A stretch of DNA of 64,000 bases. Source: Salinigranum rubrum (lineage in GTDB: Archaea > Halobacteriota > Halobacteria > Halobacteriales > Haloferacaceae). Below are positions 1-64,000 of this stretch, one piece after another. The DNA lies in NCBI RefSeq assembly GCF_002906575.1, contig NZ_CP026309.1:2852001-2916000 (forward strand), in the 5' to 3' direction. Position numbers and translations under genes: made by a program. Below the pieces are notes generated by a model. That model was not told the DNA's origin. It searched no databases and saw only the letters and a list, made by a program, of their open reading frames with translations. Numbering within the stretch: the stretch's first letter is position 1; each line of letters opens with the position of its first letter.

Positions 1-578
1 CGCGGCTGGTCGACGAGCGGGGGTTCGAACCGGCCGAAGCCCGTGACCTCATGTGCGACGGCCTCGACGTCGCCGTCGAGTACGTTCGGGAGGACCGGGC
101 GCTCGCGCTGAAGTCCGGCCGTCCCCACTACGACGTCTCCGACGCGGTGTGGGAGGCCTCGAACGACGTGCTCCGGCACGCGCTCTCGCTCGGCGCCGAC
201 GCCGACTGTGCGGTCCAGCTCCACACCGAGTCGACCGAGGACCTGACCGACGTGGCCGGGTGGGCCGACGAGCGCGGGCTCCCTCCAAAGAAGGTAGTCA
301 AACACTACGCCGGGCCGCGACTCGACGGCGTCACGCCGAGCGTGATGAGCGAACCCGACTGGCTGCGGGAGGCCGCAGAGGAGGGGAAGCCGTTCCTCAT
401 GGAGACGGACTTCGTCGACGACCCCGACCGGCCGGGCGCGGTCCTGGGACCGAAGACCGTCCCGCGGCGGGTTCGGACGCTCCTCGACGAGGGCTACGAC
501 GAGGCGGTCCGCCGCGCGCACGTGGAGACGCCGCGCTCGGTGTACGGAATCGACACCCGCGCGACGCTCTCGAAGTGA
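1..578 (+). CDS. TatD-like metal-dependent hydrolase, 3' part
   Basis: The reading frame is open from the window edge, so the N-terminus is missing. The visible ~190 residues fit the C-terminal half of an archaeal TIM-barrel metal hydrolase related to TatD (COG1099 type). The segment VQLHTESTEDLTDVAGWADE, followed by KHYAGP, looks like the metal-binding strand and loop of that fold, and a later FLMETDF segment carries another acidic strand end. Substrate is not known for this group; DNase or amidohydrolase activity would be inference from the fold. It ends 86 bases before the next gene on the same strand. Confidence is limited only by the truncation. Confidence 0.72.
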   Translation, partial: RLVDERGFEPAEARDLMCDGLDVAVEYVREDRALALKSGRPHYDVSDAVWEASNDVLRHALSLGADADCAVQLHTESTEDLTDVAGWADERGLPPKKVVKHYAGPRLDGVTPSVMSEPDWLREAAEEGKPFLMETDFVDDPDRPGAVLGPKTVPRRVRTLLDEGYDEAVRRAHVETPRSVYGIDTRATLSK

Positions 579-664
579 GTCATGTGAACGCACGACGGGT
601 GGGAGCGTCCCGCACCCAACCGGGGAGAGGAAAGGCCTTTGACGACAGGAAGAGACTGTTTGGT

Positions 665-1252
665 ATGACCGAGGTTGAGGAGACCTACTACACCGACGAA
701 CGGTGGCAGAACTGGCTATCGCGGGTCGACGAGGAGGATCTGGACCCCGAGAGCGAGGAGTCCGCGCGACTCCTGTTCAACATGCAGGACGACGCGGCAA
801 TCGCCGTCGCGAAGGTCCTCTCCGCGTACAAGGACGGGACCCTCGACCAGGAGACGGCGCTCGAAGAGCTCCGCGAGATCGGCGAGATCGTTCTCTCGGA
901 GGTTCAGTTCGAGAGCGAGGAGAAGCTCATGCTCGTCGACGGCGTCCAGATGAGCCTCCGCTGCGTCTTCGCCGCGGGCGAGGAGTACGTCGCCGGCGGT
1001 CCCGCCCCCGAGGGCACCATCCCCGAACACGTCGAGGCGGCCGTCGCCGCCGAAGACGAAGAGGACCTCGACACCGCCTTCGCGCACGTCGTTCAGGCGG
1101 GCACGCTCGTCATCGAGGACAACGGCGAACTCGACGTGACCGTGCTGGAGGACATCGAGTACGGACTCGTGTCGGACTGGGTCTCCGGACTGGATTCGCT
1201 GCAGTCGGCGCTCGCCGACCCGGAAGTCATCGAAGAGGACGGCGAGGAGTAG
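665..1252 (+). CDS. DUF2150-type conserved archaeal protein
   Basis: A 195-residue acidic soluble protein beginning with the EETYYTDERWQNWL block that I associate with the archaeal DUF2150 family (COG4031). No catalytic motif, signal peptide or membrane helix is visible; the family function is unknown. The start at 665 is chosen because the family block begins a few residues in and the upstream extension of the open frame is Arg-rich non-coding-like sequence. The preceding AAAGG-like stretch and 86-base gap allow its own promoter. The C-terminus is almost entirely acidic, as in other haloarchaeal proteins. Confidence 0.85.
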   Translation: MTEVEETYYTDERWQNWLSRVDEEDLDPESEESARLLFNMQDDAAIAVAKVLSAYKDGTLDQETALEELREIGEIVLSEVQFESEEKLMLVDGVQMSLRCVFAAGEEYVAGGPAPEGTIPEHVEAAVAAEDEEDLDTAFAHVVQAGTLVIEDNGELDVTVLEDIEYGLVSDWVSGLDSLQSALADPEVIEEDGEE

Positions 1253-1259
1253 TCTCTCT

Positions 1260-2933
1260 CTACCGCGGGGCGATGAAGTACGTCGCCGACGTGTCGCCCA
1301 CTCCGTCCCCGTCGACGTCGATGAAGACGTTGAGAACGTAGAAGTCACCTCGCTGTGGCTCGAACGTCGAGCCGCCACCGTTCTGGTTCTCGTAGAACCG
1401 CATGACCACATCCCGGGTCTGTCCCGGGGAAAAGACCAGACTGGAACTCTCGAAGTCACCGCCGGTGTCGAGCGTCAGCGTGGGGCCCGACCCGACCGGG
1501 TCGAACGTCGCGCTGTTCGGGCTCGGGTCTCGGCTCCCGCTCTGTGCGTCGACGCTGTAGAAGCTGAGTTTGACCTTGGTGATGTTCTTCGGGTTGCTCG
1601 TATCGAAGTTCTCGAACGCGACCCGGACGGATTCGACCTCGCTCTGTTTGTCCGTCGGGCTGCCGCCCGCATCAGCCAGGTCTGCCGACCGCAGCGCGAG
1701 GTCGTTCCCGCCCGCCGGGTTGATACTGCCGCCCTCGCCGCCGGTGCCCTGACGGACGACTTCGATCGTCGTCGAGTTGTACGGGGAGACGCCCCGGCCG
1801 TCGATGGCGGCGGTTACCTCGGCGGTGTTGGCCGTGTCGTCGATGTCGAACGCGACGCTCGCGTGGCCGGCGGAGTCGGTCGTCACGGTGGACCCGCTCG
1901 TGACGGTGCCGCTGGAGGCGCTGAACGCGACGTCGACCCCCTCGACGGGGTTGTTGTAGCGGTCGCGGACCTCGACCGAGAGCCGCTTCGAGCCGGTGGT
2001 CGGCACCTCGGTCCCGTTGGCGTCCAGCGGAACGAGGTACTGCGGTTCGGTGTCGGCGTCGACGCCGGAGTCGCCGCGGTCGTGGACGATCACGCGTGCA
2101 AGTCGAAGTTCGTACGTCCGAGAGCCGTCGAACGTGACGTCGACGCGCGAGCCGTTGACCTCGGTCCCGAGGACGTTCGGGTTGTCCCGAAGCGACTGCG
2201 CGGCGGTCGAGTCGTTCCACATCTCCGCGGCCTCGGTCGTCCCGTTCCCGGGGACCGGAACGGTGACGCTGAACTCGCTCCCCGTGCCGGTGAGCGTCAC
2301 CGAGCGCGTCGCCACGCTCGCGGGCGTCGCCGCCACCGACGTCGTCAGCGCCGAACTCCGAAAGTCCCCCTCGACGGTCACGAGGGTGATTCGGTTGCCG
2401 GTGACGAACGTCCGGCTGGTGAGAGAGAGCGGGCCGTTGTCGGTGAGTCGGTACGCCCCCTCGGCCGACAGTTCGACGGGAGGGACGTCGATGTTGTTGT
2501 ACGCGGGCGTGAACCGCACCGACCGCGTGCTGAAGTTCTGCGGGCCGCGGGCGGACGGGGAGGTGTCCCAGACCCCACGGACGTTCGCCGGTTCGCCGGA
2601 GACGGCCTCGACGCCCGAGACGGTGACGTTCTCGGGCGACGTCGTCCGCAGGGAGCCGACCGACGGACCGGGGTTGATCAGTACCGCCCGTGAGGGGTAC
2701 CGGACCCCGGTCTGAACGGACTGCGCCCGCGGACCGCCCTGGACGCCGGCCGCGAGCACGTCGTTCCGAAGGGTGACGAGGTCCTCCGTGGTCTCGACGT
2801 AGCCGTTGAACTCCACGCCCTCGTTCTCGGCGGGGACGACGACCGTCTGGGCGAACGCGAGGCCGATGATGAGAATTCCGAACAGTAGAACTGCACCGAC
2901 CTGTATCGACTGGCCGCGGTCGTCGCCGATCAT
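1260..2933 (-). CDS. Pilin-like surface protein with Ig-like domain
   Basis: A 557-residue predicted exported protein. The start at 2933 places DDRGQSIQVGAVLLFGILII at the extreme N-terminus, which matches an archaeal type III (pilin-like) signal: charged residues, Gly-Gln, then one hydrophobic helix. A longer start at 2987 would bury this signal. The body is Ser/Thr/Gly/Asn-rich with few charged helices, as expected for beta-sandwich surface proteins, and carries many N-x-S/T sequons. Around residues 310-390 a RLSVEVRDRYNNPVEGVDV block followed by TTDSAGHASVAF is typical of bacterial Ig-like (invasin/Big_1) domains. It is divergent from another pilin-like gene at 3146. Role inferred: surface or pilus-associated protein, not cytosolic. 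Confidence 0.8.
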   Translation of the reverse strand: MIGDDRGQSIQVGAVLLFGILIIGLAFAQTVVVPAENEGVEFNGYVETTEDLVTLRNDVLAAGVQGGPRAQSVQTGVRYPSRAVLINPGPSVGSLRTTSPENVTVSGVEAVSGEPANVRGVWDTSPSARGPQNFSTRSVRFTPAYNNIDVPPVELSAEGAYRLTDNGPLSLTSRTFVTGNRITLVTVEGDFRSSALTTSVAATPASVATRSVTLTGTGSEFSVTVPVPGNGTTEAAEMWNDSTAAQSLRDNPNVLGTEVNGSRVDVTFDGSRTYELRLARVIVHDRGDSGVDADTEPQYLVPLDANGTEVPTTGSKRLSVEVRDRYNNPVEGVDVAFSASSGTVTSGSTVTTDSAGHASVAFDIDDTANTAEVTAAIDGRGVSPYNSTTIEVVRQGTGGEGGSINPAGGNDLALRSADLADAGGSPTDKQSEVESVRVAFENFDTSNPKNITKVKLSFYSVDAQSGSRDPSPNSATFDPVGSGPTLTLDTGGDFESSSLVFSPGQTRDVVMRFYENQNGGGSTFEPQRGDFYVLNVFIDVDGDGVGDTSATYFIAPR

Positions 2934-3145
2934 CGGTCGAACAAGACCGAGATGCCATATATGTGTGACGCCGCCGGTATCAATCACGAGAGACGAAAGG
3001 CGAAATCTGCAGATGTCGGCAGAGGTAGTGATTCGAACTGCATCGGTTCGTTCGAGAGCCGACTGCTCGTGGCGAGCGAACGCTCCATACCAGTCGTGAT
3101 AGCAGGAGGCCGAAAGATAAGTACGACCGCCGGATACGGAGGGTA

Positions 3146-4759
3146 ATGAACGACGCGCGAGGGAACCGAGGCCAGGCCGAAGAGGTCGGCGTGGTGCTCC
3201 TGACCGCCATCGTCGTCCTCGGCGTCGGCATGTTCGGCGCGTTCTACCTCGGCACCCTCGACCCGGGTGACGGAGCGAACGCGGACATCCACGTGGTGGC
3301 GGTCAACGACACCACCGACGCGGCCGCCGAGACGACGCTGACGGTGACACACGCCGGCGGCGAACCGATCGACGACGGCAAGGTCTTCCTCCAGAGACGT
3401 GACGCGTCGTACGCCTTGCCCGACCCCTTCGAGGAAGGGGTGGCGTGGAGCACGTCGTTCGCGGGCGCGCCCGTCGGGAGTCGACTGCACGTCCTCGTCG
3501 TCGAGAACGACACCAACTCCGTGGTGTTCGACAGTCGCGTGACCGTCCGAGACGCGACGACGGCCACGGCGGCGCCGGACTACGTTCCGCCGACAGGCGA
3601 TGGCGGAGACGGTGGTGACGGCGGAGACGGTGGCGACGGCGGAGACGGCGGAGACGGAGGCGACGGCGGAGACGGAGGCGACGGCGGAGATGGTGGAGGT
3701 GGTGGGGTCCGCGACCCCGGCTTCGCCTACCTCGACTACAACGACAACCGCCTCTACGACAGCGGGACGCTGGACACGAGAGTCGACCTCGCCGACAACG
3801 ACAACGGCGACGTCACCTACACCGCGCCGGCGGACCCGCTGAAGCCCACGCTCGTCGTTCCCGACAGCGTCAGCGGGGGTGAACTCCGAGCCCGAAACGG
3901 GAAGGTACGGGTGGAGGCCGACAGCGTCGACCTCGACGTGAGCCTGACGTCGACGACGGGCACGGTCGAGGTCGTCTCCCGGGAGCGAGCGATCTACGTC
4001 GGCTCGGACGACACGCTCTACGGGAGGAACGGCCGGGTGTCGGTCGACTCCGCCGACGACGTCCTCGCGGACGGCGCGACGTTCCGGTCGGACACGAGCG
4101 ACATTTCGCTCGCGGGCGACGCCGTGTCGCTCGACGCCGCGACGTTCGACGCGCCGAACGGTCCCGTCACTATCGACGCGGAGGGGGACGTCGACGCGAG
4201 CGACGCGGAGGTCTTCTCCGGCACCGGGACCGTCACCATCACCGGCGGCACCGTCGACCTCTCGGCCGCGACCGTGACGGCGAACAACAACGCGATAACG
4301 GTCGATGCGAGCGGGGACCTGAACGCCGACGGCGCGACCATCGAGTCGGGGACCAGCGCGGTGTACGTCGCCGGGGAGGCCGTGAGGTTAGCCGGGGCGA
4401 CGGTGACCTCGGGCAACAGGGACGTGACGGTCGAGGCGAACGGTGCCGTCGAAGCCGCCGGGAGCACGGTGTTTCGGTCGTCGACCGCGCTCTCGGTGAC
4501 CGGGGCGTCCGTCGACCTGAGCGGGGCGACGCTCGAGAGCACGAACCGGGGACTCACGCTCACGGCGACCGGCGGCGACATCGACATCCGGGACGCCGAA
4601 CTCGTCACGGCCTCTCGGTGGCAGGACGCGGTCGCCGACGTCACCGGCGGGGGAACCGTCCTCCTCGACGGGTTCACGCTCGAAGGGGACAAACGGCTCG
4701 ACGTCCGCCCGGACGACGCCTACGAGCCACAGGACGGGTACGGGAACCGGGTGGAGTGA
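3146..4759 (+). CDS. Pilin-like protein with GGD linker and beta-solenoid
   Basis: A 537-residue protein with three visible parts. Residues 1-35 (RGQAEEVGVVLLTAIVVLGV) are an archaeal type IV pilin-like signal and hydrophobic helix. Residues 36-150 form a small domain common in haloarchaeal pilin-like proteins (TLTVTHAGGEPI). Residues 152-190 are a Gly-Gly-Asp tripeptide repeat linker. From about residue 270 to 510 a roughly 21-residue repeat (pattern xVxVxAxGxVxxxGATVxS) occurs about nine times, as expected for a parallel beta-solenoid adhesin-like stalk. It is divergent from a second pilin-like gene 212 bases away. A surface adhesin presented on a pilus or anchored by the N-terminal helix is inference. 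Confidence 0.82.
   Translation: MNDARGNRGQAEEVGVVLLTAIVVLGVGMFGAFYLGTLDPGDGANADIHVVAVNDTTDAAAETTLTVTHAGGEPIDDGKVFLQRRDASYALPDPFEEGVAWSTSFAGAPVGSRLHVLVVENDTNSVVFDSRVTVRDATTATAAPDYVPPTGDGGDGGDGGDGGDGGDGGDGGDGGDGGDGGDGGGGGVRDPGFAYLDYNDNRLYDSGTLDTRVDLADNDNGDVTYTAPADPLKPTLVVPDSVSGGELRARNGKVRVEADSVDLDVSLTSTTGTVEVVSRERAIYVGSDDTLYGRNGRVSVDSADDVLADGATFRSDTSDISLAGDAVSLDAATFDAPNGPVTIDAEGDVDASDAEVFSGTGTVTITGGTVDLSAATVTANNNAITVDASGDLNADGATIESGTSAVYVAGEAVRLAGATVTSGNRDVTVEANGAVEAAGSTVFRSSTALSVTGASVDLSGATLESTNRGLTLTATGGDIDIRDAELVTASRWQDAVADVTGGGTVLLDGFTLEGDKRLDVRPDDAYEPQDGYGNRVE
3598..3708 (+). repeat. Gly-Gly-Asp coding tandem repeat
   Basis: Within the pilin-like gene at 3146 the DNA consists of imperfect 9-base units of the type GGCGGAGAC and GGTGGTGAC, encoding a (GGD)n linker of about 37 residues. 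Third-base variation between units (GGA/GGT/GGC) is visible. Such repeats can change length by slippage without breaking frame because the unit is a multiple of three. Confidence 0.9.
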
Positions 4760-4850
4760 GTCGTCTCGGGAGGTCGAGCGAGCCGTATTTCGACATACGA
4801 CGAAAGACCCATCGACAAACCCATATGCCCCTCCGGAGTAACACGCAGCC

Positions 4851-6188
4851 ATGACGAGTGTAGGGATAGACGCCATCGAGATCTGGACCGGTAAGCTTCG
4901 GCTCGACCTGCCGAACACGTTCGCCCCGGTGAAGGGCGACGACCCGGAGAAGTACACGAAGGGGCTCGGGCTACACAACTCCTCGATGCCGGACGTCTAC
5001 GAGGACATCGTGACGATGGGCGCCAACGCCGCGAAACGGCTGATGGAGCGGAAGGGGCTCTCTCCCCAGGACATCGGCCGTATCGACGTCGCCACCGAGT
5101 CGGCGTTCGACAACTCCAAGCCGGTGTCGACGTACATCGCGGGCTGTCTCGAACAGGTGTTCGAGGGCGACTTCCACCACGCGAACAAGGGCGAACGGAA
5201 GTTCGCTTGCGTGGCTGGGACCCAGAGCATCGACGACGCGTACAACTGGATCAAGGCGGGGCGAAACCGCGGTCGGGCCGCCCTCGTGATCGCCACCGAC
5301 ACGGCGCTCTACGCGAGAGGAGACCCCGGCGAGGCGACACAGGGTGCCGGCGCGGTGGCGATGCTCATCTCCGAGGACCCCAGCGTGGTCGAACTCTCCA
5401 CGGAGCAGGGATACGGCAGCGCGGACGAAACGGACTTCCTGAAGCCGAACCAGCAGTTCCCCTCCGTCGACGGGAAGCGCTCGATGAAGGTGTATCTCGC
5501 GCGCATGCGCGAGGCGCTCGAAGACTACGAGTCGGTCGCGGGGCGGACCCACCCCGACGACATCACGTACATCCCCTTCCACACGCCGTTCCCGGGGATG
5601 GTCCGGAAGGCCGCGCTGCTCGGCTATCGGCACATGACGCGCGACACCGAGATCGAGGAGGAACTCGCCGCAGAACTCGGTCGACAGCCCCGCGAGGAGG
5701 ACTTCGACTCCTGGGACGCCTACGAGGAGGCCATCCGCGGCTACATGGACGGCCTCAAGGACACCGACCGCTACCGCGACTGGTACGCTCGGACCATCGA
5801 GCCGACGCTCACGCTCTCGGGCCAACTCGGCAACTGGTACACCGGGTCGGTCCATCTCGCGCGGACCTCGGCGCTGAAAACCGCGGCCGAGACCGGGAAG
5901 GGACTCACCGGCGAGAAGCTCCTCGTCGGCTCGTACGGCTCCGGCGCGCAGGCGGAGATTCACGCCGAGACGGTCCAGGAGGGCTGGAAGGAGGAGATCG
6001 AAGCGCTCACCATCGACGAACAGATGGCCCGTCGGTACGACCTCTCGTTCGACGAGTACGAGCAGGTCCACGACGTCCACAACCACGACAAGGAGATCGA
6101 CGTCGAGGAGTTCACCCAGCCCGTCGGCGAGTTCGTCTTCGCCGGCTGGGGCCGCATGAACGAGCGGAAGTACGAGTACGTCGACTGA
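4851..6188 (+). CDS. hmgB: Hydroxymethylglutaryl-CoA synthase
   Basis: Condenses acetyl-CoA with acetoacetyl-CoA to HMG-CoA, the entry to the mevalonate route for archaeal isoprenoid lipids; cytosolic. The 445-residue length fits the haloarchaeal enzyme. The catalytic triad is visible as Glu83 in ATES, Cys120 in KFACVAGTQS and His244 in FHTPFPGM, spaced as in HMG-CoA synthases of the thiolase superfamily. GSYGSGAQAEI near residue 365 is the conserved C-terminal glycine loop. The ATG is preceded by a separate promoter region containing an ACCCATATGCC stretch about 25 bases upstream. The reductase gene is not in this window. Confidence 0.95.
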   Translation: MTSVGIDAIEIWTGKLRLDLPNTFAPVKGDDPEKYTKGLGLHNSSMPDVYEDIVTMGANAAKRLMERKGLSPQDIGRIDVATESAFDNSKPVSTYIAGCLEQVFEGDFHHANKGERKFACVAGTQSIDDAYNWIKAGRNRGRAALVIATDTALYARGDPGEATQGAGAVAMLISEDPSVVELSTEQGYGSADETDFLKPNQQFPSVDGKRSMKVYLARMREALEDYESVAGRTHPDDITYIPFHTPFPGMVRKAALLGYRHMTRDTEIEEELAAELGRQPREEDFDSWDAYEEAIRGYMDGLKDTDRYRDWYARTIEPTLTLSGQLGNWYTGSVHLARTSALKTAAETGKGLTGEKLLVGSYGSGAQAEIHAETVQEGWKEEIEALTIDEQMARRYDLSFDEYEQVHDVHNHDKEIDVEEFTQPVGEFVFAGWGRMNERKYEYVD

Positions 6189-6248
6189 CCGGCGTCCCCC
6201 GAGGGCGGCGGAACGCTCGGAGGGGGCAACCACCCCCTGTTCAAGTAG

Positions 6249-6271
6249 GCTTTATATCGGGTTTATATACT
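6249..6271 (+). promoter_or_regulatory. Double TATA-like promoter for the zincin gene
   Basis: Two TATA-like elements, CTTTATATC and GTTTATATAC, lie 11 bases apart in an A/T-rich pocket between hmgB and the gene at 6334. Initiation about 26 bases after the second would leave a leader of about 40 nt that includes GAGAGGTGG. This is pattern recognition only. Confidence 0.5.
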
Positions 6272-6333
6272 AGTTCTCAATCAGGATAATTTGAGAGGTG
6301 GGTTTTTCACCCAGTGTGGGAGAGTGACGATCA

Positions 6334-7422
6334 GTGCTGTCTCCGATCCGACGCCTCGCGTTGGCCACTCTGGAACTCACGAGTGAGAACCAGGCCGCCG
6401 TCGCGGAGCCCCCGTGGTGGCCCGAGGCGATGCCGCCGGTGGAGGTGACGGCGGCGGTCATCGTCGGGACGCTCGTTCTCGCCGCCGTCGTCGCGGTCGT
6501 CATCGTCCGCGTCGTCGTCCCCAGTGGGGTTCGGGTCGTCCGCGCCGTCCGGCGTACCTGGGCGCGCGTCACCCCCAAGACGACGGCTGGAAAGGTCCTC
6601 TCCATCTTCACGCTGTTGTTCCTCGTCGCGGCCGCCCCGACGCTCGTGACGCTGGTCGACGCGAAAGGGGCCATCGGTAACGTCGCCGGCGGCACCGGTA
6701 CCATCGCCGAGATGGACGGCGACGCCATCGAGTTCGTGGACGCGGCCGGTCTCGCCAGACCCTCTCCCGACAGGGACGGGGACCGCCTCCTCGACGGGTG
6801 GGAGGAGGCCGGCCGGACCCCCGACGGCGTCCCCCTCCCGGGGGCGGACCCCGACCGGAAGGACCTCTACCTGCAGGTGCTGTACGGCGACGGCATCGCC
6901 ACCCTCACCGAGTCCGAACGCGCTCGGCTGCGCACCATCTGGGCGCGGATGCCCGTCTCGAACCCCGACGGTTCGACGGGCATCGCTCTGCACCTCGTCG
7001 ACGAACGGCGGCTCGACCAGGAGGTCCGGACGTACGAACCGGACGAGGAGTTGATCCGGAGCCGGTACGACGACGCACACCTCGACGGGGCGACGTGCGT
7101 CTACTACCAGACGACGTTCGCCGACCTCACCCACCCGAAACTCGGCGGGCGCGGCGCGCTCGGCGGCTACGTCTCCATCGTCGACGGAACCGACACCGCC
7201 GGGGGCGAGGGCCGGTCGAACCGCGTGGCGTTCCTCACCCACGAACTCCTCCACAACACCGCCGGCCACGTCGAGGGGCGGACACACACCACGTCCGGGT
7301 GGTTGTCGCCGCGCTACGACGGGACGGACGCGGACGCCCGCCTCTCGGCGGCGACGGCCGCCGACCTCGACGACGGCTTCGAACTCGGCGGGTACGAGGA
7401 ACGCCACCTCTGTGGTTCCTGA
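6334..7422 (+). CDS. Membrane-anchored zinc metalloprotease-like protein
   Basis: A 362-residue protein starting with GTG. Two hydrophobic helices are visible (about residues 38-62 and 87-108), so it is likely membrane-anchored with its C-terminal part outside. Residues 146-157 (DRDGDRLLDGWE) match a calcium-binding thrombospondin type 3 or EF-hand-like loop. The zinc motif HELLHNTAGH (His303-Glu304-His307, with His312 and His318 as candidate third ligands) places it among HExxH proteases, but it is not a clean metzincin motif and no Met-turn is obvious. The preceding GALGGYVSIVDG strand is consistent with an active-site edge strand. Substrate unknown; a surface or cell-envelope protease is inferred. 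Confidence 0.75.
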   Translation: MLSPIRRLALATLELTSENQAAVAEPPWWPEAMPPVEVTAAVIVGTLVLAAVVAVVIVRVVVPSGVRVVRAVRRTWARVTPKTTAGKVLSIFTLLFLVAAAPTLVTLVDAKGAIGNVAGGTGTIAEMDGDAIEFVDAAGLARPSPDRDGDRLLDGWEEAGRTPDGVPLPGADPDRKDLYLQVLYGDGIATLTESERARLRTIWARMPVSNPDGSTGIALHLVDERRLDQEVRTYEPDEELIRSRYDDAHLDGATCVYYQTTFADLTHPKLGGRGALGGYVSIVDGTDTAGGEGRSNRVAFLTHELLHNTAGHVEGRTHTTSGWLSPRYDGTDADARLSAATAADLDDGFELGGYEERHLCGS

Positions 7423-7515
7423 GACGAGGCGTCAGCCCGCGCGGGGCGCGCGTCTTCAGACCTCGAAGCGCCGCAGTGGTTTTAGTCGGGGTCGGCCCCC
7501 ATGTGCAGGTAGACG

Positions 7516-7872
7516 ATGTCCGTGCCCGATGGTTCGGACGCGTCGACCGACGCAGACGCATCGGCAATCCAGGCACCCGCCGACGCCGCCACAGAAGAGT
7601 CCGATTCGACGGACGGTGGTGGCTCCGACCTCCACTCGACCGGCCACGACCGTTCGTCCGACTCGGTGGTCGAGAGGGTCCTCGACTGGGCTCGCCACTG
7701 GCAAGCGTGGGGTGTCGCCCTGTTCTCGCTCCTCGTCGTCGGCTGGGCGGCGTTCCTCCAGCCCGAGGCCTCGCCGAAAGGGTACATCCCCATCTTCGTC
7801 GGGTTCGCAGCGCTCGCCGTCGGGTACGTCTACCTCGACGAGGAGAGTCAGATCCAGTTCGCGTCCAGCTAA
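7516..7872 (+). CDS. Small membrane protein
   Basis: A 118-residue protein. Residues 1-50 are an acidic, Ser/Thr/Asp-rich cytosolic-type tail; two hydrophobic helices follow (about residues 65-82 and 92-107). No family is recognised. Codon bias toward G/C at third positions is consistent with a real gene. The ATG at 7516 is preceded by an AGGTAGA stretch. It lies between a protease-like gene and a convergent HTH gene. Confidence 0.6.
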   Translation: MSVPDGSDASTDADASAIQAPADAATEESDSTDGGGSDLHSTGHDRSSDSVVERVLDWARHWQAWGVALFSLLVVGWAAFLQPEASPKGYIPIFVGFAALAVGYVYLDEESQIQFASS

Positions 7873-7993
7873 GGACGGACGTCGCGCCGGGTCCGCGGCG
7901 TCGAGTCGCGGGCTCCGGGGATGACCGGGGGTGTGTCGGGTACCTTCCCCCTTCTGACCCCCCACACCCCGTACAGCCGGCACGCCCCCCATC

Positions 7994-8329
7994 TCACCCG
8001 TCCGGGAGGTCCACGTCGCCGACAGGGTCTCGCCGGAGCGTGATGTCGACGGTGAACCCGCCCTCCTCGACGCTGATGTGCGCCTCTTCGAGCCGACACT
8101 CGTAGCTCTGGTAGTGGTTCCCCTCCTCGTCGAACTCGGTGTGGACGCCCACGAGGTCGTACTCTTCGAGGGAGTCGAGCCGCCGGTACACCGTCGGCTG
8201 AGAGGCCGAACACCGTTCGGCGAGTTCGTCCGCCGAGAGGCGCTCGACGCTCGTCAGCGCCAGGAGTTCGCGGACGAGTTCGTTCCCGAGCAGGTCGAAC
8301 ACCGTCTCGGCTTCCCAGGCTCTGCTCAC
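7994..8329 (-). CDS. ArsR-type winged-helix regulator
   Basis: A 111-residue predicted DNA-binding protein. The N-terminal 65 residues have the winged-helix pattern LLGNELVRELLALTS, DELAERCSASQPTVYRRLDS then a wing (YDLVGVHTEFDEEGNHYQ), as in haloarchaeal ArsR/HTH proteins. The remaining ~40 residues form a small beta-rich C-terminal part. No Cys metal site is visible, so an arsenic or metal sensor role is not supported. It converges with the small membrane protein upstream. Confidence 0.85.
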   Translation of the reverse strand: MSRAWEAETVFDLLGNELVRELLALTSVERLSADELAERCSASQPTVYRRLDSLEEYDLVGVHTEFDEEGNHYQSYECRLEEAHISVEEGGFTVDITLRRDPVGDVDLPDG

Positions 8330-8481
8330 GGTCGATAGTGATTATCCGTGTACATAAGCGTCGCGTCGGTGCGTCTCGGGCGTGTCAGTGGCCTCGGGCG
8401 GGTGGTGGTGGTGGGTCGTGTGGATAGACTCGGGGAGAGACGGCGACCGATCCAGTTGAGAGACAGGTCCACGTGAGCGGA
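8330..8481. other. Non-coding interval upstream of lone repeat end
   Basis: No convincing gene is seen. The interval is the start side of the HTH gene at 7994-8329 and contains a short GGT tandem tract near 8400. A/T-rich bases just after 8340 (TTATCCGTGTACATAAGC) could hold the promoter of that HTH gene on the minus strand. The rest up to 8684 holds the lone repeat terminus listed separately and otherwise nothing recognisable. Confidence 0.5.
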
Positions 8482-8530
8482 GAAACCGGTTGGGGAAGGT
8501 GAGGCTGCGGATCACCACGCCCGTGTGTCG
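8482..8530 (-). repeat. Lone terminus of the ~250-bp structured repeat
   Basis: Read on the minus strand, this 49-base stretch begins CGACACACGGGCGTGGTGA and continues through CCGCAGCCTC and CCCCAACCGG. It is nearly identical to the left end of the full element at 59811 and close to the ends of the copy at 23351. Only one terminus is present; the hairpin core and opposite end are not recognised nearby. It may be a remnant or a minimal form. Confidence 0.7.
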
Positions 8531-8684
8531 CGCGGTTGTCTACTCGACTCTATTCACGGAACACGCGACTGCACTCACGAAACGCGTAACTCGCTTACGA
8601 CCCCGCGTCTCTCGGCGTCACAGAAACGACGACAGCCTCTCCGAGAAGGGTCTTCACGGACTGAAGCGACCCACCACTTTTTTC

Positions 8685-9392
8685 TCACCCCAGCGTCCGC
8701 AGATCCGACAGCATCTCGTCGATGTCCCGCGTCGAAACCGCGAGCGAGAAGCCGTCGATAGTCGCCAGCGTCGCGGCGTGTTCCCACAGTTCGTCCTCGC
8801 TCAGTCCGTGCAACACCACGGCGTTCGGCGTCGGGTTCACCACGCGGAGGGCGACCAGCGGCGACTCGCCCCGGGTGACGTTCGTGAACACGAGCACCCG
8901 GTTCGTGGACTCGCCGTACAGCCGGTAGAACTCCTCCGACGAGAGCCGGGTGATGGCTTCGATGCTGTCGATGACGGTGTGGCCGCTCACCCGGTCGGTC
9001 TCGCCCCGGACGATCTCGCGCGCCCCGAGCGCGTCGTACACCCGGGAGAGGCGGATGGCCGTGGGGTACTCGCGGAGGTCCTGAACGATGTCGCTCTCGA
9101 AGCCCGCGCCGACGACCCGGGCGTACTGTCTGATGCGCGAGCCCCCCCGCGCCTCGTCGATGTCGAGGAGGGCGTTCACCATCCGGCTGACGACGCCGAT
9201 GCCGGGGCTCTCTCGACGACCGGACTCGTAGTCGGAGACGACCGACGAGGAGACGTCGAGGTGGTCCGCGAGCGCCGTCTGGGAGACGTCGAAATCGGTG
9301 CGCCACTTGCGGAGCGTCGCACCGGGGTCGTCGCTGAGCGTGACCTCGCCGGCGATACGTCGCGCGAGGTCCGCGCGCGGACCGTCGGTCAC
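8685..9392 (-). CDS. HTH (XRE-type) transcriptional regulator
   Basis: A 235-residue protein. Residues 25-80 form a lambda-repressor-like helix-turn-helix (WRTDFDVSQTALADHLDVSS then VVSDYESGRR). The remainder (about residues 100-235) is an alpha/beta domain with a final segment TIDGFSLAVSTRDIDEML, the arrangement seen in archaeal COG1709-type predicted regulators. The target and ligand are unknown. It is transcribed alone, with the non-coding region that carries the lone repeat end downstream. Confidence 0.82.
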   Translation of the reverse strand: MTDGPRADLARRIAGEVTLSDDPGATLRKWRTDFDVSQTALADHLDVSSSVVSDYESGRRESPGIGVVSRMVNALLDIDEARGGSRIRQYARVVGAGFESDIVQDLREYPTAIRLSRVYDALGAREIVRGETDRVSGHTVIDSIEAITRLSSEEFYRLYGESTNRVLVFTNVTRGESPLVALRVVNPTPNAVVLHGLSEDELWEHAATLATIDGFSLAVSTRDIDEMLSDLRTLG

Positions 9393-9540
9393 CGACCCGT
9401 ACCCCCCGCCTCGTAAGCGACTGTGGACATATCCACTCGTCGGCCCAGCGCGGACAAAACCGTACCGAAACCCACCTTCGACGGTCGTCGAGTGCCGCGG
9501 CGAGGCTAAGGCTCAAGCCGTCGCCTCTCCCACTCCCGGT

Positions 9541-10170
9541 ATGCCCTCGACACTCGTGCACATGGCGCTCGGCGGACTCGTCGGCGCCGCCTTGCTCACC
9601 AGCGAGTTCGACGCGCGGGCCGTCGCCCTCGTCGTCGCAGTCACGGCGGTCCCCGACCTCGACTCGCTCGCCGGGCTGGTGCTCCCGGGCGCCCACCGCT
9701 CGCTCTTTCACAGCTTCCTGTTCCCCGCGCTCGTCTGTGGCCTCCTCCTCGTCGACACGCTCCGGGAGGAGTCGCTCCTCCGCACGCGGTACGGGGAACG
9801 CGGCGTCAGACTCGCCTGGGTGTCCGTCGCAGCGATGGTGTTCGGCGGCATCCTCCCCGACCTCTTCACCAACGGCGTGAACGCTTTTTATCCGGCTGTC
9901 GACGCCTTCTACACCGTCGACGGGAAACTCCTTCTCTCGGACCAGCGGGGCCTCGTCCAGACGTTCGTCGAGCTTCAGCCCGAACGGACGGAACCGCGGC
10001 CCACGACGCAGACGCTCCACTACAGCACGCCCGTTGACCCCCAGCCCGGAAACGAAGAGAGAAACGTCGAGCGGGTCGCGCCGGTGTTCCAGGCCGGCTG
10101 GGAGCTGATGCTCGTCGTCGTGAGCAGCGTGGTGGTCGCGTTCCGCCTCTGGGACGCGGAGCGGCGCTGA
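9541..10170 (+). CDS. Membrane-bound metal-dependent hydrolase family
   Basis: A 209-residue membrane protein. MPSTLVHMALGGLVGAALLT at the N-terminus, then AVPDLDSL and HRSLFHSFLFP, is the pattern of the YdjM/DUF457 family of predicted membrane-bound hydrolases, in which His and Asp residues near helix ends are conserved. Four or five hydrophobic helices are visible, the last at the C-terminus. Biochemical function is not established for the haloarchaeal members. The ATG at 9541 is chosen because the family begins with this block. Confidence 0.82.
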   Translation: MPSTLVHMALGGLVGAALLTSEFDARAVALVVAVTAVPDLDSLAGLVLPGAHRSLFHSFLFPALVCGLLLVDTLREESLLRTRYGERGVRLAWVSVAAMVFGGILPDLFTNGVNAFYPAVDAFYTVDGKLLLSDQRGLVQTFVELQPERTEPRPTTQTLHYSTPVDPQPGNEERNVERVAPVFQAGWELMLVVVSSVVVAFRLWDAERR

Positions 10171-10410
10171 ACGGTCGTTTTCGGGGGAATCCCCTCCGTG
10201 TGGGGGTGAACGAGCGCACGAGCCAGGAGTACGAGTGAAGCCGCCATAAACCGAATACGGCGATAGGAAACGCTGTAGCGCGGCGTGAGATGGCCGGCGT
10301 CAGGGGACGACGGCCGCGCTGCGCCGGACGACCGAAGTCAGAGCGACGCGTCGCCCTCTGTCGGAAGAGATGCGCACCTCCGCGGGGGGCCGACCGCACG
10401 TCCCGTGGAC

Positions 10411-10776
10411 TCAGTCGAGCCGTTCCGGTTCCGTCCGGGTGCGTTGCTCCCTGACGTTCCCCGTATTGGAGGTCTCGCGTGGCTCGAACAGGACGACGTG
10501 AGCCTCTCTCTCGGCGACCGGTCGGTGCTCGACGCCGCGGGGGACGACGAGGAACTCCCCTTCCCCGAGGGTGACGTCGTCGCGGTCGCGGAATTCGATG
10601 CGGAGTTCACCGCGTCGAATCAGAAACAGTTCGTCCGCGTCCTCGTGGTGGTGCCAGACGAACTCGCCGTCGACCTTCACGAGTTTCACCGCCTGTCCGT
10701 TCAGTTCGGCCGCGACGCGCGGGTTCCAGCGGTCGTCGAAGGTCGAAAAGGCTGCGTCGAGATTCACCTTGTCCAT
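10411..10776 (-). CDS. Cupin-domain protein
   Basis: A 121-residue single-domain cupin. The first cupin motif is WHHHEDADELFLIRRGELRI (His42-His44, Glu49), followed by GEGEFLVVPRGVEHRPVA with the C-terminal His. These would bind one divalent metal. The ~20-residue Arg/Glu/Thr tail is not part of the fold. Small stand-alone cupins like this often act on mannose-type sugars or as dioxygenase-like proteins, but no substrate can be assigned. The start at 10776 gives the usual family N-terminus. Confidence 0.85.
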   Translation of the reverse strand: MDKVNLDAAFSTFDDRWNPRVAAELNGQAVKLVKVDGEFVWHHHEDADELFLIRRGELRIEFRDRDDVTLGEGEFLVVPRGVEHRPVAEREAHVVLFEPRETSNTGNVREQRTRTEPERLD

Positions 10777-10826
10777 GCGTGTCCGACGCGGACGAGGCCG
10801 ATAACCGCACCGAGGGTGAGAGTGGT

Positions 10827-11840
10827 TCAGTCCGAACTCGCGCCCTCGCCGGCGTCGATACTGCCGACTTCGGGCGCCGACTCCTCGGCCGTCGCGGTTT
10901 TGAGTTTCCCGGCGGCGACGGTGACCACGTAGATGCCGACGGCGATGAGGACGATGACGCCGCCCGCGGTGGCCTCCGCGTAGTAGGCGACGCCGATGCC
11001 GAGGAGAACCGCGAGTTCGGCGAGCACGACCGAGACCACGAGCGACTCGGAGAAACTCCGCGACACCTGCGCCGCGCCCGCGACGGGGACGACGAGCATG
11101 GCGGCGACGAGGATGACGCCCATGATCTGCATCGCGCCGACGACCACCAGCGCGGTCAGCATCACCATGATTCGGTTGTACCACGTCACGGAGATACCCG
11201 ACACCGCCGCGGCCGTCTCGTCGAACGTGACGTACAGCAGTTGATTCCGGGTGAGGCCGACGGTGGCGACGATGACGGCGAACAGCACCAGCAGGATGGC
11301 GGCGTTCTCCGCCGACACGGTCGAGAGATTCCCAAAGAGGTACTGGTTGATGCCCACGGCGAGGCCGCCCGCGTTGAGACTGATGAGGACCGTCCCGAGG
11401 GCGAACCCCGTCGAGAGGACGATGGCCATCGAGACGTCGTTGTAGGCGTCGGTCACTTCGGAGATGACCTCGATGAGCAGCGCGGCGATCATCGCGACGA
11501 CGACGGCCGAGAGGTACGGGGAGACGCCGAGGTCGAGCACGCCGTTGAGAAAGAGGCCGACGGCGACCCCCGCGAAGGCGGTGTGCGCCAGCGCGTCGCC
11601 GATGAGCGCGAGTTGGCGGTGCACCAGGAAGGTGCCGATGAGCGGAGCCATCACGCCGATGCAGAGGCCGACGAGGATGGCCCGGTGCATGAAGCCGTAC
11701 TGGAGCAGTTCGATGCCGGTCGCCCCCGCCACCCAGAGGAGGAGTTCGGACCAGTAGCGCAAGAGCCAGTAAATCGGGGCGAGGACGGGGTCGAGGGCGC
11801 TGCCCCCCGCCTGCAGCGGGAGTGCGAGCGTCGCGGTCAT
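10827..11840 (-). CDS. znuB: Metal ABC transporter permease
   Basis: Membrane permease of a Zn/Mn-type ABC importer (ABC-3 family), 337 residues with eight or nine hydrophobic helices. The motif LVHRQLALIGDALAHTAFAG (residues ~72-91) is the conserved cytoplasmic loop of ZnuB/MntB permeases, and GVILVAAMLVVPVAGA is the later family block. The start overlaps the end of the ATPase gene by 4 bases, showing co-transcription with znuA and znuC. Whether Zn or Mn is carried cannot be decided. The last ~30 residues are an acidic tail. Confidence 0.93.
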   Translation of the reverse strand: MTATLALPLQAGGSALDPVLAPIYWLLRYWSELLLWVAGATGIELLQYGFMHRAILVGLCIGVMAPLIGTFLVHRQLALIGDALAHTAFAGVAVGLFLNGVLDLGVSPYLSAVVVAMIAALLIEVISEVTDAYNDVSMAIVLSTGFALGTVLISLNAGGLAVGINQYLFGNLSTVSAENAAILLVLFAVIVATVGLTRNQLLYVTFDETAAAVSGISVTWYNRIMVMLTALVVVGAMQIMGVILVAAMLVVPVAGAAQVSRSFSESLVVSVVLAELAVLLGIGVAYYAEATAGGVIVLIAVGIYVVTVAAGKLKTATAEESAPEVGSIDAGEGASSD

Positions 11841-12580
11841 CGTTCGATCCCCGCGAACGCGGCGGCGGTCCCGAACGCCCGGGCGAGCGCGTCGCTCTCG
11901 ACGAACTCCGCGGTGGGGCCGTCGAAGTACACCTCGCGGTTGAGACAGACGACCCGGGCGGCGTGGTCGGTCACCGCCCCGAGGTCGTGTTCGATGAGGA
12001 GCACCGTGATCCCCTCCGCGTTGAGCGATTCGAGCAGTCGGTAGAACGCCTCGACCGACTCGGCGTCCACCCCGACGGTGGGTTCGTCGAGAACGAGCAG
12101 GTCGGCCTCGCTCGCGAGCGCGCGGGCGATGAACGCCCGCTGTCGCTGGCCGCCCGAGAGCTGGGTCACTCGGCGGTCGGCGAAGGTGCTCATACCCACC
12201 GTTTCGAGGGCGCGGTCGACGATAACGTGGTCCGCCCGCGAGAGGCGGCCGAAGCCGACGTGGGGGAACCGACCCATCCGCACGACCTCGCGGACGGTGA
12301 TGGGCATCTCCTTGGCGGCGCTGGCGTGCTGGGCGACGTAGCCGATGCGCGCGCCGTCGTCGAACCCGTGTGCGGGTTCGCCGAACAGCCGGACGGTCCC
12401 GTCGTCGGGTCGCAGCAGGCCGAGCATGAGTTTCATGAGCGTCGATTTCCCCGACCCGTTCGGCCCGACGATGGCCACGTACTCGCCAGAGTCGATACGG
12501 AGTGAGACGTCCCGGACGACGGGGCTCGCGGTGTAGCCGAAGGAGACGTCGGCGAGTTCGATGACTGGGGAGGACGTCAC
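11837..12580 (-). CDS. znuC: Metal ABC transporter ATP-binding protein
   Basis: A 247-residue ABC ATPase energising the ZnuB permease. Walker A is GPNGSGKS (residues 39-46), the Q-loop follows VAQHAS, the signature is LSGGQRQ, and Walker B is DLLVLDEPTVGVD followed by the H-loop IEHD. It begins with GTG at 12580; its start overlaps the stop of the binding-protein gene, and its own end overlaps the permease start, a tight three-gene operon. Confidence 0.93.
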   Translation of the reverse strand: MTSSPVIELADVSFGYTASPVVRDVSLRIDSGEYVAIVGPNGSGKSTLMKLMLGLLRPDDGTVRLFGEPAHGFDDGARIGYVAQHASAAKEMPITVREVVRMGRFPHVGFGRLSRADHVIVDRALETVGMSTFADRRVTQLSGGQRQRAFIARALASEADLLVLDEPTVGVDAESVEAFYRLLESLNAEGITVLLIEHDLGAVTDHAARVVCLNREVYFDGPTAEFVESDALARAFGTAAAFAGIER

Positions 12581-13689
12581 TCGAAGTTCCTCCACTCGGC
12601 GGCCCAGCCGTCGCCGCCGACCTCTTCGGGTGCGCGGTTCCCGAGGACCACCTCGAACGTCGGCATGTTGATGTTGTACGCTATCTCCTCGTACCCCCAG
12701 CCCTCCTCGACCCAGTCCTCGCGGACGCCCGCGTAGGGCGTCACCGGGAAGTACGCTTCCACCGCGGTCTCGGCCACGAGTTGCTGCGCCGGCTTCCGCG
12801 TCTCGAAGACGCCCGCCCCGATGTATCTGATCCCGTTCTCGTCGATGACGCGCTTGGCCTGGGTGATGTCGGAGGGTTTGACGTCGCCGCTGGCCGCGAG
12901 GTTCACCACGAGCGGGCGCATCTCGACGCCGTAGCGGACGCCGATGTACTGGAAGGCGTTGTGCGCCGCCAACTGAACCACCTTCCGCTCGGCGCGGTCG
13001 AAGACGTCCTGATAGTCGCGGTCGATCCTGTCGAGGACGTCGCTCTTGTACGCCGCGGCGTTCTCGCGGAAGGCGTCCTCGTGCTCGGGCGCGAGTTCGA
13101 CGAACCCCGCGGTGATGTTGTCGACCGCCTGCTTCGCCCGCTGGGGGTCGAGCCAGAAGTGGGGGTCCTTCCCTCGCCCCGCGCCGACCCCTTCCTCGTC
13201 GGGGTCGAGGCTGGCGGCGAGGTCGACCAGTTCGACGCCCTCGCGGACGTTGATGAGTTGGGTGTCGACGCCGTCGTCCTTCAGGGTCTGGATGGCGCGG
13301 TCGGCCCACGGCTGGAAGTTCTCGCCGACGTGAACGAACGCGTCCGCCTCGATGATGTCCCGCGTGACGCTCGCGTTCGGCTCCCAGCCGTGGCCGTGCA
13401 GCCCCGTCGGGATCAAGTTCTTGATCGTGAGCGGCGTGCCGCGGGCGACTTGCCGCGCGAAGTCGTAGAAACTGAAGAAGGAGGCGACGACGACGGGTCC
13501 CTCCTCGGAGCCACCGCTACCGGTGCTGGAGCCGGAGCCAGAGCTAGAGCCGGATCCGGAGCCGGCACCGGCGGTCGCGCTCCCGCCCAGACAGCCGGCG
13601 AGCCCCGCGGAAACGAGGCTTCCGCCCGCTGCGAGGGCGGCCCTGCGTGACCAGAGCCGGCTCTCGGTCGAATCCTGTGTACTCTTCAT
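12577..13689 (-). CDS. znuA: Metal ABC transporter substrate-binding lipoprotein
   Basis: A 370-residue exported binding protein of the ZnuA/TroA cluster. Starting at 13689 gives a Tat-type signal (WSRRAALAAGGSLVSAGLAGC) with a lipobox Cys, then a Gly/Ser-rich linker. Metal-ligand candidates are visible in GLHGHGWEPN, KDPHFWLDPQ and LAAHNAFQYIG, plus a late Asp/Glu-rich helix end. An alternative longer start at 13824 would hide the signal peptide and run through the promoter, so it is rejected. First gene of the znuA-znuC-znuB operon; two palindromes bracket its promoter. Confidence 0.93.
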   Translation of the reverse strand: MKSTQDSTESRLWSRRAALAAGGSLVSAGLAGCLGGSATAGAGSGSGSSSGSGSSTGSGGSEEGPVVVASFFSFYDFARQVARGTPLTIKNLIPTGLHGHGWEPNASVTRDIIEADAFVHVGENFQPWADRAIQTLKDDGVDTQLINVREGVELVDLAASLDPDEEGVGAGRGKDPHFWLDPQRAKQAVDNITAGFVELAPEHEDAFRENAAAYKSDVLDRIDRDYQDVFDRAERKVVQLAAHNAFQYIGVRYGVEMRPLVVNLAASGDVKPSDITQAKRVIDENGIRYIGAGVFETRKPAQQLVAETAVEAYFPVTPYAGVREDWVEEGWGYEEIAYNINMPTFEVVLGNRAPEEVGGDGWAAEWRNFE

Positions 13690-13697
13690 GCGTGACT

Positions 13698-13708
13698 TAG
13701 ACAGTCTA
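13698..13708. promoter_or_regulatory. Palindrome between TATA box and znuA start
   Basis: TAGACAGTCTA is an 11-base perfect inverted repeat (TAGAC-A-GTCTA) between the znuA TATA box and its start codon. That placement suits an operator for a repressor blocking transcription start. Together with the related palindrome upstream it resembles operators of DtxR/MntR-like metal regulators, but the regulator is not in this window. Confidence 0.6.
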
Positions 13709-13710
13709 CA

Positions 13711-13720
13711 CCCATATAAT
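13711..13720 (-). promoter_or_regulatory. znuA TATA box
   Basis: On the minus strand the sequence reads ATTATATGGG, a good archaeal TATA element about 25 bases before the start codon at 13689. The distance implies a leaderless or nearly leaderless transcript. Confidence 0.6.
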
Positions 13721-13741
13721 TTTGTCTGTCGCAATAATAGT

Positions 13742-13755
13742 TTAGAGTCGTCTAA
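13742..13755. promoter_or_regulatory. Upstream palindrome of the znuA promoter
   Basis: TTAGAGTCGTCTAA is an inverted repeat (TTAGA-gtcg-TCTAA) about 30 bases upstream of the TATA box. It shares the TAGA/TCTA half-sites with the palindrome at 13698. It could serve znuA, the divergent acetyltransferase gene at 13811, or both. Confidence 0.55.
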
Positions 13756-13810
13756 TTCATGCGGCCGGGACGATGGCAGCGTTGACGTACCCCGGCGCGG
13801 TATATCGGGT

Positions 13811-14305
13811 ATGACGGAGGTCACCGTGCGGCCCTACGACGACGGGGACGCCGACGAACTCTGGTCGCTGAAGCGCGGCTTCGAACTCGGACTCGGACAC
13901 GGGACCGGTGGCGACGACAAGGGTGCGACGTACGCGGCGAAACTCACCGAGAGCTATCGGCGGAAGTGGCTCGCGTGGGTCGAGCGCTGCGTCGACGAGG
14001 ACCCCGACTGCGTGCAACTGGCGGTCCACGAGGAGGGGCCCATCGGCTACGTCTTCGTCCTCCCGGCCTCGCTGGCGTTCGTCTGGGACGCCGCCGTGCT
14101 GAACGAACTGTACCTCGACCCGCCCGCACGCGGCACGGGTGTCGCGGACGACCTGATGGAGGCGGCGCTCGCGTGCGCCGAGAAACAGGACCTCCCTTTG
14201 GAGCGACTGGTGCTCGACGTGGACCGCGAGAACGACCGCGCGCGAGCCTTCTACGACCGCTGGGGTTTCGAACACTGGGGCGAGATGGTGGCCCGCGAAC
14301 TGTGA
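13811..14305 (+). CDS. GNAT-family N-acetyltransferase
   Basis: A 164-residue acetyl-CoA-dependent acetyltransferase. The GNAT core is seen as AVLNELYLDPPARGTGVADD (residues ~96-115; motif A, with the R-G-T-G-V-A pyrophosphate loop) followed by LVLDVDRENDRARAFYDRWG (motif B). The N-terminal VTVRPYDDGDADELW is a typical start. The acceptor substrate cannot be predicted. Divergent from znuA. Confidence 0.9.
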   Translation: MTEVTVRPYDDGDADELWSLKRGFELGLGHGTGGDDKGATYAAKLTESYRRKWLAWVERCVDEDPDCVQLAVHEEGPIGYVFVLPASLAFVWDAAVLNELYLDPPARGTGVADDLMEAALACAEKQDLPLERLVLDVDRENDRARAFYDRWGFEHWGEMVAREL

Positions 14306-14384
14306 CCCCACGGGAGTCTCGTCGACTGACACGAACCGGGGCGAGTGGACAGCTTCAAGCGACCACATCCCCCAGAGGCTGACG

Positions 14385-15551
14385 ATGCTGCTGCGAGACG
14401 CCCGACTCCTGTCGAGCGACGTCGACCGCGTCGGTGACCTCCGCGTCGTCGACGGTCGCATCGGCGCTGTCGGTGACCTCACTCCCCGGTCGGACGAGCG
14501 CTGTCTCGGCCTCGACGGGCGAACGCTCATGCCCGGCCTGGTCGACGCGCACGTCCACTTCTCGCTCTCCGCCGAGACGACGATCGAGTCCGTCGTGAAC
14601 ATGTCCGACGCGGAACTGGCGCTCGCGGAGTCGCGGAACGCGCGGAAGACGCTCGAAGCGGGCGTCACCGGGGTTCGGGCGATGGGCGCGGCCGGCGTCG
14701 ACCTCCACCTCAAGCGAGCGGTCGAGCGCGGCGACGTCCCCGGGCCGCGGATGGTCGCGAACGGCCGGTCGATCACCGTCACGGGCGGACACGGTCACCA
14801 CCTCGGGAGGGAAATCGACGGGCCGGTGGACGCCCGGAAGGCGGTCCGCGAGCAGGTCAAACGCGGCGCGGACTTCATCAAGTTCATGACGACCGGCGGG
14901 GTGACGACGCCCGGCACCGACCCCGATACGGTCGCGCTCACCGACGACGAACTCGACGCCCTGGTCGACGAGACGCACCGCCACGGCCTCCACGCGGCGA
15001 CGCACGTCCACGGCGCGGAGGGGGCGAAGGCGGCCGCGCTGGCCGGCGTCGACACCATCGAACACGGGACGTTCCTCGACGAGGAGGCCATCGAACTCAT
15101 GCTGTCCGAAGAGGTGACGCTGGTCCCGACGCTCTCGGCGCCGTACTACATCGTCCGCAACGTCGAGTGGGCGACGCCCGACACGGCACGGAAGACCGAA
15201 CACATCTACGAACGCCACATCGACTCGTTCGCACGAGCGGTGGAGGCGGGCGTCACCATCGCCGGCGGCACCGACGCGGGCACCCCGTTCAACGACCACG
15301 GCGCGAACGCGGCGGAGGTGACGTTTATGATCGAACACGGGCTCTCGCCGCGCGCGGCCATCGAGGCGATGACCGAGACGGCGGCACGGACGGTCGGCCT
15401 CGACGACTGCGGGACCCTCGACGAGGGCGCACACGCGGACCTCCTCGTGATCCAGGGCGATCCGCTGGAGGATTCGACGCGGCTCAACGCGCCCGAAGCC
15501 GTGCTCTTCGGTGGGGAACTCGCGTCGGGGTACCTCCCGACGGAGGAGTGA
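14385..15551 (+). CDS. Amidohydrolase (imidazolonepropionase/prolidase-like)
   Basis: A 388-residue metal-dependent amidohydrolase. His56 and His58 in VDAHVHFS are the first metal ligands, FIKFMTTGGV carries the bridging Lys, HAATHVHG and DTIEHGTF give further His ligands, and GGTDAGTPFN carries the catalytic Asp. This set matches the subtype III group that includes imidazolonepropionase-like enzymes and Xaa-Pro/Xaa-Lys dipeptidases acting on N-acyl or dipeptide amides. No hut genes are nearby, so histidine catabolism is not supported; a general peptide or amide hydrolase is inferred. Confidence 0.88.
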   Translation: MLLRDARLLSSDVDRVGDLRVVDGRIGAVGDLTPRSDERCLGLDGRTLMPGLVDAHVHFSLSAETTIESVVNMSDAELALAESRNARKTLEAGVTGVRAMGAAGVDLHLKRAVERGDVPGPRMVANGRSITVTGGHGHHLGREIDGPVDARKAVREQVKRGADFIKFMTTGGVTTPGTDPDTVALTDDELDALVDETHRHGLHAATHVHGAEGAKAAALAGVDTIEHGTFLDEEAIELMLSEEVTLVPTLSAPYYIVRNVEWATPDTARKTEHIYERHIDSFARAVEAGVTIAGGTDAGTPFNDHGANAAEVTFMIEHGLSPRAAIEAMTETAARTVGLDDCGTLDEGAHADLLVIQGDPLEDSTRLNAPEAVLFGGELASGYLPTEE

Positions 15552-15587
15552 ACCGAGCGGGTCCGGGCTAGCTCACGCCGAGGTCGC

Positions 15588-16040
15588 TCAGGCGCTCTTG
15601 GCCTCCTTCCGCCCCGAAACCTCGTCGACGTCGACCCGGAAGAACCGGAACGTCAGCTCGCGCGGGTGACGGTCGAACACGTCGACGAGGGGAATGTGGA
15701 CCCGGCGCATCGCCTGTACCACGTCGGAGTCGATGGCCGCCTCGGTCGCCTCCTCCAGACGACCGGTGACGACGACGCTCCGCCACCCCGCATCCTCCTG
15801 TCGGTGGACCACGAGCGACAGCGGCCGGTTCGCGGTGACGACCGCCTCCTTTCCGCTCTCGGTGTCGAACGCGAGTCGAAGGTAGAGTCCGTCAGAGTCG
15901 GCATCGTACCCGTACGAGACCGGCAGCGAGTACGGGGGTTCACCCTCCTCGGTGGCGAACGAGACGACACCGGTCCCGCCGGTGCCGAGGAACGCGGCCC
16001 GTTCGTCGTCGTCCATCCGTACCGAGCGCGTGTCGTTCAT
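15588..16040 (-). CDS. Pyridoxamine 5'-phosphate oxidase-like protein (copy 1)
   Basis: A 150-residue split-barrel flavin-binding-like protein. DDDERAAFLGTGGTGVVSF, PYSLPVSYGYDADSDGLYLR and WRSVVVTGRLEE are the usual blocks of haloarchaeal PPOX-type proteins that may bind FMN or F420. The start at 16040 is chosen over 16067 as the upstream residues do not fit. It is paralogous to the adjacent gene at 16116, from which it is separated by 75 bases. True pyridoxamine phosphate oxidase activity is unlikely given the short length. Confidence 0.87.
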   Translation of the reverse strand: MNDTRSVRMDDDERAAFLGTGGTGVVSFATEEGEPPYSLPVSYGYDADSDGLYLRLAFDTESGKEAVVTANRPLSLVVHRQEDAGWRSVVVTGRLEEATEAAIDSDVVQAMRRVHIPLVDVFDRHPRELTFRFFRVDVDEVSGRKEAKSA

Positions 16041-16115
16041 ACCCCGAGGTAGGATGTCAGCAAGCAAAAACGATGCGACGGGACCCGGGGAGCGAGAAAC
16101 GACTCTCGCCTCGAC

Positions 16116-16547
16116 CTACACCTGTTTGTGGCCCGTGAGTTCGTCGGGCGCGAGCCGGAACAGCTCGAAGTCGAGTTCGCGCGCGGGCCGGTCGAAGACG
16201 GTGAAGAAGGGGATGTTGACGCGGCGGATGGCCTCGACGACGCTGGAATCGATCGCCGCCTCGCCGGTCTCGCGCAAGCGACCACGCGCGACGACGCTCC
16301 GCCACCCCTCTTCGGTCTCCCGATTCACGACGAGCGTGGCGGGACGGCTCGGTCCGATGTACTCCCGTTTCCGGCTGTCGGCGTGGAAGGCCAGACGGAG
16401 GTAGAACGTCCCCTCCTCGCGGTCGTACCCGTACGAGACCGGAATCGCGTACGACTCGTCGTCCCTCGCGAGCGCGAGTACCCCCGTCCCCTCGTTGCCG
16501 AGAAACGCGTTCACCTCTCTGTCGTCCATGAGTTCCGCGCGAGACAC
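16116..16547 (-). CDS. Pyridoxamine 5'-phosphate oxidase-like protein (copy 2)
   Basis: A 143-residue paralogue of the downstream gene: matching blocks include DDREVNAFLGNEGTGVLAL, IPVSYGYDREEGTFYLRLAF, AAIDSSVVEAIRRVNIP and VFDRPAREL. The pair is an obvious tandem duplication with substantial divergence. A TATA-like CTTATA on the minus strand (16571-16576) lies about 26 bases before the GTG at 16547, favouring that leaderless start; an ATG at 16529 is the alternative. Likely cofactor FMN or F420 (inference). Confidence 0.87.
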   Translation of the reverse strand: MSRAELMDDREVNAFLGNEGTGVLALARDDESYAIPVSYGYDREEGTFYLRLAFHADSRKREYIGPSRPATLVVNRETEEGWRSVVARGRLRETGEAAIDSSVVEAIRRVNIPFFTVFDRPARELDFELFRLAPDELTGHKQV

Positions 16548-16796
16548 ACCACTAGAACGACACCAAGTGGTATAAGTTCACACCTCCTGACGGTTCGGCG
16601 CTCGGCCACGCGGGACGGACGGTGGACCCGAGCGTGGGCCGACGAGGGACTCGAACGGACGCGATGAACCGGTCCGAGCCTCGTTTCGTATCGCGCTCTG
16701 CGGTTTATGCCACCGACAACGGCGGCCGTCCACCGCGTTTAGATGTGCCCAAAATTCGGAACGGTTTCGCGTGTCTGGATGGGCTAAATCGCATGC

Positions 16797-17145
16797 CGAG
16801 AGGGACACGAGGCGGCGGAGCGCCCACGATTCAACACGCCAGCACGGGCAGCGGCGGCTTCGAGGTGACGGAGGTGGCGGTGGTCGACCCGTCCGGGACC
16901 CAGCACACGGAGGCGAACGGCGTCGGCGTCCTCGGCGCGGGCGACACGGCCGAGGTACCACTCGCGCGTTTCGCCACCGCTGGGGGACACGCGGCTCACA
17001 GTCCACGTTCGCGGGAAACAGTACGACGCCGACGGCGAGGTGGTCAGAAGCGGCCACCTCACACGTCCGGCGTACGTGAGCGTCTCCGAGCCAACAGAGT
17101 CGACGGCGACGACGACGGTCGAACTGAACAGTCGACCGACGGGGA
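16797..17145 (+). pseudogene. Frame-broken remnant of an unrecognised gene
   Basis: Two reading frames join into one protein-like sequence. The first part contains GGFEVTEVAVVDPSGTQHTE and GVGVLGAGDTAEVPLARFA; near 16975 it must shift to the next frame to continue LGDTRLTVHVRGKQYDADGE and RSGHLTRPAYVSVSEPT. Both halves look like a beta-rich exported domain with haloarchaeal codon use. The change needed is one extra base or two missing, unlike the single missing G found in the later broken genes, so true decay is plausible. No complete N-terminus or signal is found. The surrounding bases 16560-17333 hold nothing else. Confidence 0.5.
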
Positions 17146-17333
17146 CGGGAGCACCGCCGTTCTGCGCTCGTCCGCCCCGTCTCGCTGACTTCCGGGGTCG
17201 CCCTGCTCGCGGGCTGTTCTCGTCCGTCCGCGTTTCTCCGGGTCGCCCGGCTGAACACGTCGAGTCGGGGCGTTCGCGACGAAAGAAGCTCCCGGCGCGG
17301 ACTACGCTACGATGTAACCGCGTGCGCCTGCTA

Positions 17334-17690
17334 TCAGGCCCGCATCATGCCGCGGCAGTGCTCGGCGCACGCTTCGAGGACGTCGGCGCAGACCTGACAG
17401 TGGTCGTGGTCGTGGCTGGAGCACTCCTCGGCGCACTCCTCGCAGACGCCGGCGCAGGCTTCGGCTAGTTGGTCGCTGTAGTTCGAGCCCCGGGCCACGA
17501 AGCGGGCGTGCAGGGAGGCGATGTCCGCGACGTCGCGGCAGAGCCGGGCGCACTCTTCCATCTCCTCGTCGCCGAGACACTCGTCGGCACACCACTCACA
17601 GACCTCGGCGGCCTCGTTGCAGATCTCGATACACTCGCGTTCCTCGTCGCTCAGTCCGTCGATCTTCGAGACGGTCTCTGCAAGGGACAT
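17334..17690 (-). CDS. Four-helix bundle copper-binding protein (DUF326-like)
   Basis: A 118-residue Cys-rich helical protein with no signal peptide. Cysteines recur along the helices: CIEICNEAAEVCEWCADEC, ECARLCRD, ACAGVCEECAEEC and CQVCADVLEACAEHC, with an HDHDH stretch between the last helices. This is the pattern of cytosolic copper storage proteins and of the DUF326 ferredoxin-like group, in which Cys-lined bundles hold many Cu(I) ions. The start at 17690 removes an upstream extension without family character. Cu storage or detoxification in the cytosol is inferred; no copper pump is adjacent. Confidence 0.85.
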   Translation of the reverse strand: MSLAETVSKIDGLSDEERECIEICNEAAEVCEWCADECLGDEEMEECARLCRDVADIASLHARFVARGSNYSDQLAEACAGVCEECAEECSSHDHDHCQVCADVLEACAEHCRGMMRA

Positions 17691-17815
17691 TGCGTTACTA
17701 CGTCGGTGGGGAACCGGATTCAGCTTCGTGCTTGCACATGTCGGTGCTGTTCTCGCGTCGGCGTAATCCATTGCGACCGGAATCCGGATACCCTCGTCGC
17801 AGTACACCGGCCTCG

Positions 17816-17911
17816 TCATGCCGAGGCAGGCTCAGAGGAACTCGTTCGGAAGTCATCGATGTGATCGTAGTAGTACGCGAGTGCCCTGTGGACGTCCGCG
17901 AGCGTAAGGTC
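17816..17911 (-). pseudogene. C-terminal remnant of a DUF433-type antitoxin
   Basis: On the minus strand DLTLADVHRALAYYYDHIDD, followed by a short polar tail to the stop codon, matches the C-terminal recognition-helix end of haloarchaeal DUF433 proteins, which are predicted antitoxins for PIN toxins. The usual ~50-residue N-terminal part is absent; upstream residues in the same frame do not resemble it. It lies about 230 bases from an intact AbrB/VapC pair on the other strand. The rest of 17691-18140 holds no other gene. Confidence 0.6.
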
Positions 17912-18094
17912 CAGACGGTTCACTCGACACACGAGAGAGACTGAGACACACACGTCGAGACGATGTAGACTGGACGGAGAAGTCGGCGAAATCGTGTGTG
18001 CAGTGTGTAAACACGTTGGTTCGCCGTTCAACGACTGGTCACCGCCGAGGTGATGGACCTACTGCACCCGGCGACGCTTTCGGTGGGTGTGTCT

Positions 18095-18102
18095 GTATAT
18101 AT
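18095..18102 (+). promoter_or_regulatory. TATA box of the AbrB/VapC operon
   Basis: GTATATAT lies 39 bases before the antitoxin ATG. Transcription about 26 bases after the box would leave a short leader. This is pattern recognition only. Confidence 0.5.
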
Positions 18103-18140
18103 GGGGAATATTCTTGTCTCTACCCATCATACGTCGGTGT

Positions 18141-18371
18141 ATGTCGGACGCGAGACTCGACGACCGGGGGCGTCTGACGCTCCCGAAGGAGATGCGAGAA
18201 CGATACGGTGAACACTACCACATCGTCCAACTTCACGACGGAATCAAGTTGATTCCGGTCGCGGACGACCCGCTCGACGCGCTCCGAGAGGAGTTTGCGG
18301 ACGTCGAGAAGACGGCTAGCGAACTTCGCGAGGAAGCCCGCGAAGCGGCGTTGGACGAGGCCGGACGCTGA
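18141..18371 (+). CDS. vapB: AbrB-family antitoxin (VapB-like)
   Basis: A 76-residue protein with an N-terminal swapped-hairpin AbrB domain: LDDRGRLTLPKEMRERYGEH is the typical VapB/SpoVT block. The C-terminal ~40 residues are helical and acidic, suited to wrapping the toxin. Its stop is immediately followed by the toxin ATG (TGAATG), so the two are translated from one message; such pairs normally autorepress through the AbrB domain. Confidence 0.9.
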   Translation: MSDARLDDRGRLTLPKEMRERYGEHYHIVQLHDGIKLIPVADDPLDALREEFADVEKTASELREEAREAALDEAGR

Positions 18372-18746
18372 ATGTACGCCGAGACCGATTTCCTTCTCGC
18401 ACTCATCAAAGACGAAGACTGGCTCGGAGATGCCGCCGAGGCGGTGTATCGCGCACACCGAAACGAGCTGTGGACATCGCAGTTCACGCTCATCGAACTG
18501 CTCTTGGTCGCGTACCGCGAGGACCGAGACACGGAACGAGTCGTCACGAACGCCGCAAAGCTCGTGGAGGTTCGCGGCGACGTGGACACGGTCGTCGCGG
18601 CAGCCACGTACGTCGAAGACCACGGACTCACTCCCTTCGACGCGCTCCACCTCGTCGAATCTGATGGAGACACCGTCGTCTCCAGCGATGGGGCGTACGA
18701 AGGCTTCGTCCCCCGTCTCGGTCTCCAGAGCGTGGACGAGGAGTAG
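18372..18746 (+). CDS. vapC: PIN-domain ribonuclease toxin (VapC-like)
   Basis: A 124-residue PIN nuclease. The four acidic metal-binding residues can be placed at Asp6 (AETDFLLAL), Glu42 (LIELLL), Asp90 (TPFDALHL) and Asp106 (SSDGAYE), so the active site looks intact. VapC toxins cleave tRNA or rRNA when released from the antitoxin. It starts directly after the antitoxin stop codon. The neighbouring DUF433 remnant suggests this locus has hosted more than one toxin-antitoxin module. Confidence 0.92.
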   Translation: MYAETDFLLALIKDEDWLGDAAEAVYRAHRNELWTSQFTLIELLLVAYREDRDTERVVTNAAKLVEVRGDVDTVVAAATYVEDHGLTPFDALHLVESDGDTVVSSDGAYEGFVPRLGLQSVDEE

Positions 18747-18788
18747 CCCTCCGCAACCACTAAACCCGCCTCACTCCTTCCTCCCGTA

Positions 18789-20333
18789 ATGGCCGATTGG
18801 ACGGAGAAGTACCGGCCGACGACGCTGTCGGAGGTGCGCGGCAACGACACGGCCCGCGACGAGTTCGCGGAGTGGGCCGACACGTGGGACGAACACCGAG
18901 AACCGGCCGTCCTCCACGGGAGCCCCGGCGTCGGCAAGACGAGCGCAGCGCACGCGCTGGCCGCCGACAAGGGGTGGGAGACGGTGGAGTTGAACGCCTC
19001 GGACCAGCGAACGGCGGACGTCATCGAGCGCTTTGCGGGGCGGGCGGCGATGAACACGACGCTCTCTGGGGCTTCGAACGCCGACTCCCGTGGGGAGCGT
19101 GACAGAGGCCGCCAACTCGTCATCCTCGACGAGGCGGACAACATCCACTACCAGAAGGACTACGGGGGAAAACAGGCCGTCACGAAGCTCCTGAAGGAGG
19201 CGAACCAGCCGGTCGTGCTCATCGCGAACGACTTCTACGAGATGTCGCGGGGGATGCGCAGCGCCTGCCGGGAGATCGAGTTCCGCGACGTCTCCGCGCG
19301 CTCGATCGTGCCGGTCCTCCGCGACATCTGCCGGCGCGAGGGCGTCGAGTTCGAGGCACGGGCGCTCGAACGTATCGCGGAGTCGAACGACGGCGACCTC
19401 CGCTCCGCAGTGAGAGACCTCCAGAGTTCGGTCGGCGGGAGAGCGTCGCTTTCCCTCGACGACGTGACCTCCGGCGGGAGGGACCGGACGGTGAACATCT
19501 TCGGCTTCCTCGACAGCGTCCTCAAGGAGTCCGACTCCGCCGAGGAGGCGCTGCGAACGGCGTACGACACCGACGAGACGCCCGACGACCTCACGTCGTG
19601 GGTCGAGGACAAGGTGTCGATGGTGTACGAGGGCGAGGAACTCGCCCGCGCGTACGACCACCTCGCGAACGCCGACCGCTGGCTCGGCCGGGTGTACGCG
19701 ACCCAGAACTACCGCTACTGGCGGTACGCGACCGACAACGTCTCGGCGGGGGTCGCCGCCTCGCGCGACCGGACCCGCGGCGGCTGGACCCGCTACGGCG
19801 GCGCGCCGTGGCGCTCGACGAAGAACGCGACGCGCGACGCGGTCACGTCGCGCATCGCAGAATCCGCGGGTGTGAGCATCGCCACCGCCCGCCGCGAGGT
19901 CCTCCCCTTCTTACAGGCGATGACCCACCACTGCAAGCCGCGCGACCTCACGGTGGCGATGACGGCGTGGTACGACTTCGACACCGACCACGTCGCGTAC
20001 GTGACCGGTAGCGGCGAGTCGACGAACAAGGTCCAGTCCATCGTCGAAGAGGCGAGAGAGCGCCGCGAGGAACTGCTCGAAGCGCACGCGGGCGACGCGT
20101 TCGCGCGTGAAGGACTCGCCGCCCACGCCGAGAGTACTGCCGACACGAACGAGGGAGCGGACGACGCGGGCGAGAACGCGGACACGAGCGGCGGGACCGA
20201 CGGGACGACGACCCTCGACGACCTCGCTGCCTCCGCCGACGACGAGGCCGGCGATGAGGACGACACCGACGGCGACACGGGGGATGGCGGCGGACGCGAC
20301 GACGGTCAGTCGGGGCTGTTCGATTTCACGTGA
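18789..20333 (+). CDS. rfcL: Replication factor C large subunit
   Basis: Large subunit of the clamp loader that opens the PCNA ring onto primed DNA. The 514-residue protein has RFC box II WTEKYRPTTLSEVRGN, Walker A GSPGVGKT (residues 44-51), Walker B LVILDEAD (110-116), an AAA+ lid with DLRSAVRDLQ, and a long acidic linker (about residues 440-500). The extreme C-terminus QSGLFDF is a PCNA-interacting (PIP) motif. Small-subunit genes are not nearby. The start is fixed by the conserved N-terminus and by a C/T-rich gap of 42 bases after vapC. Confidence 0.96.
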   Translation: MADWTEKYRPTTLSEVRGNDTARDEFAEWADTWDEHREPAVLHGSPGVGKTSAAHALAADKGWETVELNASDQRTADVIERFAGRAAMNTTLSGASNADSRGERDRGRQLVILDEADNIHYQKDYGGKQAVTKLLKEANQPVVLIANDFYEMSRGMRSACREIEFRDVSARSIVPVLRDICRREGVEFEARALERIAESNDGDLRSAVRDLQSSVGGRASLSLDDVTSGGRDRTVNIFGFLDSVLKESDSAEEALRTAYDTDETPDDLTSWVEDKVSMVYEGEELARAYDHLANADRWLGRVYATQNYRYWRYATDNVSAGVAASRDRTRGGWTRYGGAPWRSTKNATRDAVTSRIAESAGVSIATARREVLPFLQAMTHHCKPRDLTVAMTAWYDFDTDHVAYVTGSGESTNKVQSIVEEARERREELLEAHAGDAFAREGLAAHAESTADTNEGADDAGENADTSGGTDGTTTLDDLAASADDEAGDEDDTDGDTGDGGGRDDGQSGLFDFT

Positions 20334-20455
20334 GCCAGCACGCCCCACGAGGCGTGAGAACGATTGCGTCGATATCCGGCGCGTTCGCCCCGAAACAGCG
20401 CCCATCGAGTCGGACGTACCATTTATCTGCATCGGTCGTATACAGATGTTAATAC

Positions 20456-22162
20456 ATGAGTGAGGGGGGATTCTTCTGGGGGACCGCTACGGAGGGAGCG
20501 GAGCCGCCGATGCACGTGCTCGTCGCCGACGACGACGACGCGATGCGTGAGACGACGGTCAAACTGCTCGAAGCCACGCTCGACAACGCCACCGTCACCG
20601 GATTCCCCTCCGCCCGGGGCGTGCTCGACGCGCTGGCCGACGACGCATCCGTCGACTGTATCGTCTCGGACTACGAGATGCCCGAGATGAGCGGACTGGA
20701 ACTCCTCGAAGCGGTCCGCGAGACGGACCCCGACGTGCCGTTCGTCATCTACACCGGCCACGGGAACGAGGACGTCGCGAGCGACGCCATCTCCGCGGGC
20801 GTCACCGACTACGTCCGCAAGTCGGTCACCGGCGGCCATCGGATACTCGCCAACCGTATCGAGTCGGCCGTCGCCCGACGCCGTGCGGAGGCCGAGCGCG
20901 AACTCCAGGCGCTGGCGATGTCGACCGTCGAGGAGGGAATCGCGGTCGTCGACAGCGAGGGGAGGTTCGTCGAGGTGAACGGCGCGTACGCGGAGACGTA
21001 CGGGTACGACCGGGACGAACTCGTCGGCGAGTCGTGGGAGGTGATCAACCCGCCCCAGGAGAACGAGCGGATGCACCTGCAGATCCTCCCCACGCTCGAC
21101 GAACAGGGAATCTGGCGCGGCGAGTCGGTCGGCCTCCGCAAGGACGGGTCGACGTTCGTGAAGTCGAAGTCGCTGACGAAACTCGACTCCGGCGGGTTCG
21201 TCTGTGCCGTTAGGGACGTGACCGAACAGCGTGACGCCGAGGACGCGCTCCGCGAGCAGAACGAACGCCTCCGGGAGTTCGCTCGGCTCGTCTCACACGA
21301 CCTGCGCAACCCGCTGAACGTCGCCGAAGGCTACCTCACCGTCGTCGAGGAGTCCGTCGACGAAGAACTGCAGGACGACGTGGAGCGTATCAAGACCGCC
21401 CACGACCGGATGCGCCGGCTCATCGATGACATGCTCCGTCTCGCTCGCGAGGGACGGCTGGTCGACAACGCCGAAGCGGTCCCGCTCACGGACGTCGTCG
21501 AAACGGCGGCGCTCACCGTCGGCCTCAAGAGCGAGGGGTCGTGCGTCGTCGAAGAGGGCCTCCCGTCGGTGTACGCGGACGAGGAGCGGCTGAGCGCGCT
21601 GTTCGAGAACCTCTTCGGCAACGCTCTCGAACACGCCGGACCGAACCCCACCGTCCGGGTCGGCCCGCTCACCGACGACTACGGCGTCTGCGGCTTCTTC
21701 GTCGAGGACGACGGCCCCGGCATCCCGGAGAACCGACACGTCAAGGTGTTCGAGTCGGGCTTCACCACGAACCGCTCGGGGACCGGGTTCGGCCTCGCCA
21801 TCGTCAAGCGAATCACGACCGCTCACGGCTGGACCGTCTCGGTCCGCGACGGCCGTGACGGTGGCGCCCGGTTCGAGTTCCGCGGCGTCAACGTCGTCGA
21901 CGGCGCTGCCGCCGCGGACGGACGAGCAGAGCCCGAAGAGACGGGCGTCGTGACCGAGAACGAAGCTCCGGTCGGCACGGAAACCGCCGCTGATGTGAAG
22001 GCCGACGACGACACCGACGCGGACGACGACGCGAGAGCCGACACAGACACCGACACTGACGCGGACGACGACGTGAGGACCGACACCGACGTGGAGACAG
22101 ACACCGGCGCTGTCGCCGACGGCGGTGACGGAGCGTGTGACGACACGAGCGACAACGCGTGA
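20456..22162 (+). CDS. Receiver-PAS-histidine kinase with acidic tail
   Basis: A 568-residue soluble hybrid sensor. Order: receiver domain (residues ~19-130) with phospho-Asp72 in IVSDYEMPEMSG; PAS domain (~150-260) with GYDRDELVGESWEV; HisKA with His281 in LVSHDLRNPLN; HATPase with NLFGNALEHAG (N box), DDGPGIPE (G1) and GTGFGLAIVK (G2). A C-terminal tail of ~100 residues is a Thr-Asp-Ala low-complexity repeat. The first 18 residues precede the receiver; an ATG at 20510 is an alternative start. No membrane helix, so the input is cytosolic; ligand and partner unknown. No HTR transducer or separate regulator is adjacent. Confidence 0.92.
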   Translation: MSEGGFFWGTATEGAEPPMHVLVADDDDAMRETTVKLLEATLDNATVTGFPSARGVLDALADDASVDCIVSDYEMPEMSGLELLEAVRETDPDVPFVIYTGHGNEDVASDAISAGVTDYVRKSVTGGHRILANRIESAVARRRAEAERELQALAMSTVEEGIAVVDSEGRFVEVNGAYAETYGYDRDELVGESWEVINPPQENERMHLQILPTLDEQGIWRGESVGLRKDGSTFVKSKSLTKLDSGGFVCAVRDVTEQRDAEDALREQNERLREFARLVSHDLRNPLNVAEGYLTVVEESVDEELQDDVERIKTAHDRMRRLIDDMLRLAREGRLVDNAEAVPLTDVVETAALTVGLKSEGSCVVEEGLPSVYADEERLSALFENLFGNALEHAGPNPTVRVGPLTDDYGVCGFFVEDDGPGIPENRHVKVFESGFTTNRSGTGFGLAIVKRITTAHGWTVSVRDGRDGGARFEFRGVNVVDGAAAADGRAEPEETGVVTENEAPVGTETAADVKADDDTDADDDARADTDTDTDADDDVRTDTDVETDTGAVADGGDGACDDTSDNA

Positions 22163-22212
22163 CCCTCTCCCGTCACCCCCGGTGATTTTACCCCCGGCCA
22201 CGAACGGCCGGC

Positions 22213-23271
22213 ATGCGCGCTGCTGTCCTCACCGAGTACGGAGAGCCGCTGTCGATCCGCTCGCTCGACGACCCGAAGCCGACGCCGGACGGGGTCGTGG
22301 TGGAGGTGGAAGCCTGTGGCATCTGCCGGAGCGACTGGCACGCCTGGCAGGGCCACGGCGAGTGGGCCGACGACCAGGTGCCGCGGGGGCAGGTACTCGG
22401 GCACGAACCCGCCGGAACCGTCGTCGACGCCGGCGACCGCGTATCCGAGTACGCGGTCGGCGACCGGGTCGCCGTCCCGTTCAACCTCGGTGACGGCTCC
22501 TGTCCACGGTGTCTGGCCGGCCACGGGAACCGCTGCGTCGACGGGAGCGCGCTCGGCTTTTCGAGCGACGCTCCCGGCGCGTTCGCCGAACGGGTGCACG
22601 TCCCCCACGCGGACTACAACCTGCTCGCGCTCCCCGACGCGGTGGCGCCGGTGGACGTCGCGGCGCTCGGCTGTCGGTTCATGACGGCCTACCACGCGTT
22701 GGCACATCGGGTGTCGCCGCCGCCGGGGTCGTGGGTCGCCGTCCACGGGTGCGGCGGCGTCGGCCTCTCGGCGCTGTCCGTCGCGCGGGCGGCCGGCCAC
22801 CGGACCGTCGCGGTCGACATCCGCGAGGAGGCGCTCGCGCTCGCCGGCGAGGTGGGCGCCACGGTCACTGTCGACGCCACCGAGACGGACGTCGTGGGCG
22901 AAATCGAGGAGGTAACGGGCGACGGGGCGGACGTCTCGCTCGACGCGCTGGGCCGCGCGGAGACCTGTCGCAACTCCGTCCGCTGTGTCCGCCCCGGCGG
23001 GACGCACGTCCAGGTCGGCCTCACCACCGACGCCGAACGCGGCGAGGTGTCGCTCCCCACCGATTGGATGACCCGCTGGGAGGTGTCGTTCGTCGGCTCC
23101 CGGGGGATGCCGCCGACGCGGTACGACGAACTGTTCGGCCTCGTCGAGAGCGGTGCCGTCTCGCCCGAGACGCTCGTCACGCGCGAGGTGTCGCTGGACG
23201 ACGTCTCCGACAGATTGGCGGCGATGACCGACTACGAGACGGTCGGCGTCGAAGTGGTCACGGAGTTCTGA
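22213..23271 (+). CDS. Zinc-dependent alcohol dehydrogenase
   Basis: A 352-residue medium-chain dehydrogenase/reductase. The catalytic zinc site is visible as Cys37 (ACGICRSDWH) and His64-Glu65 (LGHEPAGTVV); the Rossmann motif is HGCGGVGLSALSVA. The structural zinc lobe has only three of the usual four cysteines (CPRCLAGHGNRC), so structural zinc binding may be weakened. NAD(P)H-linked oxidation of an alcohol or polyol is expected; substrate unclear. The gene is transcribed alone and is followed by a long non-coding region carrying a structured repeat. Confidence 0.9.
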   Translation: MRAAVLTEYGEPLSIRSLDDPKPTPDGVVVEVEACGICRSDWHAWQGHGEWADDQVPRGQVLGHEPAGTVVDAGDRVSEYAVGDRVAVPFNLGDGSCPRCLAGHGNRCVDGSALGFSSDAPGAFAERVHVPHADYNLLALPDAVAPVDVAALGCRFMTAYHALAHRVSPPPGSWVAVHGCGGVGLSALSVARAAGHRTVAVDIREEALALAGEVGATVTVDATETDVVGEIEEVTGDGADVSLDALGRAETCRNSVRCVRPGGTHVQVGLTTDAERGEVSLPTDWMTRWEVSFVGSRGMPPTRYDELFGLVESGAVSPETLVTREVSLDDVSDRLAAMTDYETVGVEVVTEF

Positions 23272-23350
23272 GCGAACGCGGCCGAGAGTGGGTGTAACTC
23301 GGTAAGGTCGTGCAGTTGCGTGAGGTCTCAGGAGTACTGAAACCGGCGGG

Positions 23351-23598
23351 ACACGGGCGCGGTGACCGAAGCCTCACTCCCCACCCGGTCGCTCGCGCAC
23401 AGAGGCGCTCGCGGGCCCTCGCGCGTTCGCTCGCGTATCGCTCGCTCTCACGCGCCACCGCCCTCTTGTAGTGCGGTGGCGCGTGCTGGCGCGACTGTCT
23501 GTCGCGCCGGCACCGCGCGAGGGATGACTGAGTGACCGACTGAAAGGAGGTCACGAAGGAATCGGTTGGGGAGGATTGTGGCCTCATCGCGCCCGTGT
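23351..23598 (+). repeat. Structured ~250-bp repeat element, full copy 1
   Basis: A 248-base element in the gap after the alcohol dehydrogenase gene. Its ends form imperfect terminal inverted repeats: the left starts ACACGGGCGCGGTGA and contains CCTCACTCCCCACCCGG; the right, read in reverse, starts ACACGGGCGCGATGA and contains CCTCCCCAACCGAT. Inside, CCCTCGCGCG (23416-23425) pairs with CGCGCGAGGG (23514-23523). Enclosed are two hairpins: a perfect 13-bp stem (23449-23461 with 23473-23485) and a stem with one G-T pair (23486-23495 with 23501-23510). No convincing gene lies inside. A second full copy is at 59814 and a lone end at 8482. Type unknown: structured RNA or non-autonomous mobile element. 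Confidence 0.75.
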
Positions 23599-23739
23599 AC
23601 TGCGCGATCGCAGTCTCGTTCGCGGTCTCAGTGGTCCTCTCGGTCTCGTCGATGTTCTCGACGCCTGTCCAACCGTTCCTCCGTCACGTATCAGATCACC
23701 GAACGTCGAAAAAGCGAATCGGAACGCGGTCCGTCTGTC

Positions 23740-23862
23740 CTATCCGGCGCCGGCGCCATGAGCGAGGCCGGCGGCGACCCACCAGTTCATGAAGCCGCGG
23801 CGGCGGGTGGTCGTCGAGTCGGTGCGGGTCTGGGTCTGGGACTTGATCTGGTTCATCTTCAT
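23740..23862 (-). CDS. Possible 40-residue small protein
   Basis: A short frame encoding MKMNQIKSQTQTRTDSTTTR then RRGFMNWWVAAGLAHGAGAG, with a polar basic N-terminal half and an aromatic/Ala-Gly C-terminal half that could be a short amphipathic or membrane-associated helix. A GGACGAGG stretch just before the ATG looks like a ribosome-binding site, and AAGTTTTATC about 30 bases upstream looks like a TATA box. An opposite-strand frame (23789-23914) overlaps it and would encode a 41-residue Trp-rich hydrophobic peptide; only one is likely real. No family is recognised. Confidence 0.45.
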   Translation of the reverse strand: MKMNQIKSQTQTRTDSTTTRRRGFMNWWVAAGLAHGAGAG

Positions 23863-23953
23863 CCTCGTCCCGAGAGACGGGGAGCGAGGAGATAAAACTT
23901 ATCAATTTTCTTAACAATAGCCGTTGTAACAGACGTCTCGGCGGGAAAACAGG

Positions 23954-25027
23954 TCACGCGTGGTCGATACGTTCGACGACGATTCTGTCCGCGCTGACGT
24001 CCTCGGCGAGCGCCCCTTCCCCGCCGACCGTGAGCGTTCCGTCGTCCGTCTCGACGATGAGCGTCGCCTGCGCGGCGAGTTGGACGAGCGAGGGCGCCTC
24101 GACGCCGTCGCCCTCGTGGCCGACGTAGTCGACGTCGACGACGGTGCCGGAAACGCGCCGATGGCGGCCGGTTCTGACGCTGTAGCCCTCGACCCGGACG
24201 TGAACGGTGGCCCCGTCGTGGACGAGGTCTTCGAGATAGCGGACCGCGTCGGTTATCTCCACGAACGTGAAGGGCGGCGTGTCCCGCACGTCGGCGTGGA
24301 TCGGTTCGTACACCTCCCAGCAGGAGGTGAGGAAGAACCAGTGGAAGACGAACGCCGTCGCGCGGTCGTCGACGAGGACGCCGTACTCGTCCATCGAGCG
24401 CCCCTTCGGCGAGAAACTCACGCGCTGGCGGTCGGTCAGCACGAGAAACGGCTTGGGAAAGCCGAGTCGCCGAACCTCGGTGCAGACGCCCGCGAACTCA
24501 CCGGGGCCGGGCAGGGGTTCGTCGTCGGCCGCGTACAGCGACACCTGGACGTACACGCCGCGGTCGTACGCGTCCGCGAGCACTTCCGCTAAGCGCTCGT
24601 ACTGGTCGAGCGACAGCACGGCCTGGACGTGTCGCTCGGCGACCCCGATGTCACGCGTCGCCTGCCCGAAGACGGTGTCGAACTGCGTGACGAGCGTGAC
24701 GCTCCCCTCGCGGGTCGCGGGCGTCCGGTACCGGTCTTCGATCTCGTCGAGCGCCGACTCCAGTCGGGCGAGTCGCTCACGGAGCGGCCTGAGTTCTTCT
24801 GGGGCGACCGCCTGCGCGTAGAGGCGGTCCTGCTCGTACGTCGTGACATACCCCGCCGATTCGAGGTCACGCAGGACGTCGTAGATGCGCGGACGGGGGA
24901 CGCCGCTCATCTCGGCGAGGTCGCCCGCCGACACCGACCCGGCCGAGAGCAGCGTGACGTACGCCTCGGCCTGATACGGCGAGAGCCCCGCCTCTTCGAG
25001 CGTCGCGGTGAGTTCGTCGCGCTCCAT
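23954..25027 (-). CDS. TrmB-family transcriptional regulator
   Basis: A 357-residue regulator. Residues 1-75 are a TrmB winged helix (LEEAGLSPYQAEAYVTLLSA, SGVPRPRIYDVLRDLESAGY), followed by a coiled linker (LRERLARLESALDEIEDRY) and a phospholipase-D-like/TrmB C-terminal ligand domain. This architecture typically senses sugars and controls sugar metabolism or uptake genes. The start at 25027 places the HTH at the N-terminus. No sugar transporter is adjacent, so the regulon is unknown. Confidence 0.88.
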   Translation of the reverse strand: MERDELTATLEEAGLSPYQAEAYVTLLSAGSVSAGDLAEMSGVPRPRIYDVLRDLESAGYVTTYEQDRLYAQAVAPEELRPLRERLARLESALDEIEDRYRTPATREGSVTLVTQFDTVFGQATRDIGVAERHVQAVLSLDQYERLAEVLADAYDRGVYVQVSLYAADDEPLPGPGEFAGVCTEVRRLGFPKPFLVLTDRQRVSFSPKGRSMDEYGVLVDDRATAFVFHWFFLTSCWEVYEPIHADVRDTPPFTFVEITDAVRYLEDLVHDGATVHVRVEGYSVRTGRHRRVSGTVVDVDYVGHEGDGVEAPSLVQLAAQATLIVETDDGTLTVGGEGALAEDVSADRIVVERIDHA

Positions 25028-25079
25028 ACGGGATACTCGCCGGGGGAGCACGTAGACGTACCGCCGGGGAGAACGAGCG

Positions 25080-25280
25080 TCAGCGGACGGTGAGCGTCTC
25101 CCCGCAGTCGGGGCAGACGAGGCGTCGGTGAGTGCCGTCTCGGTCGACGCGCCACTCGTCGGGGGCGGCCTCGCGGCCGCACGGACAGAACAGGAGCGTC
25201 TTCGGTCGTTCGGCGGCGATGGAGGGCGAACCGCGGTGCTGGCTTCCGTCGGGGCGTTCGGGCGCCGATGCGAGTGTCAT
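25080..25280 (-). CDS. Small zinc-ribbon protein
   Basis: A 66-residue protein whose second half has two Cys pairs: FCPCGREAAPDEW and LVCPDCGETLTVR, the layout of a small zinc ribbon common in Halobacteria (DUF8106-like). Function unknown; protein-protein or nucleic-acid contacts are usual for such ribbons. The start at 25280 avoids an extension into the A/T-rich promoter region near 25320-25345. It lies 52 bases upstream of the TrmB gene on the same strand. Confidence 0.75.
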   Translation of the reverse strand: MTLASAPERPDGSQHRGSPSIAAERPKTLLFCPCGREAAPDEWRVDRDGTHRRLVCPDCGETLTVR

Positions 25281-25430
25281 CACCCGGGTTGAGCGGACCC
25301 GCCGGTATAAGCCTTCTTGCTCGGATATCAATTGTGAATAGAAGTTCAAGGGGTTTCGGCCGGTCCGAAGTCGCAGGGCCTGCCCGGAGCGTCCGCGGGC
25401 CGAGCCGTCGTGCGTCTCGGGTCTGGGGAG

Positions 25431-26300
25431 TCAGTCGCCGGAGACGCCCCGGGACTCGCGTCGGACGGGGGCGTCCTGACGACGCAGTGCCCAGACGACG
25501 ACGCCGACGAGGAGGCTGACGAGAACGAACAGCGCGGTGTTTGTCGCCCGCCAGGTGACCGTGTAGAAGACGAGGTCACGCCCGAGGAGCAACACGCCGA
25601 ACGTCGCCGCGAGCGCGGCGCCGAGCGGGAGTCGAAGCCGGGACGCGGGCGTGGGTCCGACCCAGGCTGCCGCCGCGACGAGCGCCGCGAACAGCGCGAG
25701 CGACACGCCGTAGAAGGCGGCCTGGGCGGCCGGCGAGTACGGGACGAGCGTGAACACCCGGGAGAGCGCGACCGAAACCGGGACGAGGCCGAGGGCGACG
25801 AGACACGCGAGGCGGGCCCGGTCGAGCGCCGGCCGCGTCCACACGTCCGAGTAGGTCCGGAGCGTCGTCACCACGAGCGCGGTGAAGATAGTGAGCGCGA
25901 CGACGAGATGCGCACCCTGCGTCGAGGGGGCGTACCCCCCCGGGAGGAGGCCGTTCAGCGTCACGGTGACGGCGCCGATAGACACCTGTAACGGGAGGAG
26001 GACGACGGCGATAGCGGCCGCGGTCTTCGTCCGCCTGTCGTCGCCCGCGAAGGCCCAGAGGGCGGTCCCGAGGATGAAAAAGCCCGCGACCATCGCGACG
26101 AGGCGGTGGAACCACTCGATGAACGAGGGGATGGTCTGGGGGAGGAGGCCGTTGTCACACAGCGGCCACTGCGCCGAGCAGGCCAGTCCCGAACCGGTCG
26201 CGGCGGTGTAGACGCCGAGCATCATGAGCGTCAACACGAGGCCCGTGGTGAACGCCGCGAACCGCCGGAACGACAGCCACGAGGGGCGATACTGGCTCAT
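25431..26300 (-). CDS. ctaA: Heme A synthase (CtaA/COX15 family)
   Basis: Membrane enzyme that oxidises heme O to heme A for terminal oxidases. The 289-residue protein has eight hydrophobic helices. Conserved features: a Cys pair in the first external loop (ATGSGLACSAQWPLC, Cys41 and Cys48), EWFHRLVA with Glu62 and His65, and His131 in QGAHLVVAL as heme ligand candidates. The second half lacks an obvious matching His pair, as in short archaeal forms. Heme O synthase is not in the window. The start at 26300 is a clean N-terminus. Confidence 0.9.
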   Translation of the reverse strand: MSQYRPSWLSFRRFAAFTTGLVLTLMMLGVYTAATGSGLACSAQWPLCDNGLLPQTIPSFIEWFHRLVAMVAGFFILGTALWAFAGDDRRTKTAAAIAVVLLPLQVSIGAVTVTLNGLLPGGYAPSTQGAHLVVALTIFTALVVTTLRTYSDVWTRPALDRARLACLVALGLVPVSVALSRVFTLVPYSPAAQAAFYGVSLALFAALVAAAAWVGPTPASRLRLPLGAALAATFGVLLLGRDLVFYTVTWRATNTALFVLVSLLVGVVVWALRRQDAPVRRESRGVSGD

Positions 26301-26407
26301 TACCCGAGGTCGGGCCCGTTCGTACTTATGCCTGACTCTGTGTCCCGCGTGCGGGGAATCGGGCGGTCGGCGACCGATTCAAGAGGTACGGGTGACGACC
26401 CGTGGGC

Positions 26408-27517
26408 ATGACGACGCCGACCGGGGCCGATCACGACGAGCGGGTCGCGCGACTCGACGAGTACCTCCGCGCGAACGACCTCGAAGCCGTCTGGTTCGCA
26501 CAGCCGCCCTCGTTCGCCTGGCTCACCGGAGGCGGCGACAACGTCGTCGACCGGACGTCCCCACACGGCGTCGCGGCCGCCGGATACGACGGCAGCGACG
26601 TTCGAGTCGTGACGGACAACATCGAGGCCCTCCGACTCGCCGACGAGGAACTCCCCGAGGCGGTCGAGGTGGAGACCTACGAATGGTTCTCGGGGTCGCT
26701 CGCCGACGCGCTCGGGGAGCACTCGCCGACGCCCGCGGCCGCCGACGTCGAGATACCGGGATTCGAGACGGTCGACCCGACCGACCTCCGCCAGCCGCTG
26801 ACCGACGCCGACGTCGACCGCTACCGCGCGCTGGGCCACGAGGCGGCCACGGCCGTCGAGCGGGTCTGTCGCGAACTCGAACCCGACGACACCGAGCGGG
26901 AGGTGGCGACGGCGCTCCGCGTCGCGCTCGGGGCGAGGGACATCGAATCACCCGTCGCCCTCGTCGGCGGAGCGGAGCGCGCGACGCAGTACCGCCACTA
27001 CACCCCGACGGAAGAACGGCTGGGCGACTACGCGCTGGTGTCGGTCACCGCCGAACGCGACGGCCTCCACGCGAGCCTCACGCGGACCGTCGCGTTCGAC
27101 CCGCCCGAGTGGCTGACAGAGCGCCACACTGCGGCGGCCCGCGTGGAGGCGTCCGCGCTCGAAGCGACACAGGTGGCTGCCGGGAACGCCGGCCGCGCGG
27201 GCAACGTCTTCGCCGACCTCCAAGACGCCTACGCCGAGGTGGGCTGGGACGGCGAGTGGCGCAACCACCACCAGGGCGGGGCCGCCGGGTTCGCGGGCCG
27301 AGAGTGGATCGCCACCCCCGACCACGAGGCGCGGGTGTACGAGCCGATGGCGTACGCGTGGAACCCGACGGTGCAGGGCGCGAAGAGCGAGGACACGGTC
27401 CTGGTCACGAGCGAGGGGTTCGAGACGCTGACCGAGACGGGCGAGTGGCCGACGCTGGAAGTCGACTCCGTCTGGGGGACCACGAGTCTGGAGCGACACG
27501 ACATCCACTGGGAGTGA
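26408..27517 (+). CDS. M24-like (Xaa-Pro peptidase fold) protein
   Basis: A 369-residue protein with a creatinase-like N-terminal domain (VARLDEYLRANDLEAVWF, FAWLTGGGDNVV) and a C-terminal pita-bread fold. In place of the usual M24 metal residues it has VSVTAERDGLHASLTRTV, HHQGGAAGFAGREW and EDTVLVTSEGFETLT: both aspartates and the HGxGH histidine appear replaced, though a late Glu may persist. It may therefore be non-catalytic or use other chemistry. A GTG two codons upstream is an alternative start. Confidence 0.8.
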   Translation: MTTPTGADHDERVARLDEYLRANDLEAVWFAQPPSFAWLTGGGDNVVDRTSPHGVAAAGYDGSDVRVVTDNIEALRLADEELPEAVEVETYEWFSGSLADALGEHSPTPAAADVEIPGFETVDPTDLRQPLTDADVDRYRALGHEAATAVERVCRELEPDDTEREVATALRVALGARDIESPVALVGGAERATQYRHYTPTEERLGDYALVSVTAERDGLHASLTRTVAFDPPEWLTERHTAAARVEASALEATQVAAGNAGRAGNVFADLQDAYAEVGWDGEWRNHHQGGAAGFAGREWIATPDHEARVYEPMAYAWNPTVQGAKSEDTVLVTSEGFETLTETGEWPTLEVDSVWGTTSLERHDIHWE

Positions 27518-27524
27518 GCGGGAT

Positions 27525-27540
27525 TTCGACGTTCGTCGAA
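27525..27540. promoter_or_regulatory. 16-bp palindrome upstream of malic enzyme
   Basis: TTCGACGTTCGTCGAA is a perfect palindrome (TTCGACG-TT-CGTCGAA) seven bases after the stop of the M24-like gene and about 25 bases upstream of the TATA-like TATCTATTTA for the malic enzyme gene. The placement suits an activator or repressor site, but it could also be a small 3'-end hairpin. Confidence 0.45.
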
Positions 27541-27560
27541 TGTAAAATCGACAGACAGGA

Positions 27561-27571
27561 GTATCTATTTA
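27561..27571 (+). promoter_or_regulatory. TATA box of the malic enzyme gene
   Basis: GTATCTATTTA lies about 29 bases before the ATG at 27596 in an A/T-rich pocket, giving a nearly leaderless transcript. Confidence 0.5.
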
Positions 27572-27595
27572 CGCATTCAGGTTAACCACCGCGTC

Positions 27596-29845
27596 ATGGG
27601 ATTAGACGACGACGCGCGAGAGTATCACCGTCAGGATCCACCCGGGAAGATCGAGATCGCGACGACCAAGCCGACGAACACCCAGCGCGACCTCTCGCTG
27701 GCGTACTCGCCGGGAGTCGCGGCCCCGTGTCTCGACATCGACGCCGACGCGAACAGGGCGTACGAGTACACGGCGAAGGGGAACCTCGTCGGCGTCATCT
27801 CGAACGGTTCGGCCGTCCTGGGGCTGGGCAACATCGGCGCGCAGGCGTCGAAGCCGGTGATGGAGGGGAAGGGCGTGCTGTTCAAGCGCTTCGCCGACAT
27901 CGACGTGTTCGACATCGAACTCGACCTCGAATCGCCCGACGACATGATCGAGTCGATATCGGCGATGGAGCCGACGTTCGGCGGCATCAACCTGGAGGAC
28001 ATCAAGGCGCCGGAGTGTTTCGAAATCGAGCGTCGCCTCCGCGAGGAGATGTCCATCCCCGTGTTCCACGACGACCAGCACGGGACGGCCATCATCTCCG
28101 GGGCCGCGCTGGTGAACGCCGCGGAACTCGTCGACAAGGAGCTCTCGGAGCTGAAAGTCGTCTTCTCCGGCGCCGGGGCGTCTGCCATCGCGACCGCCCG
28201 TTTCTACGAGTCGCTCGGGGCGACCCACGAGAACATCGTGATGTGCGACTCCACGGGAATAATCACGGCCAACAGAGCCGACGACGTCAACGAGTTCAAG
28301 CGCGAGTACGCCCAGGACGTCCCCGACGGCGACCTCGCGGACGCCATGGAGGACGCGGACGTGTTCGTCGGCCTCTCGGTGGGCGGCATCGTCTCCCAGG
28401 AGATGGTCCAGTCGATGGCCGACAACCCCGTCGTCTTCGCGATGGCGAACCCCGACCCGGAGATCACCTACGAGGACGCCAAAGCGGCCCGAGACGACAC
28501 GGTCATCATGGCGACGGGACGGTCGGACTACCCGAACCAGGTGAACAACGTCCTCGGGTTCCCCTTCATCTTCCGCGGCGCGCTCGACGTGCGCGCCACC
28601 GAGATAAACGAGGAGATGAAGCTCGCGGCCGCCCGCGCCCTCGCCGAGTTGGCCCGGCAGGACGTCCCCGACGCGGTCGTGAAGGCCTACGGCGACCAGC
28701 CGTTGCAGTTCGGCCCCGACTACGTCATCCCCAAGCCGCTGGACCCGCGGGTGCTGTTCGAGGTCGCCCCGGCGGTCGCGGAGGCGGCCGTCGAATCCGG
28801 TTCGGCCCGGACCGAACTGGACACCCAGGAGTACGTCGAACGGCTCGAAGCCCGCCTCGGGAAGTCCCGCGAGATGATGCGGGTCGTCCTCAACAAGGCG
28901 AAGTCCGACCCGAAGGTCGTCGCGCTCGCGGAGGGCACGGACGAGAAGATGATCCGGGCCGCGTACCAGTTGGAAGAGCAGGGCATCGCCCGCCCCGTCC
29001 TCATCGGCCGCGAGGAGCGCATCCAGCGGACGGCACAGCGTCTCGGGCTGGAGTTCGAGCCGTCGATCGCCGATCCACGAAACGGCGACTGGGAGCACTA
29101 CGCCGACCGACTGTACGAACTCCGCCAGCGGAAGGGCCTCACGCGGTCGGAGGCGGGCGAACTCATCCGCCGCGACAGCAACTACTTCGCCAGCGTGATG
29201 GTCGAGGAGGGCGACGCCGACGCGATGCTGACCGGGCTGACCCACCACTACCCCTCGGCGCTCCGCCCGCCGCTGCAGGTCATCGGGACCGCCGAGGACG
29301 CCGACTACGCCGCCGGGGTGTATCTGCTCACCTTCCGTAACCGGGTCATCTTCGCCGCCGACACGACGGTGAACCTCGACCCGACGTCGGAGGTGCTCGC
29401 GGAGATTACGAAACACACCGCCGAGTTGGCCCGGAGCTTCAACGTCGAACCCACCGCGGCGCTCCTCTCGTACTCGAACTTCGGGTCGGTCGACAACGAG
29501 GGCACCCGCAAGCCGCGCGAGGCGGTGCGGATGCTCCACGACGACCCCGCGGTCGACTTCCCCGTCGACGGCGAGATGCAGGCCGACACCGCCGTCGTCG
29601 AGGACATCCTGGAGGGGACGTACGACTTCTCCGAACTCGACGACCCCGCGAACGTGCTCGTGTTCCCGAACCTGGAGGCGGGGAACATCGGCTACAAACT
29701 GCTCCAGCGCCTCGGCGGCGCGGAGGCCATCGGCCCGATGCTCGTCGGGATGGCGAAACCCGTCCACGTCCTCCAGCGCGGTGACGAGGTGAAAGACATC
29801 GTTAACTTGGCGGGCGTGGCGGTCGTCGACGCGCAGAACGAGTAA
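27596..29845 (+). CDS. maeB: NADP-dependent malic enzyme with PTA-like domain
   Basis: Oxidative decarboxylation of malate to pyruvate with NADP+, feeding anaplerosis and NADPH supply. The 749-residue MaeB-type protein has a catalytic half (residues ~1-430: [50 protein letters not shown] Rossmann motif) and a C-terminal phosphotransacetylase-like domain (~440-749), which in this class is regulatory and non-catalytic. Length and order match the hybrid family. Single gene with its own promoter. Confidence 0.95.
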
Positions 29846-29882
29846 CCGCGCTCGACCCGCTTCGGTTCTCCCTTTCGTCTCT

Positions 29883-30823
29883 TCACCGCTCCACGTCGAC
29901 CACCTGCAGGTCGTCGTCGACCGTGAGCGAGAGCGTGTCGCCGTCGGCCGAGAACGTGAATCGCGCCTCGAACGGCTCTCGGGAGCACACCTCCTCCTCG
30001 TAGTCCATGTGGACCGCGTCGACGGCCGCGACGGAGTCGCGGGAGGGCGCGACCGGATTGAGGCCGTGAGCGGTGAGGAAGGCCAGCAGTTCGGTGTGAG
30101 AGACGAGTTTCAGGACGAACGGTCCCCGGAGGTCGTTGATACAGTTCGGACAGTCGGCCGAAAACTGGACGGCGTGGCGGTTCCCACACGCCGCGCAGAC
30201 GTCTTCCTCGGCGGTATGGCTCTCACAGACGGTCACCGACTCGGAGAGCGCGGCCGAACAGCGCGAGCAGACTCCGGCCGCCTCCGCGAGAAATTCGAGG
30301 TTGGCCCAGGTCCACGCGGCCTCGTACGCCTCGCTCGCCGTCCGTCCCTGGACGCCTGCGGGGGCAGCGGGAGGCTCCCGAGGTAGCCCTCGGCGGGGGC
30401 GTCGGGGACGCCCCTCGGGGTCCGGTTCCGTCCGGGGCAGTCGGTGCAGTACTTCAACACCCGGTCCTGGCGGTAGCTCACCTCGATTGGCGCGCCGCAG
30501 TAGTGACACGGCTGGTCGAGGCGGGTCCGCTCGACCACCGGCGCGTCGGTCACGGCCCCGGAGAGGACGGCCTCGACCACCCGCCGCCCCGCCTGCGTGA
30601 GTTCGTAGCCCGCGTCGGTCTTGCCGACGAAGTGGCTCACCAACCGACCGAGGTGGTAGTTGAACCGCCCGGAGTCGTCGACGTCGACGCGGTCGAACAG
30701 CGTCGAGAACGCGAGCGGACGGTCGGCCGCGCCGAGCGCCTGGAGGATACTCAGTCGCGTTTCGCTCCCGAGCGTGGCGAACGCCTCGTCGGGCGAGGGC
30801 GTCTCCCTGTCCTCCGGCGCCAT
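29883..30823 (-). pseudogene. HTH/zinc-ribbon regulator broken by one frameshift
   Basis: Reading from 30823, an ArsR-like winged helix (FATLGSETRLSILQALGAAD, GRFNYHLGRLVSHFVGK) and a Cys pair (CHYCGAPIEV, KYCTDCPG) run to the GSLPLPP segment, then the frame fails. In another frame the protein resumes at GVQGRTASEAYEAAWTWANL, with two more Cys pairs (CSRCSAALSE, CAACGNRHAV) and CPNC, to the stop at 29883. Adding one G to the G5 run at 30360-30364 restores one frame of 313 residues. This matches haloarchaeal ArsR-like proteins with an internal zinc ribbon. Sequencing error is more likely than decay because both halves look intact. Confidence 0.75.
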
Positions 30824-30918
30824 CACCAGAGAGACACGCGGGGACACGTGAAATGTCTCACGGCGGATAGGCCACTCTCACGGCGGATAGGCCACTTGAC
30901 TGGCCGGTGCGCCGCGGC

Positions 30919-31626
30919 TCAGGCGAATTCGAGCCACGCCACGCCGAGACCGAACCCCCCGAGCGGCGGGGCGGCGAGGAGCGCGAACGTCGGGAGGTCG
31001 GCCGGCGAGTGGGTCGCCGCGAGCGTCACGACGGCGAGCGCGACGAACCCGCGCTGGCGCGTCGAGGTGTACCGAGGGACCGCACCGGCGCGGACGGCGG
31101 CGACGAGGAGGCCGGGGAGAGCGGTGCCGACGCCGACGCCGAGCGGGAAGAAGCAGACGAGTTCTGCGACGCCCGTGGGGTCGACGGCCGACCCGAGCGG
31201 CACGCCGGTCGCTCCCGTCCGGAGCGTGAGGAGCGCAGGCAGGACGGCCACGGCGACCAGCACACCGGAGACGAACCCACATCCGGCGGCGGCCAGCGGA
31301 CCGACGGCGCGTGCCGGTCGGACGCGGCGGTCACGGACGAGACGGGCGGTGACGGCGAGTGCAGTCGCGGCGAGGCCGCCGAGGAGGCCGGCTTCGAGCG
31401 CGAGTCGGAGCGTCGAGAGCGACCCGGTCGGGTCGGCCTCGCTGACCGAACCGAGCCACGGCGAGAGGTCGACCGTCGCGGCGACCAGTGCTACGCACCC
31501 CGTCGTGAGGAGGAGGCCGAGAACGAAGACGGCGACGAGTCGACGGGGGCGACTGCGGAGGGCGGTGCCGAGCGGCGAGCGCCGCCGCCCGAGCGGGGGG
31601 CGAGCGGGAACGACGTCCGAGTGCAT
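30919..31626 (-). CDS. TatC-like six-helix membrane protein
   Basis: A 235-residue membrane protein with about six hydrophobic helices. The last third matches the layout of TatC (twin-arginine translocase): a helix ending GTALPGLLVAAVRAGAVP, a loop of basic residues, then RQRGFVALAVVTLAATHSPA followed by LPTFALLAAPPLGGFGLG. The TatC hallmark Glu and the TPPD motif are not conserved, so it may be a diverged paralogue without translocase function. No tatA gene is adjacent. The TatC assignment is from pattern memory, not a search. Confidence 0.6.
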   Translation of the reverse strand: MHSDVVPARPPLGRRRSPLGTALRSRPRRLVAVFVLGLLLTTGCVALVAATVDLSPWLGSVSEADPTGSLSTLRLALEAGLLGGLAATALAVTARLVRDRRVRPARAVGPLAAAGCGFVSGVLVAVAVLPALLTLRTGATGVPLGSAVDPTGVAELVCFFPLGVGVGTALPGLLVAAVRAGAVPRYTSTRQRGFVALAVVTLAATHSPADLPTFALLAAPPLGGFGLGVAWLEFA

Positions 31627-31734
31627 CGGGCGTGGGTGGCGCGTGGTCGGTTGTCAACTTTCTCCCGGCCCGTCGGGCACGGCCGCCGCACTCCGGCAAC
31701 GTGTTCATCTCTCTCACCCGCGTCGACCGACTCG

Positions 31735-32508
31735 ATGCTCCCTCCGTCGCCAACCACGGTACTCGTCTTCGGCATCGTCGCGCTCGGTGGAGTCGTGACC
31801 GGGGTGAACGGCTTCGGCTACTCCGTCGTCGGGACGGGGCTACTCGCGATGGTCGTGGAACCGCAGGCGGCCGTCGTGTTGATGATCCTTCCCATTCTGG
31901 GGGCGAACGTCTCGCTCGTCCGGGAACTCGACGGGGCGGGGGTGAAGCGGTGTGCGAAGCGCTTCTGGCCGTTCGTCGCGACGGCACTCGTCGGAACCGT
32001 CGTCGGTATGAGTCTCCTCCCCCGGGTCCCGAGGCGGCCGCTCACGCTCGCGCTCGGGCTGTTCGTCTTCGGGTTCCTCGCGTACGCACAGGAGCGGTAT
32101 CCGCTCCCCGGCGAGTCGTGGATTCGGGGCCGCGTCTCCGAGACGACCCGGGTGAAACTCCTCCTGGGTGCGGTCTCGGGGCTGGTGTTCGGTGCCTCGA
32201 ACGTCGGCGTACAGGTCGTCGCCTACCTGCAGAGTCTCGAACTCGACCACCGGACGTTCGTCGGCGTGGTCGCGATGGTCTTTCTCGGCATCTCGGGCGT
32301 CAGGGTGGTCGTCGCCGGCGCGCTGGGCCTGTACGAGGACGGCGGCCTGTTGGCGCTCTCGGCCGTCGCCGCGGTGCCAGGGCTCGTCGGCGTCTCGGTC
32401 GGCCGGCGCGTCCGCCCGCGACTCGCTCGGCGGGTCCGACGGGCGGGGATGTTCGCCCTCCTTGCGTTCGTCGGCGCGCGGTTGGTCACGACGGGACTCG
32501 GGCTGTGA
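31735..32508 (+). CDS. TSUP-family (TauE/SafE) transporter
   Basis: A 257-residue membrane protein with about eight helices in two similar halves. FGIVALGGVVTGVNGFGYSV and LLLGAVSGLVFGASNVGVQV are the paired Gly-rich motifs of the TauE/SafE sulfite or organic anion exporter family. Substrate cannot be told from sequence. The ATG at 31735 is chosen as the first start with a membrane helix at the N-terminus. It is divergent from the TatC-like gene. Confidence 0.85.
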   Translation: MLPPSPTTVLVFGIVALGGVVTGVNGFGYSVVGTGLLAMVVEPQAAVVLMILPILGANVSLVRELDGAGVKRCAKRFWPFVATALVGTVVGMSLLPRVPRRPLTLALGLFVFGFLAYAQERYPLPGESWIRGRVSETTRVKLLLGAVSGLVFGASNVGVQVVAYLQSLELDHRTFVGVVAMVFLGISGVRVVVAGALGLYEDGGLLALSAVAAVPGLVGVSVGRRVRPRLARRVRRAGMFALLAFVGARLVTTGLGL

Positions 32509-32525
32509 CCGCGTCGGCGGGGCGT

Positions 32526-33170
32526 TCAGTCGCTCCCGACGCCGCCGGCGCGGTCGAAGCGCGACGGGGGCGGGTACTGGGGTTCGGCCGTCTCTGCCGT
32601 CCCAGTCGGGGCGTCCGGAAGCACGCACCGGTCCGGCTGTCGGTTGACGTGCGCGTACTCGGCGGGCGCGTTCGCGAGCGGGTGAGCGGGGTTGTCGCGG
32701 GAGTCGATGCGGGCGGCGCGGAGTTCGCCGAAGCCGGCGATGCGCGCCTGGATACCCCGCCAGTGGTGTTCGCTCCCGGCGGGAATCGAGGGCTTGCGGC
32801 CGGGCTGCCAGCCGGGCTGGCGCGTCTCGAGCACGGCGCTGTTGACGTTGCCCGCCAGGTCGTCGTGGTCGACGAGGACGCCGACGAGCGCGTCCGGCGG
32901 CGCGCGGGCGGCGAGGACGTCCAGCCCCAGGTGGAGCGCGCGGTACTCCGCGACGTTGTTGTCGGGCGGGGTGTCGGGGAGTGCGATCCGAGCGACGCGT
33001 GTCCCGTCGCGGGCCTCGATGACGGCGCCGAGGCCGCCACCGTCCGGTCGGTAGGAGCCGTCGGTGGCGACGTAGAAGTGGCGATGGTGTGTGCGCGGCG
33101 GGTGCGCGATGTGGGGCGTCGGGGAGTCGTCGAACAGGTTCCGAAGCGTTTGACGGCCGTGAACGGCCAT
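32526..33170 (-). CDS. rnhA: RNase H-like protein
   Basis: A 214-residue protein with an RNase H fold between residues ~30 and 160. The acidic active-site residues appear as Asp in ATDGSYRPDGGGLGAVI, Glu in NVAEYRALHLGLDVL and Asp in LVDHDDLAGNV. The spacing matches archaeal type 1 RNase HI. A long polar Pro-rich C-terminal tail follows and is not part of the fold. RNA-DNA hybrid cleavage is inferred. Confidence 0.82.
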   Translation of the reverse strand: MAVHGRQTLRNLFDDSPTPHIAHPPRTHHRHFYVATDGSYRPDGGGLGAVIEARDGTRVARIALPDTPPDNNVAEYRALHLGLDVLAARAPPDALVGVLVDHDDLAGNVNSAVLETRQPGWQPGRKPSIPAGSEHHWRGIQARIAGFGELRAARIDSRDNPAHPLANAPAEYAHVNRQPDRCVLPDAPTGTAETAEPQYPPPSRFDRAGGVGSD

Positions 33171-33286
33171 ACTCCGATTTGGAAACCGGACTACTTAAAC
33201 ATACGCCAGCCGGGGGGCCCCGTCACCGGTCGACGGAAGCGCGGTCGGGGGGAGGCGCGGACGATGCGGACACCACGTGTACCCAT

Positions 33287-33296
33287 AGCATATAAT
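33287..33296 (+). promoter_or_regulatory. TATA box of the peptide ABC operon
   Basis: GCATATAATA lies about 28 bases before the start codons at 33315 and 33321, giving a nearly leaderless transcript for the substrate-binding protein gene. Confidence 0.55.
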
Positions 33297-33320
33297 ACCG
33301 GACCTGCGCAAAGGATGCCT

Positions 33321-34970
33321 ATGACCGCTGACGACCGACTCGACAGGCGAGCGTTCCTCAAACTGACTGGCGGCGCGGCGACGACGGCCGCGCTCGCTGG
33401 CTGTAGCGGAACGGGAGGTTCCGAGGGCGAGGGGGGTGGTTCGACCGAAGCGTCGACCGACTCGGGTGGCGAATCCACCGAGATGTCGACCGAGACGTCC
33501 GAATCGGGCGGGAGCGAGTCGACCGGTGACTTCCCCGTCACCATCGTCCAGGGGAACATGCCCTCGGGGCTCGACCCCCACGACCACCGCGAGACGCCGA
33601 CGGACGTCGTGATGCTCCACGCGTACGAGGGCGTCCTCACCCGCACCGCGGACGGGACCATCACCGAGGCGCTCGCGACGGGGTACGAACGGGTCGACGG
33701 CGAGAACACGGTCACGTTCACCATCCGCGAGGACGTGCCGTTCCACAACGGCGACACCCTCACGCCCGACGACGTCGCGTACTCCATCAACCGCATCGTG
33801 CAGGAGGACGTCGGCTTCGCCAGCCCGCAGCGCGACCAACTCGCCGGCGTCACGGGCGCGGAAGCCACCGACGAGACGACCGTGACGGTCCAGAACGACG
33901 GCCTCAACCCTATCGTCTTCTCCGAGTTCGCCACCTACTGCGACGTGATGCAGCAGAGTTGGGTAGAGGAGCGCTCGAAGGCCGAGGTCGGCCAGCAGAT
34001 GAACGGCACCGGACCCTTCCAGCTCGAATCGTACACCGAGGACGAGGAAGTCGTCTTCACCCCGTTCGAGAACTACTGGGGCGACGCGGTGGAGGTGACG
34101 GAACTCACCTTCCGCGCCGCCAGCGAGGCCGGCACCCGGGTCAATCAACTGCTCCAGGGCGAGGCCGACGTCATCGTGAACGTCCCGCCACAGGAGGTCC
34201 AGCGGGTCAACGACAACTCCGGCACGCGCATCGCCGCCGCGCCGAGTACGCGCATCATCTACAACGCGATGCGCTACGACGTCGAGCCGTTCTCGTCCCA
34301 GCAGTTCCGCCAGGCGATGAACTACGCCGTCGACCTGAACAGCATCGTCGAGAACGTCCTCGGCGGGTTCGGGTCGCCCACCGGCCAACCCACCCTCGAA
34401 AGCTTCGTCGGGCACAACCCCGACGTCGAGCCGTACCCGTACGACCCCGACGAGGCCGAGCGTCTCGTCGAGGAGAGCGGTCACGCCGGCGTCGAAATCG
34501 AACTCAACACGCCCGTCGGCCGGTACCTGAAGGACCTCGAAATCGCCCAGGCGGTCGCGGGCTTCATCGACGAACTCCCGAACGTCTCCGCCACCGTGCG
34601 CCAGCGCGACTTCGGGTCGCTCGTCGACGAACTCCTGACCGGAAACATCGAGGACAAGCCGCCGTGGTACCTCATCGGCTGGGGCGAGGCCACCTTCGAC
34701 GGCGGCCTCGTCATGACCGCGCTGTTGACCAGCGACGGCGCGCTCTCCTCGTGGAGCAACGAGGAGTTCGACTCCTTGCTCGCCGACGCGGGCGACCAGT
34801 CAGGCGACACCCGCGAGGCGACGCTGCAGGAGGCGAACGCCCTCGCGCACGACCAGGCGCCGTGGGTCTTCCTGAACCGCCAGTACAGCGTCTACGGCGT
34901 CTCCGAGCGCGTCGCGTGGGAGCCACGCAGCGACGAGCGCATCGACGCGTCGGCGATGACCCCCCAGTAG
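33321..34970 (+). CDS. dppA: Peptide ABC transporter substrate-binding protein
   Basis: A 549-residue exported lipoprotein of the SBP_bac_5 family that captures oligopeptides or nickel/other ligands outside the cell. DRRAFLKLTGGAATTAALAGC is a Tat signal with lipobox Cys, followed by a Ser/Glu/Gly-rich linker. Family blocks include VTFTIREDVPFHNGDTLTPD and NYWGDAVEVTELTFR. An ATG at 33315 adds two residues and is equally possible. First gene of a dppABCDF-type operon; spacing to the permease is 7 bases. Confidence 0.9.
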   Translation: MTADDRLDRRAFLKLTGGAATTAALAGCSGTGGSEGEGGGSTEASTDSGGESTEMSTETSESGGSESTGDFPVTIVQGNMPSGLDPHDHRETPTDVVMLHAYEGVLTRTADGTITEALATGYERVDGENTVTFTIREDVPFHNGDTLTPDDVAYSINRIVQEDVGFASPQRDQLAGVTGAEATDETTVTVQNDGLNPIVFSEFATYCDVMQQSWVEERSKAEVGQQMNGTGPFQLESYTEDEEVVFTPFENYWGDAVEVTELTFRAASEAGTRVNQLLQGEADVIVNVPPQEVQRVNDNSGTRIAAAPSTRIIYNAMRYDVEPFSSQQFRQAMNYAVDLNSIVENVLGGFGSPTGQPTLESFVGHNPDVEPYPYDPDEAERLVEESGHAGVEIELNTPVGRYLKDLEIAQAVAGFIDELPNVSATVRQRDFGSLVDELLTGNIEDKPPWYLIGWGEATFDGGLVMTALLTSDGALSSWSNEEFDSLLADAGDQSGDTREATLQEANALAHDQAPWVFLNRQYSVYGVSERVAWEPRSDERIDASAMTPQ

Positions 34971-34977
34971 GCTGTCG

Positions 34978-35976
34978 ATGTCGCTGGCCAGGTTCCTCGT
35001 CAAGCGCGCGCTCCAGGGCGTCCTCGTCGTCTGGGGGGTCGTCACGGTGGTGTTCGGCCTCCGGTTCATCTCCCCGGGCGACCCCGCGAACGTCCTCCTC
35101 CCGCCGGACGTCGACCCCCAGGTACGACAGCAGGTGATCGCCGAACTCGGCCTCAACAAACCGCTGCACGTCCAGTACTTCGAGTTCGTCGCCGGCATCC
35201 CCGTCGGTGACCTCGGCCTCTCGCTCGTGACCCGGACGCCCGTCACCGGCAGGGTGCTCTCGAAGGTGCCCGCGACGCTCGAACTCGCCATCGCCGCGAC
35301 GGTCGTCGCCGTCGTCATCGCCATTCCGCTGGGCGTGGTGAGCGCGACCCGCCGGCACGAACCCGCCGACTACGGCGCGACGCTGTTCTCGCTCTTGGGG
35401 ATTTCGACGCCGAACTTCTGGCTCGGCGTGATGCTCATCATCGTCCTCGCCGTCCAACTGGACCTCTTCCCGACGAGCCAGCGACCGATCGGACTGGACG
35501 GCGTGTTCGGCCTCCTCGTCGCGGGGCAGGTCGGGAACGCGGTCGACGGCCTGCTGGCGTGGGCGTGGCACATCACGCTCCCCGCCGTCACGCTGGGAAC
35601 GTACTTCACGGCGCTCATCACCCGGCTGACCAGAAGCGGGATGCTCGACGAACTGGGGAAGACCTACGTCAGAGCCGCCCGCGCCAAAGGGTTGCCCGAG
35701 ACGCTCACGCGCTACCGGCACGCGCTCCGGAACACGCTCATTCCCGTCATCACCGTCGTCGGCCTCCAACTGGGGACGCTCATCGGCGGGGCGGTCATCA
35801 CCGAGGCCGTCTTCGCCTGGCCCGGCCTCGGAACCCTGATCATCAACTCCATCAACGCACGCGACTGGCCGGTGTTGCAGGGCTCTCTCATCATCGTCGC
35901 CGTCGGCTTCGTCCTCGTGAACATCCTCGTCGACACGCTGTACGCGTACGTCAACCCGCAGGTGGCGTTCGACTGA
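34978..35976 (+). CDS. dppB: Peptide ABC transporter permease 1
   Basis: A 332-residue membrane permease with six helices. The N-terminal LARFLVKRALQGVLVVWGVV and FGLRFISPGDPANVLL are typical of DppB, and YVRAARAKGLPETLTRYRHA is the EAA-type loop that contacts the ATPases. Its stop overlaps the next permease start by one base. Confidence 0.93.
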   Translation: MSLARFLVKRALQGVLVVWGVVTVVFGLRFISPGDPANVLLPPDVDPQVRQQVIAELGLNKPLHVQYFEFVAGIPVGDLGLSLVTRTPVTGRVLSKVPATLELAIAATVVAVVIAIPLGVVSATRRHEPADYGATLFSLLGISTPNFWLGVMLIIVLAVQLDLFPTSQRPIGLDGVFGLLVAGQVGNAVDGLLAWAWHITLPAVTLGTYFTALITRLTRSGMLDELGKTYVRAARAKGLPETLTRYRHALRNTLIPVITVVGLQLGTLIGGAVITEAVFAWPGLGTLIINSINARDWPVLQGSLIIVAVGFVLVNILVDTLYAYVNPQVAFD

Positions 35977-37089
35977 TGCGCTCGGACGTCCTCGCCGCCG
36001 TCGTTCGGTCGCTTCGCTCCGCGGTGTCGCCCCGTACCGTCAGGAGCCTCAGGCGCGAACTCCGGCGGAACTCGCTGGCGAAGGTCGGCATCGTCGTCGT
36101 CGCGCTCGTGCTCGCGGTGGCGACGCTGGCGCCGCTCATCGCCCCGTACAACCCCGGCTCACAGAACCTCGAAGAGGCGCGCGAACCGCCGCTGGGCTTT
36201 TCGACCACGGAGACACAGGAGGTGACGAAGACCGAGAACGGGAGCGTCGTCATCGAGGACGGGAGCGTCGTCACCGAGACGAGAGTCGTCTCGAACAACG
36301 CGACGCTCGCACACCCGCTCGGTACCGACGGGAACGGCCGCGACATCCTCTCGCGGCTCATCTACGGCGCGCGAACGTCGATGCTCGTCGGCGTCTTCGG
36401 AACCACGCTCGCCGCGCTCGTCGGCGTCACCGTCGGCCTCACCGCCGGCTACGCCCGCGGCCGCGTCGACGACGCCCTCATGCGCGCGGCGGACGTGATG
36501 CTCGCGTTCCCCTCGCTCGTGCTCGCCATCGCCCTCGTCGGCGTCTGGGGGCAGGCGCAGGTGCGCTTTCCCGACCCGCTGGTGGTCACGGGCGTCGAGG
36601 AGGCGTGGCGGAGCGCCGTCGGTCTCTCGTCCGCCGGGTCGATGCCGACGACGGTCGTCCTCCCGGGGACGGTCGTGGTCGTCGTCGCGCTCGTCAACTG
36701 GGTCTGGTTCGCCCGCGTGTCGCGGGGGAGGCCCTGGCGTTGAGAGAGGAGGAGTACGTCAAGGCCGCCCGGGCGGTGGGCGCGTCCGACACCAGAATCG
36801 TGTTCAAGCACGTCCTGCCGAACGCCATCACGCCCATCCTCGTCCTGGCGACCATCCAGGTGGCCGCCATCATCCTCTTAGAGAGTGCGCTCTCGTTCCT
36901 CGGTTTCTCGGGGCGAACGTCTCGTGGGGGTTCGACATCGCGCTCGGCCGGCAGTACCAGTCGACCGCGTGGTGGATATCGACGATGCCCGGCCTCGCTA
37001 TCGTGATCACCGTCATCGGCCTCAACCTCGTCGGGGACTGGCTGCGTGACGCGTTAGACCCCGGTATCGAAGGGGAGGGTGGCGTATGA
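35976..37089 (+). pseudogene. dppC: Peptide ABC transporter permease 2, two frame breaks
   Basis: DppC-type permease. From 35976 the frame gives ELRRNSLAKVGIVVVALVLA and GTDGNGRDILSRLIYGARTS, then breaks near WFARVSRG. Adding one G to the G5 run at 36724-36728 continues into EALALREEEYVKAARAVGAS and the EAA loop; adding one G to the G4 run at 36910-36913 continues into VSWGFDIALGRQYQSTAWWI and the normal end at 37089. After both corrections the length is normal and the stop overlaps the next start. The family-perfect downstream sequence suggests homopolymer base-calling errors, not decay. The extracellular loop carries a long Thr/Glu/Val insertion (residues ~65-105). Confidence 0.85.
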
Positions 37090-38335
37090 GTTCGCCTTCG
37101 CGTTCAGGGTCGGATTCGAATTCGAGGTCGACCGGGGAGACGCTCCTCCGCGTCCGCGACCTTCGAACGCGCTTTTTCACCGAGGAGGGACAGATCAACG
37201 CCGTCGAGGGCGTGAGCTTCGACGTCCGCGACGGCGAGGTGTTCGGCATCGTCGGCGAGTCGGGGTCGGGAAAGTCGGTGACGGCGCTCTCGCTCCTCGA
37301 CCTCATCGAGTCGCCCGGCCGGATCACGAGCGGCGAGGTGTGGTACCGGAACCCGGACCTCGCCGAGGAGTTCCGCGACTCCACGCCCGACGCCGTCGAC
37401 GGCGACTTCGTCGACCTCCGGGAGGTTCCCGAAGGCGTGCGGCGGTCGCTCCGCGGGCCGGCGTTCTCGATGGTGTTCCAGGACCCGATGTCGTCGTTCA
37501 ACCCCTCGATCACGGTGGGGACACAGATCGCCGAGGCGGTCGAGGTGCAGCGTCGCGCGCGCGCGAACCCCCGGCGGACGCGCTCGCGCACCCAGGGGTA
37601 CGGCCTCGCCAGCTACATCCGCGACACCCTGCTCCCCTCGCGGGACTACGTCTCCGAGGCGAGCCAGGAGCGGGCGGTCGAACTGCTCGAACAGGTCGGC
37701 ATCCCGGACCCCGAAGAGCGCGCGGAGGAGTACCCCCACCAGTTCTCGGGGGGATGCTCCAGCGGGCGATGGTCGCACAGGCGCTCGCGGGCGAACCGGA
37801 CGTCCTCGTCGCGGACGAGCCCACGACGGCGCTCGACGTCACGATTCAGGCGCAGATACTGAACCTCCTGCGCGACCTCCAGGACGAAAGAGGGATGAGC
37901 GTCGTGATGATCACCCACGACCTGGGCGTCATCGCGCGGATGTGCGACCGGGTCGGCGTGATGTACGCCGGCGAAATCGTCGAGCGCGGGACCCTCGAAG
38001 ACGTGTTCGAGACCCCCGTCCACCCGTACACGCAGGGGCTCCTGGGGTCGATTCCGGACCTCCAGAACCCGGCCCCGCGGCTCCAGCCCATCGAGGGGAA
38101 CGTTCCCTCCCTCCTCGATTCGGAGATGGGCGACCGCTGTTACTTCGCGGACCGCTGTCCGAAGGCGATGGACGCGTGTCTCCACCGCATCGACGAGCGG
38201 ACGGTCGACGACGAGCACGCGGTCCGGTGTGTCCTCGCCGACCGGGAGTTCGACCGGGCGGACGCGCTCGACGACGGCTTCTTCGACGAACGCGACGGAG
38301 CGGGGGAGGAAACGGAGGTGCGCGCGGATGACTAG
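37086..38335 (+). pseudogene. dppD: Peptide ABC transporter ATPase 1, one frame break
   Basis: DppD-type ATPase. Walker A GESGSGKS is near residue 58; the frame runs to EYPHQFSGG at the signature, then breaks. One extra G in the G6 run at 37748-37753 restores MLQRAMVAQALAGEPDVLVA, Walker B and H-loop ITHD, and the Cys cluster [14 protein letters not shown] near the C-terminus expected of oligopeptide ATPases. The corrected protein is about 417 residues. Its start overlaps the dppC stop, and its end overlaps the start of the next ATPase. Likely functional in the organism (inference). Confidence 0.87.
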
Positions 38336-39662
38336 CGGCGAGGAGCGCCCGCTCGTCGAGGTCCGCGACCTCCAGAAGTACTACTTCGAGCAGGACACGC
38401 TCGTCGACCGGCTACTGGGGAACGAGACGCGGAGCGTGAAGGCCGTCGACGGCGTGAGCTTCGACATCCACGAGGGGGAGACCCTGGGACTGGTCGGCGA
38501 GTCGGGCTGTGGGAAGTCCACGACCGGCGAGACGGTGCTCAGACTCCGCGAGGCCACCGGCGGCGACGTCCGGTTCGACGGCGAGTCGGTGTCGGAGTTG
38601 AGCGGAAGCGACCTCGCGCGCTTTCGCCGTCGGGCACAGATCGTCTTTCAGGACCCCTTTTCGAGCCTGGACCCGCGAATGACCGTCGGCGAGATAATCG
38701 CCGAACCGCTCGTCGTCCACGACCTCCCCGACGAACCCGTCGAGGGGAGCGCACGGGAGTGGCGCCGCGAGCGCGCCGCCGACCTGCTCGAACGCGTCGG
38801 TCTCTCGGCCTCACAGCTCGACCGGTACCCCCACGAGTTCTCGGGCGGCCAGCGCCAGCGCGTCGGCATCGCCCGGGCGCTGGCGCTCGACCCCGACTTC
38901 ATCGTCCTCGACGAGCCGGTGTCGGCGCTCGACGTGAGCGTCCAGGCGCAGGTGCTGAACCTCCTCTCGGACCTGCAGGACGAGTTCGGCCTCACGTACC
39001 TGTTCATCGCACACGACCTGAGCGTGGTGCGGCATCTGTGCGACCGCGTCGCCGTGATGTATCTCGGAAGCGTCGTCGAACTCGGCCCCGTCGACGCCAT
39101 CTTCGAGTCGCCGGACCACCCGTACACGCAGGCGCTCTTGGAGAGTGTCCCGCGCGCCAGTGTCGAAGAACAGGGACGGTACGTCGAGACGCTGACCGGC
39201 GACGTGCCCTCCCCGCGGAACCCTCCCTCCGGCTGTCGGTTCCGGACGCGGTGTCCCGTGGTGATTCCGCCTGCGGACGTGGACATCGACCAAGGGGCTT
39301 ACCGCGCCGTGATGGACCTCCGCGACGCGCTCGAACGCGGCGACCTCGACGCCGAGTCGGTGTGGGGCCGACTCGACGCCGAGCGCGGCGACGAGGAGGC
39401 GTTCGTCGAATCCGTCCGCGAGACGTATCTCGACGGACAGACCCTCTCGGGGGAGAACGAGCGCGTCGTCGGAGAGGCCGTGGCGGCGCTGGCGCGAGAA
39501 GAGCACGCGACGGCGACCGACCTCCTCGCGGAGCGGTTCGCGAGCGTCTGTGAGACGGACCAACCGACGCTTGGGGCCGACGAACACACCGCCGCGTGTC
39601 ACCTCGTCGGCGGGGAGGAGACGCCGACGTCCCGGACGGACGACACCACGAGGACGAACTGA
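38328..39662 (+). CDS. dppF: Peptide ABC transporter ATPase 2
   Basis: A 444-residue oligopeptide ABC ATPase, complete. Walker [10 protein letters not shown], signature [14 protein letters not shown], Walker [17 protein letters not shown]-loop IAHD, then the Cys-containing C-terminal block [14 protein letters not shown] haloarchaeal C-terminal extension of ~100 residues ([20 protein letters not shown] onward) is longer than in bacterial DppF, and [20 protein letters not shown] closes the protein. It overlaps dppD by 8 bases and is the last gene of the operon. Confidence 0.93.
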
Positions 39663-39695
39663 AAGACACTTCTCTTCCCGACGACTGGAGCCGGT

Positions 39696-40640
39696 GTGAC
39701 CCGCTACCGGAACCTCGCCCTGTTTCTGTTTCTCGCGGCAGTGTGGGGCTCGGCGTTCATGGCTATCAAGGCCGGCCTCGCGTACTTTCCCCCCGTCCTG
39801 TTCGCGGCGGTCCGGTACGACATCGCGGGGGTCGTGATGCTGGCGTACGCGGTCTACGTGGTCGACGATCCGGTCCCCCGCGGCCGGACCCAGTGGGCGG
39901 TCGTCGCCGTCGGCTCGCTGTTGCTCATCGCGGGCTACCACGCCCTGTTGTTCGTCGGCGAGACCGATCCGGCCGTCACCTCGGCGGCCGCGGCCGTCAT
40001 CGTCTCGCTGAGTCCCGTCCTGACGACGGGGTTCGCCCGCCTCTTCCTCCCGGGCGAGCGACTCACGACCGTCGGCACCGTCGGTCTCCTCCTGGGCCTC
40101 GTGGGGGTCGTCGTCCTCACCCGACCGGACCCGAACGACCTCCTCGGCGGCGGCGCGGTGGCGAAACTGCTCGTGTTCGCGGCGGCGACCGCCTTCGCGC
40201 TCGGGTCGGTCCTCACCCGTAAACTGGACAGCGACATCCCCATCGAGACGATGGAGGCGTGGTCGATGGTCGGCGGCGCGCTCGCCTTGCACCTCGTGAG
40301 TCTGGGCCTCGGAGAGTCCCCCGCCGCGGTCGTCTGGACCGTCGAGTCGGTGACGGCGCTGTTGTATCTGTCCGTCGCGGCGTCGGCCGTCGGCTTCCTC
40401 GTGTACTTCGACCTGCTCGACCGCCTCGGCCCCATCGAGATCAACCTCGTCTCGTACGTGGCCCCGGTGTTCGCGGCGCTCTCGGGGTGGCTGTTCCTCG
40501 CCGAGGTGCCGACCGCCTACACCGTCGTCGGCTTCGCGCTCATCTTCGCCGGGTTCGTCCTCGTCAAACACCGCACCGTCCGCGACGAACTCCCCCGGCT
40601 CCGACGGCGTGGCCGCGCGTTCTTCGCGGGCGACGACTGA
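39696..40640 (+). CDS. DMT-family (EamA) transporter
   Basis: A 314-residue membrane protein with ten predicted helices in two EamA repeats. LFLFLAAVWGSAFMAIKAGL is the first repeat start and VAPVFAALSGWLFLAEVPTA lies near the end of the second. Family members export amino acids, nucleosides or other metabolites; the substrate is not predictable. GTG at 39696 is used as start. It follows the peptide operon by 33 bases and may be read through. Confidence 0.88.
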   Translation: MTRYRNLALFLFLAAVWGSAFMAIKAGLAYFPPVLFAAVRYDIAGVVMLAYAVYVVDDPVPRGRTQWAVVAVGSLLLIAGYHALLFVGETDPAVTSAAAAVIVSLSPVLTTGFARLFLPGERLTTVGTVGLLLGLVGVVVLTRPDPNDLLGGGAVAKLLVFAAATAFALGSVLTRKLDSDIPIETMEAWSMVGGALALHLVSLGLGESPAAVVWTVESVTALLYLSVAASAVGFLVYFDLLDRLGPIEINLVSYVAPVFAALSGWLFLAEVPTAYTVVGFALIFAGFVLVKHRTVRDELPRLRRRGRAFFAGDD

Positions 40641-40678
40641 GTCGCGTCCCGCGTTCCGGTTCTCCCGTCACCGACGCT

Positions 40679-40981
40679 TCAGCCCCGGTCCTGGCCGGCG
40701 TCTTCGACACCGTCGGCCGCCTCGGCCTCGACGACCTCTCCGACCAGTGCCCAGCCGTCGGCGGTCTCCCGACCGACGAGCACCGCCGTGTTGTCCTCGT
40801 TCGTGGTGAAGCGATACGTCCCGTTCCCGTCGACTCGGCGCCCCTCGGCCTGGAACTCCTGCTGGAAGAACTCGGCGCTGGAGAGTTCGAACACGCCCGT
40901 CGTGTCGTCGTCGAAGGTGAGTCGGAGCGGGTCCGGGGTGACGTTGTACATCCGCTTTGCGACCCTGTTGAGTTCGGCCAT
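40679..40981 (-). CDS. Conserved small haloarchaeal protein
   Basis: A 100-residue soluble acidic protein, N-terminal MAELNRVAKRMYNVTPDPLR, then a beta-rich core (LTFDDDTTGVFELSSAEFF, YRFTTNEDNTAVLVGRE). I recognise it as conserved in Halobacteria but of unknown function (a DUF8072-like type is possible). No motif suggests enzymatic activity. The region upstream of its start (40982-41245) is A/T-rich and holds the promoter of the next gene on the other strand. Confidence 0.7.
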   Translation of the reverse strand: MAELNRVAKRMYNVTPDPLRLTFDDDTTGVFELSSAEFFQQEFQAEGRRVDGNGTYRFTTNEDNTAVLVGRETADGWALVGEVVEAEAADGVEDAGQDRG

Positions 40982-41199
40982 GCTCCCCGTTGACGGCGGG
41001 GGTTCACAAAAGCGCCGCGAGTCCCCTGTCGCTCCGGTATCGGCACCGGTTGCTGCTACCTGCTCAGTGATAAAATCGCATTCAATATGACGAATAAAAG
41101 AGTTAGAAGGTTCGATAAAACGTTACGCGAGAAGAGAGTCACTCGTGAAAGATTCGTTATCACGAGAATATCGCACTGAAACGAACTGAAGGCTCGGGC

Positions 41200-41210
41200 G
41201 GTTATATGTC
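41200..41210 (+). promoter_or_regulatory. TATA box of the small membrane gene at 41246
   Basis: GGTTATATGTC is an archaeal TATA-like element about 40 bases before the ATG at 41246, within an A/T-rich stretch (41060-41210) unusual for this genome. Transcription would start about 15 bases before the ATG. Confidence 0.45.
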
Positions 41211-41245
41211 GCTTTCGTGCCAGGGGGTAAACGAGGTCGCCCCCT

Positions 41246-41506
41246 ATGTCCAACATGTGGTCCACGGTTTCCCGCGAACGCGCCTCCCGCCTCCGGGAGG
41301 TGGTACAGTCACAGCCCCTCCAACACGGCGCCCGACTGGTCGCCGCCCCCCTTCGATTCGTCGGCTTCTGGGCCGCCGTCGCCCTCCCGTTCCTCTACGT
41401 CCCGCTGCTCTTCGGCGGTCTCCAGGGGTCAGAGACCCTCGCGTTCGGCCTCCTGCTGGCCGCGAACGCGCTCGCGCTCGTGGTCGGCCACGGGCACGGA
41501 CAGTAG
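41246..41506 (+). CDS. Small membrane protein
   Basis: An 86-residue protein with a basic amphipathic N-terminal third (SRERASRLREVVQSQPLQHG) and two hydrophobic helices (AAPLRFVGFWAAVALPFLYV and TLAFGLLLAANALALVV) ending in GHGHGQ. No family recognised. A TATA-like element sits about 40 bases upstream. It is followed 73 bases later by another tiny membrane gene. Confidence 0.6.
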   Translation: MSNMWSTVSRERASRLREVVQSQPLQHGARLVAAPLRFVGFWAAVALPFLYVPLLFGGLQGSETLAFGLLLAANALALVVGHGHGQ

Positions 41507-41579
41507 CGGCACGGGACAAACGATAGCACACGCCGACCGAAAGCGGAACTTTCAGTACGGCCCATTCCCGAGAGCGTGT

Positions 41580-41768
41580 ATGGGACTGAACCTCAGCAAG
41601 AAAGGAGTCGTCGGCGCGGTCCTCATGCTCGTCGGTGCGCTCGCGTTCCTGCCCGGCCTGTTACCCACCTCCGGACAGGTCGCGACCATCGCACTGCTCC
41701 CGGCGGCGCTCCTCCTGACCTACGGCACCTACCTCGTCGGCACCGACGGTTCGGGTCGCCCGGTCTGA
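41580..41768 (+). CDS. Small membrane protein
   Basis: A 62-residue protein with two hydrophobic helices: KKGVVGAVLMLVGALAFLPG and VATIALLPAALLLTYGTYLV, with a short turn containing LLPTSGQ. This two-helix pattern is common among haloarchaeal small membrane proteins of unknown role. The ATG at 41580 follows a G/A-rich stretch. Confidence 0.65.
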   Translation: MGLNLSKKGVVGAVLMLVGALAFLPGLLPTSGQVATIALLPAALLLTYGTYLVGTDGSGRPV

Positions 41769-42080
41769 GCGACGCACCGACGACCACGGTCGGACCGTTC
41801 TCTCGCTGATCACGCTGTGAGCGGTGCGGCCGCGTCTCTCCCTGCGATCACTGTCGCGTCGTCCGTCGAACTCGGAGAACGGACTGCGTCACACTCGGCC
41901 GGAACGAGAATCACACCGACCGAAGAGTGGGTCGGTGTGTCGGGGCGTGAGTGGGCCCCGTGGACTGGGTTGCGTGCCTGTTAGTTGGAATCGGGACCTG
42001 GGTAATAAATACATCCCCTCCCGTCTCGATATCGATAACCTCACTCGAGAGACAGTCCGCGGCGTCCCACACGTCGTCAG
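41769..42080. other. Non-coding interval between convergent genes
   Basis: No convincing gene is seen in these 312 bases between the small membrane gene (+) and the gene ending at 42081 (-). An A/T-rich pocket (GGGTAATAAATACATCCCC, about 42000-42018) is notable in an otherwise G/C-rich genome; it looks like a promoter but has no gene downstream on either strand that I accept. Confidence 0.5.
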
Positions 42081-42872
42081 TCAGCGGCGGTGAAGTTCGC
42101 CGTCGCGCTCTTCCAGAACGCCCCGGTCGACGGCGCGCTGGACGACCTGCGACGCCTCCGTCGCCGAGAGGTCGTACGCGCTCTGTGCGACCGCCTCGGC
42201 CTCCGCGCGAGGGATGGGAAACTCGCGGTTCCGGAGGAACCGGAGGAGTTTGTGGTACACTCTGTCGAGGTCGGCCGACGGTTCGTTCGCCTCCGCCCCG
42301 CCCTGCTCCACGTGCTCTTCGCTGTCCGCGTCGTCCGTCGCCCCCTCATCCGTCGCCTCCTCATCCGGCTTCGGAGCGTCCGCCGTCTCCGTCCCGTCAC
42401 CGAGTTCTCGCTCGTCCGTGGCGGTGGCCGTGTGCTCGTCGCTCCCGACCGAAGCGGAGGCGGACTCCGGAGAGTCGTCCGCCCCGCCAGCAGCGTCGAG
42501 GGTGTCGTCGACGTTTTCCCCCGCGTCCGCCGACGCCGATGCCGACATCGATGCCGATGTGGACGCGGAGAACGTGACCTCCTGCGTCGACGAGTCGGTT
42601 CGTTCGGACACGCCGCCCGACGAGTCGGGCGTGTCGTCGCCGGTAGGCGTCCCTGTCATCGGGGAGTGATCGGTCTCGACGGCGTCGCCGAGGCCCGTGC
42701 GTCCGACACCGTCAACGAGCGGCGCGAGCACGTTCGTGAGCTTGGTGTGACACCGATCACAGAGGACGACACGTGGCATCCGCTCGTCGGGGACCCCGGT
42801 TCGAGGCAGTGCCTCGTACTCCGAGAGCGCTCCCGTCGTCCCGCAGAAGTAACACGACCGCAGTTGGACCAT
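42081..42872 (-). CDS. Zinc-finger protein with acidic linker and HTH-like end
   Basis: A 263-residue protein. Residues 7-43 have two Cys pairs (SCYFCGTTGALSEYEALPRT then LCDRCHTKL), the layout of a small HNH-like or zinc-ribbon head. A long Ser/Thr/Asp/Ala low-complexity linker (~70-195) follows. The last ~65 residues (VYHKLLRFLRNREFPIPRAE, SATEASQVVQRAVDRGVLEE) form helices consistent with a winged-helix module. A regulator or nucleic-acid-binding role is inferred; no family is recognised with certainty. Confidence 0.7.
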   Translation of the reverse strand: MVQLRSCYFCGTTGALSEYEALPRTGVPDERMPRVVLCDRCHTKLTNVLAPLVDGVGRTGLGDAVETDHSPMTGTPTGDDTPDSSGGVSERTDSSTQEVTFSASTSASMSASASADAGENVDDTLDAAGGADDSPESASASVGSDEHTATATDERELGDGTETADAPKPDEEATDEGATDDADSEEHVEQGGAEANEPSADLDRVYHKLLRFLRNREFPIPRAEAEAVAQSAYDLSATEASQVVQRAVDRGVLEERDGELHRR

Positions 42873-43032
42873 ACGCCGGCAACGGCCAGCGGCGTGCTAA
42901 ACGTTTCGCTCAGTTCTATCGATTCTGATACTCACGTACTAACAGCTATACCCGACGCACTCGTGGACCCACACAGAACCGTTCGGGGGCCGCGGTGGTC
43001 CCCGAGAGAGAAGAGAGTCGAGCCAGTCAGAG

Positions 43033-43754
43033 ATGAGCAAGGCACCCACGGCCGATGGCGACGCGGGCGGGGAACGGCCCCACACAGCGGACGCACCGCT
43101 CCGCCGGGTGCTGGCGGCGGCGGACGTCTCGCTCCTCGCGGCGGTCGTCGAGCGCTTCTGGGAGGACCGAGGCTACCGCACCACGCGCACCAAACGGGGG
43201 AGCCAGCGGTTCCTCCTGGTCCGAGACCCCGCGGGCGACCCGGCCCACATCGTGTGGCTCGACCCGGACGCGCGGGCGACGCCGAAACACATCGAGCGCC
43301 TCGACCGGATGGCCGCCTCGTTCGGCGACACCGAGGCGACGGTGACGACCGGACGCGACTACGACAGCGCGGTCTACGCCGCCGCCGAGAAGCACGACAT
43401 CGAGTGTCTCGCCGACGAGCAACTGGTGACGCTCGTCACCAAGAGCGGCCTCCAGGCGGTGGTCCGGAGGCACGCGACGCCGTCGCGGGGGGCGCCGTCG
43501 CCGACGGTGGCGCTACTCAGCCCTCGACGTTCGAACTCCGGCCCCCGGCGGACCACCCGCTCGCCGTCCGGGCAGGGCTCGTCGTCGGGGGGACCGTCCT
43601 CTCGCTCATGGCGGTGTGGGCCGGTGCCGCGGAGGTGACGGCACGGCTGCAAGCCTGTACCACGGGGTGTTCGCCGCTGTGGCTCGCGAGCTTCCTCCCG
43701 CTTTTCGTGATGCTGACCGCGAGTTTCGCCGTCGTCGTCGGCGTGTTCGACTGA
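43033..43754 (+). pseudogene. Mrr-like nuclease domain fused to two membrane helices, frame-broken
   Basis: The first frame from 43033 encodes a restriction-endonuclease-like fold: LLAAVVERFWEDRGYRTTRT, HIVWLDPDARATPKHIERLD and EATVTTGRDYDSAVYAAAEK, ending GLQAVVRRHA. It then breaks. One extra G in the G6 run at 43487-43492 restores the frame into GGATQPSTFELRPPADHPLA and two membrane helices (VVGGTVLSLMAVWAGAAEV, FLPLFVMLTASFAVVVGV) to the stop at 43754. The C-terminal Mrr-like pattern is good, but the usual catalytic Glu-x-Lys or Gln-x-Lys is not obvious, so the nuclease may be inactive. Probably one intact gene of about 240 codons. Confidence 0.7.
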
Positions 43755-43760
43755 GCCGGC

Positions 43761-43988
43761 TTACGGCTTGTGCGTAAACAGGACGACCTGTCCGTCGTGC
43801 GTCGTCGTACAGAGGTCGAGCGGCATGCTGAGTTCGAGGCTGTTGAACTCGTCCTCACAGACGACGAGGTCGTCGAACGGCTCTCCACAGGCGGGGCAGA
43901 CGATACTGACCGTGTTCCGGTAGCGTCGGATGCCGCCGGCAGTCTCCTGGACCGTCAGCGACGAGAGCATCTCGTCGAAGTCTTCCAT
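43761..43988 (-). CDS. Small CPxCG protein (DUF7385-like)
   Basis: A 75-residue protein with a single CPACGEPFDDLVVCEDEF zinc-binding pair and the closing LCTTTHDGQVVLFTHKP. The block resembles haloarchaeal proteins annotated as flagella-cluster-associated (DUF7385). No archaellum genes are in the window. The start at 43988 is preferred over 44069 because the family begins with the acidic MEDFDEMLSSL helix. It converges with the Mrr-like gene. Confidence 0.72.
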   Translation of the reverse strand: MEDFDEMLSSLTVQETAGGIRRYRNTVSIVCPACGEPFDDLVVCEDEFNSLELSMPLDLCTTTHDGQVVLFTHKP

Positions 43989-44047
43989 ACTCGGGGAGTG
44001 ACCCGTGGTGACATAAACCTCGGGGAGTCGGGCTCTTGTAGCGTAGA

Positions 44048-44236
44048 TCAGGGCTCGCCCGTCGCCCACGACTCGTCGCCGAACGCCGGCGGGAGCGGGG
44101 CGCGGTTCGTCGTCGAGAACTGCATCGGTGCGCCGGCGCTGGTCCGCTCGCGCGACGAACGGTCGGCGGTCGTGCTGGCGATGTCGGTGTGATCTGTGGT
44201 CGGTGTCGAGTCGGTCGGGTTGGGTGTCGTGCTCAT
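44048..44236 (-). CDS. Short hypothetical protein
   Basis: A possible 62-residue polar protein, rich in Thr/Ser in its first half (STTPNPTDSTPTTDHTDIAS) and with a compact end (FSTTNRAPLPPAFGDESW). Composition is haloarchaeal but no motif, helix or family is recognised. It is divergent from a non-coding region and has no clear ribosome-binding site. Confidence 0.4.
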   Translation of the reverse strand: MSTTPNPTDSTPTTDHTDIASTTADRSSRERTSAGAPMQFSTTNRAPLPPAFGDESWATGEP

Positions 44237-44809
44237 TCGAGGGGGTCGGAACGGGACGGTCTGGTGACGATGCGCTCGGGAGGAAAATCAGTCGCGTACG
44301 CGTACTTCGGGCATCGTCGTTCTACTCACAGGACGTTCACGAACTATCATAAACGTTCCGCGAGAAGCGATGTCACACCTCACGAGCCGTATCCCCCGGT
44401 CGCAGGACTCGACGACGGGACGTGCAGCAACGACCCACAACCTTCGACACGTTTTTATTCGTCACTCGTCCACTTCGGACTGCCTCCCTCCGACGAACTG
44501 TGTCTCGATGGGTCGCGTATATCCCGGGAGGTCACGGGAACCGCCGGTCGGTCGCACGAGGCGGCCACCGGTGAGCCACGTGGCGAACTCGACGCTGACC
44601 CCCCGCACGGCCGTCGCTCGTCGACGACTGCGTGAGCGGCCTGTAGTCAGCGCGTCCCGGCAATTCTCCCGAACAGTTGGTGAGCCACCGGCGTTGGCTG
44701 ACGCCAGCGCCGGCGAACTGTCGAGACGCCCGGACACTCACCGTTCTCACTGCCGTGGACCGGAAGAAACAGATAAACCATCAGCCCGAGTGCATCGGAC
44801 TAACCCACG
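44237..44809. other. Long non-coding interval before the MacB-type operon
   Basis: No convincing gene in 573 bases. It contains an A/T-rich pocket near 44350 (CTATCATAAACGTTCC), a T-rich CACGTTTTTATTCG near 44450, and a strong nested hairpin at 44673-44721. The hairpin is listed separately. The end of the interval precedes the start codon of the CARDB-like gene. Confidence 0.5.
44673..44721. other. Nested hairpin in the leader region
   Basis: CCGGCGTTGGC (44688-44698) pairs with GCCAGCGCCGG (44703-44713) with a 4-base TGAC loop and one G-T pair. It is nested inside ACAGTT (44673-44678) pairing with AACTGT (44716-44721). The structure ends about 90 bases before the ATG at 44810 and could be part of a leader, a terminator of earlier transcription or a small RNA. 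Confidence 0.45.
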
Positions 44810-46282
44810 ATGTCCCCGAGACGCCGTTCCGCCGCCGGAGCCGCTGCCTTCGCTATCGTCCTCCTCCTCTGTGGGGTCGCCACGGTCACGCCACCGACCG
44901 CCGCGCAGTCCTCCTCAGTCGTCGTGACGAACGCGACACACACGCCGACCACACCCGCCGCCGGCGACACCTTTGAGGTCCGCGCGACCATCCGAAACCA
45001 GGCGGGTGCCGCCGGGCCGTTCACCGTCAACGAGGTCGCCGTCGAGGTCCCCGGCGGCGGACCCGGGGGACGGACGAGCGCGAGCGACCTCGGGGTGCTG
45101 TCCCCCGGCACGTCGATGGAGGTCGGTCTGTCCGCGACCGTCGACGAACCCGGCTGGCACCAGCTCAACGTGCTGGTCTACGGACAGACGACGACGGGTC
45201 GGGCCGTCCGGGTGGCGTATCCGGTCACCGTTCAGGTCGTCGAACCCCAGCGGCCACAGATCGACGCCGAGTTCGACGACGGCGTCGTCGGAGCCGAGTC
45301 GCCGGTGGACCTCACGGTCGCGAACGGGCTCTCGACCGGCATCCGGAACGTCCAGGTGGAGCTGATGGGGGAGAACGTCCGTATCGACCGCCCACGACGC
45401 GTCGGGTCGGCGCTCGGAAGCGAGGCGGAGGCGAACTACACGTTCGACGTGACGCCGACGCGAGCGGGCGACCAACGGCTCACCGCGCGGCTCACGTACA
45501 CCGACGCCAGCGGCGAACGGCGGACCACGGAGGAGACGTTCCGCTACGCCGTCGAACCCTTAGAGCGGGACGTCCGACTCGACGTGGCGACGGTGAGAGG
45601 CGGTGACCCCGCCGTCGAGGTGACCGTCGTCAACCTCGGTAACGCGGACGTGGAGGACGTCGCGATCACCGGCGCGAGCGGGGACGCGACGCTCTCGACG
45701 GCTCTCGTCGACCGGGTCGAACCGCGAGACACCGAGACCGTCCGGTTGAACGTGACCGACCTCGCCGCGGTCGGTCCCGAACTCACCGTCCGCGCGGCGT
45801 ACGAGGTCGCCGGCGAGCGTCACGAGGCCACGCGAACGGTGCGCGGGGTGTTCGTCCCGGGACGGATCGAACTCACCGGCATCGAGGTCACACAGACTGA
45901 GGCGGGGTCGGTCCGGGTCACCGGCACGGCGAGCAACGTCGGCACGACCGACGTGCAGGCCGTCACCGTCAGCGTCCGCGCCGGCGACGCGGTCGGTCCG
46001 GTCGACCCAGGTGCGGAGTACTTCGTCGGGGCCGTCGACGCGAGCGACTTCGCCTCCTTCACGCTGAACGCGCAGGTCGACGCCGGCAACGAGACGACCA
46101 TCCCGCTCGAAGTGCGCTACCTCGTCGACGGCGACGAGCGCACGCGGACGGTCGAGGCGACGTACGACCCACCGGAGACGCCCGAACGACGCGGCTCCGG
46201 GTTCCCGCTGGTGGGCGTCGGCGTCGTCCTCGCGCTCGTCGTCGCCGGCGCGTTCCTCTGGAGGCGTCGCCGTGCTGCTTGA
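44810..46282 (+). CDS. CARDB-like secreted membrane-anchored protein
   Basis: A 490-residue protein with a signal peptide (AAFAIVLLLCGVATVTPPTA), a long run of beta-sandwich domains of the CARDB/NPCBM-like type (FEVRATIRNQAGAAGPFTVN, SPVDLTVANGLSTGIRNVQV, VEVTVVNLGNADVEDVAITG, VRVTGTASNVGTTDVQAVTV), and a C-terminal helix (FPLVGVGVVLALVVAGAFLW) with a basic cytosolic end (RRRRAA). It is an extracellular accessory protein; its stop overlaps the following ATPase start, so it probably works with that MacB-like ABC system. Confidence 0.85.
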   Translation: MSPRRRSAAGAAAFAIVLLLCGVATVTPPTAAQSSSVVVTNATHTPTTPAAGDTFEVRATIRNQAGAAGPFTVNEVAVEVPGGGPGGRTSASDLGVLSPGTSMEVGLSATVDEPGWHQLNVLVYGQTTTGRAVRVAYPVTVQVVEPQRPQIDAEFDDGVVGAESPVDLTVANGLSTGIRNVQVELMGENVRIDRPRRVGSALGSEAEANYTFDVTPTRAGDQRLTARLTYTDASGERRTTEETFRYAVEPLERDVRLDVATVRGGDPAVEVTVVNLGNADVEDVAITGASGDATLSTALVDRVEPRDTETVRLNVTDLAAVGPELTVRAAYEVAGERHEATRTVRGVFVPGRIELTGIEVTQTEAGSVRVTGTASNVGTTDVQAVTVSVRAGDAVGPVDPGAEYFVGAVDASDFASFTLNAQVDAGNETTIPLEVRYLVDGDERTRTVEATYDPPETPERRGSGFPLVGVGVVLALVVAGAFLWRRRRAA

Positions 46283-46961
46283 GGCGCGCGACGTCACCCG
46301 GCGGTACGACGTGGGCGCGGAGATCGTGACCGCGCTCTCGCACGTCGACTTCCGTGTCGAACCCGGCGAGTTCGTCGCGTGCGTCGGCCCGTCGGGGTCG
46401 GGGAAGTCGACGCTCCTGAACGTCCTCGGTCTCCTCGATACACCCACCGAGGGGTCGGTCCTCGTCGACGACGTCGACACCGGGACGCTCTCGGACGCCG
46501 AGCGAACCGCGCTCAGACGCGAGACCATCGGGTTCATCTTCCAGAGCTTCTACCTCATCCCGACGCTGACGGCCCGCGAGAACGTCGCGCTCCCGCGGCT
46601 GTTCGTCGGCTCCGCCGCCGAGCGCAACCGCCGGGCGGTCGACCTCCTGACGCGGTTCGGCCTCGGCGACCGGACCGAACACCGGCCGCCGCAGCTGAGC
46701 GGCGGACAGCAACAGCGCGTCGCCATCGCGCGGTCGCTCATCAACGAACCGGGCGTCCTGCTCGCCGACGAGCCGACGGGGAACCTCGACCAGGCGACCG
46801 GTCGACAGATCCTCCGGGAGTTCCAGGACATCACCGAGGAGGGCGTCAGCGTCGTCGCCGTCACGCACGACCGGCTCGTGACCGACCACGCCGACCGCGT
46901 CGTCGAACTCGTCGACGGACGGCTCGGCGCGTCCTCACGGGAGACACAGCATGTCTCGTGA
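46272..46961 (+). CDS. MacB/LolD-type ABC transporter ATPase
   Basis: A 229-residue ABC ATPase of the LolD/MacB type: Walker A GPSGSGKST, signature QLSGGQQQRVAIARSL, Walker B PGVLLADEPTGNLD. The LolD-like DEPTGNLD sequence marks the class that powers FtsX-like permeases by mechanotransmission. It starts with GTG at 46272, overlapping the end of the CARDB-like gene, and overlaps the permease by 11 bases. Confidence 0.92.
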   Translation: MLLEARDVTRRYDVGAEIVTALSHVDFRVEPGEFVACVGPSGSGKSTLLNVLGLLDTPTEGSVLVDDVDTGTLSDAERTALRRETIGFIFQSFYLIPTLTARENVALPRLFVGSAAERNRRAVDLLTRFGLGDRTEHRPPQLSGGQQQRVAIARSLINEPGVLLADEPTGNLDQATGRQILREFQDITEEGVSVVAVTHDRLVTDHADRVVELVDGRLGASSRETQHVS

Positions 46962-48144
46962 GGGACAGCGCATATCTCCCGAGGGGGACGCCGACGCGTC
47001 GGCGGGAACGGGGACGTTCGCCGACCGCTTCCCCGTCCTCTCGCTGGCGGCGCGCAACCTCACGCGGACGAAGACCCGCTCGCTGCTCGCGGCGCTCGGC
47101 ATCGCCATCGGCGTCATCGCCATCGCCTCGCTCGGCATGTTCGGCTCCGCGTTCCAGCGGGCGCAGATGGAGAACATCGGACAGATCGGCAACGACGTGG
47201 TGGTCGCCCCCGGCGAGGACCTCGGGAGACAGAACTTCACCGAGACGCAGTTGCGCGAGATACGGCGGGCGGCCGGCGGCGCCGAACTCGTCGCCGTCAA
47301 ACGCGACAGCCGGGAGGTGACCTACCGTGGGGAGACCCAGAACCGAACGGTGTACGGCCTGGCCGATCCGGGCTCGCTGTACGACATCCGGGAGGGGTTC
47401 ATCCCCGACCAGTGGCGCGATGGAGCGGTCGTCGGGGACGAACTCGCGGCCGACGAGGGCATCCGCGCGGGAGAGGCGCTGACGGTCGACGGGCAGACGT
47501 TCCGTGTCGTGGCGGTGCTCGACGGGGCGGGGCAGGCCTCGATCGTCAACCCCGACAACGCCGTACTCTTGCCGCCGGACCGGTTCGACGAGAACACCTA
47601 CGCGCAGGTCGTCGTGCTCTCGGCATCGACAGCCGAGGCGAACGAGACGGCGATGCGCATCCGGGAGACGATGAACGACCGCCAAGAGCGCGTCCAGGTG
47701 TTCGAGTTCGGTCAGATCGCCGAGCAGATCGACCAGCTCTTCCTCCAGTTGAACCTCTTTCTCGTCGGCATCGGCGCGGTGTCGCTCGTCGTCGCCGGGA
47801 CGAGCATCCTCAACGTGATGCTCATGTCGACGGTCGAGCGACGCGAGGAGATCGGCGTCCTCCGGGCGGTGGGCTTCGAGAAGCGCTCGGTCCTGCGCAT
47901 CCTCCTGACCGAGGCGGGCATCCTCGGCCTCATCGGCGGCACCGTCGGCGCCGTCGTGAGCTTCCTCGTCGGAATGGGCGTCAACAGCCTCTTTTTAGGA
48001 GACCCGCTGGCGTTCGACACGCTCAGCGTCTTCTACCTCACGGTCGCGTTCGCCTTCGGTGTCGGGTCGAGCCTCGTCTCGGGCGCGTACCCCGCGTGGA
48101 AGGCCGCGACGCTTGACCCCGTGCGGGCGCTGCGGGGGAACTGA
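46951..48144 (+). CDS. FtsX/MacB-type ABC transporter permease
   Basis: A 397-residue permease with one N-terminal helix (SLLAALGIAIGVIAIASLGM), a large extracytoplasmic domain (residues ~70-255: GNDVVVAPGEDLGRQNF, MRIRETMNDRQERVQVFEF) and three C-terminal helices including GAVSLVVAGTSILNVMLMST, the FtsX block. Such systems remodel or extrude envelope substrates or lipids rather than import. Third gene of the unit with the CARDB-like protein, so an envelope complex of exporter plus extracellular partner is inferred. Confidence 0.92.
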   Translation: MSREGQRISPEGDADASAGTGTFADRFPVLSLAARNLTRTKTRSLLAALGIAIGVIAIASLGMFGSAFQRAQMENIGQIGNDVVVAPGEDLGRQNFTETQLREIRRAAGGAELVAVKRDSREVTYRGETQNRTVYGLADPGSLYDIREGFIPDQWRDGAVVGDELAADEGIRAGEALTVDGQTFRVVAVLDGAGQASIVNPDNAVLLPPDRFDENTYAQVVVLSASTAEANETAMRIRETMNDRQERVQVFEFGQIAEQIDQLFLQLNLFLVGIGAVSLVVAGTSILNVMLMSTVERREEIGVLRAVGFEKRSVLRILLTEAGILGLIGGTVGAVVSFLVGMGVNSLFLGDPLAFDTLSVFYLTVAFAFGVGSSLVSGAYPAWKAATLDPVRALRGN

Positions 48145-48183
48145 CCGTTTCGCACGCGGCACGGAGCCGAGACGGGCGGCCCC

Positions 48184-48885
48184 TCAGGCCTTCCACAGGC
48201 CGCCGTCAGGTCCGCGGCGGCCACCGAAGTGGACGACCCCCTTGCGAAGCGCCGTTCCGACGAGGAATCCGATGACACCGATCGGAACGCCGAACGCGAT
48301 TGCCAGGACGCCGCCCGAAGCCGTCGCCTCCGGAATACCCACTGTCCCGTACCGGGTGGCGAGGCCGTACCGCGCAAATCCGATCCCGAAGAGCGGTCCC
48401 ATGACCAGAAAGGTCGCCGGCACCACGCCCGAGTTGACGACGGTGAACACGACCGAAATCGCGAGCAAGACGGCGACACCGACGAACACGAGTACGTGTG
48501 GGTCCGTTCCCGTCCACGTCCCGACGGCCCACGAGTGAATTCGGCGGTATCCGTGCGAACGGACGACCCACCACTCGGTGACGACCGCCAACAGCGGTGC
48601 AGCGACGAGTGTGAGCGCGGAGACGTCGTGGCGAACGCCGACGAATCCACGGCTCAGGCGTCGAACCAGCCGCCGGGTCGTCCTCGTCCGGAGGAGTTCG
48701 ACCGCGTGAGCGCGGGCGCTGTCGACTGTCGAGACGAGCCAGCGTCCGCCGCTCTGCGTCGCCGACATCGTTCGGGCCAGGAGCCGTCGGCACGACGAGT
48801 ACACCGCTGCGAACACAGCGACGACATACCGTGTGATCGTCCGGAGGGCGGTACGAGTGGAGGACCAATCCAGCTCTACTTTCAT
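48184..48885 (-). CDS. Membrane protein of unknown function
   Basis: A 233-residue protein with a basic, soluble N-terminal half (residues 1-85) and four hydrophobic helices (LTLVAAPLLAVVTEWWVV, VLVFVGVAVLLAISVVFTVV, VVPATFLVMGPLFGIGFARY, VLAIAFGVPIGVIGFLVGTA). The loop ESHGYRRIHSW-like region (VRSHGYRRIHSWAVGTWTGT) between helices is conserved-looking. No family is recognised. It lies between the MacB-like operon and the tRNA-Met gene. Confidence 0.6.
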   Translation of the reverse strand: MKVELDWSSTRTALRTITRYVVAVFAAVYSSCRRLLARTMSATQSGGRWLVSTVDSARAHAVELLRTRTTRRLVRRLSRGFVGVRHDVSALTLVAAPLLAVVTEWWVVRSHGYRRIHSWAVGTWTGTDPHVLVFVGVAVLLAISVVFTVVNSGVVPATFLVMGPLFGIGFARYGLATRYGTVGIPEATASGGVLAIAFGVPIGVIGFLVGTALRKGVVHFGGRRGPDGGLWKA

Positions 48886-49165
48886 ACCCCCTCTTCTTCA
48901 TTTCAGAACGTAATCAGTTTTGCGACGCCGACGGGTCGGTGAGATTCGCGCCTGAACTCTCGAACCGCGGCCGGAGCCGGCTTCGAACTCCCGACAGAGG
49001 CACGCTCCGTCGACTCGCCGCTCGTTGGCATCGCTGGCACACAGCACGGCTTCCAGCGGAACCGTCGGGTCCACGCGACTCGCGGCGACCGTTCCGGCTT
49101 CTCCGCCCGCGCCGTCCAGTTCGTGTGGACCCGTCACTCGCTGGCGCGAGGACTCGTTCGAGAAA

Positions 49166-49317
49166 TGGCCGGGGCGGGCTCCGAACCCGCGATCTCCGCA
49201 TGGCCCAGGTTCGAGGCTCGGCAGGCCCCGTAGGCTGACGGAGGCTTCCAAGGCGGTACCGCACCGAATCTCAGAACCCTATGAGTGCGGCGCTATGTCC
49301 AGCTAAGCCACCCGGCC
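49166..49317 (-). tRNA. tRNA-Met (CAU) with intron
   Basis: On the minus strand the acceptor 5' strand is GGCCGGG (49317-49311) and the 3' strand CCCGGCC (49173-49167) with discriminator A. The anticodon stem CCGCA...TGCGG encloses the loop CTCATA-A, giving anticodon CAU. The T arm GCGGGTTCGGAGCCCGC is at 49190-49174. Between A37 and A38 lies an intron of about 78 bases (49202-49279), which can form a bulge-helix-bulge with the exons. Haloarchaeal elongator tRNA-Met is known to carry an intron of similar size; this supports elongator rather than initiator identity. The CCA end is not encoded. Confidence 0.9.
49202..49279 (-). other. Intron of tRNA-Met
   Basis: About 78 bases that interrupt the tRNA between anticodon-loop positions 37 and 38. 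Removal joins an anticodon loop CTCATAA and a five-base stem CCGCA/TGCGG. Splice positions are inferred from canonical tRNA pairing and could be off by a base. Confidence 0.75.
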
Positions 49318-49491
49318 TCACACTGCTGTATTGCGGTCCCGCCCTTCAACCTTCCTATCCGCCACCGGTGAGACGTGTGCCATCACACGTCGGGGGCCGT
49401 GTCGGCCGGAACGCTCTCGGAGCGCCGCGGTAGTGTCAGATGTGATATACACATCCGCGGATTTATGCTGGACGCACGGGACGTGAGAGCC

Positions 49492-50640
49492 ATGTCACAC
49501 CCGGACATCGTCGAGTCGGCGCTCGGCGACGAGTCGGTCGCCGCGCGCGTCTCCCTCGGCGACGATTTCCTGTTCGTCACGCCGACGCGGACGCTCGTCT
49601 ACCGCGCCGACTCGCTCCTCTCGGACGAATCGATCGAGGAGTTCCCCCACGGCGCCGAGCGCATCGACGTCTCCGCCGGGCGCCGCAAGGCGACGATTAC
49701 ACTCGACTACGGACTCGACGGCGAGCGCTCCTTCACCGTCCCGGCGAAGGCGCTCGACCGCGCCTTACATCCAGTGCTCGCCGGCACGCTCAACGCATCC
49801 GGCGTCACCGACCCCGGCGAGACGGTGAAGGAGACGTTCCGCTTCTCCGAGTTGACGCTCGTCATCACGAGCGACCGCCTCGTGAAACACGTCGGCGGCG
49901 CGGTGTGGGACGAGGACTTCGAGGAGTACCACTTCTCGGACGTCACCGACTTCGCCGTCGAGGAGGGGAGCGTCGCGACGACGCTCGTGCTCACCCACGA
50001 CGGCCGACAGGAACGGTTCAAGGCGCCGGCCGAGCGCTCTCGCGAGGTCAGCGAACGACTCACCGACGTGCTCCTCGCGTACCACGACGTCGACAGCCTC
50101 GAAACCCTTCGCGAGCGGTTCGCCGTCGACGAGGAGGAGTCGCCCTCGGCCACGATGTCGTTCGGGGAGGGGCCGACGCCGCTGTCGGCGAACCCGAGCG
50201 AACTCGCCGAGTCGGCGAAAAACGCGACCCGACACGACGACGGCGGAGAGACCGGCGACGTCGACAACGCGTCCGTGGCGAGCGCGGTGGACGACACCGC
50301 AGCGACCGAGACGGAGGACGCAAGCCGAACCATCGAGCCGCTGGACGCGATGGACGCTGCGGCGGCCGAGGGGTCGACGGAGCCGTCGGAGGCCTCGGCC
50401 GAGTCGGACGAGGCCGACACCATCGGGACGGGCGACCTCCTCGGACCGGTCGACACCGCCCCGCCCGAGCCGGAGTCGGTGACGTCCGAGAGCGACGCAG
50501 ACGAAGCGGACGAGCAGCTCACGGCGCTCGTCGCCGAAGTGGAGGCGCTTCGAGAGGCCGTCGAGGCACAGAACGAACGCATCGCCGAGCAAGAAGAGCT
50601 CCTCAAGCGACTCATCGCCGAACTCCGTCAGCGGCTCTGA
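49492..50640 (+). CDS. DUF7115-like haloarchaeal protein
   Basis: A 382-residue protein. Residues 1-200 hold two similar PH-like beta modules (DDFLFVTPTRTLVYRADSLL, RFSELTLVITSDRLVKHVGG), each with a V-E-x-G type start seen in haloarchaeal DUF7115 proteins. A long acidic Ser/Thr/Glu-rich region (~210-345) is followed by a C-terminal coiled coil (LVAEVEALREAVEAQNERIA, EQEELLKRLIAELRQRL). The start at 49492 follows an ATTTATGC TATA-like element by about 30 bases. No enzymatic motif. Function unknown. Confidence 0.75.
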   Translation: MSHPDIVESALGDESVAARVSLGDDFLFVTPTRTLVYRADSLLSDESIEEFPHGAERIDVSAGRRKATITLDYGLDGERSFTVPAKALDRALHPVLAGTLNASGVTDPGETVKETFRFSELTLVITSDRLVKHVGGAVWDEDFEEYHFSDVTDFAVEEGSVATTLVLTHDGRQERFKAPAERSREVSERLTDVLLAYHDVDSLETLRERFAVDEEESPSATMSFGEGPTPLSANPSELAESAKNATRHDDGGETGDVDNASVASAVDDTAATETEDASRTIEPLDAMDAAAAEGSTEPSEASAESDEADTIGTGDLLGPVDTAPPEPESVTSESDADEADEQLTALVAEVEALREAVEAQNERIAEQEELLKRLIAELRQRL

Positions 50641-50670
50641 GACGGCCTTTCGTGGGTCTTCACCCGACTC

Positions 50671-51036
50671 TCACTCCCGTCCGAGCACTTTTCGAACACA
50701 CGAGGAGCCGAACGGTCCGAGTTCGCCCGAGTCGAACCGGACGAAGTGCCCCGTCGAGAGCCCCGCCCCACAGCGGCGGCACTCGAACTCTCCTTCGCGG
50801 ACCACGACCTGACTCTCGAACCGGACGAACGTTCCCCCGCGGCGGGTCCGGACTCGCGCGCCGTCGCGGTCGATGACGCCGCGCATCTCGGCTGCGTCGA
50901 GTATCTCGCGCGTGAGCGAGGGGTCGGTCGTCACCGTCTCGATGCGGTCGACCACGTCCGCGAGGGTGAGTTCGTCGGTTTCGAGGTGCGCGAGGAGGTC
51001 GAGCGCGAGTTCGACCCGGTCTGTGCGCTCGGTCAC
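50671..51036 (-). CDS. DUF5830-like conserved protein
   Basis: A 121-residue protein starting with GTG at 51036. N-terminal helices (VELALDLLAHLETDELTLAD, LTREILDAAEMRGVIDRD) resemble a winged-helix module. Residues 84-115 carry a zinc site: FECRRCGAGLSTGHFVRFDS with a third Cys in FGSSCVRKVL. The layout matches haloarchaeal DUF5830 proteins; nucleic-acid binding is possible. It is transcribed just downstream of the F420-type oxidoreductase gene, 41 bases away. Confidence 0.8.
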   Translation of the reverse strand: MTERTDRVELALDLLAHLETDELTLADVVDRIETVTTDPSLTREILDAAEMRGVIDRDGARVRTRRGGTFVRFESQVVVREGEFECRRCGAGLSTGHFVRFDSGELGPFGSSCVRKVLGRE

Positions 51037-51077
51037 GTTCCGTCTTCCGTGGGGTCGTCGATAAACGTTCCGCGCGC

Positions 51078-52037
51078 TCAGTCGAACGCCGGGAGGACCT
51101 CCTCCTCGTAGAACTCGAAGAACGACGCCTGGTCCTCGCCGATCTGGTGGACGTACACCGTGTCGTAGCCGGCGTCGAAACACGACCGGATGTTCTCGAT
51201 GTGGGACTCCGGGTCGGGGTCGGTGAGTATCGACCCCTCGCGGACGTCCGCTTCCGTGACCGTCTCGGTCGCCTGCTCGAAGTGCGCCGTCGTCGGTAAG
51301 ACCTGTGCGAGTTCGCCCGGGAGCGCCGAGTTCGCCCAGTACTCGTGGGCGGTCCGGACGGCCTCGTCCTCCGTCTCGGCGTAGCAGACGTGAATCTGCG
51401 TGATGGACTCCCCGTCGCCGTCGTTCTCTCGATAGGCGTCGAGGAGGTCCCCCTGCGGCCCGACCGACCAGAACCCGTCGCCGAACTCGGCGGCCGCCCG
51501 TGCGGTCCGCTCGCCGAACGCCGACACGCAGATGGGGGGAAACTCGTCGGGGCGGGTGAATATCCGAGCGTTCTCGACCGTGTAGTGAGTACCATGGAAA
51601 CTCGTCTGCCCGGGTTCCCACAGCTGTCGGATGATCTCGACCGCCTCGCGGAGCATCTCCAGTCTGACGCGGTGGGTCGGCCAGTGCTCGCCGGTGACGT
51701 GTTCGTTCAGCAGTTCGCCGGTGCCGACGCCGAAGTAAACGCGGCGGTCTTCGAACATCGACGCGACGGTCGCCACCGCGTGCGCGACGTTCACCGGATG
51801 GATGCGGAACGTCGGACAGGTGACGCCGACGCCGACGTCGATGTCGTCCGTGGCCTGTGCGACGCCGCCGAGGGTGCTCCAGACGAACGGCGACTCGCCC
51901 TGGGCTTCGAGCCACGGGTGGAAGTGGTCGGAGACGCTGAGGAAGTCGAACCCGGTCGCCTCGGCGCACGAAGCCAACTCCACCAGTTCGTTCGGGCCGA
52001 ACTCCTCGCTCGAAAGCGTGTAGCCGATCCGGCTCAT
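51078..52037 (-). CDS. F420-dependent oxidoreductase (luciferase-like, TIGR03557 type)
   Basis: A 319-residue TIM-barrel enzyme of the luciferase-like monooxygenase superfamily. FDFLSVSDHFHPWLEAQGES, GVGVTCPTFRIHPVNVAHAV and RRVYFGVGTGELLNEHVTGE are the typical blocks, the last near the F420 phosphate site. The start at 52037 gives MSRIGYTLSSEEFGPNELVE, the usual N-terminus. F420-linked hydride transfer is expected; the substrate is unknown. It is likely co-transcribed with the DUF5830-like gene. Confidence 0.9.
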   Translation of the reverse strand: MSRIGYTLSSEEFGPNELVELASCAEATGFDFLSVSDHFHPWLEAQGESPFVWSTLGGVAQATDDIDVGVGVTCPTFRIHPVNVAHAVATVASMFEDRRVYFGVGTGELLNEHVTGEHWPTHRVRLEMLREAVEIIRQLWEPGQTSFHGTHYTVENARIFTRPDEFPPICVSAFGERTARAAAEFGDGFWSVGPQGDLLDAYRENDGDGESITQIHVCYAETEDEAVRTAHEYWANSALPGELAQVLPTTAHFEQATETVTEADVREGSILTDPDPESHIENIRSCFDAGYDTVYVHQIGEDQASFFEFYEEEVLPAFD

Positions 52038-52242
52038 CGCCGAATCACCGCCGGCCCCGGTCGCCGCAGAGTCGATGTCATACGAGAGACATTTTCGGCC
52101 ACGGGAGGATAAGCGACCGGCTTGTGTGTCCCGGGTCGACGTCGGATGCGAGCGTCGGGACGCGACGTGGGGGAGCGAGACCGCTGCGACGCTAACGAGG
52201 CTGAACACAAGACGTATACCCGGCCGCGGAGACAGAGCGCGT

Positions 52243-52893
52243 ATGCGACGGTCACGGTTCCTCTTCGGACTCCTCGTTCTCGGCGTCCTCGCCGCGGCCG
52301 TCCTCGTCGCGCCCGGCCCCGCTCTCCGGTGGCTGACGTGGCTCGCGGCCGACCCGATTCGCTTCGGCCTCGCGCTCTTCGTCGTCGCGCTCGCTCGACC
52401 GCTTGTCGCCTGGCCGACGACGCTGCTCGCCGTCGGTGCCGGCTACGGGTATGGGTTCGTCGGAGTCCCCTACGCGCTCGCGCTCATCGTCCTCACGAGC
52501 GTCCCGCCGTTCCTCGTCGCCCGGCGGTTCGGCCGGGAGTCGCGGGCGGCGAGCGCGGGCGAGCGCGTCGTCCGCGAGGCGGGTGACCTCCGGAGCGTCG
52601 TCGCCTCCCGGCTCCTGCCCGCGCCGTCGGACGTCGTCTCGGTCGCCGCGGGCGTCTCGGGCGTCTCCCTCTCGACGTTCGCTCTCGGCACGGCCATCGG
52701 CGAACTCCCGTGGGCGCTCGTCGGCGTCCTCGCGGGGTCGTCGCTCGACACGCTGACCGAAGCGTCGCTCGCCGCGGTCGACTGGCGACTCGTCGCGGCG
52801 TGTGCGCTCGCAAGCGTGCTGCTCCTCGCCGGCCCGCTGTATCGCGTGGCCGTCGGGCGCGAGGACCCGGTTGTCGGCGTCGACGCCGAGTGA
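52243..52893 (+). CDS. TVP38/TMEM64-family membrane protein
   Basis: A 216-residue membrane protein of the DedA-like VTT/SNARE-associated class. IRFGLALFVVALARPLVAWP is the re-entrant loop region, GAGYGYGFVGVPYALALIVL the following helix, and LRSVVASRLLPAPSDVVSVA the conserved R-L-L-P segment; five to six helices are visible. Members are thought to move phospholipids or act in envelope homeostasis. Start at 52243 with a short basic N-terminus. Confidence 0.82.
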   Translation: MRRSRFLFGLLVLGVLAAAVLVAPGPALRWLTWLAADPIRFGLALFVVALARPLVAWPTTLLAVGAGYGYGFVGVPYALALIVLTSVPPFLVARRFGRESRAASAGERVVREAGDLRSVVASRLLPAPSDVVSVAAGVSGVSLSTFALGTAIGELPWALVGVLAGSSLDTLTEASLAAVDWRLVAACALASVLLLAGPLYRVAVGREDPVVGVDAE

Positions 52894-53026
52894 TCGGCAC
52901 CGTCGACCGCCCCGGTCGCTGATGTTCGAGTGTCGTTCTGGGGAGCGCGCGACTCGGTCTGAGCCGACGAGACTCATTGCGAAGCATGCGACGTGCAGTG
53001 ACTGAACCGCCGAGCCGCCGAGCCAC

Positions 53027-53257
53027 TCAGAACAGGTAGGAGACGCCCACGACCACGAGACATCCCCCGATGAAACGGTACGTCCACAGTATCAGAGTGG
53101 ACGGTTCGGACGACCCGGACTGTGTCTCGGACAACGAGACGGGGCTGAAGTGATAGATCCGCCGTGGGAGAGCGAGGTACGCGAGACCGAGGAGCACGAA
53201 GGCGACTCCGGCGAACTGAAAGAGTCGAGTCACGGACACCGGTTCGAGACGAGTCAA
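53027..53257 (-). CDS. Small two-helix membrane protein
   Basis: A 76-residue protein with helices VTRLFQFAGVAFVLLGLAYL and WTYRFIGGCLVVVGVSYLF separated by a polar loop (SPVSLSETQSGSSEPS). The layout resembles DUF6199-type small membrane proteins, but this is a weak match. Function unknown. Confidence 0.6.
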   Translation of the reverse strand: MTRLEPVSVTRLFQFAGVAFVLLGLAYLALPRRIYHFSPVSLSETQSGSSEPSTLILWTYRFIGGCLVVVGVSYLF

Positions 53258-53363
53258 CTTGAATCTGGACCGCTGAACGAGACGACCGCTCGCTTCAGCA
53301 CGTCCGTCACGCTCCGAGAATCGCGTCCGTCACGCCCGGGAGAGTCCCAACGGAGCGGGTGGG

Positions 53364-54878
53364 TTAGTCCAGCAGCGACTGACCCGTCATCGTCGCCGGC
53401 TGGTCGACGCCGACGAGTTCGAGGAGGGTCGGCGCGAGGTCACAGAGCGACCCGTCCGGCTTCAACGAGCGTCCACCCGCGGTGCCGTCGGGGGCCAGAT
53501 ACACCAAGGGAACCGGGTTGGTCGTGTGCGCCGTGTGCGGTTCTTCGGGGGTACCCATGTCGTCGGCGTTGCCGTGGTCGGCCGTGACGAGGACGTGCCC
53601 GCCCGCCTTCTGAACCGCGTCGACGAGCCGTCCGAGCTGGGAGTCGACCGCCTCGACGGCGGCGACAGCCGCGTCGAAGTCACCGGTGTGGCCGACCATG
53701 TCGGGGTTCGCGTAGTTCAACACGAGCACGTCGGGGTCCTCGGACTCGATGGTCTCGATGGCCGCGTCGGTGACCGCCTCGGCGCTCATCGCGGGCTGGA
53801 GGTCGTAGGTCGGGACGTCCGGCGACTCGATGATCTCTCGAATCTCGCCCTCGAACTCCACCTCGCGCCCCCCGTTGAGGAAGTAGGTGACGTGGGCGTA
53901 CTTCTCGGATTCGGCGAGTCGGAGCTGGGTCTTCCCCGACTTCGAGAGCACCTCACCGAGTGTGTCTGTGGGCTCGTTCGGCGGGAAGGCGACGGGGAAG
54001 TCGAACGTCTGGTCGTACTCGGTCATCGTGACGAGTTCGATGTCGGGGGGCGAGGTCTCGAACGCCCAGACGGGGTCGACGTCGGCGAGCATGCGCACTA
54101 ACTGGCGCGCGCGGTCCGGGCGGAAGTTGAAGAAGATCACCGCGTCGCCGTCTTCCAGCGCGGGTCCGCCCTCGACGAGCGTGGGCTCGACGAACTCGTC
54201 GGTGTCGCCGCGGTCGTACGACGCCTCGACCGCCTCGACCGCCGTGAGAGCGGTGTGTTCGGCCTCGCGCTCGACGATGGCGTCGTACGCGCGTCTCGTC
54301 CGCTCCCAGTTCTGGTCGCGGTCCATCGCGTAGTATCGCCCGGAGACCGTGGCGACGTCGCCGGTCCCGCGGTCGGCGACGTGGGCTTCGAGGTCCGCGA
54401 GGTAGTGTCTCCCGCCGTGTGGGTCGGTGTCGCGGCCGTCCATGAACGCGTGGGTGACGGCCTCGATTCCCCGCTCGGCGGCGATGTCGACGAGCGCGTG
54501 GAGGTGGCCCTGCTCGGAGTGGACGCCGCCGTCGGAGACGAGGCCCATGAAGTGCACCCGTCCCCCGGTCTCGTCGGCGTGGTCGAACGCCGTCGCGAGC
54601 GCGTCGTTCTCGGCGAAGGTGCCCTCGGCGATGGAGTCCTCGATGCGGGTGTACGCCTGCTTGACGACGCGACCGGCCCCGATGTTGAGATGGCCGACCT
54701 CGCTGTTGCCCATCTGTCCCACGGGGAGGCCGACCCGCCGCCCGGAGACGTCGAGCGTCGTGTACGCGCCGGCGTCGGCGAAGCGGTCGAAGTTCGGCGT
54801 CGACGCCGCCTTCACCGCGTCGCGTCGGTCGTGGTCGCCGAGCCCCCAGCCGTCGAGGATAACGAGCGCTGCCTGCAT
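53364..54878 (-). CDS. gpmI: 2,3-bisphosphoglycerate-independent phosphoglycerate mutase
   Basis: Interconverts 3- and 2-phosphoglycerate in glycolysis and gluconeogenesis; cytosolic, Mn-dependent alkaline-phosphatase fold. The 504-residue length fits GpmI. VILDGWGLGD starts the metal site, the nucleophile is Ser59 in QMGNSEVGHLNIGAGR, HAFMDGRDTDP is the mutase-domain signature, LNYANPDMVGHTGD gives late metal ligands and VTADHGNADDM carries the final Asp-His pair. Single gene on the minus strand. Confidence 0.96.
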   Translation of the reverse strand: MQAALVILDGWGLGDHDRRDAVKAASTPNFDRFADAGAYTTLDVSGRRVGLPVGQMGNSEVGHLNIGAGRVVKQAYTRIEDSIAEGTFAENDALATAFDHADETGGRVHFMGLVSDGGVHSEQGHLHALVDIAAERGIEAVTHAFMDGRDTDPHGGRHYLADLEAHVADRGTGDVATVSGRYYAMDRDQNWERTRRAYDAIVEREAEHTALTAVEAVEASYDRGDTDEFVEPTLVEGGPALEDGDAVIFFNFRPDRARQLVRMLADVDPVWAFETSPPDIELVTMTEYDQTFDFPVAFPPNEPTDTLGEVLSKSGKTQLRLAESEKYAHVTYFLNGGREVEFEGEIREIIESPDVPTYDLQPAMSAEAVTDAAIETIESEDPDVLVLNYANPDMVGHTGDFDAAVAAVEAVDSQLGRLVDAVQKAGGHVLVTADHGNADDMGTPEEPHTAHTTNPVPLVYLAPDGTAGGRSLKPDGSLCDLAPTLLELVGVDQPATMTGQSLLD

Positions 54879-54998
54879 ATCCGACTGGTCACCACCGACG
54901 CCTAATTACGTGTCGTTTGTCGGAGACGAGCGACGGTCGTGCGCACACGACCGAAGCCAACAGAACCTTGTGGCCGGACGCCAACCCGCGTGCAACCG

Positions 54999-57704
54999 AT
55001 GCCCTCCCGCCCGGACGACCCGCCAGCGACCGACGGAGCAGACGGCGGTTCGGCCACCCCCGAGTCGGGTGCCGAGACCGACAGTGGTGCCGTCGAATCC
55101 GACGCGACCACCGACGCCGAGACGGAGTCGCGCCTGCCCGTGAGCCGTCGAGCCCTTCTCGCCGGTGCCGCCGTCACCGGCGTCGTCGGGGCCGGTGCGG
55201 TCGCCCTCGGCGGCGGAGGTGACGGAGGCGGCGATGACGACGCCGACGGAGCGACCGGGGACGGGTCGGCGGCGGAGTCGACGGCGACACGACGGACGAC
55301 ACCCGTCGCGGACGACGAAGCGCGCCGACTGGCCGAGCGGTTCGCGCCGACGCTGTACTTCGGGCGGCGCGAGCGGTGGTTCCCGACCGACCCGCGGCCG
55401 TTCGTCTCGGAGCGGGACGGGGAACGAGTGGTCGACGGGTTCGACGCGCTCGACGGGTACACGGCCGCGAAGGGCGAGACGATGGCGCCCGACCCGACCG
55501 TCTTCTACCACGTCCGCGAGTACTCCGAGCGCCTCGCGGTCGTGCAGTACTGGCTCTACTCCGCGTTCGACCAGTTCTCGGTCAACTTCCACTGGCACGA
55601 CTGGGAACTCCTCCAGGCGTTCGTCGACCGCGACTCCGGTGACCCGGTGCTGTACGCCGCGAGCGCGCACTCGCGGACGGTGCCGAACAACGAGTACCTC
55701 GACCCCGAGTCGACCCCCGCGATCATCAGCGAGGTCGGCTCGCACTCCTCGGCGCTGGGGATGAACGAGCGCCGCGACACGTTCCAGCGCCTCCCGGTCG
55801 ACGGCCTCGCGCCCGACGTGACGAACGGCGTCGTCGCCGTCGTCTCGGGTGAGGAAGGCGTTCCGCTCGCGTACGGCCTCCCGCGCGACGAAGGGTTTCG
55901 CCTCCCGTACGTCGTCCCGGAACTCGACGGGGCGCCGCTCACCGACCACCCGGACCTCCCGAACGTCTCCGCCGAGGACCTCGTCCCGGCGGACCTGACG
56001 GTGGAGTCGTTCGCCGACCGCTCGACGCCGCCGACCGACCTGCCCGAACGGGAACGCGGCGCGGTGTTCGAACCTGAATCGCGGGCCGGAGACGAGAACG
56101 AGAGCGAGGGTGTGAACGAACACTACGCGCTCGTCCCGACGGTCGACATCGAGGACATCACCGCCTTCACGGGACCGCAGTTGAGTTTCCAGTTCTCCGT
56201 CCCGCGCTTCGTCGAAGACGCCGTCTCCTCTCACATCACGACGACGTCGACGCCGTGGACCCAGCCGCGGTACCGCGACCCGCTCGCGGACGTGACCGAC
56301 CGCTCTCACCGCCGGGCCATCCGCGAGCGGTACGACGTCGACGCCGGGGACCGTGGAGCGACGATCATCGGCCGCATCGCGGAACTCCGCCCGAGCGACG
56401 ACGTCGACGTGGGAGTGACGCTCGCCACGCCGCCCGTCGAGGCGGTGGCTCGGCTGGCGTCCGATCCGACGGCGGCACCGACGTTCGGCGGCGTCGCCGC
56501 TTTCGTCGACGTCGCACCCGGCGACCACACGCTCACGGTCAACGGACCGGGGTACGCGCCGTACGCCCAGCGGGTGCCGGTCGGCGACGGGTCGGGGTCA
56601 GCAGAGACGACCGAAGCAGCCGAGACAGCTAGCGAGACTGTGACTACACCGTCGACGGCGACTGAGGCGGCGAGCGCGACGGAGACGCCGGTGTCGACGG
56701 GGACGAGCACGGAGACGCCGGTGTCGACGGGGACGGAAACAGGGGCCGAGACAGAGACGGACGGAACCGTCCGGATCGGTGCCGGGGGGCGGATCGGACT
56801 CGTGCCGCGGGCGGACGCGGTGAAGCTCGAAGTCGACGCGGCGGAGCGTGGCGGTGCCCGCCGGGTCCGCGTCGAGGACGACGTTGCCGGCCGCGTCTTC
56901 GACGCCCCACCGGTCCAGAGCGAGGGACGAGCGGGCGTCTACGTCCACCGCGCGGGCGGATACACCGTAGAGGTGACCGACGAGCGCGGACGGACGAGCG
57001 TCGAACGGGTCACCCCGGGTCCGAACCAGAACGCCGCCGAGGTGGCGAAGGCCCGGACGGGTGTCTCCGGTGTCACCCGATACCTCGTGGAGTTCCTGAC
57101 GGAGACGCGCGAGACGGTCGAGCGACTGCTCGAACCGGGAGGCGGAGACGAGCGTGGACGCGAGAGCGAGCGCGGCGAGGACGACGACACGGACGGGGAC
57201 GATGGGGCCACGCCGACCCCCGAACCGGACACCACCGAGACAGAGACGGCCGACGCCGACGCGACCATCGAACTGGACGTCCAGCCGAGCGAGGACGAGG
57301 ACCGCGAGACGGACGGGGACGACGCGACGACGCTCACCTCGGCTTCGACGGCGACAGCGACGCCCGAGGCGACGGGAACGCCGGAGGCGACGACGCCGCT
57401 GGAGTCGGTGCCGACGCTCGAACCGACGACAGCGGACGCCGGTCAGCGTCCGACTGGGCCTCTCGAAGAGCTCCGAGCGGCGCTCGAAGCGGCCGTCTCG
57501 CGCGCACAGCGGGCGAACCAGGCGGCGCTCGCTGGCGACGACGCGGCGACAGTCGAGGCGCTCCGGGCCCTCCGGGAGGTGCTCGCGCGCCTGTCGTCGT
57601 TCGCGGAGCGAGGCGACGCCCCACAGCCAGCCGCGCGCATCGCGGCCCGCCGGGCGGAGACGGCCGACCGCCGAGCGGTGCGGGCACTCGACACCCTGAC
57701 GTAG
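54999..57704 (+). CDS. Large Tat-exported Vps62-like protein
   Basis: A 901-residue predicted exported protein. Residues ~45-70 are a Tat signal (VSRRALLAGAAVTGVVGAGA), followed by a Gly/Asp/Ser linker. Residues ~105-470 are a Vps62-like domain: RFAPTLYFGRRERWFPTDPR, VQYWLYSAFDQFSVNFHWHD, WELLQAFVD and HSSALGMNERRD. The rest includes PEGA-like beta repeats (DHTLTVNGPGYAPYAQRVP), a Thr-Glu-Ser mucin-like linker (repeat ETPVSTGT), a second acidic linker and a helical end (LEELRAALEAAVSRAQRANQ). Location outside the membrane is inferred; the domain's function is not known. Start at 54999 places the signal about 45 residues in. Confidence 0.82.
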   Translation: MPSRPDDPPATDGADGGSATPESGAETDSGAVESDATTDAETESRLPVSRRALLAGAAVTGVVGAGAVALGGGGDGGGDDDADGATGDGSAAESTATRRTTPVADDEARRLAERFAPTLYFGRRERWFPTDPRPFVSERDGERVVDGFDALDGYTAAKGETMAPDPTVFYHVREYSERLAVVQYWLYSAFDQFSVNFHWHDWELLQAFVDRDSGDPVLYAASAHSRTVPNNEYLDPESTPAIISEVGSHSSALGMNERRDTFQRLPVDGLAPDVTNGVVAVVSGEEGVPLAYGLPRDEGFRLPYVVPELDGAPLTDHPDLPNVSAEDLVPADLTVESFADRSTPPTDLPERERGAVFEPESRAGDENESEGVNEHYALVPTVDIEDITAFTGPQLSFQFSVPRFVEDAVSSHITTTSTPWTQPRYRDPLADVTDRSHRRAIRERYDVDAGDRGATIIGRIAELRPSDDVDVGVTLATPPVEAVARLASDPTAAPTFGGVAAFVDVAPGDHTLTVNGPGYAPYAQRVPVGDGSGSAETTEAAETASETVTTPSTATEAASATETPVSTGTSTETPVSTGTETGAETETDGTVRIGAGGRIGLVPRADAVKLEVDAAERGGARRVRVEDDVAGRVFDAPPVQSEGRAGVYVHRAGGYTVEVTDERGRTSVERVTPGPNQNAAEVAKARTGVSGVTRYLVEFLTETRETVERLLEPGGGDERGRESERGEDDDTDGDDGATPTPEPDTTETETADADATIELDVQPSEDEDRETDGDDATTLTSASTATATPEATGTPEATTPLESVPTLEPTTADAGQRPTGPLEELRAALEAAVSRAQRANQAALAGDDAATVEALRALREVLARLSSFAERGDAPQPAARIAARRAETADRRAVRALDTLT

Positions 57705-57723
57705 GACGGGGAGAACGGCACGG

Positions 57724-57729
57724 TTTTTT
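57724..57729 (+). terminator. T-run terminator after the Vps62-like gene
   Basis: TTTTTT follows the stop codon of the Vps62-like gene by about 20 bases in otherwise G/C-rich sequence. T-runs act as intrinsic archaeal terminators; the same run could also serve as a weak TATA element for the gene at 57754. Confidence 0.45.
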
Positions 57730-57753
57730 CGTGGCGTCCCGAGGGACCAACCG

Positions 57754-58401
57754 ATGGCGACGGACATCGTCCCCGAACGCTACGTCCAGGAGTACCTGGG
57801 GAACGGCCCCAGCCTCGTGACGTTCATCGCGCTCAACGCCAGCGCCTTCCTCGTCGGCGTGAGCTTCTACGTCCACTCCGAGCCCTCGCTCGCGGACCTC
57901 CCCACGTTCCTCTACCCGCTCTTCGGGGACTCCCCGACGGCGCTCGCGCTGGCGACGCTCTCGATCGCGACCCTCCTGTCGAACCTCGGTCGCCCGGTTC
58001 GGGAGGCGGCCGTCAACCGCCCGCTGGCGTACCTTCACACCCTCGCGTTCGTCTGGCTCGTCAAGTACGGGCTGTGGACCGCCCTCGCGTTGAACCTCCG
58101 GCCCGAGCTGTACGTCGGCTTCTCGGCAGCGGCGCTGTGGGACTACTGGGGCATTCTGTTTACTCATCTTGGCTTCGTCATCGAGGCGTTTCTCATCCCC
58201 CACTACGGGAAGACGACGCGCGGCGCGCTCGCGTTCGCGCTCGTCGCACTCCTCGTGAACGACGTGTTCGACTACGGCTTCGGCTACCACCCGCCCCTGC
58301 GGTACGAACCCGGCCTCGTCCTCCCGGCGCTCACGGTCGCGCTGTCGGTCGGGTCGGTCGCGCTCGCGGCGCGCGTCTTCGACCGTCTCGACCCGGTCTG
58401 A
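57754..58401 (+). CDS. DUF1405 membrane protein
   Basis: A 215-residue protein with six or seven helices. The LVTFIALNASAFLVGVSFYV opening, FVWLVKYGLWTALALNLRPE and LWDYWGILFTHLGFVIEAFL are the hallmarks of the DUF1405 family, conserved across haloarchaea and bacilli. Function is unknown. The ATG is 49 bases after the previous stop. Confidence 0.88.
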   Translation: MATDIVPERYVQEYLGNGPSLVTFIALNASAFLVGVSFYVHSEPSLADLPTFLYPLFGDSPTALALATLSIATLLSNLGRPVREAAVNRPLAYLHTLAFVWLVKYGLWTALALNLRPELYVGFSAAALWDYWGILFTHLGFVIEAFLIPHYGKTTRGALAFALVALLVNDVFDYGFGYHPPLRYEPGLVLPALTVALSVGSVALAARVFDRLDPV

Positions 58402-58487
58402 GTCCGATCCGTCCGCCGTCCGGCGGTGGAACGGTGCGCGCGCCGAGGGAGTCAACCTTTTCAGCTTCAGTCGCCTACGGACGTGTA

Positions 58488-59144
58488 ATGGATTCCGCGG
58501 TTCTTCTAGATCTCCTCGGGAACGAGAACCGTCGGCGTATCCTCCAGCTTCTCGCGCACAAGCCCTGTTACGTGACCGAGATAAGCGAGTACCTCGGCGT
58601 CTCGCCGAAGGCGGTCATCGACCACCTCCGCAAACTCGAAGAGGCCGGACTCGTCGAGTCGCGGACGGACGACCAGCGGCGGAAGTACTTCCACATCTCC
58701 CGTGACATCCGTCTGGAGGTGAACGTCTCGCGGTACGGCTTCGGCGCCAAGAGCGCCTATCCGGCGAGTCCGAGCCTCGATATGTCCGGGCGCTGCCCGC
58801 ACATCTCCATCGACGTTCCGAGCGAGTCGGACGACTCGCTCGGCACCCTCGCGCGCGAACTCGCGACGCTCGAGGACCTCGAAAACGAACTCTCGCTCGC
58901 CCAGCGGTACGTCCACGGCCGCCTCACCGACGTACTCGACCGACTCAACGAGCGCATCGGGGCGGACTCGGACTCGCGCTTTTACGCCGAAGTGGTCGCG
59001 GCCGTCGCCACGGGCGAGCGGACCCCAGAGGCCGTCGCGCGCGAGGTGGACGCGCCGCCGGCGGCGGTCGAGCGCGCGCTCGACGCGCTCACCGAACAGG
59101 GCCTCCTCGAAGCGCGTGGCGACGAGTGGTGCCTCGCCGAGTGA
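58488..59144 (+). CDS. ArsR-family transcriptional regulator
   Basis: A 218-residue regulator. Residues 1-75 are a winged helix (VLLDLLGNENRRRILQLLAH, ISEYLGVSPKAVIDHLRKLE, YFHISRDIRLEV wing), followed by a helical middle (SLGTLARELATLEDLENELS, LAQRYVHGRLTDVLDRLNER) and a second small helix-turn-helix-like C-terminus (TPEAVAREVDAPPAAVERAL). This matches a widely conserved haloarchaeal family. No metal-sensing Cys pair is seen. Confidence 0.88.
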   Translation: MDSAVLLDLLGNENRRRILQLLAHKPCYVTEISEYLGVSPKAVIDHLRKLEEAGLVESRTDDQRRKYFHISRDIRLEVNVSRYGFGAKSAYPASPSLDMSGRCPHISIDVPSESDDSLGTLARELATLEDLENELSLAQRYVHGRLTDVLDRLNERIGADSDSRFYAEVVAAVATGERTPEAVAREVDAPPAAVERALDALTEQGLLEARGDEWCLAE

Positions 59145-59150
59145 TCGGCG

Positions 59151-59696
59151 TCAGAGGTCGCGCGTGAAGCCGTCACGGAGGTCCCGCCCGAAGTAGTGAC
59201 CGACAAGCGCCGCGAGCGCGCCGACGCCGGCACCGACGCCCGCGATGGCGACGCCGTACTCCGAGAGCAGGCGGACGGCGAAGGGGAAGAACGCCGAGGT
59301 GAGCGTGCCGAGGACGAACCCCAGCCCGGAGGCGAGCGCTGCGGCGAGGCCGACCTCGGCGTAGTGGCGCTTCTTCCCCACGACGCCGATGGCGAAGGCG
59401 ACGACGAACAGGCCGACGAGACGGCCGACGAAGCCGACGAGGGGGACGAAGCCGCCGGCGACGACGGCGACGATCGAGAACGCGAGCGCGAGGAGGAACG
59501 CGCGGGGGGAGAAGAGGCCGCCGAGTCGCGCGCGGACCGATCCCGACTTCGACTTCGAGCGTGACGCGGCGTCGGACGACGCGACCGACTGGTCCGCGGG
59601 TGTGGACTCGGGTTCGGTGTCGTCACCGCCGGTGAGTCGGTCGACGTCGGCGAGCAGGTCGTCGACGGACCGTTCGGACTCGTCGCTCCGTTGCAT
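59151..59696 (-). CDS. Membrane protein with acidic N-terminus (DUF456-like)
   Basis: A 181-residue protein. A soluble acidic head (residues 1-55) precedes three or four Gly/Ala-rich hydrophobic helices (FLLALAFSIVAVVAGGFVPL, GLFVVAFAIGVVGKKRHYAE, VAIAGVGAGVGALAALVGHY) and the final FGRDLRDGFTRDL. The glycine-zipper-like pattern resembles haloarchaeal DUF456-type proteins. Function unknown. It converges with the HTH gene, with 6 bases between stops. Confidence 0.72.
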   Translation of the reverse strand: MQRSDESERSVDDLLADVDRLTGGDDTEPESTPADQSVASSDAASRSKSKSGSVRARLGGLFSPRAFLLALAFSIVAVVAGGFVPLVGFVGRLVGLFVVAFAIGVVGKKRHYAEVGLAAALASGLGFVLGTLTSAFFPFAVRLLSEYGVAIAGVGAGVGALAALVGHYFGRDLRDGFTRDL

Positions 59697-59813
59697 GACT
59701 GTGTGTGGGAGCGCTCGGGGTATGGCTCTTGTGTCGAGGAGGAGATGTTGGTGGCGACGAAGCGGGCGCGTTCGTCGACGACCGCACCGACTGTGAGACG
59801 ACGACCGCACGAC

Positions 59814-60070
59814 ACACGGGCGCGGTGAGCCGCAGCCTCGCACCTCCCCAATCGGGTACTCGCGCACGGAGGCGCGAGTGTCCCCTCGCGCGTTCACTCG
59901 CTCCTTGCAGTCGCTCGTTCTCACGCGCCGAGCGCCACGAGACAGTACGGTGGCGCGTGGCGTCGCGCTCTCTGTGAGCGCGACCCGCGCGCGAGGGATG
60001 AGGCCGCGAGCGAACCCGGTGAGCGAGTGGCCGAATCGGCTGGGGAGGCTCGTGGCTTCAGCGCCCTAGC
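59814..60070 (+). repeat. Structured ~250-bp repeat element, full copy 2
   Basis: A second full copy of the element at 23351. The left end ACACGGGCGCGGTGAG and CCTCCCCAATCGGG faces a right end that reads, in reverse, GGGCGCTGAAGCC then CCTCCCCAGCCGATTC. Inside, CCCTCGCGCG (59883-59892) pairs with CGCGCGAGGG (59988-59997). Hairpins: 59922-59929 with 59952-59959 (CACGCGCC/GGCGCGTG), and a perfect 9-bp stem 59962-59970 with 59976-59984 (GTCGCGCTC/GAGCGCGAC). The last hairpin differs in sequence from copy 1 but keeps its pairing and 5-base loop, a covariation sign. No gene lies inside; the rest of 59697-60236 holds no other recognisable feature. Confidence 0.75.
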
Positions 60071-60236
60071 GGCCGCGCGGTCTTCTCATCGGGACCACTC
60101 GGTGAAACGCGTGGTCTTCTCGTTCCTGCCCGCGTACTGAACGTCGCTCCGGGCCGGTCCGAACGGCTGTCCACCCACACAAGACTCGTAAACGCAAACG
60201 CCGGGATTCAAGTCCGCCGCCGCGAAACCTCGGCGT

Positions 60237-61496
60237 ATGAACCCGGGAGACCGCGTCCGCGTCACGCGCGCGGACACCACGAACGAGGGCGTCCTCCTCC
60301 CCTCCTCCACCCCTGAACACCTCGTCGTCAAACTCGACGGCGGGTACAACGTCGGCATCGACCGCGAGGAGGCGGACGTCGAAATCCTCGAACGCGACGT
60401 TCACGACATCGAGAGCGCACAGGACGGCGATTCAACCTCCGAAATCGAGTTCGACGAGGACCTCCCCACCGTCTCGCTCATCTCCACGGGAGGGACCATC
60501 GCGTCCACGGTCGACTACCGAACCGGGGCCGTGACGGCGCAGTTCGACGCCGAGGACGTCCTCCGGGCCGTGCCCGACCTCGCGGGTCGGGCGAACTACC
60601 GCGGGCGCGTCGTGGCGAACATCCTCTCGGAGAACATGGAGCCGAGCATCTGGCAGCAGTTGGCGCGGGCCATCCGCGACGAGATAGAAGCCGGTGCGGA
60701 CGGCGTCGTCGTGATGCACGGCACGGACACGATGCAGTTCTCGGCGGCGGCGATGGCGCTGATGCTCGATACTCCTGTGCCGATCGTTTTCACCGGAAGC
60801 CAGCGCTCCGCCGACCGTCCCTCGTCGGACAACGTGATGAACGCGGTCTGTGCGGTAGAGGCGGCCAAGAGCGACTGCGCGGAGGTGCTCGTCTGCATGC
60901 ACGCCACCCAGTCCGACACGGCGTGTGCGCTGCATCTCGGCACCAGGGTGCGAAAGAACCACACCTCGCGGCGTGACGCCTTCCAGACCGTCGGCGCGAG
61001 ACCCCTCGGCGAAGCCGACTACGAGAGCGAGGAGATCGAAATCGAGTGGCGCCGGTCGTACACCTCCCGTGGCGAGCGTGACCTCTCGCTCGCAGCGGAG
61101 TTGAGCGAACGCGTCGACCTGCTGAAGTTCACGCCGGGGATGGACCTCGACCGGTACGCCGACTTCCTCCGCGACTCGGACCTCGACGGCCTCGTCGTCG
61201 AGGGGACGGGCCTCGGTCACGTCCACACCGACCTCATCCCCACGCTGGGGGAGTTAGTCGACGACGGCACCGTCGTGGCGATGACGAGTCAGTGTCTCGA
61301 AGGACGCGTCTGCGACCGCGTCTACGACACCGGGCGCGACCTCCTCGACGCCGGCGTCGTCGAGTGCGGCGACACCCTCCCCGGTACGGCGAAGGTGAAG
61401 CTCATGTGGGCGCTCGAAAACCACGCCGACCCGGCGCGCGCCATGGGTGAGGACCTCGCTGGCGAACTCCAAGAGCGGTCCGTCCCCTGGGAGTGA
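60237..61496 (+). CDS. gatD: Glu-tRNA(Gln) amidotransferase subunit D
   Basis: Asparaginase-like subunit of the archaeal GatDE amidotransferase, which releases ammonia from Asn or Gln to convert Glu-tRNA(Gln) to Gln-tRNA(Gln). The 419-residue protein has an N-terminal beta-barrel (residues 1-75: MNPGDRVRVTRADTTNEGVL) then an L-asparaginase fold with STGGTIAS (first catalytic Thr) and MHGTDTMQF (second Thr-Asp pair), plus VFTGSQRSADRPSSDN. Presence of GatD shows the organism uses the tRNA-dependent route to Gln-tRNA; gatE is not in the window. Confidence 0.96.
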   Translation: MNPGDRVRVTRADTTNEGVLLPSSTPEHLVVKLDGGYNVGIDREEADVEILERDVHDIESAQDGDSTSEIEFDEDLPTVSLISTGGTIASTVDYRTGAVTAQFDAEDVLRAVPDLAGRANYRGRVVANILSENMEPSIWQQLARAIRDEIEAGADGVVVMHGTDTMQFSAAAMALMLDTPVPIVFTGSQRSADRPSSDNVMNAVCAVEAAKSDCAEVLVCMHATQSDTACALHLGTRVRKNHTSRRDAFQTVGARPLGEADYESEEIEIEWRRSYTSRGERDLSLAAELSERVDLLKFTPGMDLDRYADFLRDSDLDGLVVEGTGLGHVHTDLIPTLGELVDDGTVVAMTSQCLEGRVCDRVYDTGRDLLDAGVVECGDTLPGTAKVKLMWALENHADPARAMGEDLAGELQERSVPWE

Positions 61497-61542
61497 GGGA
61501 CGAGGGCGGCAGAACTTTTTGCCCGCACCGACCAGAGGGTGC

Positions 61543-61983
61543 ATGGGGCACCTCGAGAACGTCTCCGTCACCGACCTCCAGCGGGCGCTCGACCGCGTCG
61601 AGGGGAAGAAGCCCACCCAGCGACTCATCACCGCCATCGCCTACAAACACGGCGTGACGCAGACCGAACTCGCGGCGTGGTACGGCGTCCAGCGGCGGAC
61701 CATCTACAACTGGCTCACCCGGTTCGACGACCGACCCATCGAGGCGGCCGTCTCCGACGACGAGCGCCCCGGGCGGCCGCGGAAGCTCACGCCCGACCAG
61801 CAGGAAGCGCTGTACGCCACGCTCCGCGAACCGCCGACGGAGGTCGGTCTCGACGAGACGGCGTGGACCGCCGACCTCGTCCGTCAGTACACCGAAGAAC
61901 GGTTCGGCGTGACGTACTCGCGGTCGAGCTGTCGGCGGCTGCTGAGCGAGGCGACCGAGCGCGAGGACGTGGGCGGGTCGTGA
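61543..61983 (+). CDS. Stand-alone IS630-type HTH protein
   Basis: A 146-residue protein containing two DNA-binding modules: HGVTQTELAAWYGVQRRTIY (first HTH) and ERPGRPRKLTPDQQEALYAT (winged region with TWTADLVRQYTEERFGVTYS-like second HTH). This is the N-terminal part of IS630-family transposases, without the DDE catalytic domain. No inverted repeats or remaining transposase are seen nearby, and it ends cleanly with a stop, so it is better viewed as a domesticated or stand-alone regulator than a fragment. Confidence 0.78.
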   Translation: MGHLENVSVTDLQRALDRVEGKKPTQRLITAIAYKHGVTQTELAAWYGVQRRTIYNWLTRFDDRPIEAAVSDDERPGRPRKLTPDQQEALYATLREPPTEVGLDETAWTADLVRQYTEERFGVTYSRSSCRRLLSEATEREDVGGS

Positions 61984-62144
61984 CCGCGTCGCGCTGGACC
62001 GCTCGCCGGTGGGAAATCGTATAAGTTCGCTCGCGGCTCACCCACGGACATGACTGGTTCCGGGTCCCGTGGCTCTCGACGGGACGACCGCGCTGCATGC
62101 GACCGCAATCGAGCGGGTGAGCTACGGGCGGAGGACACGGACCG

Positions 62145-63089
62145 ATGACGTCAGTGACCGTCAGGCAGGCGCGGGCGGACGACGCCGCCGACGTCCGGTC
62201 GTTCACGCGCGACACCTGGATCGACCGAGAGGTGGACGACTACATCCCGCGGGTGTTCGACGAGTGGGTGCGGACCGACGGCCCCGACCAGCGGACGTTC
62301 GTCGCCGAGATTGACGGCCGCGTCGTCGGCCTGGCGCAGTCGGTGTTGCTCTCCGAGGACGAGGCGTGGAGCCAGGGTCTGCGCGTCGCGGCCGACGTTC
62401 GAGGGAGGGCGGTCGGGTCGAAGCTCAGTCGCGCGGCGCAAGCGTGGGCGCGCGAGCGCGGCGCGACCGTCACCCGCGGGATGGTGTTCTCGTGGAACGT
62501 GATGGGTCTCGGGCACGCTCGCACGAACGGGTTCGATGCCGTCACGGAGTTCCGGTGGGCGCATCCGACGCCCGACGAGGGGGCCGACCCCGCCCTCGAC
62601 TCCGAGTTCGCGCCTGGATTCGAGGAGGGCGCCGACCCCGCGGCGGCGTGGCGCTTCTGGACCGACAGCGACGCGCGGACGCATCTGGCGGGCCTCGCGC
62701 TCTCGACGACCGAGTCGTGGGCGCTCTGTGAACTCACCCGCGAGACGCTCCGGGAGTCGGCAGCCGAGGACGGCCTGTTCGTCGTCTCTCGAGAGGGAAC
62801 GCGGGGTGTGGCGTTCCGGACACGGGAGATCGATATCGCGGGCGAAGGCGAACGCGAAGAACGACTGGCCGAGTACGGCGTCGCCGCGTGGGACACTCCG
62901 AACGCTTGTGAAGCGCTCATGCGCGCAATCGCGCGAGACGCCGGGGAGCGCGGTGCCGACCGCACCCGCGTTCTGATTCCCGAGACGGCCCGCCACGTCA
63001 GTGACGTCGCCGCGGCGCGGGTCGCCGTCGCGGACGACCCCGACTTCGTGCTGGCGGCGGACCTGACCGACGGGACGCGGTTCGGCTGA
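62145..63089 (+). CDS. GNAT-family N-acetyltransferase, two-domain
   Basis: A 314-residue protein. The N-terminal GNAT domain has VTVRQARADDAADVRSFTRD and motif A GLRVAADVRGRAVGSKLSRA, then FSWNVMGLGHARTNGFDAVT (motif B). The second half (~165-314) looks like a related degenerate GNAT fold. Substrate unknown. The ATG at 62145 is the first one preserving the GNAT N-terminus. Confidence 0.85.
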   Translation: MTSVTVRQARADDAADVRSFTRDTWIDREVDDYIPRVFDEWVRTDGPDQRTFVAEIDGRVVGLAQSVLLSEDEAWSQGLRVAADVRGRAVGSKLSRAAQAWARERGATVTRGMVFSWNVMGLGHARTNGFDAVTEFRWAHPTPDEGADPALDSEFAPGFEEGADPAAAWRFWTDSDARTHLAGLALSTTESWALCELTRETLRESAAEDGLFVVSREGTRGVAFRTREIDIAGEGEREERLAEYGVAAWDTPNACEALMRAIARDAGERGADRTRVLIPETARHVSDVAAARVAVADDPDFVLAADLTDGTRFG

Positions 63090-63113
63090 TCTTCGACTCG
63101 CACTCGCCGCGCG

Positions 63114-64000
63114 TCAGAACTCGACCGTCTCCTCGATGGCGGCCGCGATGCGCGGCGGGTGCGGGAGGTAGTAGTCCTCCATCGCCAAGAGCGGGACCGG
63201 CGTGTCGAAGCCGGTCACCCTTCGGAGGGGGGCTTCGAGGTAGATGAGCGCCCCCTCCGCGACCGTCGCGGCAACCTCGGCGCCGAACCCGCCCGACTTC
63301 GCCGCCTCGTGGACGACGACGCAGCGGCCGGTCTTCTTCACCGACTCGACGACCGTCTCGCGGTCGAACGGCGAAATCGAGCGGAGGTCGATGACCTCGG
63401 CGCTCGCGTCGAGTTCGTCGACGGCCCGGAGCGTCGGGTGCATCATCGCTCCCCACGAGACGACGGTCACGTCCGAGCCCTCCCGTCGGACCGCGGCCTC
63501 GCCCAGAGGGACGGTGTAGGACCCCTCCGATACCTCCTCGCGGAACGAGCGGTAGACCCGTTTCGGCTCCATGAACAGGACCGGGTCGGGGTCGCGGATG
63601 GCGGCGGCGAGCAGGCCCTTCGCGTCACCCGGCGTCGACGGGACGGCCACTTTCAGCCCCGGGACGTGCGCGTAGGCGGCTTCGAGGCTCTCGGAGTGGT
63701 GTTCGAGCGCCCGGACGCCCGCGCCGTACGGCGTCCGGACGACCATCGGAGCCGAGAGTCGCCCGCGAGTCCGCCAACGGATTCGGCTGGCGTTCGAGAC
63801 CAGTTGGTCGAACGCAGGGGGGAGGAAGCCGGAGAACTGTATCTCGGCGACGGGGCGGTAGCCGTGGGTCGCGAGGCCGACGGCGGCCCCGACGATGGCG
63901 ATTTCGGAGAGCGGCATGTCCCGGACGCGTTTCTCGCCGAAAGCGTCGAGGAGACCGTCCGTGGCGCGGAAGACGCCGCCCGACCGCGCGACGTCCTCGC
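63114..64000 (-). CDS. 2-oxoacid dehydrogenase E1 beta subunit, C-terminal part
   Basis: Partial: the gene continues beyond the window, with SGGVFRATDGLLDAFGEKRV readable at the edge. The visible ~295 residues match the beta subunit of thiamine-pyrophosphate 2-oxoacid dehydrogenases (pyruvate or branched-chain): VRDMPLSEIAIVGAAVGLAT, GVRALEHHSESLEAAYAHVP, MEPKRVYRSFREEVSEGSYT, DLRSISPFDRETVVESVKKT and VHEAAKSGGFGAEV. An oxidative route to acyl-CoA is expected; the exact substrate cannot be told. Alpha-subunit gene presumably lies upstream outside the window. Confidence 0.9.
   Translation of the reverse strand, partial: EDVARSGGVFRATDGLLDAFGEKRVRDMPLSEIAIVGAAVGLATHGYRPVAEIQFSGFLPPAFDQLVSNASRIRWRTRGRLSAPMVVRTPYGAGVRALEHHSESLEAAYAHVPGLKVAVPSTPGDAKGLLAAAIRDPDPVLFMEPKRVYRSFREEVSEGSYTVPLGEAAVRREGSDVTVVSWGAMMHPTLRAVDELDASAEVIDLRSISPFDRETVVESVKKTGRCVVVHEAAKSGGFGAEVAATVAEGALIYLEAPLRRVTGFDTPVPLLAMEDYYLPHPPRIAAAIEETVEF

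Follow-up and report, generated by a model that had tools for sequence, protein, structure and literature searches.

A dispersed intergenic repeat of Halobacteria with a one-strand fold, present as head-to-head doublets in Salinigranum rubrum and tentatively read as a transposase-free mobile repeat

Abundant REP-type repeats accompanied by a RAYT enzyme are known from bacteria. A passage in PMC3733652 defines REP/REPIN sequences by a 20-40 bp palindrome with a GTAG or CGTC tag, and TnpA-REP subclasses have not been reported in Archaea (PMC6006769). The nearest haloarchaeal kinds are known from Haloquadratum: PATEs, which derive from the ends of IS605-type elements; SMRs, which measure ~80-110 bp and are usually >95% alike; and MITEs, whose ends match a transposon (PMC3119063). 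The repeat that we describe here, of which two copies lie in the window (the whole stretch of 64,000 nucleotides of S. rubrum DNA that was analyzed), resembles REP/REPIN (BIME) sequences in being dispersed, intergenic, chromosomal and non-coding, in occurring as single units and as inverted doublets, and in having imperfect hairpins that give one strand a distinct fold. It is nevertheless not a REP/REPIN member, because the haloarchaeal unit, at ~110-150 bases and with two or three hairpins, exceeds the REP length severalfold, has the conserved linkers GCGAGGGATGA and GAATCGGCTGGGGAGG, shows no GTAG or CGTC tag and comes without a RAYT. The single Y1 transposase of S. rubrum belongs to an ordinary IS200/IS605 element with TnpB (L188), and five unit-rich genomes (G019, G041, G057, G182, G215) are without any Y1 protein, on which grounds a Y1/RAYT partner was rejected; this check of S. 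rubrum and the five genomes revealed no mobilizing enzyme. Like PATEs, the repeat is haloarchaeal and transposase-free, has near-terminal palindromes and shows no target duplication, but its units are abundant where Y1 is absent, and a search with our covariance model R1 placed no unit at or beside L188, the sole S. rubrum insertion sequence compared, so that the ends common with an IS605-type transposon that mark a PATE were not found. With SMRs and MITEs it shares short length, the lack of a transposase and terminal inverted repeats, whereas similarity among its copies is ~75% and it is doublet formation that gives rise to its inverted ends. A strand-specific fold, compensatory changes and conserved single-stranded linkers recall the structured RNAs of Rfam, yet none of the 4227 Rfam families matched at the gathering threshold or at E<=1, in line with the first-pass annotation, which had recognized no known family, and neither promoter nor orientation bias accompanies the units. 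The family motif was not found in the open-access literature searched, where the matches listed were unrelated.

Copy 1 extends over 23346-23603 (no strand assigned), as delimited by inverted repeats, fold, BLAST and copy alignment. The first-pass annotation, which had placed it at 23351-23598, described imperfect terminal inverted repeats, an inner 10-bp stem and two hairpins side by side within that stem. All three were borne out: the outer arms of 20 nt (23346-23365/23584-23603) are 85% complementary and are followed by a further inverted pair, CTCCCCACCCG/CGGTTGGGGAG (23377-23387/23563-23573), the 10-bp stem CCCTCGCGCG/CGCGCGAGGG (23416-23523, pairing 23416-23425 with 23514-23523) is exact, and the adjacent hairpins lie at 23449-23464/23470-23485 and 23483-23495/23501-23513. 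The predicted RNA fold of the 258 bases has a free energy of -160.5 kcal/mol (z -7.5), a stability reached by none of 200 shuffles. Long terminal repeats and a cloverleaf, as annotated, are present, but mainly because one folded unit occurs twice, in head-to-head orientation, and the layout depends on the lineage. The left unit, inverted and of a diverged subtype (23369-23462, minus strand; R1 34.4 bits, E 4e-6), is joined by the 10-bp stem to the right or core unit (23472-23583, plus strand; 107.5 bits, E 2.5e-23), and the heads of both units, GCGCCACCG and CGGTGGCGC, form a central hairpin (23449-23485, plus strand). Along the plus strand of the right unit follow hairpin H1, whose variable stem is supported by fold and permutation test (23483-23513), the linker GCGAGGGATGA (23517-23527), hairpin H2, with 2-bp steps alternating with GA/GA tandems and a 6-bp stem GTGACC/GGTCAC (23528-23559), and the linker GAATCGGTTGGGGAGG, whose family form is GAATCGGCTGGGGAGG (23559-23574).

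Copy 2 (59812-60072, no strand assigned) is likewise a doublet, with a left unit at 59834-59936 (minus strand; R1 28.1 bits, E 1e-4) and a right unit at 59946-60057 (plus strand; 97.7 bits, E 5e-21). Both right units belong to the training set of R1, whereas neither left arm does. The recurrence at 59.81 kb had been called almost unchanged in layout, which holds for the layout, down to the same 10-bp stem, but not for the sequence, since the copies are 75% identical across 177 aligned query bases; the fold of copy 2 is weaker than that of copy 1 (z -3.9) and its outer 3' arm is altered. Gene calls from a simple codon-based caller place copy 1 downstream of an alcohol-dehydrogenase-like gene (22213-23271) and copy 2 upstream of gatD, with a minus-strand gene on its other side; we take both names from reading the sequence by eye. 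Elsewhere in the window, a very weak R1 match (8404-8507, plus strand; 17.5 bits, E 0.04) is possibly a decayed unit or a chance match.

Alignment of the longest S. rubrum copies showed conserved blocks alternating with hairpins whose stems vary between copies. The right half is a unit of ~110 bases with the order GGTGGCGCG, hairpin H1, GCGAGGGATGA, hairpin H2 and GAATCGGCTGGGGAGG, or in its fuller layout GCGGTGGCGCGYG, H1, GCGAGGGATGA, H2, GAATCGGCTGGGGAGG and NGTGTGGC. The linkers GCGAGGGATGA and GAATCGGCTGGGGAGG are near-invariant in a MAFFT alignment of 37 units (A1), from which R1 was built. The same doublet of two subtypes stands at more than 10 unrelated loci; in Salinigranum the doublets are head to head and behave as one block, units of Natrinema can lie tail to tail, single units are common, and the right half alone is a frequent form in other genomes. 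Some doublets (L012, L016, L003, L057) contain an inserted module of ~55 bases, TCTTCGTGAGGGAACGGAACGAACGGCTCGAAGCGGCTCTGCCGCTTCGGTGGTG, a smaller repeat in its own right, and at two loci of Natrinema mahii (L078, L125) the units are adjoined by a separate MITE-like repeat of ~90 bp (GTTGAAACGATTTACACACTGATCGCAACGCTGTC...CTACTATAG) that G210 and other relatives lack at the corresponding position.

The hairpins are kept paired by evolution while their sequences change. RNAalifold applied to A1 missed H1, since hairpins that differ in register fall into different alignment columns, and arm permutation was used in its place. Stability was lost when the 5' arm from one copy was combined with the 3' arm from a different copy. 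Among the S. rubrum units the true arms gave z -9.2 for H1 and z -12.8 for H2; across all 137 units the values were about -28 and about -27, no permutation being as stable, and the hairpin exceeded the stability of dinucleotide shuffles in 128 (H1) and 114 (H2) of the 137. Arms also change together at orthologous sites, as in TCGCGG..CCGCGA against TCACGG..CCGTGA (L202/L260) and GAC..GTC against CTC..GAG (L194/L027). Ten orthologous Haloarcula copies, where a further module with strong covariation (GGACTGAAAGGGGC, a stem and GGGGGCTTTC) comes after the unit, have 18 pairs altered on both sides, mostly in this 3' module; H2 contributes a compensated change (GCGAGCGTAGCGAGC against GCGACCGCAGGGAGC), and covariation within the unit proper comprises a few clear orthologous cases together with the permutation test. 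The lack of conserved pairing that was to refute the first-pass annotation thus did not materialize.

The folded form belongs to one strand. A double-stranded palindrome is expected to carry equal numbers of G.T and A.C, and of A.G and C.T, mismatches. On the plus strand, however, the H1 helices contain 26 G.T against 3 A.C and 103 A.G against 4 C.T, in a count that scored Watson-Crick pairs only and so favored neither strand. In H2, 2-bp steps alternate with GA/GA tandems (199 loops), the cap is C(GNA)G (61 cases), a loop that makes DNA mini-hairpins extraordinarily stable (PMC4686876), and the plus strand is the more stable in 127 of 137. The mismatch data fit RNA and single-stranded DNA alike, and the conserved one-strand fold with compensatory changes that one would ask of a structured non-coding RNA is present.

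Further copies, whose absence would have spoken against the element, were found in S. rubrum and its relatives, and a dispersed repeat family exists. BLAST returned 49 pieces at ~40 places of the S. rubrum genome, every one of them on the 4.25 Mb contig C1, the remaining 0.72 Mb having none, and R1 detected 78 units, those listed all being on the main chromosome (P about 5e-6 for 78). Three congeners have 20, 66 and 20 units, and in a sample of 292 genomes from 78 genera of the class Halobacteria, R1 found the unit in 175 genomes and 46 genera (E<=1e-5), hence across most haloarchaeal genera surveyed, while more than a third of the genera show none. Dozens of units per genome are common among haloarchaea; the number ranges from 0-4 in Haloarcula to the 78 of S. 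rubrum, and presence or absence differs between close species. A pattern scan of ~85,000 species found 78 of 80 among the matches listed in Halobacteria; the other two, on Udaeobacter and Psychromarinibacter contigs, are taken as chance matches. Megaplasmids of Halorussus, Halobaculum, Natrinema and Haloarcula also carry units, with no annotated feature beneath the match in records that have annotation, and phage records and viral contigs gave no unit match.

Units are intergenic and lie in every gene orientation without bias relative to neighboring genes, and their orientation and spacing along contig C1 are random. A role as 3' UTR or terminator tied to gene direction and a replichore-oriented motif were rejected on these respective grounds, as was an adjacent partner gene, since no neighbor recurs beside units and only orthologous loci cluster. 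TATA-like or promoter signals are not enriched upstream of the 137 units, so that with random orientation neither the promoter nor the consistent mRNA position of a non-coding RNA was found. The flanks of S. rubrum doublets (90 bp on each side, for example L001, L002 and L007) switch from G-rich on the left (G 0.41, C 0.21) to C-rich on the right (C 0.41, G 0.23), some of them with short tandem repeats; the switch is absent around units of other genera.

Copies come and go between species. With synteny kept, the gatD site holds the full doublet in S. rubrum, a left-arm remnant in one relative (G003) and nothing in two others (G001, G002), and one Natrinema locus has the unit in four species (G129, G113, G055, G181) and is empty in seven. 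The S. rubrum copies are old, because their median identity is 75% and no near-identical recent copies exist, the best pair reaching 92% over 111 bases. Several copies keep their position across a genus, and retained units generally exceed the adjacent intergenic DNA in conservation, with exceptions such as L313 compared with L317/L315. Comparisons of filled and empty sites disclosed neither a target duplication nor a clean insertion whose junction could be defined; a candidate junction at Natrinema locus C was rejected, intergenic DNA having been replaced there rather than simply interrupted. Of the two marks of a mobile element named in the first-pass annotation, a multi-copy (and here intergenic) family is therefore present, and flanking direct repeats were not seen.

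That annotation had left three readings side by side, a structured RNA, a non-autonomous mobile element and a nucleoid or replication-related site, and this division is partly supported by the results above. Our own, tentative reading, to which we give slightly less than an even chance, is that two units of a transposase-free repeat, dispersed among the intergenic regions of Halobacteria, make up the element; the repeat would be a REP/REPIN-like mosaic without RAYT whose single-stranded form is recognized. A REP-like way of working appears the most likely because dispersal, inverted doublets, intergenic position, a non-coding sequence and an imperfect hairpin specific to one strand all match REP/REPIN. 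The plus strand of the unit, exposed as a single strand in replication, repair or transfer, would be recognized by an enzyme or binding protein, and new copies might arise in trans when intergenic DNA receives the folded strand by copying or joining; dispersal would proceed as in bacterial REP/REPIN, with a different, yet unnamed enzyme. Against this reading stand the failure to find a mobilizing enzyme in the genomes checked, a clean insertion or near-identical recent copies, and the conservation of several copies in position across a genus and in sequence above adjacent intergenic DNA, which pure mobility does not predict; that persisting copies are kept folded suggests some later host use. 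A serious rival, a little less probable in our judgment, is the proposal that Halobacteria have a family of structured non-coding RNAs of which the unit forms the whole or a part. For Haloarcula and some further genera the unit would be the 5' domain of an RNA of ~245 nt whose 3' domain is the GGACTGAAAGGGGC-stem-GGGGGCTTTC module, and a doublet would yield sense RNA from transcription in either direction. Tolerance of G.T far above A.C and genus-wide retention in Haloarcula are what make it serious; the compensated changes at orthologous Haloarcula sites, the conservation of retained units above neighboring DNA and T-runs after the unit at two Haloarcula loci point the same way, whereas the missing promoter signature, the random orientation relative to both neighbors, the widely varying copy number with its gains and losses between close species and the empty Rfam search argue against it.

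That the units are chromosomal DNA sites, serving the nucleoid, condensin, or replication and repair, which extrude hairpins and bind a protein, would agree with the confinement of the listed S. rubrum matches to the main chromosome, with intergenic position and conserved linkers, and with the G-rich to C-rich switch at S. rubrum doublets; we hold it to be improbable, for spacing and orientation are random, megaplasmids carry units, over a third of genera do without them, and a double-stranded cruciform leaves the one-strand mismatch bias unexplained. Chance low complexity, (GAGCGAAC)n in a common GC-rich composition with no real element behind it, can draw on the low-complexity, GC-rich hairpin strands, but is already refuted, with a probability close to nil, by the near-invariant linkers, the permutation and shuffle tests and the restriction of nearly all listed matches to Halobacteria. 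Put more broadly, and again short of an even chance, the transposase-free repeat may represent a class-wide, undescribed nucleic-acid family with a one-strand fold of 2-bp steps, tandem G.A pairs and GNA triloops that spreads and persists without Y1/RAYT, either an archaeal single-strand mobile repeat with its own enzyme or a mobile structured RNA. If true, a haloarchaeal REP counterpart with a strand-specific fold but lacking RAYT would suggest that archaea have a so far unknown activity that processes single-strand DNA or RNA. With the consensus and covariance model the family can be tested directly in Natrinema and Haloarcula, which can be cultured.

The 3' module also occurs alone, on plasmids of Halobacterium DL1, Haloprofundus, Halobaculum roseum, Halorarius and Halorientalis (L365, L366, L367, L371, L372). 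There it lies ~500 bp upstream of a gene for a protein of ~290-299 aa annotated as 'DNA-binding protein', which in the three scanned gave a weak Pfam OB-fold match below the cut-off, and is possibly a structured leader or a plasmid maintenance site.
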